Assembly: GCA_019683805.1 (NCBI GenBank)
Contig: JADGHQ010000026.1
Location: forward strand, 1-32,242
Length of the DNA: 32,242 nt
From: Thermoleophilaceae bacterium
Lineage (GTDB): Bacteria; Actinomycetota; Thermoleophilia; Solirubrobacterales; Thermoleophilaceae
Reading direction: 5' to 3'
Made by a program: the position numbers and the translations under genes. Of this stretch, positions 1 through 32,242 are shown piece by piece. Within the stretch, counting starts at the first letter, position 1. The number at the start of each line of letters is the position of its first letter. The notes beneath the pieces are model-generated. The model worked only from the letters and a program-made list of their open reading frames with translations, searched no databases and had not been told where the DNA came from.

Positions 1-2
1 CC

Positions 3-209
3 CCAGTCTCCCAGCGCACCTACTCAGTCACCGGCATGACCTGCGAGCACTGCGTGCTGTCCGTCCGCGAGGAGGTCGCCGAGGTCGCCGGCGTCTCGGA
101 CGTCGACGTCGACCTGGCCTCCGGCCGGCTGACGGTGACCGGCGAGAGGTTCAGCGACGACGCGGTGCGCGCCGCGGTGGCCGAGGCGGGTTACGAGGTA
201 ACGGCATGA
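3..209 (+). CDS. CopZ-like copper chaperone (HMA domain), 5' partial
   Basis: The open frame runs in from the left edge and ends at TGA 207-209, giving about 68 residues. It carries the heavy-metal-associated motif GMTCEHC, the two-cysteine Cu(I) site of CopZ/Atx1 chaperones, followed by the usual beta-alpha-beta pattern ending in AEAGYEV. The known role of this family is cytosolic Cu(I) delivery to CopA-type ATPases. The stop overlaps the next start (ATGA at 206-209), so the two are probably translationally coupled, and a CopA gene lies two genes downstream. The true start lies outside the window. It could instead be the tail of a longer HMA protein, but the domain is nearly complete here. 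Confidence 0.85.
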   Translation, partial: PVSQRTYSVTGMTCEHCVLSVREEVAEVAGVSDVDVDLASGRLTVTGERFSDDAVRAAVAEAGYEVTA

Positions 210-1144
210 CCGCCCCGGTCAAGCTCGCCGGCTTCCCCGCCATCCTCGCCGTGCTCTTCGCGGGCGGCGCGCTCGCAGGCGGGCTGATCGACCCGGACGC
301 GCCAGGCCCCAAGGCCGAGGCGCAGTCCGCGGGTCGCCGGGCCGCCGAGGCCCACGGCATGGACGGCATGGCAGGCGACACGCACGCCGCGGCCGATGGG
401 GAGCGCACGAGCGCCCACGGCCCCATGAGCATGGGCGTGCGCGGGCTCGCGGTCGCCGAGAACGGCCTGCGCATCGTCGTCGAGGATCCCGAGCTGCGCC
501 GCGGCAGGACCGAGATGCTGCGCTTCCGCATCGTCGACGACCAGGGCCGGGCGGTGCGCGACTTCGACGTCGAGCACACCAAGCGCATGCACGTGATCGT
601 CGCCCGGCGCGACCTGGCGACCTTCCAGCACCTCCACCCCGTGATGGCCGCGGACGGCACCTGGAGCACGCCCCTGCGCCTGCGCCGCGCCGGCTCCTAC
701 CGGGTGTTCGCGGACTTCTCCCACGATGGCCGCGCGACCACCCTCGCGAGCGACCTGCGCGTCGACGGCGCAGCCGACCTCGTGCCGCTCCCCGCGCCGG
801 CCTCGACGGCGAAGAGCGCCGGCGGCTACGCCGTCCGGCTCGGCGGCGGAGCCCCGCGCGCCGGCCAGGAGAGCGCGCTGCGCTTCACGATCACCAAGGA
901 CGGCCGCCCCGTGCGCGTCGAGCCGTACCTCGGCGCTGACGGCCACCTGGTGGCGCTGCGCGAGGGCGACCTCGCCTTCCTCCATGTCCACCCGACCGAG
1001 CAGGGCCACGGCACGGGCGCCGGGCGCGACGACTCGATCGGCTTCGAGGCGACGTTCCCGACCAGCGGCAGGTATCGGCTGTTCCTACAGTTCAAGCACG
1101 AGGGCCGTGTCCGGACGGTCGCGTTCACGAGCGAGGTGGAGTAG
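206..1144 (+). CDS. Exported/membrane-anchored His- and Met-rich protein of the copper operon
   Basis: This is a 312-residue protein with a hydrophobic N-terminal segment (about residues 8-27) that looks like a signal anchor or signal peptide. Residues 50-76 are rich in His and Met ([18 protein letters not shown]), typical of extracytoplasmic copper binding. Two similar beta-rich units follow. Each has an H-x-H-P motif (HLHP 142-145, HVHP 260-263) and then a G-x-Y-R-[VL]-F-x-x-F strand (about 163-171 and 288-296), which suggests an internal duplication. The start ATG overlaps the stop of the CopZ-like gene, and the stop lies 2 bp before the CopA start. I do not recognise a named family with a proven function. 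A periplasm-side copper-binding or copper-transfer role is inferred from composition and neighbours. Confidence 0.75.
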
Positions 1145-1146
1145 CC

Positions 1147-3471
1147 ATGGCCGATGCCATCGAGCACGTCGAGCTGGCGATCACCGGCATGACGTGCGCG
1201 TCGTGCGCGAACCGGATCGAGCGCAGGCTCAACAAGCTCGACGGCGTAAGCGCGTCAGTCAACTACGCCACCGAGCGGGCGACGGTCGACTTCGACCCCG
1301 TCGCCGTCGCCCCCGAGCAGCTCGTCGAGGCCGTCGAGGCCGCGGGCTACCAGGCCGCGCTGCCGTCCGCCGAGCCGCAGGGCCCGGCGCACGGCGAGGA
1401 CGCGGAGCGCGACGAGACGGCGCCGCTGCGCCGCCGGCTGCTCGTCAGCGCCCTGCTGTCGGTGCCGGTGCTGCTGCTCGCGATGATCCCGGCGCTCCAG
1501 TTCGACAACTGGCAGTGGCTCTCGCTCCAGCTCGCCACCCCCGTGGTGCTCTGGGGCGCCTGGCCCTTCCACCGCGCCGCCTGGGCGAACGCCAGGCACG
1601 GCACCGCGACGATGGACACCCTGATCTCGGTCGGCGTGCTGGCCGCCTGGCTGTGGTCGCTCTACGCGCTGTTCCTCGGCGACGCCGGCATCACCGGGAT
1701 GCGGATGGCGTTCGACATCGTTCCGAAAGCGGGCGGCGGCGACGAGATCTACCTCGAGACGGCCTCGGTCGTGACGACGTTCATCCTCGCCGGCCGCTAC
1801 TTCGAGGCGCGCGCCAAGCGCCGCGCCGGCGCGGCGCTCGAGGCGCTGCTCGAGCTCGGCGCCAAGGACGTCTCGGTCCTCGACGCCGACGGCGCCGAGC
1901 GCCGCATCCCGATCGAGCAGCTCGCGGTGGGCGACCGCTTCGTCGTGCGCCCGGGCGAGAAGGTCGCGACCGACGGCATCGTCGAGGAGGGCACGAGCGC
2001 CGTCGACCAGTCGCTTCTGACGGGCGAGTCCGTGCCGGTCGAGAAGCAGCCCGGCGACGAGGTGGCGGGCGCGACGATCAACGCCGGCGGCCGCCTCGTC
2101 GTGCGCGCGACGAGGGTCGGGGCCGACACCGCGCTCGCGCAAATCGCGCGGCTCGTGACCGAGGCCCAGACCGGCAAGGCGCCGGTGCAGCGCCTCGCCG
2201 ACCGCATCTCGGGCGTCTTCGTCCCGATCGTGATCGGCCTCTCGCTCGCGACGCTCGGGTTCTGGATCGGGGCGGGCGAGGACATCGACTTCGCTTTCAC
2301 GGCGGCGGTGGCGGTGCTCATCATCGCCTGCCCGTGCGCGCTCGGGCTCGCCACGCCGACGGCGCTGCTCGTGGGCACAGGCCGCGGCGCCCAGCTCGGC
2401 CTGCTGATCAAGGGCCCGGAGATCCTCGAGTCGACGCGCAAGGTCGACACGATCGTGCTCGACAAGACGGGCACCGTCACGACCGGCGGGATGGCGCTCG
2501 TGGACGTCGCGCTCGCAGGCGGCGCGGAGCGCGACGAGGCTCTGCGGCTCGCCGGCGGGCTGGAGGCGGCCTCCGAGCATCCGATCGCCCGGGCGGTCGC
2601 CCGCGCGGCCACGGAGGAGCTCGGACGGCTGCCGGCCGTCGAGGGCTTCGCCAGCCGCGAGGGCCTGGGCGTGGAGGGCATGGTCGACGGCCACGCGGTG
2701 CAGGTCGGCCGCCCCTCGCTGATCGCCGAGCGGGGCCTGCGGATCCCCGCCGAGCTCGAGCGGGCGCTGCGGGCCGCGGAGGAGCGCGGCCGGACCGCGG
2801 TCGTCGCCGCCTGGGACGGTGCCGTCCGCGCCGTGCTCGTCGTCGCCGACACCGTCAAGCCGACCTCCGCGGAGGCCGTCGCCTCACTCAGGGAACTGGG
2901 CCTGCGCCCGGTCCTCCTGACCGGCGACAACGAGACGACCGCGCGCGCGGTCGCCGCCGAGGTCGGGATCGACGAGGTGATCGCCGAGGTCCTGCCCTCC
3001 GACAAGGCCGCGGTGGTCAGGCGCCTCCAGGACGAGGGCCGGGTCGTCGCGATGGTCGGGGACGGCGTCAACGACGCGCCCGCGCTCGCGCAAGCCGACC
3101 TCGGGCTCGCGATCGGGACCGGCACCGACGTCGCCATCGAGGCGAGCGACCTCACCCTGGTCACCGGCGACCTGCGCGCGGCCGCCGACGCCATCCGGCT
3201 CTCGCGGGCGACGCTGCGGACGATCAAGCAGAACCTCGCCTGGGCGTTCGGCTACAACGTCGCGGCTCTGCCGCTCGCCGCCGCCGGCCTGCTCAACCCC
3301 GTCATCGCCGGAGCGGCGATGGCCTTCTCGAGCGTCTCGGTCGTCACCAACGCCCTGCGCCTGCGGCGCTTCCGGGCCGCGCACGGCTCGGCGCGTCCGG
3401 GGGTCGGGCCGGCCGCTGCCGCCGACACGGGTCGCGACCGTGCGCACCCGGCGATGGAGATGGGATCGTGA
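1147..3471 (+). CDS. copA: Cu(I)-exporting P1B-type ATPase CopA
   Basis: This 774-residue heavy-metal P-type ATPase pumps Cu(I) out of the cytoplasm at the expense of ATP. It has one N-terminal HMA domain (GMTCASC, 14-20), the TGES actuator loop, the membrane ion site CPC (residues 395-397), the phosphorylation site DKTGT (Asp439), an SEHP nucleotide-binding motif and the hinge [10 protein letters not shown]. The last two helices carry Y-N (GYNVAAL) and M-x-x-S-S (MAFSS), the P1B-1 signature for monovalent copper rather than Zn/Cd. It sits in the middle of the copper operon, 2 bp after the His/Met-rich protein and overlapping the TetR gene (stop TGA inside GTGA at 3468-3471). Length is normal for a one-HMA CopA. 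Confidence 0.95.
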
Positions 3472-4058
3472 GCGGCTCGGCCGCGCCCGCTGTCGATCAC
3501 CGGCGGGCGACCGCCGAGCGCAACCGCGCCGCGATCCTTGACGCCGCCGAGCGGCTCCTCGCCCGGCGCGACGGCCTCAGCATGGTGGCGATCGCCGCCG
3601 AGGCGGGCGTCTCGCGGCCGACGCTCTACGCGCACTTCAGGACCATCGACCAGGTGGTCGAGGCGGCGGTCGAGCGGTCGGTGAGCGCCTCGCTCGCCGC
3701 CATCGAGGCGGCCGAGCCCGCCGCCGGCCCCGCCGAGGAGGCCCTCGGCCGCATGCTCGCCGCGTCGTGGGGCCGGCTCGCGAGCTTCGACGCGCTGGCG
3801 CGCGGCGCCGCCGAGCACCTGTCGCCCGGCGCCCTGCACCGCACCCACGAGCCGCTGATCGCGCGCATGCGAGAGCTCGTCGAGCGCGGGCAGCGCGACG
3901 GCGCCTTCCGCGCCGACCTTCCCGCCGACTGGCTCGTGACGGCCTACTTCTCGCTCGTGCACGGCGCGTATGAGCACGCGCAGGCGCACGGCCTGAGCGC
4001 CGAGCGAACGCTCGAGCTGCTCGACACCACAGTCCGCGACCTGCTCGCGGCCGACTGA
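3468..4058 (+). CDS. TetR/AcrR-family transcriptional regulator
   Basis: This is a 196-residue protein starting at GTG 3468, which overlaps the copA stop by 4 bp (GTGA). A purine-rich GGAGATGGG lies just upstream as ribosome-binding site. The N-terminal third has the TetR helix-turn-helix: [12 protein letters not shown], then [19 protein letters not shown] (about 39-57). The C-terminal part is a helical ligand/dimer domain with no recognisable ligand signature. Its position as the fourth gene of a copper operon suggests that it controls this operon. That is inference, because the operon's promoter is outside the window. Copper export in Actinobacteria is more often governed by CsoR or CueR types, so a TetR member here is slightly unusual. 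Confidence 0.88.
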
Positions 4059-4072
4059 AAGGAGCGTGGTCC

Positions 4073-4545
4073 GTGCGCGGCGCCGGCAACACCCGCCACG
4101 TTCCTGTTCGCGGACATCGCCGGCTTCACCGCGCTGACCGAGGCCCACGGCGACGAGCAGGCCGCCGACCTCGTGGCCGAGTTCTGCGCCGCCGTCGAGT
4201 CGGAGCTCCCCGCCTTCGGCGGCGCGCATGTCAAGACCATCGGCGACGCGCTCATGCTGCGCGTCCCCGACCCCGGCCAGGCGGTGCTGCTCGGTCTCTG
4301 CATCGCGCACGACGTGATCGGGCGGCACGGCGCGCCCGCGGTGCGCGTCGGGCTCCACCACGGAGCGCGGCGGCGACTACTTCGGGGCGTCCGATCGCCT
4401 GCTCGCGGTCGATCCCGTCTGCCTGATGGCGGTCGACCCCGAGCACGCGGCGGGGCGACTGGTGTTCGAGGACACCGTCTACTTCTTCTGCACGCTCGCG
4501 TGCGCGGCCGCCTTCGCGCGGCACCCGGAGCGGTTCGCAGGCTGA
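4073..4545 (+). pseudogene. Broken adenylate/guanylate cyclase-like + YHS-domain fusion gene
   Basis: Three reading frames must be joined to read one protein. A strong AAAGGAG lies upstream of GTG 4073. The class III cyclase-like part (TFLFADIAGFTALTEAHG ... VKTIGDALMLRV ... VRVGLHHG) lies in the frame of position 4098 and has no start codon of its own. An extra C in the CCC run at 4092-4094 would join it to GTG 4073. Near 4360-4364 the frame changes again to ERGGDYFGAS, which runs directly into a YHS metal-binding domain (DPVCLMAVDP ... YFFCTLACAAAF ... HPERF) ending at TGA 4543. The second half of a normal cyclase domain (after DYFGA) is missing, so an internal deletion is likely as well. 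It directly follows the TetR gene. Either the gene is decayed or the assembly carries errors. Confidence 0.75.
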
Positions 4546-4567
4546 TCGTGCTGGCCAGGGGAGAAGA

Positions 4568-4640
<73 letters not shown>

Positions 4641-4649
4641 GGGGAGGCA

Positions 4650-4655
4650 ATTGTA
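4650..4655 (-). promoter_or_regulatory. Candidate -10 box of the tRNA-Lys promoter
   Basis: On the minus strand TACAAT (4655 to 4650) stands out in an otherwise GC-rich gap and ends 9 bp before the first base of the tRNA, which is a plausible -10 position. No convincing -35 hexamer was seen at 16-18 bp spacing. Confidence 0.4.
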
Positions 4656-4705
4656 TTGGCCGGGCGAGCGTGGCGCCCAGGCAAGCCCGGCGTGCGCGCG
4701 CCCCG

Positions 4706-5065
4706 CTAGGCGGCGCCGCCCTGCTTGACGGCGGACAGCGCCTCCTCGCGCGTCGCGTGGATCGGGAAGACGCGGTCGAGGCCCGTGATCTCGAAGATTT
4801 TGGCGATGTTCTGGTCGTTGCAGACCAGCGCGAGCGTGCCGCCCGACGGCCGCAGCCGCTTCACCCCTCCGACGAGCACCCCGAGGGTGGTCGAGTCGAT
4901 GAACGTCGCCTTCGAGAGATCGACGACGACCTGCTTGCTGCCCGCCTCGATCACCTGGACCATGCGATCCTTGAACTCGGGAGCGGTGTACAGGTCGACC
5001 TCGCCGCCGAGCTCGATCACGTGCGTGTCGGCGTCGATGGCCTCGTCGCTGATCTGGAAGTTCAC
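4706..5065 (-). CDS. STAS-domain anti-sigma factor antagonist
   Basis: This is a 119-residue single STAS domain like RsbV/SpoIIAA. In that family, the unphosphorylated antagonist binds the anti-sigma kinase and frees a sigma factor. The sequence has the expected order: ELGGEVDLYTAPEF (strand and helix), VVVDLSKATFIDSTTLGVLVGG with the phosphorylatable Ser at about residue 58, and GGTLALVC. I chose GTG 5065 because GAGGA lies 6-10 bp upstream and conserved homology begins at once. A longer reading from 5143 adds only a basic, low-complexity stretch. No anti-sigma kinase or sigma factor is in the window. It follows the TPR-like gene by 70 bp on the same strand. Confidence 0.9.
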   Translation of the reverse strand: MNFQISDEAIDADTHVIELGGEVDLYTAPEFKDRMVQVIEAGSKQVVVDLSKATFIDSTTLGVLVGGVKRLRPSGGTLALVCNDQNIAKIFEITGLDRVFPIHATREEALSAVKQGGAA

Positions 5066-5135
5066 CTGGGTCCTCGTCGTTCTCGGGTGCCATCGGCGGG
5101 GCCGCCGGCTTCGCCCCTGACAACCGGCGGTTGCG

Positions 5136-5822
5136 TCAGCCACTCCCGCCCGTCGTGCCCGTCGGCAGGACGGCGGTGCCGCCCTTGAGCTGCTTGAGCT
5201 GCTCGACCTGCTTCTTAACGCTACTACGCTGCTGCTTCGGAGCCAGCTCGATCGCCTTCTGGCCGGCGAGGTCGGCCTTGTCCTTCTGTCCCGCGAGCGT
5301 TGCGAGCTGCGCGAGGCGCAGGTAGTTCCCCGGGTTCGGCGCGGCCTCCGTCACGTACTCGGCGGCCGTGGTGGCGTTCGAGTAACGCCTCAAGCCGAGC
5401 TCGCCGTACACCTGGACCATGATCGCGGCCACCGACGGGTCGACCTTCTTGGGGTTGAGCGCGAGGTAGCGCTGCCAGTAGCTGTGCGCCGCCTCGAGGT
5501 TGTCCTGCGCGTCCTTCTTGAAGGCGCCGGTCTGAGGGTCGGCGTCCTCCGTCGCGAGCGTGTACTCGTCGCGGACGAGCGACGTGAGGGCGCCCTGGTT
5601 GCGCGGGTCGGCCGCCAGACGGGTCTTGGCCTTGTCGATGCGCTTCTCGACGAGCTGGTTGCCCTGGCTCCCGCCGCTGCTGCCGGTGATCGCATCCCAG
5701 AGGCCCCCGTTCGTGCCGCCGCCGATGCCGAACAGCACGAGGCCGCCGCCCATCAGGAGCGCGAGGACGAGATAGGTGCCCTGGACCGCTCGGCGGCGCT
5801 TGCCTTTGAGATCGAACAGCAT
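5136..5822 (-). CDS. Membrane-anchored TPR-like protein
   Basis: This 228-residue protein has a short basic N terminus (MLFDLKGKRRR), one transmembrane helix (about 13-33) and then a Gly/Ser/Asn linker. A helical region follows (about 55-210) with TPR-like features: alternating Ala/Leu helices, an YWQRYLALNPKK repeat end, NYLRLAQLATLAGQKDKADLAGQKAIELAP. The domain probably lies outside the membrane in a scaffold role. I chose ATG 5822 because it is 16 bp after the tatC stop and starts just before the basic/TM segment. It may be cotranscribed with tatA and tatC, but nothing in the sequence shows a role in translocation. Exact function is unknown. Confidence 0.75.
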   Translation of the reverse strand: MLFDLKGKRRRAVQGTYLVLALLMGGGLVLFGIGGGTNGGLWDAITGSSGGSQGNQLVEKRIDKAKTRLAADPRNQGALTSLVRDEYTLATEDADPQTGAFKKDAQDNLEAAHSYWQRYLALNPKKVDPSVAAIMVQVYGELGLRRYSNATTAAEYVTEAAPNPGNYLRLAQLATLAGQKDKADLAGQKAIELAPKQQRSSVKKQVEQLKQLKGGTAVLPTGTTGGSG

Positions 5823-5838
5823 CAGGTCAGCGCGGCGG

Positions 5839-6606
5839 CTACAAGCCCTCGGGTTGGGGCACCCGCTCCGGGACGTCGGTCGCCGGGCGCCCAAACGCCG
5901 CCGAGAGAAGGATACTCAGCTCGTACAGCACGATCAGCGGAATCGTCTCCAGGATCATCGACACCGGGTCGACGCTCGGGAGCAGGGCCGCGATGATCGT
6001 GCAGACCAGGATCGCGTAGCGGCGGTTCTTGCGCAGCTGCCGCGGCGTCACGATGCCGAGGCGCGTGAGGGCGAGGATCCCGACCGGGACCTGGAAGAGG
6101 ATCCCGACCGACAGGAGCGTGAGCGACACGAAGCTGTAGTAGTCGCGCGCGCGGATCTGGACGTTGAACTCGTGGTCGTTGAAGTTGAGCAGGAACTTAA
6201 GCGCCGGCGGCATCACGACGTAGTACGCGAACACCACGCCCGCGATGAAGAGCAGCGGGACCATCAGCATCAGCGGCAGCGCCACGCGGCGCTCGCTCGG
6301 CGAGAACGCAGGCAGCACGAACGCGTAGAGCTGGTAGAGCACGACCGGCAGCGAGATCACGATCGCGGCGTAGGCGCACAGTGTGAGCGTGGTCATGAAC
6401 GGCTCGGTCACGCCGAGGGTGATCGGGTGGCGGCCGTGGAGCGGCCGGTTGACGATGTCGAGGATCAGGTGCTTCTGCCAGATGCAGAGGCCGAAGGCGG
6501 TCGCGAGCGCGAGCAGCGAGACGATGATGCGCGTGCGCAGCTCGTCGAGGTGCTCGACGATGGTGAGCTGGTCGTCGTGCGAGATGGGCCGAATGCGCTT
6601 CAGCAC
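5839..6606 (-). CDS. tatC: Sec-independent (twin-arginine) translocase subunit TatC
   Basis: This is a 255-residue polytopic protein with about six transmembrane helices. TatC recognises twin-arginine signal peptides and assembles with TatA to move folded proteins across the membrane. The N-terminal cytoplasmic motif HLDELRTR (19-26), the first-loop pattern ending ITLGVTEPFMTTL, and FVLPAFSPSERR are characteristic of the family. It lies 18 bp after tatA on the same strand. A likely client in the same window is the Rieske protein, whose N terminus has a twin-arginine signal. Length is normal. Confidence 0.96.
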   Translation of the reverse strand: MLKRIRPISHDDQLTIVEHLDELRTRIIVSLLALATAFGLCIWQKHLILDIVNRPLHGRHPITLGVTEPFMTTLTLCAYAAIVISLPVVLYQLYAFVLPAFSPSERRVALPLMLMVPLLFIAGVVFAYYVVMPPALKFLLNFNDHEFNVQIRARDYYSFVSLTLLSVGILFQVPVGILALTRLGIVTPRQLRKNRRYAILVCTIIAALLPSVDPVSMILETIPLIVLYELSILLSAAFGRPATDVPERVPQPEGL

Positions 6607-6624
6607 GGCTCGCAGCCGGGGCGG

Positions 6625-6912
6625 CTAGGCGCGCGGCTCGCCTGACTCGACGGGTTGCGCCGGGCTCTGCTCGTCCGACTGCGCGGCCCCGGCCGGCGGC
6701 GGCGCCGGGCGATCGTGGACCTGGGTCTGGGGCGCGGCGGGCGAGAGCTCGGGCTTTTGCTCGTCGTCGTTGTCCTTGCCGGTGATCGAGTCCTTGAACT
6801 CGCGCATGCCCCGGCCCATCGACCTGCCGAGCTCCGGCAGACGCTTGGGCCCGAAGATCACGAGCAGGATGATCAGGACGATGATGATCTCGAGCGGACC
6901 GATGTTGGGCAT
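6625..6912 (-). CDS. tatA: Twin-arginine translocase subunit TatA
   Basis: The 95-residue protein has an N-terminal transmembrane helix (about 4-20), the conserved hinge FGPKRLPELGRSMGRGMREFK and a polar, acidic/proline-rich tail. This is the pore-forming subunit that oligomerises with TatC. TatA is favoured over TatB because the protein is short and has F-G-P at the hinge, although actinobacterial TatA/TatB can be hard to separate. It precedes tatC and is separated from dcd by 65 bp. Confidence 0.93.
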   Translation of the reverse strand: MPNIGPLEIIIVLIILLVIFGPKRLPELGRSMGRGMREFKDSITGKDNDDEQKPELSPAAPQTQVHDRPAPPPAGAAQSDEQSPAQPVESGEPRA

Positions 6913-6977
6913 GCGACGCTCCTCGGAAGGGATCTCGTAGACAAGAGTAGCGGCGCGCGCGCCGCTTCAGCGCGCCG

Positions 6978-7562
6978 TCAGGACTGCTTCGAGCCGCGCT
7001 GGAAGTTCAGGTAGAAGCGGCTCGGGGTGGGCTCGTCCTGGCCCTGGTACTTGCTGCCGGTCTCGCGCGAGCCGTAGGGACGCTCCACCGGCGAGTCCAT
7101 CCGCATGAACGAGATCTGGCCGATCGGCATCCCCTTGTAGATCGTGATCGGCAGGTTGGCGACGTTGGAGAGCTCGAGCGTGAGGTTGCCCGAGAAGCCG
7201 GGGTCGACGAACCCGGCCGTCGAGTGGATCAGGAGGCCGAGCCTGCCGAGCGAGCTCTTGCCCTCGAGCCGAGCGACCACGTCGTCCGGGAGGGTGACGC
7301 GCTCGAGCGTCTGGCCGAGGACGAACTCGCCGGGATGGAGGATGAACGGGGCGTCCTCGTCCTTGACCTCGACGAGCTCGGTGAGGTCCTCCATCGGCCG
7401 GCGGACGTCGATGAACGGATGGCGGGCGTTGTGGAAGACGCGGAAGCGCCCGTCGACCCGCATGTCCACGCTCGACGGCTGGACGAGCGACGGGTCGTAG
7501 GGGTCGAAGACGATCCGGCCCGCCTCGACCTCCGCGCGGATGCTGCGGTCGCTCAAAACCAC
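6978..7562 (-). CDS. dcd: dCTP deaminase, probably the dUMP-forming bifunctional type
   Basis: This is a 194-residue enzyme of pyrimidine deoxynucleotide synthesis. Conserved blocks are [50 protein letters not shown] (101-111), [13 protein letters not shown] (113-125) and LTLELSN with the catalytic Glu near 130. The [26 protein letters not shown] pattern resembles the DCD-DUT enzymes of mycobacteria, which convert dCTP directly to dUMP. It does not resemble the E. coli dUTP-forming type. I chose GTG 7562 because family members begin M-[IVL]-LSDRSI. No strong Shine-Dalgarno was seen. It diverges from the zinc-ribbon gene across 123 bp. Confidence 0.92.
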
Positions 7563-7685
7563 GGCCGGCGCAGTGTAGAGGCTTGCCCCGACCGCGGCGA
7601 GCGTGGGCGCGCTCACGCTCTCAAGTTCCTGGCTGCCGTACCGATACCGGGCGTAGACCGTGACCCCGCCCCCTTCGCTACGGGA

Positions 7686-8120
7686 ATGAGCACCGAGCCC
7701 GACAGGCGCAACGAGAACGTGAAGAGGATCGTCCTGCCGAGCGGCAGGACGATCGAGGTGATCTCGTTCAGCGAGGTCGCCGACGAGCTTACCGGCCGCT
7801 ACCCCGCGGGCGCCGACTACGCGCCGCCCGAGGGCCTGCACATCTGCCCCGACTGCGGCTCGCGCCTGGTCTACCCCACCGAGTGGGAGGAGGCCGGCCA
7901 CGAGGCGTGGCACGTCTGGCTGCGCTGCCCGAACTGCGACTGGGAGCGGGACGGCGTGTTCCGGCAGCACCTGCTCGACGAGTTCGACGAGGAGCTCGAC
8001 CGCGGCATGGAGGAGCTCGCCGCCGACCTTGCCCGCCTGACGCGCGCGAACATGGCGGAGGAGATCGACCGCTTCGTGGCCGCGCTCGAGGCGGACGCCA
8101 TCCTCCCCATGGACTTCTAG
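7686..8120 (+). CDS. Small zinc-ribbon protein of unknown function
   Basis: This is a 144-residue soluble protein. A two-CxxC zinc ribbon (CPDCG 54-58 and CPNC 81-84) separates a short N-terminal beta-like region ([24 protein letters not shown]) from an acidic helical C terminus (about 95-135). Within the ribbon, [15 protein letters not shown] is rich in Trp and His. I do not recognise the family. The ATG at 7686 is the first good start in the frame. The gene stands alone: divergent from dcd and convergent with the polyprenyl synthase gene. An unusually strong inverted repeat lies in codons 14-23 (separate entry). Confidence 0.7.
7727..7754 (+). repeat. Perfect 12-bp inverted repeat (hairpin) inside a coding region
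   Basis: The arms GATCGTCCTGCC (7727-7738) and GGCAGGACGATC (7743-7754) are exact reverse complements around the 4-nt loop GAGC. It lies 41 bases after the A of the zinc-ribbon gene's start codon, encoding ...IVLPSGRTI.... Confidence 0.9.
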
Positions 8121-8126
8121 GGGGCG

Positions 8127-8144
8127 GCGCCGCGGCACCGGCGC
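8127..8144. terminator. Terminator-like hairpin between convergent genes (no T tract)
   Basis: GCGCCG (8127-8132) and CGGCGC (8139-8144) pair around a 6-nt loop in the 38-bp gap between two convergent genes. There is no T run on either side, so it would be at best a weak or Rho-assisted terminator. Confidence 0.3.
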
Positions 8145-8158
8145 GAGCGCGGGCGGCG

Positions 8159-9175
8159 CTACGAGTAGCGCTCGACGACGCCGTCTGCGACCAGCTCGAG
8201 CGCGGTGCGCTGCGACGGTGTGAGCTCGAGCCCCTCAAGCGCCCGCTTGGCCTCGGCGACGTAGCCGAGCGCCGCCTCGCGGGCGTCCGCGAGCGCGCCG
8301 GTGGCCGCGATGCGGTCGCAGACCTCCTCGGCGCGCGCGGCGTCCGTCACCTCGGCGCGGAGGTCGAGCCGGCGCAGGTAGGGGTCGCGCCGGCGAGCGA
8401 GGATCAGCGGCAGGGTCACGGTGCCGTCGAGCAGGTCGGCGCCGCGGTGCTTGCCGGTGCGCTCGGGCGGGCCCGAGACGTCGAGCACGTCGTCGAAGAT
8501 CTGGAAGGCGACGCCGATGCGCGACCCGAACGTGCCGAGCCGCTCGACGAGCTCGGCCTCGCGGCTCGACCCGAGCATCGCGCCGAGGCGGCAGGAGGCC
8601 TCGAACAGGCGCGCGGTCTTGAGCTCGCAGCGCTCCAGGTAGCGCTCGGCGCTGACGTCGTCGCTCCAGGCGTCGGCCCGCTGCATGAGCTCGCCGCGCG
8701 CGAGCGCGCTCGAGGCGTCCGAGAGCGCGCGCACGACTTCCGGGTTGCGCGTGGCGACGAGCTCCTCGAACGCGCGCGAGAAGAGGAAGTCGCCCGTCGC
8801 GGTGGCCGCGGGTCGGCCGCCGCTGCGGAAAACGGTGGCGCGGCCCCGGCGCAGCGTGGCGCGGTCGAGCACGTCGTCGTGCACGAGCGTCGCCATGTGG
8901 ACGAGCTCGACGGCGACCGCGGCGCGGACCACGTCGTCGTGGCTCTCGTCGCCCGCGCAGAGGAACACGGTGATCGGGCGCAGGCGCTTCCCGCCGGCGG
9001 TCAGCGTGTCCTCGGCGTGGCGGGAGAGGTCGCTGCCGTAGCCGTTCGCAAGCTCCGCGAGCCGGCCCTCGGTACGGACGAGCAGCTCAACGAGGCGCTG
9101 CCCGCCCGCGTTCAGCACGGGCTCGAGCTGCGCGAGGGCGGGCGCGGAGCCCGTATCGCCACTGCGAATCGGCAT
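8159..9175 (-). CDS. Long-chain (E)-polyprenyl diphosphate synthase
   Basis: The 338-residue trans-isoprenyl diphosphate synthase condenses isopentenyl units into the prenyl tail, probably the menaquinone side chain given its neighbour. It has GGKRLRP (61-67), the first Asp-rich motif HDDVLD (Asp100, 101, 104), LKTARLF and the second Asp-rich motif FDDVLD (Asp228, 229, 232). Small residues (A, T) before the first Asp motif fit a long-chain product. Chain length cannot be read from sequence alone. The start ATG overlaps the menG stop (TGATG at 9173-9177), indicating translational coupling. Family names would be HepT/IspB-like. Confidence 0.92.
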
Positions 9176-9897
9176 CACGCAACCGGCACCGTACCCGAGT
9201 GGATAGCGATGATGCCTCCCGCGGTGATCACGTAGCGCACCTCCGCGAGGCCCACCACCGCGAGCTCGGCCGCGAGCTCGCGCGGCCCGGGGAAGCGCCG
9301 CACGGAGCTCGGGAGGTAGCTGTAGGCCTCCGGGTCGCCCGCCGCCCGGCCGAGCAGCGGCACGACCCGGTCGAACCAGAGGCCGAAGAACCACGACAGC
9401 GGCGGCCGCTGGGGCGTCGTGATCTCGAGCACGACGACGCGCCCGCCCGGACGCACCACGCGCGCCATCTCGGCGAGCCCGCGCGAGAGGTCGGCGAAGT
9501 TGCGCGCGCCGAAGCCGACCGTCGCGGCGTCGAACGAGTCGTCCTCGTAAGGCAGCTCCAGGGCGTTCCCCCACTCGAACCGGACCTCGCGCGACTTCGC
9601 GCGCGCCAGCTCGAGCATCCGCTCCGAGAAGTCCGAGCCGACCACCTCGCCCGCCGGGCCAACGCGCCGCTTCAGGGCGAGCGCGAGATCGCCCGTCCCG
9701 GTGGCCACGTCCAGCGCCCGCCCGCCCGGCTCGAGGCGGGCGAGGTCCGCCGCCCGCTCGCGCCAGCGCTGGTGCATGCCGGCGGTCATGACCGAGTTCA
9801 TCAGGTCGTAGACCGAGGCGATGCGGTCGAACATCGCCCGCACCTGCTGCTCGGGGAGCGTCCCGCTGCTCGGCTGGCCGCTCGCCGCGCGCGTCAT
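9175..9897 (-). CDS. menG: Demethylmenaquinone methyltransferase (MenG/UbiE)
   Basis: This 240-residue class I SAM-dependent methyltransferase adds the ring methyl in the last step of menaquinone synthesis. The N-terminal family signature YDLMNSVMTAGMHQRWR (30-46), SAM motif I LDVATGTGDLA (62-72), GFGARNFADLSRGL and RPGGRVVVLEI are all present. Because the rest of the operon encodes a menaquinol-type bc complex, menaquinone rather than ubiquinone is the likely substrate. It starts 16 bp after the qcrC stop and overlaps the prenyl synthase start. Confidence 0.95.
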   Translation of the reverse strand: MTRAASGQPSSGTLPEQQVRAMFDRIASVYDLMNSVMTAGMHQRWRERAADLARLEPGGRALDVATGTGDLALALKRRVGPAGEVVGSDFSERMLELARAKSREVRFEWGNALELPYEDDSFDAATVGFGARNFADLSRGLAEMARVVRPGGRVVVLEITTPQRPPLSWFFGLWFDRVVPLLGRAAGDPEAYSYLPSSVRRFPGPRELAAELAVVGLAEVRYVITAGGIIAIHSGTVPVA

Positions 9898-9913
9898 GGC
9901 CCGGTGCGAGCCG

Positions 9914-10624
9914 CTAGCGCAGCGACGAGAGGAAGTTCACGAGCTCGTTGAACTTCTGCGGGTCCTGCTGCTTGAGGGCGGCGAACGACGGCATCGGCGC
10001 AGTCGGGTTGATCAGGGTTCGCGCGATCGCCTGCCGCGGCAGCCGCGAGCCGATGTGCGTGAGATCCGGCCCCGGCCCGGCGTTGCCCGCCTCGCCGATC
10101 TTGTGGCAGCCCTGGCAGCCCGAGGACGCGGCGACGAGCTTGCCCGCCTCGTACCGCGGCGGCACCTTGAGCGAGATCTGCCCCGGCGCCTCGGCGAGCG
10201 CGCCCTCGATCGTCAGGTACGCCATCGCCGCGATCACGGTGATGCCCGCCGTCGTGGCGATCGGGCGGCGCAGCGGGTTGCGCTCCGGGCCGCGATCGAT
10301 GAACGGCAGCAGGATCAGCAGGATCATGCAGACCGTGGGCACACCGACCGTCGCGATGAAGACGATCGACGGCGGCTTGATGATCCGCAGCAGCTCGAAG
10401 AGGAAGAAGAAGTACCACTCCGGCCGGGGCACGTAGCTCGTGGTCGTCGGGTCGGCCTTCGGCCCGAGCTCGGCGCCGAGGATCACGGCCATGAGGATGA
10501 TCACTGCCAGCACGATGCAGGCCATGACCGAGTCCTTCAGCACCGCGTAGGGGAAGAACGGCTTCCCCTCGCTCTTCATGATCGAGTATTCGCGGAGGTA
10601 CTGCTCCTTCTGGCGCGCGTCCAT
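9914..10624 (-). CDS. qcrC: Menaquinol:cytochrome c reductase cytochrome b subunit IV / cytochrome c fusion
   Basis: This is a 236-residue protein in two parts. Residues 25-140 form the C-terminal half of cytochrome b (subunit IV of b6f-like complexes), with three transmembrane helices and the quinol-site motif PRPEWYF (67-73). Residues 155-236 form a class I cytochrome c domain with CQGCH (170-174) and a probable axial Met in APMPSF (Met211). A b/c fusion of this sort is known from the menaquinol complexes of Bacillus (QcrC). It contrasts with the di-heme QcrC of classical Actinobacteria. It begins 4 bp after qcrB ends. There is one heme c site only. Confidence 0.93.
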   Translation of the reverse strand: MDARQKEQYLREYSIMKSEGKPFFPYAVLKDSVMACIVLAVIILMAVILGAELGPKADPTTTSYVPRPEWYFFFLFELLRIIKPPSIVFIATVGVPTVCMILLILLPFIDRGPERNPLRRPIATTAGITVIAAMAYLTIEGALAEAPGQISLKVPPRYEAGKLVAASSGCQGCHKIGEAGNAGPGPDLTHIGSRLPRQAIARTLINPTAPMPSFAALKQQDPQKFNELVNFLSSLR

Positions 10625-10628
10625 GCGG

Positions 10629-11474
10629 CTAGATCTCCTCCCGCGCGAGCTCGCGCCGCTTCTCGGCCTTGAGCCACGGCGGCGCGGTCGTGCCGAGCTT
10701 GACGACGAGGTACAGGTGCGCTCCGATCAGCGCCGCGATCAGGCCAGGGATCAGCAGCATGTGGATCGCGTAGAAGCGGCTCAGCGTGGTGGCCGTGAAC
10801 TCGGGGCCGGCGCGCAGGAAGTCGGCCAGGTAGGGCCCGAGCAGCGGGCCGGACGCGTTGATGTTCACGCCCACGACCGTGGCCCAGAAGGAGCGCTGGT
10901 CGAAGGGCAGCAGGTAACCCGTGAACGCCATCGCCATCGTGAGGATGAGCAGCACCACGCCGACGACCCAGTTGAGCTCGCGGGGGTACTTGTAGGCGCC
11001 GAAGAAGAAGGTCCTGCCCATGTGGAGGAAGATCAGGACGACCATCACGGTCGCGCCCCAGCGGTGCATCCCGCGCACCAGCTCGCCGAGCCACACCTCG
11101 TTGATGATGTGCCGGACCGAGTTGTAGGCGTTCGACGGCGACGGGTCGTAGTACATCGCCAGGAACACCCCGGTGACCGCCTGCGACAGGAACGCGAACA
11201 GCGTCGCCGAGCCCAGCGTGTAGTACCAGTTGGTGCCGCGCGGGGTCTTGCGGTACAGCATCGCCCGCAGGAACGGGCTGGCGCCGGTGCGCTCGTCGAG
11301 CCAGCCGACGACCGAGATCGGCACCTCCGCGGCCTGCTCGAGCGCCTCCTGACGGCGCAGCTCCTTGTCCGCCGCGGCAGCCGCGGCAGCGCGCCCGTTG
11401 CCCGCGGGGCGGGAGCCCGGGCGCGGCGGACGGCGCTTGAGCGCATTCGGGACCGGGGGCTTGGGGATTCTCAT
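10629..11474 (-). CDS. qcrB: Menaquinol:cytochrome c reductase cytochrome b6-type subunit
   Basis: This 281-residue protein is the N-terminal four-helix half of cytochrome b, carrying the two b hemes. The putative ligands are His137 and His151 on one helix and His238 and His253 on another. The 14 residues between the second pair are the b6-type spacing. HRWGA, FFGAYKYPRELNW and GYLLPFDQRSFWA are family motifs. Residues 1-50 are a Pro/Arg/Ala-rich extension not needed for the core fold. At the place where Bacillus and chloroplast proteins have Y-C-[LF]-G for the covalent heme ci/cn, this protein reads YYTLG, so that Cys seems absent. Its start overlaps the qcrA stop (ATGA). Confidence 0.95.
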   Translation of the reverse strand: MRIPKPPVPNALKRRPPRPGSRPAGNGRAAAAAAADKELRRQEALEQAAEVPISVVGWLDERTGASPFLRAMLYRKTPRGTNWYYTLGSATLFAFLSQAVTGVFLAMYYDPSPSNAYNSVRHIINEVWLGELVRGMHRWGATVMVVLIFLHMGRTFFFGAYKYPRELNWVVGVVLLILTMAMAFTGYLLPFDQRSFWATVVGVNINASGPLLGPYLADFLRAGPEFTATTLSRFYAIHMLLIPGLIAALIGAHLYLVVKLGTTAPPWLKAEKRRELAREEI

Positions 11475-12145
11475 GTGGTCGGCCTCGAGGGGTAGAGGAT
11501 CTTCCAGAGGCCGTCGACGTGGTTCGACGGGTCGCGCGGCTTGAAGCGGCGCAGGTGGGAGTCGACCGAGAAGCGCTTGCCGACCTCCACGCGGCCGTTG
11601 CGGACGCGCGTGTAGAAGCGGTCCAGCGGGCGCACGGGCGGACCGCCCACGACCTTGCCCTCGGCGTCGTAGACGCCGCCGTGGCAGGGGCAGATGAAGC
11701 GCTGGGACGCCTGCACGTAGCGGACCGGGCAGCCGAGGTGCATGCAGCGCGTCGAGATCGCCACGTAGGGCAGCGGGGCGCCCTTGTCGCTCGGGCTCTG
11801 GTCCTGGGGCGTCGCCTTGCGGACGTAGATCGTGGTCTTGCCGACCTCGCCGCCGACCTCCGGCACGAGGGTGATCACCTTCGGCACGTAGGTCTCCTCG
11901 TTGAAGTCGGACTCCGGCCCGACGTCGCGCCAGAAGTCCTCCACGTCGTCCCGGAACACCGGGCCGAGCGCGAAGCCGAGCGTGGGGAGGCCGAACGCCG
12001 CGGTGGCGATGCCCCCGGCCGCGAGCGCGCCGCCCTCGAACAGGCGGCGGCGGGTGATCGTCTCGCCCTCGAAGGCGCCAGGAGTGCCGCGGTCGAGGGT
12101 GTAGGGGGACTTCCGCTTACGGTTTTTCTTCGAGTTCTCTGCCAA
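11471..12145 (-). CDS. qcrA: Rieske iron-sulfur subunit of the bc complex
   Basis: The 224-residue protein carries the [2Fe-2S] Rieske centre that takes electrons from menaquinol. Motifs CMHLGC (134-139) and CPCHGG (152-157) supply ligands Cys134, His136, Cys152 and His155, with Cys139/Cys154 for the disulfide. A twin-arginine segment TRRRLFEGG (31-39) precedes one hydrophobic helix (about 38-60), the usual Tat-dependent signal anchor, and tatA/tatC lie in the same window. It has a single N-terminal helix, unlike the three-helix QcrA of mycobacteria. It is the first gene of the qcrABC-menG-prenyl synthase run. Confidence 0.96.
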   Translation of the reverse strand: MAENSKKNRKRKSPYTLDRGTPGAFEGETITRRRLFEGGALAAGGIATAAFGLPTLGFALGPVFRDDVEDFWRDVGPESDFNEETYVPKVITLVPEVGGEVGKTTIYVRKATPQDQSPSDKGAPLPYVAISTRCMHLGCPVRYVQASQRFICPCHGGVYDAEGKVVGGPPVRPLDRFYTRVRNGRVEVGKRFSVDSHLRRFKPRDPSNHVDGLWKILYPSRPTT

Positions 12146-12177
12146 CGGGGAGAGTGGGTCTGTCGCCGCGGCGGACG

Positions 12178-12221
12178 CCGGGCGCCCGGAACATTACCGA
12201 CACCTGCATCGAGGCTGTCAC
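12178..12221 (-). promoter_or_regulatory. Candidate promoter and palindrome upstream of qcrA
   Basis: Read on the minus strand, GTGACA (12221-12216) and TAATGT (12196-12191) could be -35 and -10 boxes, but the 19-bp spacing is longer than ideal. Immediately downstream is the 12-bp perfect palindrome CCGGGCGCCCGG (12178-12189), near the expected transcription start. It could be an operator, or chance in GC-rich DNA. The gap here is 72 bp between the preceding gene's stop and the qcrA start. Confidence 0.3.
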
Positions 12222-12670
12222 GAGCCCGCCGTACGCTCTGTGACGGGCGTCACGAGCCGTTCGGCGACGGCCGCGCGGGCGCCCGGACCCCCAGCCCGGG
12301 AGAGGGCCTGCTCCGAGGCGCGCCAGAGCTCCTCGACCAGCTCGCTGCGGCCCTCGGCGTGCGCCCACGCGCACAACGCGATCAGGTCCGCGAGCTCGCG
12401 CACGGCGGGCAGGTCGCCGCGCTCGGCGAGCCGGGCGAGGCCCAGGGCGTAGAGCGAGTCGCCGGCGAGGAGCTTCAGGTCGGAGTCCATGCCGACGAAC
12501 GCGCGCGGCTCGCCGTAGTGCATCAGGTAGCCCTCGTAGATCGCCTCGAGCACGAAGGCGCGGTCGGGGTCGAGGGCAGCGCGCTCGAAGCGCCCGGGGC
12601 CCGGATCGCGCGCGGCGTAGGGCGCGAGCGTCGGGTCCGCGGCGGCCGCTATCTCGGCGAGCAGGGTCAC
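12218..12670 (-). CDS. Small helical protein coupled to hemL, function unknown
   Basis: This is a 150-residue, largely helical protein without transmembrane segments. GTG 12670 overlaps the hemL stop as GTGA, so it is translationally coupled to hemL. That is the main argument that the frame is real and starts there. Sequence features are VLEAIYEGYLMHYGEPRAF (about 41-59), GDSLYALGLARLAERGDLPAVRELADLIALCAWAHAEGR and an Ala/Arg-rich end. I do not recognise the family. Its place at the end of the hem operon and just before the bc operon suggests a role tied to heme or respiration, but that is only context. Confidence 0.65.
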   Translation of the reverse strand: MTLLAEIAAAADPTLAPYAARDPGPGRFERAALDPDRAFVLEAIYEGYLMHYGEPRAFVGMDSDLKLLAGDSLYALGLARLAERGDLPAVRELADLIALCAWAHAEGRSELVEELWRASEQALSRAGGPGARAAVAERLVTPVTERTAGS

Positions 12671-13956
12671 AGCGCGGCCAGCGCCTCCCGCGCCGCCTCG
12701 ATCGTGCGCTCGACCTGCTCCTCGCTGTGCGCGAGCGACGGGAACCAGGCCTCGTACTGCGACGGCGGCAGGTACACGCCGCGCTCGAGCATCGCCCGGC
12801 AGAACGCGCCGTGGGCCTCGAGGTCGCACTGCCTCACCTCGTCGAGGTCGCGCGGCGGGTCGGCCCGGAAGAACAGCGTCAGCAGCCCGGGCGCGTGCGT
12901 GACGCAGGCCGCCGCGCCCGTGTCGGCGATCGCCCGCTCGAGCCCCTCCGCGAGCGCGGCGGTCTTGCGGCCGAGCGCCTCGTAGGCCTCCTGGTCGAGC
13001 AGCCCCAGCGTCGCGAGCCCCGCCGCCACGGCAAGCGGGTTCCCCGACAGCGTGCCCGCCTGGTAGACGTCGCCGGCGGGCGCCGTCAGCTCCATCAGGT
13101 CGCGGCGGCCGGCGAACGCCGCCGCCGGTAGGCCGCCGCCGACCACCTTGCCGAGGATCGTGAGGTCGGGGGTGACGCCGGCGCGCTCCTGGGCGCCGCC
13201 GCGCGCCACGCGGAAGCCGGTGATCACCTCGTCGAAGACGAGCAGCGCGCCGCTCGCGTCGGCCGCCTCGCGCAGGAAGCGCAAGAAGCCTTCGTCGGGG
13301 GGGACGAGCCCCATGTTCGCCGGGTACGGCTCGCAGAGGATCGCGGCGGGCGGCCGCCGCTCGAGCGCCCGCTCCACGGCGGCGCGGTCGTTCCAGGGCA
13401 CGATCTCCGTATCGGCCGCCTGCGCCCGCGTGACCCCGGGGCTCGAGGGGATCGCGTGCGTAGCGAGGCCCGAGCCGGCCTCGGCGAGCAGCCCGTCGAC
13501 GTGGCCGTGGTAGGCGCCCGAGAACTTGAGCACTGGATCGCGGCCCGTGGCCGCGCGCGCCAGGCGGATCGCGCTCATCGCGGCCTCGGTGCCGGAGGAG
13601 GTCATGCGCGCCATCTCCGCGCTCGGGACGCGCCTCACGATCTCGGCGGCGAGCTCCACCTCGCCCTCGGTGGGCGCCCCGTAGCTCGTGCCGCGCCCCG
13701 CCGCCTCGCGCACCGCCTCGATCACCGCCGGGTGCGCGTGGCCGACGATCAGCGGGCCCCAGGAGCAGACGTAGTCGACGTAGCGGTTGCCGTCCACGTC
13801 CACGAGCTCGGCGCCCTCGCCGCGCTCGATGAACAGCGGGTCGCGACCGATCGCGCGCATCGCGCGGACCGGCGAGCTCACGCCTCCGGGGAGCAGCTCG
13901 AGCGCGCGGCGGTAGAGCTGCGAGGAGCGCGTTGTCGAGAGCGAGCCCGCCGTCAA
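12667..13956 (-). CDS. hemL: Glutamate-1-semialdehyde 2,1-aminomutase
   Basis: This 429-residue PLP enzyme converts glutamate-1-semialdehyde to 5-aminolevulinate in the C5 route of tetrapyrrole synthesis. Key blocks are LLPGGVSSPVRA, the PLP-phosphate region SSGTEAAMSAIRLARA, FSGAYHGH, LVFDEVITGFR (239-249) and ILGKVVGGGLPAAAF with the PLP lysine at 270. The length matches the family. It starts 7 bp after the siroheme-decarboxylase-like gene and overlaps the following small gene. hemA, hemC and hemD are not in the window but may lie elsewhere. Confidence 0.96.
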   Translation of the reverse strand: MTAGSLSTTRSSQLYRRALELLPGGVSSPVRAMRAIGRDPLFIERGEGAELVDVDGNRYVDYVCSWGPLIVGHAHPAVIEAVREAAGRGTSYGAPTEGEVELAAEIVRRVPSAEMARMTSSGTEAAMSAIRLARAATGRDPVLKFSGAYHGHVDGLLAEAGSGLATHAIPSSPGVTRAQAADTEIVPWNDRAAVERALERRPPAAILCEPYPANMGLVPPDEGFLRFLREAADASGALLVFDEVITGFRVARGGAQERAGVTPDLTILGKVVGGGLPAAAFAGRRDLMELTAPAGDVYQAGTLSGNPLAVAAGLATLGLLDQEAYEALGRKTAALAEGLERAIADTGAAACVTHAPGLLTLFFRADPPRDLDEVRQCDLEAHGAFCRAMLERGVYLPPSQYEAWFPSLAHSEEQVERTIEAAREALAAL

Positions 13957-13963
13957 CCGGTGC

Positions 13964-15058
13964 TCACCCTGCGTGCTCGGCCTCCCACCGCTTGTGATCG
14001 TCCGTGAAGTAGAGGAGGCGGATCTTCTTGAACTCGGTGGACGAGTAGAGCGTCGCGCGCTCCTCGATCCCGGTGCGCTCGGCGATCGAGTCGAGGATCG
14101 CGTCGCACTCCTCCTTGGAGCGCCCGTGCGCCATCGTGAACACCGAGTAGGGCCAGTCCTCGTAGGTCGGCCGCTGGTAGCAGTGCGAGATGCCGCGGAA
14201 GGACGCCATCAGCGGGCCGAGCTCCATGATGCGCTCGTCGGGGACCTTCCAGACGCCCATGCCGTTCGCGCTGAAGCCCGCGCGGCGGTGGTAGAGGATC
14301 GCCGCCACCCGCCGCAGGCCCCCGCGCTCGCGCAGCGACTCGAGCTGGTCGAGCAGCCGCCGCGTGGAGATCCCGAGCTTGAGGGCGGCCGGCGCATACG
14401 GCTCCGGGACGACCGGCATGTCGCCCTGGGTTGCGCGGATCACCTCGATGTCGAGCTCTGAGAGGTCGATCGGGACGATCTCGCGCGGCTCCTCCGCCAC
14501 GCCCGCCTTCGCGAGCTCGCGCGTGTCGCCCTCCATCTCGAGGTCCATGCGGATCTTGAAGAGCTTGAGCGTGGGGAGCTGGCGCAGCGACTCGGCGCCC
14601 GCCTCGCGGGCGAGCACCTCGAGCGTGCCGTCCAGCCCGAGCCGCGAGTCGGGCTCGACGGCGATCGTGAACCAGAGGTTGAAGTCGTGGTTGCGCAGGT
14701 AGTTGTGCGACACGCCCGGGTGCGCGTTGATGACGCGCGCCGCCCGGTGCGGGTTCTCGGGATCCACCTTCGCGGCCACGAGCATCGAGCTGTAGCCGAG
14801 CGCGCGCGTGTCGAAGATCGGCGTGACCTGGCGGATGATGCGGTCGTCGAGCAGGCGCTGGACGCGGCGCAGCACCTCGTCCTCGCTCACCCCCGCGAGC
14901 CGGGCGACCTCCGCGTAGGGGCGCGGCGCGATCGGGAAGCTGCCCTGCATGAGGTTGAGCAGCCGCCTGTCGAGGTCGTTGAGCGGCGCGGCGGCGCCGC
15001 CCTTGCGCGAGCGGACCTTGGGGATCGCGCGTGCCGGGCGGGAGCTCAGCTCAGCCAT
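13964..15058 (-). CDS. AhbA-AhbB/NirDL-like siroheme decarboxylase fusion (Lrp/AsnC fold)
   Basis: The 364-residue protein has two tandem Lrp/AsnC-like units, each with a winged-helix start (LNDLDRRLLNLMQ at about 26-38; DLSELDIEVIRATQ at about 198-211) and a ferredoxin-like domain. Automatic annotation would probably call it an AsnC regulator. The motifs HNYLRNHDFNLWF (118-130) and HCYQRPTYEDWPYSVFTMAHG (292-312; His292 and His311) instead match the siroheme decarboxylases AhbA/AhbB and NirD/NirL. Those enzymes remove two carboxyl groups from siroheme to give 12,18-didecarboxysiroheme, which leads to heme (Ahb route) or heme d1. The gene overlaps hemB by 13 bp and is followed by hemL, which supports a tetrapyrrole role. 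The exact substrate is inferred. Confidence 0.8.
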   Translation of the reverse strand: MAELSSRPARAIPKVRSRKGGAAAPLNDLDRRLLNLMQGSFPIAPRPYAEVARLAGVSEDEVLRRVQRLLDDRIIRQVTPIFDTRALGYSSMLVAAKVDPENPHRAARVINAHPGVSHNYLRNHDFNLWFTIAVEPDSRLGLDGTLEVLAREAGAESLRQLPTLKLFKIRMDLEMEGDTRELAKAGVAEEPREIVPIDLSELDIEVIRATQGDMPVVPEPYAPAALKLGISTRRLLDQLESLRERGGLRRVAAILYHRRAGFSANGMGVWKVPDERIMELGPLMASFRGISHCYQRPTYEDWPYSVFTMAHGRSKEECDAILDSIAERTGIEERATLYSSTEFKKIRLLYFTDDHKRWEAEHAG

Positions 15059-16020
15059 CGGGCTACGTCCTTCGCGTGGTAGGTGATCACGATGTCGGCT
15101 CCGGCGCGGCGGATCCCGGTGAGCGCCTCGAGCACGGTCGCCCGCTCGTCGAGGTGGCCGGCGGCCGCTGCGGCCTTGATCATCGCGTATTCGCCGCTTA
15201 CGTTGTACGCGGCCACGGGCAGCCCGGTGGCGTCCTTCACGCGCCGGACCACGTCGAGGTAGGGCAGGGCGGGCTTGACCATCACGATGTCCGCGCCCTC
15301 CTCGACGTCGAGCAGCGCCTCGCGCACCGCCTCGTCGCCGTTGGCGGGGTCCATCTGGTAGGCGCGGCGGTCGCCGAAGGCCGGGGTCGAATCCGCGGCC
15401 TCGCGGAAGGGGCCGTAGAACGCGGACGCGAACTTCGCGCTGTAGGCGATCAGCGGAAGCTCGGTGAAGCCCTCGGAGTCGAGCTGCGCGCGCAGCGCAC
15501 CCACACGGCCGTCCATCATGTCGCTCGGGGCGACGGCGTCCGCGCCGGCGCGCGCGTGCGAGACCGCCGTGCGGGCGAGCAGCTCGAGCGAGCGGTCGTT
15601 GTCCACGTACCCGTCCTCGCGGACCGCCCCGCAGTGCCCGTGCGAGGTGTACTCGCAGAGGCAGACGTCGGTGATCACGATCAGGTCCGGGTGGGCCTCC
15701 TTGAGCGCGCGCACCGCGAGCTGGACCACCCCCTCGTCGTCGTAGGCGCCGCTCCCGAGCTCGTCCTTCTCGGCGGGGATGCCGAACAGCAGGACCGCGG
15801 GGACCCCGAGCGCGTGCGCCTCGCCGGCCTCCTCGACCGCGTGGGAGATCGACAGCCGCTCGACGCCCGGCATCGCCTCGACCGGCCTGCGCCTGTCGAT
15901 GCCGTGCTCCACGAACATCGGGTAGACGAGGTCGCTCACGGCGAGCTCGGTCTCGCGGACGAGGGCGCGCAGCGCGTCCGTCCTGCGTAGCCTGCGCATG
16001 CGGGTGGCTGGGAAGGCCAT
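15046..16020 (-). CDS. hemB: Porphobilinogen synthase (delta-aminolevulinic acid dehydratase)
   Basis: The 324-residue enzyme joins two 5-aminolevulinate molecules into porphobilinogen. The Zn-type cysteine cluster is present (DVCLCEYTSHGHC: Cys120, 122 and 130), as are the Schiff-base lysines in YSAKFASAFYGPFR (Lys196) and VMVKPALPYLD (Lys249). It is the first gene of a run hemB - siroheme decarboxylase-like - hemL - unknown. On the minus strand TAGACT lies about 10 bp upstream of the ATG. That is too close to serve as a promoter unless the message is nearly leaderless. Confidence 0.97.
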   Translation of the reverse strand: MAFPATRMRRLRRTDALRALVRETELAVSDLVYPMFVEHGIDRRRPVEAMPGVERLSISHAVEEAGEAHALGVPAVLLFGIPAEKDELGSGAYDDEGVVQLAVRALKEAHPDLIVITDVCLCEYTSHGHCGAVREDGYVDNDRSLELLARTAVSHARAGADAVAPSDMMDGRVGALRAQLDSEGFTELPLIAYSAKFASAFYGPFREAADSTPAFGDRRAYQMDPANGDEAVREALLDVEEGADIVMVKPALPYLDVVRRVKDATGLPVAAYNVSGEYAMIKAAAAAGHLDERATVLEALTGIRRAGADIVITYHAKDVARWLS

Positions 16021-16049
16021 CAGGGTCAGTCTAGGGACGGGCCGCCGGA

Positions 16050-16074
16050 GCGCGCACCCGCGGCGGGCGCGCGC
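16050..16074 (-). terminator. Strong GC hairpin after the ABC permease gene
   Basis: In the 57-bp gap between the permease stop and hemB, minus-strand RNA would form an 11-bp stem, GCGCGCGCCCG with CGGGUGCGCGC, containing one G-U pair, around a 3-nt loop. It starts 4 bp after the stop codon. No T tract follows, so it may be a poor intrinsic terminator or a 3' protective hairpin. Confidence 0.4.
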
Positions 16075-16077
16075 CGG

Positions 16078-17418
16078 CTAGCGCGCGAAGCGCACGAGCG
16101 AGAGGCGGGCGATCGCGCCGAACGCGAGGGTGAGGACCGCCAGGTGGAGGAGCGGCGGGCCGATCGGCCCCGACCTGTTCAGCGCGGCGTCGAGCGCGCT
16201 GAGCGTCGGCCTGAACGGGAACGCAGCCGAGACGACACGGATCGCGTCGTAGGCGCCGCCCGAGACGGCGCCGGAGGGCACGAGGGCGAGGAACGCGACG
16301 GGCAGCGAGAGCATCACGCCGAGCAGCGACGCCGCGCGGACCTCCCGCGCCAGGCCGCCGATCGCCGCGCCCATCGCCGCGAAGCCGAGCGCGCCCAGGG
16401 CGATCGCCGCGATCCACAGCGGGAAGCGGCCCCAGCCGAGGTCCACGAAGGCGCTCAGCGCGGCCAGCATCACGAGCGCCAGGACGAGCGCGCAGATCGC
16501 CGCGAGCCCCACCTTCTCCGCCAGCAGCCCGCTCCGGGGCACGAGCCCCCGAACGAGCCGCGGGAACGCGTTCTCCTCGCGCTCGAGCGCGAGCGCGCCG
16601 GCCGCGAGCAGGACCGTGACGAACATCAGCGAGAACGTGAGCGCGACCGGGACCGCGAACGAGCTGAGCGGCGTGGCGCCGCCGTGGATCACCTTCCGGT
16701 CCACGCGGATCGGGGAGGCGACCGAGGCGAGCACGTCGTCCGAGAGGCTCAGGTTGTCGCGCGCGAGCGCGGCGAAGCGCTCCACCCGGTCGAGCCGCTC
16801 GCGGGAGGCCGACGCGCGCGGCAGCTCGCGCCGGGCCGCGCGCACGATCCGCTCGGCGCGCTCGAGGCCGAGCACGTCGACGTCCCGCCCGAGCAGCGAG
16901 ACCCGCCCGCCGCTCGAGATCAGCTTCAGGTAGCCGAGCGCGACCTGCGTCAGCTTCCGCGTCAGCGCGTTGCTCGCATCCTGCACCTGCGCCTTGATCG
17001 TGTCCTGCACGTAGCGGGCCTTGACGGGGTCCTCGGCGTTGTAGAGGACCTGCACGGTGGCGGGCTCGAGGCCCGTCTCGAGCTTCCGGGTCACGTCGGG
17101 GGGCACGATCAGCGCAGCGAGCACGTCGCCCGAGCGGACCTTGTCGAGCGCCTCCGCGCGCGTGCGCACGGTCACCGGGTCGACGGCCTCGAAGAGGCGC
17201 CGCGTGTACCTCGCGACGTCGACGTCCTCGCCGCCGAGCGAGAGCGTCCGCGCCGACGCCGGCAGCTCGTTCAGGATCGCGACGCGCGGCCTGTCCGGCC
17301 CGCGCGAGACGGCGAACCCGATCAGCAGCGCGATCGCGATCGGGTAGATCACGAGCAGCGCGGCGAGCAGCGGCGAGCGCCGCAGGATCCGCAGGTCCTT
17401 CAGCAGCAGCCAGCGCAA
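16078..17418 (-). CDS. ABC-2-type transporter permease
   Basis: This 446-residue membrane protein has one N-terminal helix (about 18-39) and a large extracytoplasmic region (about 40-250). A C-terminal bundle of five to six helices (from about 258) completes the layout of ABC-2 exporters of the YhgE/CcmB/DrrB-like group. The start is TTG 17418, preceded by a GGGGCC stretch and lying 1 bp after the ATPase stop. No ATG or GTG lies close upstream in the frame. The extracytoplasmic part includes VLYNAEDPVKARYVQDTIKA, a pattern common in ABC-2 permeases. The substrate is unknown; drug, lipid or polymer export are all possible. Confidence 0.85.
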   Translation of the reverse strand: MRWLLLKDLRILRRSPLLAALLVIYPIAIALLIGFAVSRGPDRPRVAILNELPASARTLSLGGEDVDVARYTRRLFEAVDPVTVRTRAEALDKVRSGDVLAALIVPPDVTRKLETGLEPATVQVLYNAEDPVKARYVQDTIKAQVQDASNALTRKLTQVALGYLKLISSGGRVSLLGRDVDVLGLERAERIVRAARRELPRASASRERLDRVERFAALARDNLSLSDDVLASVASPIRVDRKVIHGGATPLSSFAVPVALTFSLMFVTVLLAAGALALEREENAFPRLVRGLVPRSGLLAEKVGLAAICALVLALVMLAALSAFVDLGWGRFPLWIAAIALGALGFAAMGAAIGGLAREVRAASLLGVMLSLPVAFLALVPSGAVSGGAYDAIRVVSAAFPFRPTLSALDAALNRSGPIGPPLLHLAVLTLAFGAIARLSLVRFAR

Positions 17419-17419
17419 G

Positions 17420-18166
17420 TCAGTGGCCCCGCCGGCGCAGGAACTCCACGAACGCCCCCTCGAAGTCGAGCCCGCCGGCGCCGCACGCCGCCTCGAGCTC
17501 GGCCGGCGAGCCTGAGAACAGCAGCTCGCCGTCGGCGAGCACGAGCAGCCTGTGCGCGTAGCGCTCGGCCTCGGCCACGTCGTGGGTCGAGTAGATCACC
17601 GCGGTGCCGGCGCGCGCGCGGTCGAGGATGAAGCGCCAGAGGCGCTCGCGCTGGCGCGGGTCGAGCGCGGCGCTCGGCTCGTCGAGCAGCAGCACCTCCG
17701 GCTCGGCCAGCAGGCCGACGGCGATGTTCACCCGCTGACGGTTGCCGCCCGAGAGGGTCGCGACCTGGTCGTCGCGGCGGTCGGCGAGGCCGGTCTGCTC
17801 GAGCATCCGCTCCACGGCCCCCTCCACGTCCGCGACCTTCTCGAGTCGCGCGAACAGCCGCAGGTTCTCGGCCACCGTGAGCTTCCCGTAGAGCGCCGCC
17901 TGCTGGGGCACCCAGCCGACCTCGCCGGCGGGGCGGCTGAGGCTGCCGGCGTCGGGCCGCTGGACGCCTGCGAGGATCGAGAGCAGCGTCGTCTTGCCCG
18001 CGCCGTTCGGGCCGATGACGGCGACGAGCTCACCGCGGGAGGCGGCGAGCGACACGCCGCTCAGCGCCTCGCGAGTGCCGTAGCGCTTCACGAGGCCGAC
18101 GGCCTCGAGGACCCGGTCCTCCCCCTCCACCGCGGCTTCGCGGACAGCCGCCTGCGATCGCTGCAC
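17420..18166 (-). CDS. ABC transporter ATP-binding protein (ABC-2 exporter)
   Basis: The 248-residue nucleotide-binding subunit powers the adjacent permease. It has Walker A GPNGAGKTT (52-60), a Q-loop region GWVPQQAALYG, the signature LSGGNRQRV, Walker B VLLLDEPSAALD and the switch His in YSTHDVAEA. The order and the D-loop/H-loop match the CcmA/DrrA-type exporters. GTG 18166 is used as start. An internal GTG at 18130 would remove 12 non-conserved residues and is equally possible. It diverges from the ymdB-like gene by 36 bp. Confidence 0.93.
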   Translation of the reverse strand: MQRSQAAVREAAVEGEDRVLEAVGLVKRYGTREALSGVSLAASRGELVAVIGPNGAGKTTLLSILAGVQRPDAGSLSRPAGEVGWVPQQAALYGKLTVAENLRLFARLEKVADVEGAVERMLEQTGLADRRDDQVATLSGGNRQRVNIAVGLLAEPEVLLLDEPSAALDPRQRERLWRFILDRARAGTAVIYSTHDVAEAERYAHRLLVLADGELLFSGSPAELEAACGAGGLDFEGAFVEFLRRRGH

Positions 18167-18202
18167 GCGGTCGAGGGTAGAAGGATTGACAGAATCGCGC
18201 CG

Positions 18203-18991
18203 ATGAGGATCCTCTTCATCGGTGACATCGTCGGCTCGCCCGGCCGGCGCGCGCTCGAGGCGCTGCTGCCCCAGCTGCGCGAGCGCCACAGCCCCGACTT
18301 CGTCGTGGTCAACGGCGAGAACGCCGCGGGCGGCGTCGGGATCACGGAGCAGATCGCAAGGCAGCTCCTCGACCGGCTGGGCGTCGACGCCGTGACGCTC
18401 GGCAACCACGCCTACCGGCACCGCGACGTCTACGACTTCCTCGACCGCGACCCCCGCATCGTGCGCCCGGCGAACTACGCGAAGGCCAACCCCGGGCGCG
18501 GCCACACCGTCGTCGAGCGCGGCGGCGCGCGGCTCGCCGTGGTCAACCTCGCGGGGCTCGTGTTCATGGAGGGGGCGCTGCGCTCGCCCTTCAGCGAGGC
18601 CGACGCGGTGCTGGCGGAGCTGCGCGGGCGCGCGGACCACGTGCTCGTCGACTTCCACGCGGAGGCGACGAGCGAGAAGGTGGCGATGGGCTGGCACCTC
18701 GACGGCCGCGTGACCGCCTGCGTCGGCACGCACACGCACGTGCCGACCGCCGACGCCCGCGTGCTGCCGGGCGGGACGGCCTACGTGACCGACGTGGGGA
18801 TGACGGGGCCGCGCGGCGGGGTGATCGGAGTCCGCCGCGAGCAGGCGCTAGAGCGCTTCCGCACCCTGATGCCGGTCCGCTTCGAGACCTCCGACGAGGA
18901 CATCTGGCTCAACGGCGTGCTGATCGAGGCCGGCGACGACGGACGGGCGCGCTCGGTGGAGCAGATCATCTTGCCGGCCGAGGGCGAGTGA
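18203..18991 (+). CDS. YmdB-family metallophosphoesterase (TIGR00282 type)
   Basis: This 262-residue member of the calcineurin-like family includes Bacillus YmdB, a 2',3'-cyclic nucleotide phosphodiesterase that affects biofilm and RNA turnover. The dinuclear metal ligands are all in place: Asp8 (FIGDIVG), Glu39/Asn40 (VNGENAAGG), Asn68/His69 (LGNHA), His in VDFHAEATSEK, and two His in VGTHTHVPTADARVLP. TAYVTDVGMTGP is also typical. The usual NHTWD is NHAYR here, a substitution next to but not at the metal ligands. The last 144 bp overlap the tail of the opposite-strand glycosyltransferase gene. Confidence 0.93.
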   Translation: MRILFIGDIVGSPGRRALEALLPQLRERHSPDFVVVNGENAAGGVGITEQIARQLLDRLGVDAVTLGNHAYRHRDVYDFLDRDPRIVRPANYAKANPGRGHTVVERGGARLAVVNLAGLVFMEGALRSPFSEADAVLAELRGRADHVLVDFHAEATSEKVAMGWHLDGRVTACVGTHTHVPTADARVLPGGTAYVTDVGMTGPRGGVIGVRREQALERFRTLMPVRFETSDEDIWLNGVLIEAGDDGRARSVEQIILPAEGE

Positions 18992-20152
18992 GCTGAGCGC
19001 CGCGGCGACGCAGCCCGCGAGCGCGAGATCCCGCACCGCGACGAGCAGCACCGCCCCGCCCGCGCCCGCGGCCACGTCGTGGTACCGGAACGGGAACTCC
19101 AGGAACGTGAGCACCGCGGCCGCGGCCCCGAGCGCCGCGACCCGCAGCTCGCCCCACGCGAGCGCGAGCGCGGCGAGCGGCCAGGTCCAGATCAGGAACT
19201 GGGGCGAGAGCACCTTGCCGAACGCGGCCGCCGCGGCGACGGACCCGAGCGCCGCCAGCACGAGCGCGCGGCGGGAGGGCGCCCGCGCGGCAAGCAGCGC
19301 GAACCCGGCCAGCGCGACGAGCAGGATCGCCGTCGAGACGGCGGTGACGGGTCCCGACGCCGGACCCTCGAGCGCGTCGCCGTTGCGGGCCGCGACGCGC
19401 CTCGCCCCGGCCACGCCCGCGGCGTCGAGGGCGCGCATGACGACAGCGGGCGCGCTCTCGACCTGCACCGGGCGCTCGACCTGGTAGCTCCAGGCGTAGC
19501 GGGCGCCCGCGGGCGAGAGCGCGTACGTCGCGCCGCCCAGCGCGAGCACGACGGCGGTGAGAGCCGCCGCGCCCCGCAGCGCCGCCCTGCGCTCGCCACG
19601 GCCGACGAGCCACGCAAGCGCGGGGAGGGCCACGAGCAGCGGAAACGCCTTCGTCGCCGCTCCCAGCCCGAGCACGGCGAAGCCGAGGCTCGTGCGCCGC
19701 CCCCCTGCGACGAGCGCCAGGCCCGCGAGCGCGAGCGCGACGGGCACGAGGTCGAAGTGCTCGCGCGCGAGCGCGCCGGTCGCAAGCGGCAGGAGCGCGA
19801 GCGCGTAGGCCGCTCGCGCCGGGCTGCCGCCCGTGAGCGCGGCGAGCCGCGACACGAGCGCGAGGCAGGCCGCGGCCGCGAGCAGCATGAGGACGCCGAA
19901 GGTCGCCTCGTACACGGCGGCGTCGGACGTGCCGAGCACGCCTCCGAGGGCGAGCACGGGCGCGGCGAGCGGCGGGTACTCGAACGTGAAGTCGCGGAAG
20001 GGGAGCGCGCCGTCTGCCATCAGCTGCGCGTAGCGCTGGTACACGAAGATGTCTGTGACCGAGCGGTCGGACCACGGCCAGACCGCGGCGGTGAGCGCCC
20101 AGCCCGCGCACAGGAGCGCGAGCGGCCCGAGCAGTCGGGCGCCGCGGCTCAC
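18848..20152 (-). CDS. GT-C/GT87-like polyprenol-phosphate-dependent membrane glycosyltransferase (second of two)
   Basis: This is a 434-residue polytopic membrane protein with about nine to eleven hydrophobic helices. The first extracytoplasmic loop has WPWSDRSVTDIFVYQRYAQL with an acidic residue, followed by LPFRDFTFEYPPLAAP. That pattern is shared with GT87/mannosyltransferase-like GT-C enzymes, which use lipid-linked sugars. GTG 20152 overlaps the preceding gene's stop (GTGA). The last ~48 residues, read antisense to ymdB, are hydrophilic and may be dispensable. Donor and acceptor are unknown. It forms the 3' end of the DUF4126/PDE/GtrA/GT cluster. Confidence 0.75.
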   Translation of the reverse strand: MSRGARLLGPLALLCAGWALTAAVWPWSDRSVTDIFVYQRYAQLMADGALPFRDFTFEYPPLAAPVLALGGVLGTSDAAVYEATFGVLMLLAAAACLALVSRLAALTGGSPARAAYALALLPLATGALAREHFDLVPVALALAGLALVAGGRRTSLGFAVLGLGAATKAFPLLVALPALAWLVGRGERRAALRGAAALTAVVLALGGATYALSPAGARYAWSYQVERPVQVESAPAVVMRALDAAGVAGARRVAARNGDALEGPASGPVTAVSTAILLVALAGFALLAARAPSRRALVLAALGSVAAAAAFGKVLSPQFLIWTWPLAALALAWGELRVAALGAAAAVLTFLEFPFRYHDVAAGAGGAVLLVAVRDLALAGCVAAALSSLALGRQDDLLHRARPSVVAGLDQHAVEPDVLVGGLEADRHQGAEAL

Positions 20153-21804
20153 GCGACCGCCGCCCGGCGCATCCCGGGCTCGGCCGCCGCCGGGGCCGGT
20201 GCCGGCTCGCGCCGCTCCCTGCCGGGGTGCGCGGCGAACAGCGCCACCAGCACGAGCGGGGCGAACCACACGATGTAGAGATAGAACCAGTAGCCCGCCG
20301 CGAGCTGGAGCGCGATCAGCACCGCGGCGCCGAGCGCGGCCACCTGGGCGCCGTCCCGGCGGCGCGGTGCGACCGCCACCCCAAGCGCGAGCCCGATCGC
20401 CGCGATCCGCACGGCCATCTGCAGCCAGCGCAGAGAGTCGTGCTCGCCCCAGATCGAGAACGGCGTCATGCGGGCCGCCTGGTAGCCGAGGGTGCGGTCG
20501 TAGAGCTCCCGCAGCCCGCCGTCGGGGACGAGCGGCACGGTGACCGCCGCGACGACGGCCGCGAACGCGAGGGCGAACAGGAGCGCCTGCCGCCTCCCGC
20601 GCCGCGCTCCGCCGCCGACCGCCATCAGCGGGAAGAGGGCGGCGGGCGCGAGCTTCGCCGCCGCCCCGACCGCGAGCGCGGCGCCGCGCGAGAGCGGCCT
20701 GCCGAGCGCGAGCAGCGCGAGCACGACGCTCGCCGCCACCAGCGAGTCGTTGGAGTTGCACGACATCGCGAACAGCGTGTACGGGAACGCCAGCCAGGCG
20801 TAGGCGAGCGCGAGCCCGAGCCGCCGCCCCGCCGGCCCGGCGCGCATGCGCATCCCGAGCAGGAACAGCCCGACCACCGTGACGAGGTCGAAGGCGACCG
20901 CGGCCGCGTGGGCGGCGTCGAGGGAGCCCCAGCCGCCGCGCCAGGGCCAGATCTCCTCGAACGGCACGTAGAGCAGGTAGTTGGCCGGGCCGTAGGTGTC
21001 GCCGTGCTCGTTGTCGCGGCCGAAGGTGCCGTACACGTCGCGGCCGTGCTCGATGCGGTCGGCGCCGATCACGCCCGCGTAGCCCACGTCGATCACGTTC
21101 GAGTCGACCACGTTGAGGCCGATGCGGAAGCCGCCGATCAGCAGCACGGCCGCCACCAGCAGCCAAGTGGGCGCGAGCGGCACGAGCGGCCCGCGCCCGG
21201 GGCGCGGCCGGAACCCCGCGACCAGCATGCGCACGAGCAGGTACGCGAGCACGGGGTAGGCGAGCGGCACCGACGCGGAGATCTGCGCGCGGTTGAAGAA
21301 GAAGTGCGAGACGCCGAAGGCGAGCAGCACGAGCAGGTCGAGGTGCAGCAGCCGGAACGGCCGGCGCGGGTCGACGAAGGGGGCGACGAACAGCGCGCAG
21401 AGCGGGATCCAGATGAACGGCGAATTCACGCTGCGCCCGAAGGCGCCCTTGTAGCCGCGCGCCATCTTCCACGCCACCTGCGGGCCGCTCCAGGCCTCGA
21501 CGACCGCCTGCAGACGGTCGTCCACCTGCACCTGGACGACCTCCCTGCGGTCGTGGAAGAAGCTCACCTGCCAGCGCCCGGGGCCGTTGAGGTAGGCGGC
21601 GGACGTCAGCCGGTGCTTGGCGCGCTCGCGCCTGTACTGGTCCGTGGACTTCGCGACCTGGATCGCGTGGACGGCGCTGATCCGGTAGCCGGGCGGCGGG
21701 ATCGTCTGCGAGCCCGGCGCCACGAGCCCCGCCGCGTGGGCGGGGGCCGCCAGGGCGAGCGCGATCGCGATCGCCGCGGCGGCTGCGAGCGCCCGGCGCG
21801 CCAC
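20149..21804 (-). CDS. Membrane glycosyltransferase (GT87-like) with N-terminal extracytoplasmic PepSY-like domain
   Basis: The 551-residue protein opens with a signal-like helix (LAAAAAIAIALALAAPAHAA). An extracytoplasmic stretch of about 120 residues follows, including RWQVSFFHDRREVVQVQVDD, LQAVVEAWSGPQVAWKMARGY and GAFGRSVN, which resembles a PepSY fold. About ten transmembrane helices follow, with the GT-C-like loop DVGYAGVIGADRIEHGRDVYG and YGPANYLLYVPFE. GTG 21804 has an excellent ribosome site (GAGGAGG) and lies 8 bp after the gtrA-like stop, so I prefer it to longer frames. Acidic residues in the loop fit inverting GT-C enzymes using polyprenyl-phosphate sugars. The acceptor is unknown. 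Confidence 0.75.
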   Translation of the reverse strand: MARRALAAAAAIAIALALAAPAHAAGLVAPGSQTIPPPGYRISAVHAIQVAKSTDQYRRERAKHRLTSAAYLNGPGRWQVSFFHDRREVVQVQVDDRLQAVVEAWSGPQVAWKMARGYKGAFGRSVNSPFIWIPLCALFVAPFVDPRRPFRLLHLDLLVLLAFGVSHFFFNRAQISASVPLAYPVLAYLLVRMLVAGFRPRPGRGPLVPLAPTWLLVAAVLLIGGFRIGLNVVDSNVIDVGYAGVIGADRIEHGRDVYGTFGRDNEHGDTYGPANYLLYVPFEEIWPWRGGWGSLDAAHAAAVAFDLVTVVGLFLLGMRMRAGPAGRRLGLALAYAWLAFPYTLFAMSCNSNDSLVAASVVLALLALGRPLSRGAALAVGAAAKLAPAALFPLMAVGGGARRGRRQALLFALAFAAVVAAVTVPLVPDGGLRELYDRTLGYQAARMTPFSIWGEHDSLRWLQMAVRIAAIGLALGVAVAPRRRDGAQVAALGAAVLIALQLAAGYWFYLYIVWFAPLVLVALFAAHPGRERREPAPAPAAAEPGMRRAAVA

Positions 21805-21812
21805 GGCCCTCC

Positions 21813-22280
21813 TCAGAGCCGGGCGGTGCGCCCGAAGCTCCAGAGCTTGTTGCCGAGGAAGTTGAGCGGCGTCGCCGCGGCGACCGAGAGCGCCTGCGCG
21901 GGCACCTCCGGCAGGCCGGCGAGCACGAGCAGCTCGAGCATCCCGACCTGGAACAGGAACGCCACGACGCTGACCGTGAGGAAGCGCGGGGCCTGGAAGG
22001 CCGGGCTCTCGTCGCGGGCGCCGAAGGTCCAGTGCCGGTTCCACCAGAAGTTATTGGTCACCGCCACCAGGAAGGCGGCCGTCGCCGCGGGCACGTGGTG
22101 GATGTCGAGCGGCACCGCCAGGAGCGTGAAGACCGCGAGGTTGACGGCGTAGCCGGAGGCGCCGACGGTCAGGAACTTCGCGAGCTGGACCCAGTTGTGC
22201 GGTCGCTTCAGCCCCTCGCGCACGCGCGCGTGCATGCGCACGGGCTGCGGACGCTCGACCGCCGCTGTCCTCTCCAGCAT
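21813..22280 (-). CDS. GtrA-like membrane protein (lipid-linked sugar flippase family)
   Basis: The 155-residue protein has four predicted transmembrane helices and the family hallmarks KFLTVGASGYAVNLAVF, NFWWNRHWTF and, near the end, TPLNFLGNKLWSFG. GtrA-type proteins are thought to flip polyprenyl-phosphate-linked sugars across the membrane for use by GT-C transferases. Here two such transferases follow at once, which fits that role. ATG 22280 has AGG 10-12 bp upstream. An in-frame GTG at 22286 overlapping the preceding stop (GTGA) is an alternative adding two residues. Confidence 0.9.
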   Translation of the reverse strand: MLERTAAVERPQPVRMHARVREGLKRPHNWVQLAKFLTVGASGYAVNLAVFTLLAVPLDIHHVPAATAAFLVAVTNNFWWNRHWTFGARDESPAFQAPRFLTVSVVAFLFQVGMLELLVLAGLPEVPAQALSVAAATPLNFLGNKLWSFGRTARL

Positions 22281-22282
22281 GC

Positions 22283-23758
22283 TCACGAGCCTACTCGGAA
22301 GTGGGAGATCACCATCGGGGCCACGTCCTCGATCGACCACTGCTCGCGGTGAGCCGCCGAGCCCGGCCCGGTTCCGGCGAAGGCCAGCACGCCCTCCGAG
22401 TCGTCGCGACGGAGCGATCCGTGGCTGCCGCCCCCCACGTGGTCGACGCCGCCCCAGTCTACGAACTCGAACCCCGGAGCGGCGGAGACGAGCAGGTCGC
22501 CCGCCCGTGGGCAGCGCAGCGCCGACCACAGCCGGGCGAGCGCGTTCGGGAACTCGGCGCTGCGCACCCGCCCGTCGGAGGTGTCGAGCTCGAGCACCGC
22601 CGGCTCGCCCTCGACGCTCCAGGACGCGCCGCGCGGGTCCGTGAGGCTCCCGCCGGGGGCGAAGCGCAGCTCCCCGCGGCTCGAGCGCACGCTCGCCTCG
22701 ACGTCCGACACGAGGCGCGCGGTGAGCTCGACGCCCGGCTCGTCGAGCAGCCGGTGCTCGATCGCGGGCAGCAGCCGCTCGCGCCGCTCGGGGTCGAGCA
22801 CGTAGACCATCGCGGAGCGCGCCGCCGGGCAGACCGCGATCTCGGCCGCGCCCCGCTCGGGGTCGCGCGGCCCGAGCACCCGCCAGCCCGCCAGCACCTC
22901 CGCGAGGTTGATGCGCCAGGCGATCGGCGTCTGCGAGTGGTCCGACATCACGACCACCGCGTGCTCGTCGAGGAAGGCGTCGGGTCCGCCCGCCACGTGC
23001 ATGATCCGCTCGAGCGCACGGTCGGCGCCCGCGATCGACTGGAGCTGGCCCTCGGGCCCGTACCGGTGCGACCAGGTGTCGTTGTCGGGCAGCGAGAAGA
23101 GCAGGAAGTCGAACAGGTCCTCCTCCACGAGGTAGGCGCCCACGCAGCCGGTGTGCTGGTCACGCAGGCCGGGACGGCCGAGCATCGAGCGGCACGGCGT
23201 GCGCCGCGAGGCGAAGAGGTCCGCGTAGAACAGCTCCGTCGGCCCCCAGACGGCGTGGCGGAACTGGGCGAGCCGCGCGATCAGAGGGAAGACGCCGCCG
23301 CCCGTCTGGAGCTCGTGGCGCGTGCGGCCGCGATAGATGAGGTAGGTCGTGCCCGCCGTCCTGAGCCCGGCGTCCTGGAGGTGCTCGAACACCGTCCGCC
23401 GCTCCCGGCTCAGGTGGGCCATGTTCAGGTTGTAGACCGTGTCGAAGAGCGAGCGACGGATGCCGAACGTGCGGCTCGCCTCGAACGACGAGCCGTACTC
23501 GACGTAGCGCTCCTCGCCGCGGTGGTACCAGTTCATCGACGGGATGTGGTGCCCGTCGGGGCCGGCGCCGGTGGCGATCGTGGCGGACGCGACGGGCGTG
23601 ACCGACGGGAAGGTCGACACGCAGTCGCGCACGTACACGCCCCGCTCGAGGATCGCCCGCAGCGCCGGCGCGCGCCCCTCCGCGACCGCGCGCTCCAGCA
23701 TCGCGGGCTTCAGCGAGTCGATGACGGCGAGGACGAGCTTCCTCGGCCGCGGGCTCAT
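22283..23758 (-). CDS. Alkaline-phosphatase-superfamily protein (type I phosphodiesterase/nucleotide pyrophosphatase-like)
   Basis: This is a 491-residue enzyme. Metal and nucleophile residues of the superfamily are visible: Asp14 (LAVIDSLKP), the nucleophile Thr54 in TFPSVTPVASATIATG, LPDNDTWSHRYGPEG, VVVMSDHSQTPI and VGGGSHGSLRRDD. It has no signal peptide or transmembrane helix, so it looks cytoplasmic or peripheral unless exported otherwise. It begins with ATG 23758 overlapping the upstream gene (ATGA) and is followed directly by gtrA, so it is part of the glycosyltransferase cluster. The substrate could be a nucleotide sugar, a phosphodiester lipid or a polyprenyl phosphate, but the sequence does not decide. 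Confidence 0.82.
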   Translation of the reverse strand: MSPRPRKLVLAVIDSLKPAMLERAVAEGRAPALRAILERGVYVRDCVSTFPSVTPVASATIATGAGPDGHHIPSMNWYHRGEERYVEYGSSFEASRTFGIRRSLFDTVYNLNMAHLSRERRTVFEHLQDAGLRTAGTTYLIYRGRTRHELQTGGGVFPLIARLAQFRHAVWGPTELFYADLFASRRTPCRSMLGRPGLRDQHTGCVGAYLVEEDLFDFLLFSLPDNDTWSHRYGPEGQLQSIAGADRALERIMHVAGGPDAFLDEHAVVVMSDHSQTPIAWRINLAEVLAGWRVLGPRDPERGAAEIAVCPAARSAMVYVLDPERRERLLPAIEHRLLDEPGVELTARLVSDVEASVRSSRGELRFAPGGSLTDPRGASWSVEGEPAVLELDTSDGRVRSAEFPNALARLWSALRCPRAGDLLVSAAPGFEFVDWGGVDHVGGGSHGSLRRDDSEGVLAFAGTGPGSAAHREQWSIEDVAPMVISHFRVGS

Positions 23759-24312
23759 CTCAGGATGCGGAGCCCGGCGTACTTGCGCCCGCTCTCGCGG
23801 CTGCGCAGGACGCCGAGGGCGACGAAAGCCGCGAGCGCGACGAAGCCGAGCGGCGGGAAGAGGATCGCGAGCCCCGCCACGGCGAGCGCGACGACGTCGG
23901 CCCAGGCGGGCAGCAGCGCGGCCGCCCCGGGGTCGAGCCGCCGGCGCGCCGCGCGGAACAGCGCCGCGACAGCGAGCCAGCCGACGAGCGCGCAGGCCGC
24001 CCCGGCGAGCACGCCGGGCCAGCTCGCGCGGCCGCCCTCGGCGAGCGAGCCGGCGAACAGCAGCGCGCCGAGCGCCAGCGAGATCGCGAGCACCACGGCC
24101 TCCGCGACGTCGCGTCCCCCGGCCGCGTCGGACGCCGACTGCGCGCGCCGGCTGCGCGCGCGGTCGACGGCGTAGGAGAGCACGGCCAGCGCGAGCACGA
24201 GCACGAGGAACCAGGCGCTCTCCAGGAAGCTGAACGAAGTGCCGTCGAAGTCGAGGCCCGCGTCGCCGCGCGCGAGCGCACCCGCGAGCAGCGGCGGCAG
24301 GAAGGGGCGCAC
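23755..24312 (-). CDS. DUF4126-like integral membrane protein, start uncertain
   Basis: From GTG 24312 the protein has 185 residues with about four to five hydrophobic helices (for example LVLVLALAVLSYAV, VVLAISLALGALLFAGSL, VVALAVAGLAILFPPLGFVALAAFVAL). The start GVRPFLPPLLAGALAR looks like the DUF4126 motif AGVRAFLPLLLAGL. The same frame continues upstream as LTFDIGQGAGLASASG, which also fits that family's N terminus, up to a TAA at 24384. No ATG, GTG or TTG lies in that extra stretch. The real start may therefore be a rare one (CTG 24360 or ATC 24366). The function of DUF4126 proteins is unknown. It is first in the envelope cluster and overlaps the phosphodiesterase start. Confidence 0.7.
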   Translation of the reverse strand: MRPFLPPLLAGALARGDAGLDFDGTSFSFLESAWFLVLVLALAVLSYAVDRARSRRAQSASDAAGGRDVAEAVVLAISLALGALLFAGSLAEGGRASWPGVLAGAACALVGWLAVAALFRAARRRLDPGAAALLPAWADVVALAVAGLAILFPPLGFVALAAFVALGVLRSRESGRKYAGLRILR

Positions 24313-24481
24313 CCCGCTGGCGCTCGCCAGTCCCGCGCCCTGGCCGATGTCGAAAGTCAGGCTGATCTGGCTGCTGGTCGGTTAGGCTCCGGCGACGGCC
24401 ATGACGATAGACGACCACCGAAGCGGCCCGCCGCGCGGCGGCGGCAGCAGGGGTGGCGGGCGCGGCGGCGAAGGGACCGGA

Positions 24482-25843
24482 ATGGCGCCGCGCTCGACCT
24501 CGCGCGACCTCGAACGCTACGCGGGCCTGTTCGCCTCGCGCACACGTGTAATGACCTCGTCCGCGATGCGCGACCTGATGGCGGTGACCGCGCGGCCCGA
24601 GGTCATCTCGCTCGCCGGCGGCCTGCCGGACACGAGCACCTTCCCGCCGGACACGTTCGCGGCGGTGGCGAACCGGATCGCGGCCGAGTCCTGCGCCAAG
24701 GCGCTGCAGTACGGGCCGACGGAGGGCCTGGCCGAGACGATCGAGTGCATCCGCACCGTGATGGCCGCCGAGCGCATCGAGGTGGATCCCGAGGACCTGA
24801 TCGTCACGACCGGCGGCCAGCAGGCGATCGACCTCGTCACCAAGGCGCTGATCGACCCGGGCGACGTGATCGTCGCGGAGGCGCCCACCTACCCCGGCGC
24901 GGCGCCGACCTTCTCGTCCTACCAGGCGGACGTCGTGCAGATCGAGATGGACGCCGACGGCATGCGCGTCGACCTGCTCGAGGAGACGCTCGAGCGGCTC
25001 GACCGCGAGGGGCGGCGGCCGAAGTTCATCTACACCGTGCCGACCTTCCAGAACCCGGCCGGCGTGACGCTGTCGCTCGAGCGCCGGGAGCGGCTCGTGG
25101 AGATCGCCCGCCGGCGCGAGCTGCTCGTGCTCGAGGACAACCCCTACGGGCTGCTGCGCTACGAAGGCGCGCCCCTGCCGACGCTCCGGGAGCTCGACGG
25201 CGGGCTGTACGTGATGTACATGGGGACCTTCTCGAAGATCCTCTCGCCCGGGATCCGCCTCGGGTGGGTGGCGGCCCCGAAGCCCGTCCTGGCGAAGCTC
25301 AACCTCGGCAAGCAGGCCGCCGACCTCTGCACCTCGACCCTCTCCCAGCTCATGGTGCAGGCGTACTTCGAGGAGAGCCGCTGGCGCGACTACGTGGAGG
25401 CCCTCACGGAGCTCTACCGCGCGCGACGCGACACGATGCTCGACGCCCTCGCCGAGTTCTTCCCGCCCCAGGCGGAGTGGACGCGGCCGGCGGGGGGCAT
25501 GTTCATCTGGGCCACGCTCCCCGACTTCATCGACACCACCGACCTCCTGGCGCGCGCCCTGCGCGACAACGTCGCGTTCGTGCCCGGCACGGCCGCGTAC
25601 CTCGACGGGCGCGGCCGCAACTCGATGCGGCTCAACTTCTCGGGCGTCGACGAGGAGTCGATCCGCGAGGGCGTGCGGCGGATCGGGAAGGTGATCTCGG
25701 AGCAGGTCGAGCTCTACGGCACGCTCACCGGCCAGGCGCAGGCGCCCTCGCCGCGGGCCCGGCGCGCGCCCGAGCGGCCGGACGAGGCCGACCAGCTCGC
25801 CGACGTGGTGCGCATGCCGCGCCGGCGCAAAGGGCGCGCATGA
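24482..25843 (+). CDS. PLP-dependent class I/II aminotransferase (2-aminoadipate/LysN-like)
   Basis: This fold-type I aminotransferase has 453 residues from ATG 24482. Features are VISLAGGLPDTSTFP, LQYGPTEG, TTGGQQAIDLV, TVPTFQNPAGVT, VLEDNPYG and the PLP lysine in MGTFSKILSPGIRLGW (Lys252 in this numbering). The pattern matches the LysN/ARO8-like group, which acts on 2-aminoadipate, aromatic or branched-chain acids, but the substrate cannot be fixed. I prefer ATG 24482, with AAGGGA 6 bp upstream, over ATG 24401, because the extra 27 residues are Gly/Arg-rich. It overlaps the Ddl-like gene start (ATGA). Confidence 0.88.
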   Translation: MAPRSTSRDLERYAGLFASRTRVMTSSAMRDLMAVTARPEVISLAGGLPDTSTFPPDTFAAVANRIAAESCAKALQYGPTEGLAETIECIRTVMAAERIEVDPEDLIVTTGGQQAIDLVTKALIDPGDVIVAEAPTYPGAAPTFSSYQADVVQIEMDADGMRVDLLEETLERLDREGRRPKFIYTVPTFQNPAGVTLSLERRERLVEIARRRELLVLEDNPYGLLRYEGAPLPTLRELDGGLYVMYMGTFSKILSPGIRLGWVAAPKPVLAKLNLGKQAADLCTSTLSQLMVQAYFEESRWRDYVEALTELYRARRDTMLDALAEFFPPQAEWTRPAGGMFIWATLPDFIDTTDLLARALRDNVAFVPGTAAYLDGRGRNSMRLNFSGVDEESIREGVRRIGKVISEQVELYGTLTGQAQAPSPRARRAPERPDEADQLADVVRMPRRRKGRA

Positions 25844-26790
25844 GCCGGATCGCCGTGCTCAAGGGCGGCGCCTCGCTCGAGCGGCAGGTGTCGCTGCGCT
25901 CGGGCGCGCGCGTGGAGGACGCGCTGGCGCGGCTCGGCCACGAGGTCGTGCCGATCGACGTCGGCGGGGACCTGATCCCGCGCCTGCGGGCGGAGCGGCC
26001 CGACGCCGCCTTCGTCGCGCTGCACGGGCGCGACGGCGAGGACGGCACCGTGCAGGAGCTGCTCGAGATCCTCGGCATCCCCTACACGGGCTCGGGCGTG
26101 CTCGCCTGCATGCGCTGCTGGGACAAGGTGATGGCGAAGCACTTCTTCGTCGAGGCGGGGATCCCGACCCCCGACTTCTTCGCCTTCAACGAGACCGCCT
26201 TCCGGTCGCTCGGCGCGGCGGACGCGCTGCCCGCGATCGAGGGGCGGCTCGAGTTCCCGCTCGTCGTGAAGCCCGCGGCGCAGGGGTCCGCGCTCGGGAT
26301 CAAGTTCGCGCGCACCCCCGCGGACGTGCCGGGCGCGCTCGTGGCCGCGTTCTCCTACGACCAGCGCGTGCTGCTCGAGCGCCACATCGAGGGGCGCGAG
26401 CTCGCGGTCTCGCTGCTCGACGGCAGGCCGCTGCCGATCGTCGAGGCCGTGCCGCGCGCGGACGACTTCTACGACTTCGAGGCGCGCTACGAGATCGGCC
26501 GCACCGAGTTCGTCTGCCCGGCCGAGCTGCCCGAGGCGGTGGCCGAGCGCGCCGAGCGGCTCTCGGTCGCGGTGTACCGGCTGCTCGGCTGCTACGGGTT
26601 CGCCCGCGTCGACCTGATGCTCGAGGAGTCGAGCGGCGAGCTGTACGTGCTCGAGGCCAACGCGATTCCCGGCCTCACCGAGACGAGCCTGCTGCCCCAG
26701 GCCGCGGAAGCGGCGGGGATCGCCTTCGACACGCTCGTCGAGCGGCTCGTCGAGCTCGCGCTCCGGCGGGACGCCCGCGCGCCCGTCTAG
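25840..26790 (+). CDS. ddl: D-alanine--D-alanine ligase
   Basis: This 316-residue ATP-grasp enzyme makes the D-Ala-D-Ala dipeptide of peptidoglycan. Motifs: LKGGASLERQVSLRSG, ALHGRDGEDGTVQELLE, GIPYTGSGVLACMRCWDK, PLVVKPAAQGSALGI, LLERHIEGRELAVSLLDG, GFARVDLMLEE and VLEANAIPGLTETSLLP with the metal-binding Glu/Asn. Length is at the short end but usual for the family. The catalytic Ser and Tyr region is present. It is cotranscribed with the aminotransferase. A related ATP-grasp with another D-amino acid substrate is possible but less likely. Confidence 0.9.
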   Translation: MSRIAVLKGGASLERQVSLRSGARVEDALARLGHEVVPIDVGGDLIPRLRAERPDAAFVALHGRDGEDGTVQELLEILGIPYTGSGVLACMRCWDKVMAKHFFVEAGIPTPDFFAFNETAFRSLGAADALPAIEGRLEFPLVVKPAAQGSALGIKFARTPADVPGALVAAFSYDQRVLLERHIEGRELAVSLLDGRPLPIVEAVPRADDFYDFEARYEIGRTEFVCPAELPEAVAERAERLSVAVYRLLGCYGFARVDLMLEESSGELYVLEANAIPGLTETSLLPQAAEAAGIAFDTLVERLVELALRRDARAPV

Positions 26791-26816
26791 CCGCCCGGCT
26801 CCGGTAGGTTGAGCGC

Positions 26817-27716
26817 ATGGCGACGAACGGATCACTCGACGGCAGGCGGGTTCTCATCACCGGAGCGGCGCGCGGGATCGGCGCCGGGAGCGCCAGGGAG
26901 CTGGCTCGGCGCGGGGCGCACGTATCGCTCGTGGGGCTCGAGCCGGAGGAGCTCGAGAAGGTGGCGGCGGCGTGCGGCCCCGAGGCGACCTTCTTCGAGG
27001 CCGACATCACCGACCCGGACGCGCTGCGGCGCGCGGTGGAGGGGACGGTCGATCGCCTCGGCGGGATCGACGTCGTGATGTCGAACGCGGGCATCGGCGC
27101 CGGCGGCCCCGTGCGGCTGATGGACCCCGAGGCGTGGGAGCGCGTGATCCGCATCAACCTGATCGGGAACTACCGCACGGTGCACGCCTGCCTGCCGCAC
27201 GTGATCGAGTCGCGCGGCTACGTGCTCGTGATCGCGTCCGCGGCCGCGATCGCGCACGGCCCGCTGATGAGCGCCTACTGCGCGAGCAAGGCCGGCATCG
27301 AGGCCTTCGCCGACTCCCTGCGCGTCGAGGTGAAGCACCACGGCGTCGACGTCGGCGTGGGCTACTTCTCGTGGATCGACACCGACATGGTCACGGGCGG
27401 CGACGAGCATCCGTTCTTCAAGCGGATGCGCGCTCAGCTGCCGGGCCCGGCGGGCAGGACCTACCCGCTCTCCACTGCCGTCGGGGCCGTCGTCAAGGGC
27501 GTCGAGAGCCGCGCGCGCTGGGTGACCGCGCCGGGCTGGCTGCGGCCCCTCCTCTTCTTCCGCGGCCTGATGAACGCCGCGGACAACAAGAAGGTGCTGA
27601 GCATGATGCCCGAGGCCGAGGCCGCGTTCCGCGAGGAGATGGAGCGGCTGGGCGTCGAGGAGGCGAGCGCCCCGACCGGCGCGGGCGGCAGGGCCGCGCG
27701 CGCGTCCGCCGGGTAG
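26817..27716 (+). CDS. Short-chain dehydrogenase/reductase
   Basis: The 299-residue classical SDR has the NAD(P)-binding TGAARGIG (15-22), the NAG motif (90-92) and the catalytic Ser141, Tyr154 and Lys158 (YCASK). A C-terminal extension (about 215-299) contains PLSTAVGAVVKGVESRARWVTAPGWLRPLLFF, seen in SDRs acting on lipid-like or steroid-like substrates, but the substrate is not readable. The gene follows ddl by 26 bp, so cotranscription is possible. It is convergent with the permease gene. Confidence 0.9.
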   Translation: MATNGSLDGRRVLITGAARGIGAGSARELARRGAHVSLVGLEPEELEKVAAACGPEATFFEADITDPDALRRAVEGTVDRLGGIDVVMSNAGIGAGGPVRLMDPEAWERVIRINLIGNYRTVHACLPHVIESRGYVLVIASAAAIAHGPLMSAYCASKAGIEAFADSLRVEVKHHGVDVGVGYFSWIDTDMVTGGDEHPFFKRMRAQLPGPAGRTYPLSTAVGAVVKGVESRARWVTAPGWLRPLLFFRGLMNAADNKKVLSMMPEAEAAFREEMERLGVEEASAPTGAGGRAARASAG

Positions 27717-27719
27717 GCG

Positions 27720-27740
27720 GGCGCGGGTCGCGCCGCGTTT
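27720..27740 (+). terminator. Terminator-like hairpin after the SDR gene
   Basis: GGCGCG (27720-27725) and CGCGCC (27729-27734) form a perfect 6-bp stem with a 3-nt loop 3 bp after the SDR stop, followed by GCG and TTT. It lies between two convergent genes and is the best terminator candidate in the window, though its T run is short. Confidence 0.5.
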
Positions 27741-27742
27741 CC

Positions 27743-29650
27743 CTAGACGCGCGCCGCCGCGTGTCTCCGCGCCGCCTCGCGCCGGGGCGCCGAGCCGGGT
27801 GCCGTCTCGATCACGATCCGGCAGGGCCGGCGCGCGAGCAGGTAGGAGGCCGTCGGCCCGAGCGCGCGCTCGTCCGCAGGGGCGTGCTCGGTGGCGAGGT
27901 AGATGACGTCGGCGCCGAGCCGCTGCGCTTCCTCGACGAGCGCGGCGCCCGGATTGCGGGTGCGGATGAGGCGTGTCCGCACGCTGATCCCGTGCCGCCT
28001 GGCGCGCACGCCGGCCGCCTCGAGCACCTCGCGCGCCAGCCGCTCTTCGTCCTCCATCCCGGAGTCGAGCGAGAGCTGGTCGGGCACGCGGATGACGTAG
28101 ACGCACTGCACGGTCGCGCCCTCTCCGATCAGCTTCGACGCGCGCCGCATCGCGTCGCCGCTCACGTCGTAGCCGAAGATCGGCACGATCGCGGAGCCGT
28201 ATTCGAGCGGAACGAACCCCTCGGGCGCGGGCGGGCGCTCGATGCGGCAGTGCTCGTTGAGCCCGACGCCCTGGGCTCGCCTGTAGAGCACGTAGCCGGC
28301 CATTCCGACGGCGAGCCAGCCGAAGCCCACGTAGCGGGTGGATGGGTGCAGCACCACCACCGATACCCAGGTGGCGAGCGTGCCGACGCCGCCGACGACG
28401 GCCGTCAGCGGGATCGGCCGGCCGCGCACGCGAACGTTCCAGGGCGCCCGGTACGGCCGCTCGCGGTCGGGTTGGCGGAGACGCAGGACCACCACCGCCG
28501 CGTGGGCGACCGTGAAGGACAGCATCGCGCCGAAGCTGTAGAGGTTGCCCAGGAAGTCGTTCTTCCCTGGCAGCAGCAGGACGGCCGCCAGCGCGGCGAA
28601 GAACACGATCGTGAACGAGGGCGTGCGGAAGCGCGGGTGCAGGCGCGCGAAGACGCTGGGCAGCTGGCGGTGCTCGGCGAGCGACCACGACAGCCGCGAG
28701 ATGCCGATGATGCCCGCGTTCGTGGCGATGATCAGGATCGTGGCGGCGAGCAGCGCCACGTAGTAGGAGAGCGCCTTCGTCATCCCCGCGCCGAGATGCA
28801 GGGCGTGCACGATGCCGAGCACCGGGTCGCTCTGGTACGTCGTGCCGAGCGCCGTCGAGAAGTGGCCGTCGGCGCCCTTCCTGACCGGCAGCGCGGAGAG
28901 GGCGACGGTCGACATGCCCGCGTAGATGCCGAGCACGCCGAGCAGCAGCAGGTTCACGGTGCGCGGCACGTCGCGGCCTGGGTGGCGCGCCTCCTCGGCC
29001 ATGTTCGAAACCGTCTCGATCCCGGTGTAGGCGAGCATCGAGATCGAGAGCGCGAACAGGAGCTGGCTGAACGTGGGCGCCGTGCCGAGATGGACCTGGC
29101 CCACCAGCAGGGAGGGGTGCAGCACGAGCGCCGCGCCGAGCGCGACGAGCGCGACCTGCGTGAAGAGGTCGGCGACCGCGAGCCCGATGTTCAGCTTGGC
29201 CGACTCGCTCAGCCCGCGGATGTTCACGGCGGCGAGCGCAGCGATCACGACCATGCCGCCCGCGATGTCGCCCGGGTTGTGCTTCAAGGCGGGCCAGAAC
29301 GCGCCGAGGTAGTGCGGCACGAAGAAGGCCGAGATCGCGATCGTGATGATGTAGTCCAGCGAGAGCGCCCAGCCGGCGAAGAAGGAGGCGAGCTCGTTGC
29401 CCGCGTGCCTCGCGAACGCGGAGGAGCCGCCGGCCTCGGGGAACATCGAGGCGGCCTCCGCGTACGTCTTCGCCGTGAGCGCGAAGAGGCCGCCCGCCAG
29501 CATGAACACGAGCGGTGTGAGCCCGAGCGCGTGCACCGCCACGAGCCCGAGCGCGTAGTAGATCGAGGAGCCGAGGTTGCCGTAAGCGGTGGCGAACATC
29601 CCCGGCACTCCCACCGAGCGCCGCAGCCCCCGCTGGACCGGACGCGCCAT
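27743..29650 (-). CDS. APC-superfamily permease fused to a universal stress protein domain (KimA-like possible)
   Basis: This is a 635-residue protein. Residues 15-455 form an APC transporter with about twelve helices (AYGNLGSSIYYALGL near the start; LSLDYIITIAISA with Asp99; MLAYTGIETVSN with Thr209/Glu212). Residues 485-617 form a USP-like domain (AIVPIFGYDVSGDAMRRA, GADVIYLATEH, LLARRPCRIVI). This layout is shared with the potassium importer KimA (YdaO family). From memory of that family, the Asp in DYI[LI]T and the T-G-[VI]-E segment match, but an Asp in the first helix seems to be Asn here. It follows a KdpD/KdpE-like pair, so potassium transport is a reasonable inference. Amino-acid transport is the alternative. 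ATG 29650 was chosen. Confidence 0.85.
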   Translation of the reverse strand: MARPVQRGLRRSVGVPGMFATAYGNLGSSIYYALGLVAVHALGLTPLVFMLAGGLFALTAKTYAEAASMFPEAGGSSAFARHAGNELASFFAGWALSLDYIITIAISAFFVPHYLGAFWPALKHNPGDIAGGMVVIAALAAVNIRGLSESAKLNIGLAVADLFTQVALVALGAALVLHPSLLVGQVHLGTAPTFSQLLFALSISMLAYTGIETVSNMAEEARHPGRDVPRTVNLLLLGVLGIYAGMSTVALSALPVRKGADGHFSTALGTTYQSDPVLGIVHALHLGAGMTKALSYYVALLAATILIIATNAGIIGISRLSWSLAEHRQLPSVFARLHPRFRTPSFTIVFFAALAAVLLLPGKNDFLGNLYSFGAMLSFTVAHAAVVVLRLRQPDRERPYRAPWNVRVRGRPIPLTAVVGGVGTLATWVSVVVLHPSTRYVGFGWLAVGMAGYVLYRRAQGVGLNEHCRIERPPAPEGFVPLEYGSAIVPIFGYDVSGDAMRRASKLIGEGATVQCVYVIRVPDQLSLDSGMEDEERLAREVLEAAGVRARRHGISVRTRLIRTRNPGAALVEEAQRLGADVIYLATEHAPADERALGPTASYLLARRPCRIVIETAPGSAPRREAARRHAAARV

Positions 29651-29680
29651 GCGCGCGACGCTAGATCCGCGCGCGTAAAG

Positions 29681-29702
29681 CCCGCGCAAAGGATCGCGCG
29701 GG
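29681..29702 (-). promoter_or_regulatory. Hairpin in the leader of the APC/USP permease gene
   Basis: CCCGCGC (29681-29687) and GCGCGGG (29696-29702) form a perfect 7-bp stem with an 8-nt loop, 30 bp upstream of the permease start, in the 105-bp gap after the response regulator. In minus-strand RNA it is followed by CUUUACG. It could be an attenuator or mRNA-stability element. Confidence 0.35.
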
Positions 29703-29755
29703 CGCATACAGATTTCGTGAAGCCCGGCCGAGCGGGGCTCGAGGCGAGAGCCGCC

Positions 29756-30433
29756 TCAGCCCGCGAAGCGGTAGCCGACCCCGGTGTCGGTCCTGATCAG
29801 CTGTGGCCTACCCGGGCGCTCGATCTTCCGTCGCAGGTTCGCGACGTGCACGCGCAGCACCTGCGTGTCGTGCTCGTAGCCCGGCCCCCAGACGTCGGTG
29901 AGCAGCTTGCGATGCGTCAGGAGCCGGCCGCGGTTGCAGGCCAGGACCCGGAGCAGCTCGAACTCCGTCTTGGTCAGGCGCACCGGCTCGCCGTCGCGGG
30001 TCACCTCGTGCGCCGCGAGGTCGATCACGAGCCCGTCGGCCTCGATCGCGGGCTCGCTCTCGCCCCCCGCGGCACGGCGCAGCACGGCGCGCAGCCGCGC
30101 GACGAGCTCCTCGGGGCCGAAGGGCTTGGTCACGTAGTCGTCGGCGCCCGCGTTCAGCGCGCGCACCTTCTCCCTCTCCTCGCCGACCGCCGAGAGCACG
30201 ATGATCGGGAGCTCGCTCCACTCGCGGATCCGGCGGCAGACGTCCACGCCGTCGCCGTCGGGGAGGACGAGGTCCACGATCGCGGCACGGGGCGTGTGCA
30301 CGGCGGCCGCGTCGAGCGCCTCCTCCGCGGTCGCGGCCAGGACGGGGTCGAAGCCCGCGTCGCGCAGGATCACGCGCAGCGCGCGCAGTATCTGCGGCTC
30401 GTCGTCACAGACCAGGACCCTGTCGCCGCTCAT
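29756..30433 (-). CDS. KdpE-like response regulator (OmpR family)
   Basis: The 225-residue regulator has a receiver domain with the acidic pair Asp10/Asp11, phospho-acceptor Asp54 (IVDLVLPDGDG), LSA and Lys103 (VTKPF). A winged-helix DNA-binding domain follows, with LTKTEFELLRVLACNRGRLLTHR and VHVANLRRKIE ending RTDTGVGYRF. The order and wing resemble KdpE, which responds to potassium limitation through KdpD. It overlaps the upstream sensor kinase (ATGA at 30430-30433) and precedes the APC/USP permease by 105 bp. Target genes are not shown by sequence, and no kdpFABC is in the window. Confidence 0.92.
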   Translation of the reverse strand: MSGDRVLVCDDEPQILRALRVILRDAGFDPVLAATAEEALDAAAVHTPRAAIVDLVLPDGDGVDVCRRIREWSELPIIVLSAVGEEREKVRALNAGADDYVTKPFGPEELVARLRAVLRRAAGGESEPAIEADGLVIDLAAHEVTRDGEPVRLTKTEFELLRVLACNRGRLLTHRKLLTDVWGPGYEHDTQVLRVHVANLRRKIERPGRPQLIRTDTGVGYRFAG

Positions 30434-31833
30434 GCGGCGCTCCCCGCCCTCGCGGGCCGGGCGCCACGCCCGGGATCGCGGGACGCGACGGGCAGCCGGA
30501 TCGTGAAGCGCGCTCCCCTGCCCTCGCACGCGTCGACCCGTATCCGGCCCCCGTTGGCCTCGACGAACCCGCGGGCGATGGCGAGGCCGAGCCCGGCCCC
30601 GCCGCCTCCGCTCGCGCGGAAGAACGGCTCGAAGATCCGCTCGCGGTCGTCCGGGTCGATGCCCGGACCGCTGTCGGCCACGCGAACCTCGACGAAGGCG
30701 CCGTCGCGCACGGTGGACACGCGCACCGGCTTGCCGTTCGAGTGCCTGACCGCGTTGTCGACCAGGTTCGCGATCGCCCGCTCGATCTGCATCGCGTCGG
30801 CGTGGACGAGCGGCAGGCCCGGCTCGAGCTCGAGCCGCACGTCGCCCGGCGGATCGCCGAGCGTGCCGACCGCGCTCTCCACCAGCTCGTCCAGCGCGCA
30901 CCAGTCGGGCTGCGCCGGCGCCGACCCCGCCTCGAGGCGCGAGAGCTCGAGCAGGTTCTCCACCAGGCGGCCGAGGCGCTCGCTCTCCGAGCGGATCACG
31001 GCGATCAGCTCGTCGCGCTCGCCGCCTTCGAGCGTGCGCGAGCCGAGCCCCGAGCCGGCCGCGCGGATCGCGGTGATCGGCGAGCGCAGGTCGTGCGAGA
31101 CTGCGCGCAGGAGCGCGGTCTTCATGTCGTCGCTGCGACGCAGCGCCCGGGTCTCGACAAGCTGCTCCTCGAGCTGCTCGCGCCTGATCGCCGCCGCGAC
31201 GAGCGCGGCGAGCGCCGGCACGAGCCGCTCCCGCACGCGCTCGAGATCCGCCTTCGGCGTCGCGCGCGGGACGAGCAGCGTGCCCACGCGGCGGCCGGAC
31301 TCCACCAGCGGCACGGCGATTCGCTCCAGGTCCGAGTCCACCCAGCCGAGCCGCAGCTCGGCCCCGCTCATGCCGAGCGCCGACGCGATCAGGTCAGCCG
31401 CCTCGGTGAGGCGCTCGGCAGCGCTCGTGCCGGACAGGATCGAGACCGCCAGCCGAGCGGTGATGTCCGCCTCGCGCCTGCGCGCCTCGGCCTCCTCGGC
31501 TCTCGCACGCGCCGAGTGGGCCAGCGTACTGGTGACCAGGGCGGCGACGAAGTACACCAGGAGCGCGACCCAGTTCTCCGGGTCCGCGATCGTGAAGCGG
31601 CCCGTCGGCGGGATGTGGAACCAGTTGAACGCCGCAGCGCTCGCGAGAGCGGTGACCACGGCGAGCCGCAGGCCCCAGTAGGTCGAGATGAGCAGGACGG
31701 GCAGGAGGTAGAGCACGCCCGTGGAGAGCACCGGCATGACCTCGCGGAGCCCGTAGATCACCGCGGTGACGACGGCCACGGAGAGCGCGGCGACGGCCGC
31801 GCCTGTTCGTTGCCCCTGAGCGGGCGGGCGCAT
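30430..31833 (-). CDS. KdpD-like sensor histidine kinase lacking the N-terminal KdpD/USP domains
   Basis: The 467-residue kinase has, in order, a four-helix DUF4118 membrane domain (about 10-105, including FNWFHIPPTGRFTIADPENWVAL typical of KdpD), a GAF-like region (about 125-215), a coiled linker and a HisKA box SHDLRSPITAIRAA (His247). The catalytic domain follows with the N box (ANLVDNAVRHS), G1 (VADSGPGIDPDDR), an F box and G2 (GGGGAGLGLAI). Full KdpD starts with a 350-residue KdpD-USP region that is absent here. ATG 31833 is used; GTG 31839 would add two residues. It overlaps the response regulator start. Confidence 0.92.
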   Translation of the reverse strand: MRPPAQGQRTGAAVAALSVAVVTAVIYGLREVMPVLSTGVLYLLPVLLISTYWGLRLAVVTALASAAAFNWFHIPPTGRFTIADPENWVALLVYFVAALVTSTLAHSARARAEEAEARRREADITARLAVSILSGTSAAERLTEAADLIASALGMSGAELRLGWVDSDLERIAVPLVESGRRVGTLLVPRATPKADLERVRERLVPALAALVAAAIRREQLEEQLVETRALRRSDDMKTALLRAVSHDLRSPITAIRAAGSGLGSRTLEGGERDELIAVIRSESERLGRLVENLLELSRLEAGSAPAQPDWCALDELVESAVGTLGDPPGDVRLELEPGLPLVHADAMQIERAIANLVDNAVRHSNGKPVRVSTVRDGAFVEVRVADSGPGIDPDDRERIFEPFFRASGGGGAGLGLAIARGFVEANGGRIRVDACEGRGARFTIRLPVASRDPGRGARPARAGSAA

Positions 31834-31892
31834 GCTCACAAGCGTAGGACCTGGGTGAAGCGCGCAAGGCGAGCCGATAGCCTGGCGCGGCC

Positions 31893-32242
31893 TTGAGGTC
31901 GCTGCTCGTCTTCGTACCCGTGCTGGGGGCGCCGCTGCTGCACGCCCCGGTGCTCGCGCTCGACCTCTTCCCACGGCTCAAGCGGCCCCTCGACATGGGC
32001 GCGCGCGTGCGCGGGCGGCGCGTCTTCGGCGACAACAAGACGGTCCGCGGCGCGCTCTTCATGATCGGCGGGGTGGTCGCCGCCGCGCTGCTGCTCTCCC
32101 TGTGGCCCACCTACTGGCACGCGCTCCCAGGCGCCGTGCGGGACGCGGGGCCGCTGCCGCTCGGCCTGCTCATCGGGCTGGGGGTGGTGGTGGGGGAGCT
32201 GCCGAACTCGTTCGCCAAGCGCCAGCTCGGCGTCGCGCCGGG
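31893..32242 (+). CDS. CDP-archaeol synthase (CarS/DUF46)-like membrane protein, 3' partial
   Basis: The 116 residues in the window start at TTG 31893 and run off the right edge. The sequence has the family blocks LKRPLDMGARVRGRRVFGDNKTVRGAL (about 29-55) and GELPNSFAKRQLGVAP (101-116), separated by hydrophobic helices. In archaea CarS transfers CMP from CTP to digeranylgeranylglyceryl phosphate. Bacterial relatives exist, and their substrates are uncertain. The TTG start has no strong ribosome site but is the best fit to the usual N terminus. It diverges from the kinase gene across 59 bp. Confidence 0.85.
   Translation, partial: MRSLLVFVPVLGAPLLHAPVLALDLFPRLKRPLDMGARVRGRRVFGDNKTVRGALFMIGGVVAAALLLSLWPTYWHALPGAVRDAGPLPLGLLIGLGVVVGELPNSFAKRQLGVAP

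What the first reader, a model, noticed from the sequence alone, without database searches (positions are those of the whole stretch)
27743..31833. KdpD-like kinase, KdpE-like regulator and APC-USP permease: possible potassium uptake module without KdpFABC
The kinase has the KdpD membrane domain but not its N-terminal KdpD/USP part, whereas a USP domain is attached to the permease just downstream. The USP input may thus have been relocated to the transporter. The permease layout (APC + USP) is that of KimA-type potassium importers. A regulator/transporter trio of this form, if confirmed, would be a compact potassium-sensing system.
Basis: inference. Interest (0 to 1): 0.52.

Follow-up and report, generated by a model that had tools for sequence, protein, structure and literature searches.

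The report
Potassium-sensor genes rewired to a permease
In a relative of soil actinobacteria, the gene pair that usually switches on a potassium pump sits in front of, and by its DNA binding sites appears to control, a different kind of transporter, so this may be how cells without the usual potassium importers take up potassium.

Summary
The trio is real: DUF4118 kinase (30430-31833), OmpR-type regulator (29756-30433) and APC+USP permease (27743-29650; start corrected), all on the minus strand. In this order genuine kdp operons read kinase-regulator-kdpA-kdpC-kdpB-"KdpD-N": KdpD is split, and the short kinase is its normal form there. The window carries that regulator pair in front of the permease instead of kdpACB. 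A tandem operator learned only from permease promoters (CTTnACG boxes, 11-bp register, two sites 32 bp apart, a -10-like hexamer 10 bp downstream) recurs upstream of 13 of 14 kdp operons and of permeases lying far from any regulator pair. The genome lacks KdpA, TrkH/KtrB and Kup matches; its two other APC-USP permeases sit beside two TrkA genes. Relocation of the USP domain from KdpD is not supported. Strict KimA membership is not met: the essential Asp36 position is Asn in 40 of 40 relatives, and amino-acid APCs score above KimA by sequence. Potassium transport itself is inferred, not shown.

The parts
30430..31833 (-). Short KdpD-type sensor kinase: DUF4118 membrane domain, HisKA, HATPase_c, without the KdpD N-terminal/USP part
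   Evidence: Pfam; its HisKA-HATPase part groups with kinases of genuine kdp operons; up to 60% identical to the kdp-operon kinase in L077
29756..30433 (-). KdpE-type OmpR-family response regulator
   Evidence: Pfam; 66-74% identical to regulators of 10 kdp operons; tree
29705..29722 (-). Operator element A, CTTCACGAAATCTGTATG (two 7-bp boxes at 11-bp register)
   Evidence: Conserved pair found upstream of permease and kdp promoters
29674..29691 (-). Operator element B, CTTTGCGCGGGCTTTACG
   Evidence: Same; 31 bp from A here, 32 bp in 28 of the other 29 sites
29658..29663 (-). -10-like hexamer TAGCGT, exactly 10 bp downstream of element B and 7 bp before the ATG (possibly a leaderless transcript)
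   Evidence: nAnnnT at this position in 29 of 30 sites
27743..29650 (-). APC-fold permease with C-terminal universal-stress-protein domain; proposed potassium importer
   Evidence: Pfam; AlphaFold2 model pLDDT 84.2 matches KimA over membrane and cytoplasmic domains

Best explanation
The cluster is a split-type KdpDE two-component system whose target is an APC-USP permease rather than the KdpFABC pump. Steps: (1) the DUF4118 kinase senses low potassium or a linked signal (inferred from the kdp operons of the same order); (2) the phosphorylated regulator binds the tandem operator, which takes the place of a -35 box 10 bp upstream of the -10 hexamer (operator shown by comparison, binding inferred); (3) the permease is made and imports potassium, probably proton-coupled through the invariant Glu212 (inferred from KimA Glu233), with the USP domain as a cytoplasmic brake or ligand sensor (inferred). 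In related genomes that keep kdp, the same operator lies upstream of kdp and, in one genus, also of a distant permease, so both belong to one predicted KdpE regulon. The permease family has a TrkA-linked branch that may supply basal potassium uptake.
For: Domains. Kdp operons of the order are kinase-regulator-KdpA-KdpC-KdpB-KdpD-N (Pfam on L073). Trees put the window's regulator and kinase among kdp-operon ones, nearest by path G037 and G014 of the same family for the regulator, G014 for the kinase. Regulator pair beside the permease in 12 of 24 genomes: KdpA in 3 of those 12 against 11 of the 12 with a lone permease (Fisher p 0.003). Operator scan of 66 loci, 905,398 bases per strand: the 30 best pairs are 9 training sites, 6 further permease promoters, 13 kdp promoters and 2 others in kdp clusters. 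E. coli KdpE half-sites TTTATA and TTTACA also lie at 11-bp register (PMC3264566, passages). No KdpA, TrkH or Kup match in the genome. 14 of 14 order genomes without the permease family have at least one of these; 60 of 133 with strong matches have none. Own paralogues sit beside two TrkA genes; in 20 further loci, 18 have both TrkA and 19 at least one. KimA Asp117/Tyr118/Thr121/Ser125 align with D99/Y100/T103/S107.
Against: No transport or expression data. KimA Asp36, essential in KimA (PMC6994465, section 9), is Asn in all 40 relatives. By sequence profile KimA ranks 26th of 37 solved structures, below amino-acid APCs, and the P1 paralogue does not reach KimA at E 0.001. Tree support for the kdp-containing group is moderate (84/97 and 87/74), and some permease-linked regulators form a separate set. 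Operator not found in 3 of 13 regulator-linked permease loci or 8 of 13 lone ones. The genome is 95% complete and encodes one K+-channel-like protein with TTTGFGD. The 151 genomes are related; 8 of the 14 without the family are one genus.
Confidence: 0.66

Rival explanations
1. The regulator pair is KdpDE-like and responds to potassium, but the permease imports an amino acid or other osmolyte (for example glutamate as counter-ion) that the cell needs when potassium is scarce.
For: Pfam/NCBIfam and PDB sequence matches are to amino-acid APCs first; KimA Asp36 is replaced by Asn in 40 of 40.
Against: Paralogues stand beside at least one TrkA gene in 19 of 20 loci; 60 of 133 genomes with strong matches have no TrkH, KdpA or Kup; TM3 keeps KimA's D/Y/T/S and TM6 has the spacing T-x2-E-x3-N.
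Confidence: 0.22
2. The permease acts mainly as part of the sensor (as PstSCAB-PhoU does for PhoR), its USP domain or flux informing the kinase that lacks KdpD-N, with transport secondary.
For: Kinase lacks the N-terminal input part, the genome has no KdpD-N over the cut-off, and pair and permease are adjacent in 12 of 24 genomes.
Against: A kdp-operon kinase also lacks the part; in 12 of 24 genomes no pair lies beside the permease.
Confidence: 0.07
3. Chance neighbours: an ordinary OmpR-type system next to an unrelated amino-acid permease.
For: OmpR-type pairs and APC permeases are both common (general knowledge); NCBIfam cut-offs for KdpD and KdpE are not reached.
Against: Genuine kdp-operon regulators of the order also miss those cut-offs; conserved adjacency and a shared operator.
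Confidence: 0.05

Closest known systems
KdpDE two-component system (E. coli type)
   Same: DUF4118 membrane domain, HisKA-HATPase kinase, OmpR-type regulator, operator of direct repeats at 11-bp register with TT at the start of each half-site (PMC3264566)
   Different: KdpD is split in this order and the N-terminal gene is missing here; two tandem operators 31-32 bp apart; target is a secondary permease, not KdpFABC
KimA of Bacillus subtilis (K+/H+ symporter, KUP family)
   Same: 12-TM APC fold plus cytoplasmic alpha/beta domain; top structural match; TM3 residues D117/Y118/T121/S125 kept
   Different: 17-18% identity; Asp36 replaced by Asn; no riboswitch found at the locus
CeoB/CeoC (TrkA pair) with adjacent Rv2690c in Mycobacterium tuberculosis
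   Same: TrkA gene beside another gene assigned to the Trk set (PMC12216072, passages); here two TrkA beside two APC-USP permeases
   Different: Homology of Rv2690c to these permeases is recalled, not tested; the window's own trio has no TrkA
Amino-acid APC transporters (CAT4, GkApcT, BasC, xCT)
   Same: Best sequence matches of the membrane part
   Different: The matches cover the membrane part only; the TM6 segment reads YTGIE here against YIGFD or YMGFG there; gene context here is potassium-related

Membership tests
KdpDE two-component system | Kinase with DUF4118, HisKA and HATPase_c domains, partnered with an OmpR-type regulator | tested here: met
KdpDE two-component system | KdpD N-terminal domain (PF02702) on the kinase (full-length E. 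coli form) | tested here: not met
   Absent and no match over cut-off in the genome. So it is not a full-length KdpD; the kinase of a genuine kdp operon of this order lacks it too and has it as a separate gene, which is why I file it under a split form only
KdpDE two-component system | NCBIfam equivalog scores for KdpE and KdpD | tested here: inconclusive
   205 of 325 and 164 of 1123 bits; three regulators and two kinases of genuine kdp operons of the order miss them too, at 191-225 and 178-186 bits
KdpDE two-component system | Groups by descent with regulators of kdp operons | tested here: met
   Nearest rows in both trees are kdp-operon regulators; support moderate
KdpDE two-component system | Shares the operator of kdp promoters | tested here: met
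KimA / KUP potassium importers | Asp36 in TM1 | tested here: not met
   Asn25 at the structurally offset position, 40 of 40 rows; read from range offsets, not from a printed residue alignment
KimA / KUP potassium importers | TM3 Asp117/Thr121/Ser125 | tested here: met
KimA / KUP potassium importers | TM6 Thr230/Glu233 | tested here: inconclusive
   T209/E212 invariant with the same spacing; no residue alignment to KimA obtained there
KimA / KUP potassium importers | Membrane domain followed by cytoplasmic alpha/beta domain in the KimA fold | tested here: met
   512-533 residues aligned, Z 38-42.5, although the two domains are not in the same relative placement (rmsd 16-17)
KimA / KUP potassium importers | K+ uptake activity | not testable with these tools
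   needs complementation or flux assay
Amino-acid transporters of the APC superfamily | Score over NCBIfam cut-off of a named amino-acid transporter family | tested here: not met
   best 137.6 of 556.8 bits (TIGR00909)

The most novel reading that the evidence does not exclude
APC-USP permeases of this kind are an unrecognised potassium-uptake family that carries the main potassium import of many Thermoleophilia: a TrkA-linked pair (P1-P2-TrkA-TrkA) works as a Trk system without TrkH, and a KdpE-controlled copy takes over the role of KdpFABC under potassium limitation. The same logic could name the missing membrane partner of orphan TrkA pairs such as CeoB/CeoC of mycobacteria.
Probability: 0.5. 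Interest if true: 0.76.

Novelty: new variant of a known kind. Interest (0 to 1): 0.58.

Why it matters
Bacteria need potassium uptake, yet this genome shows none of the three textbook importer families searched for. The cluster offers a testable answer and suggests that KdpE regulation extends from a P-type pump to a secondary permease. If the TrkA-linked paralogues are potassium carriers too, they suggest which membrane proteins work with orphan TrkA pairs in Actinobacteria; in M. tuberculosis the Trk system is described as two TrkA proteins (PMC13163235, start of abstract in listing).

Tried and rejected
USP relocation from KdpD to the permease: rejected. A c-di-AMP riboswitch at the locus: Rfam found only one tRNA in each of the two sources. 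Relatives on plasmids: 45 records, none covering 80% of the query, at most about 29% identity among the 40 listed, so not used. Spread over the phylum: the P1 paralogue was found in 15 of 296 genomes at E 1e-30, all in the same class. A residue alignment to KimA for TM1 and TM6 failed; TM3 succeeded. Operator in the TrkA-linked operons: no pair at or above 17.8 bits in L041-L045 or L121-L140. KdpDE descent of all permease-linked pairs: not claimed, as L057, L058, L081, L082 and L083 fall outside the kdp group in the regulator tree (L081 was not in the kinase tree) and L084 is a long branch.

Literature: searches listed no paper that I recognised as describing a KdpE-controlled APC-USP permease or an APC-TrkA potassium system; the library holds open-licence papers only. 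PMC6994465: outline and sections 7-9 read. PMC12216072, PMC6375644, PMC10117811 and PMC3264566: passages only. All others: search listings.

Full report
What is there. On the minus strand, 31833 to 27743, lie a sensor kinase (DUF4118, HisKA, HATPase_c), an OmpR-type response regulator and an AA_permease_2 + Usp permease. Kinase and regulator overlap by 4 bp. The permease most likely starts at ATG 29650, because the consensus of 40 relatives begins MAR there and the 57 bases before it hold promoter elements.

The kinase is not truncated by accident. I examined kdp operons in the same order. Ten held loci (L072-L075, L077-L080, L090, L091) have a kinase and a regulator upstream of kdpA. Eight of them continue with KdpC, KdpB and a separate KdpD N-terminal protein; L077 and L090 are cut by the end of the contig before that. 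In L073, Pfam confirms a DUF4118-HisKA-HATPase kinase without PF02702 and a separate PF02702 protein. KdpD is thus split in this order, and the window's kinase has the form seen in those operons. The window genome has no PF02702 match over the cut-off.

The regulator pair and kdp. Among 24 genomes with an orthologue of at least 57% identity, 12 have the pair (in G100, at a contig end, the regulator) beside the permease and 12 do not. KdpA is found in 3 of the first 12 and 11 of the second 12 (Fisher p 0.003; the genomes are related, so this is descriptive). One genome, G018, has the pair beside the permease (L057) and a kdp operon with no pair in the bases held (L076); in G066 pair, permease and kdp share one cluster (L060). 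Trees of 23 regulators and 21 kinases place the window's proteins in the group that holds all ten kdp-operon regulators; nearest by path are kdp regulators of the same family, G037 and G014. Support for that group is moderate, 84/97 and 87/74. Another set of permease-linked pairs (L057, L058, L081, L082, L083 in the regulator tree; the same without L081 in the kinase tree) lies outside it.

The operator. Upstream of the permease the window has CTTCACGAAATCTGTATG and, 31 bp on, CTTTGCGCGGGCTTTACG; each is two CTTnACG-like boxes at 11-bp register. Nine permease promoters gave two weight matrices; a scan of 66 loci (905,398 bases, both strands, distances 31-33) returned 36 distinct pairs above 12 bits. 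Loci covering the same stretches twice and short search loci were left out of the scan. The best 30 (17.8 bits or more) are the 9 training sites, 6 other permease promoters (L057, L046, L047, L048, L086, L087), 13 kdp promoters and 2 sites in kdp clusters of G060 and G142; the other six score 16.3 or less. Of 14 kdpA genes in the scanned loci the one miss is the first kdpA of L089, which has about 370 bases upstream. In 28 of 30 pairs the distance is 32 bp and in two it is 31. A hexamer nAnnnT begins exactly 10 bp after the second element in 29 of 30. The five lone permeases with the operator are all in genus g37, in genomes with a KdpA match, and have no regulator pair in the bases held; the operator is therefore not a by-product of standing behind the regulator gene. 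It is missing in L084, L060 and L088 among 13 pair-linked permeases and in 8 of 13 lone ones (L049-L055 and the short L004). E. [quoted passage not shown] That the boxes are bound by this regulator is inferred.

Potassium economy of the genome. G000 (2.56 Mb, 95% complete) has no KdpA, TrkH or Kup match; the controls rang in 5, 11 and 6 of 14 named genomes. It has one K+-channel-like protein with TTTGFGD. Over 151 genomes of the order, TrkH is found in 27, KdpA in 58 and Kup in 63, of which 61 over the cut-off. The permease family is found in 137 of 151 at E 1e-20. All 14 genomes without it have at least one of the three classical systems; 60 of 133 with a strong match have none, and of 4 with only weak matches 2 have none (Fisher p 0.0004 for 14 of 14 against 75 of 137). 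Eight of the 14 are one genus, so this is suggestive, not independent evidence.

The paralogues. The genome's two other family members are adjacent (L041, P1 7582-9468 and P2 about 9526-11604) and followed directly by two TrkA genes. The same P1-P2-TrkA-TrkA order is in L042-L045. In 20 further loci that I chose from the lists have both TrkA genes, one (L137) has one, and one (L121) has none in the bases held.

The permease. An AlphaFold2 model from 40 sequences has pLDDT 84.2, pTM 0.71. KimA entries head both structural lists, with alignments that cover membrane and cytoplasmic domains; amino-acid APCs follow closely over the membrane part with lower rmsd. By sequence, amino-acid APCs come first and KimA is 26th of 37. 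phmmer aligns TM3 of the permease with KimA so that D99, Y100, T103 and S107 equal KimA D117, Y118, T121 and S125. T209, E212 and N216 are present in 40 of 40 rows and have the spacing of KimA T230, E233 and N237, but no residue alignment was obtained for that part. At the place of KimA D36, read from the structural range offset, the family has Asn in 40 of 40 rows. In KimA D36N abolishes uptake (PMC6994465, section 9). So this is not a KimA in the strict sense; if it carries K+, the site differs.

Verdict. That the pair is a split KdpDE-type system and that permease and kdp share an operator is well supported. That the permease imports potassium is the most likely reading (about two in three), with an osmolyte or amino-acid importer under potassium control as the main rival.

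Noticed in passing
L041:7582-12767 (G000:C117) and L042-L045, L122-L136, L138-L140: Tandem APC-USP permeases directly followed by two TrkA genes, in an order where 124 of 151 genomes have no TrkH match: a possible Trk-like system without TrkH.
   Followed up: partly
L078:3189 (-) and L089:8061 (+): Two more copies of the operator pair upstream of a conserved ORF of about 190 codons of unknown function inside kdp clusters of G060 and G142.
   Followed up: partly
window 29648-29663: The -10-like hexamer ends 7 bp before the permease ATG, so the transcript may be leaderless.
   Followed up: no
L141:1051-1728 (G000:C47): A small K+-channel-like protein with a TTTGFGD filter motif, the only Ion_trans_2 match in the genome.
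   Followed up: no
L057 and L076 (G018): A kdp operon with no regulator pair nearby but with a strong operator pair, while the regulator pair sits beside the permease on another contig: a natural case for testing trans regulation.
   Followed up: partly
window 1147-3471 (+): Probably a metal-transporting P-type ATPase: its N-terminus has a GMTCASC motif, read from the sequence, and it matches KdpB weakly (33%).
   Followed up: no
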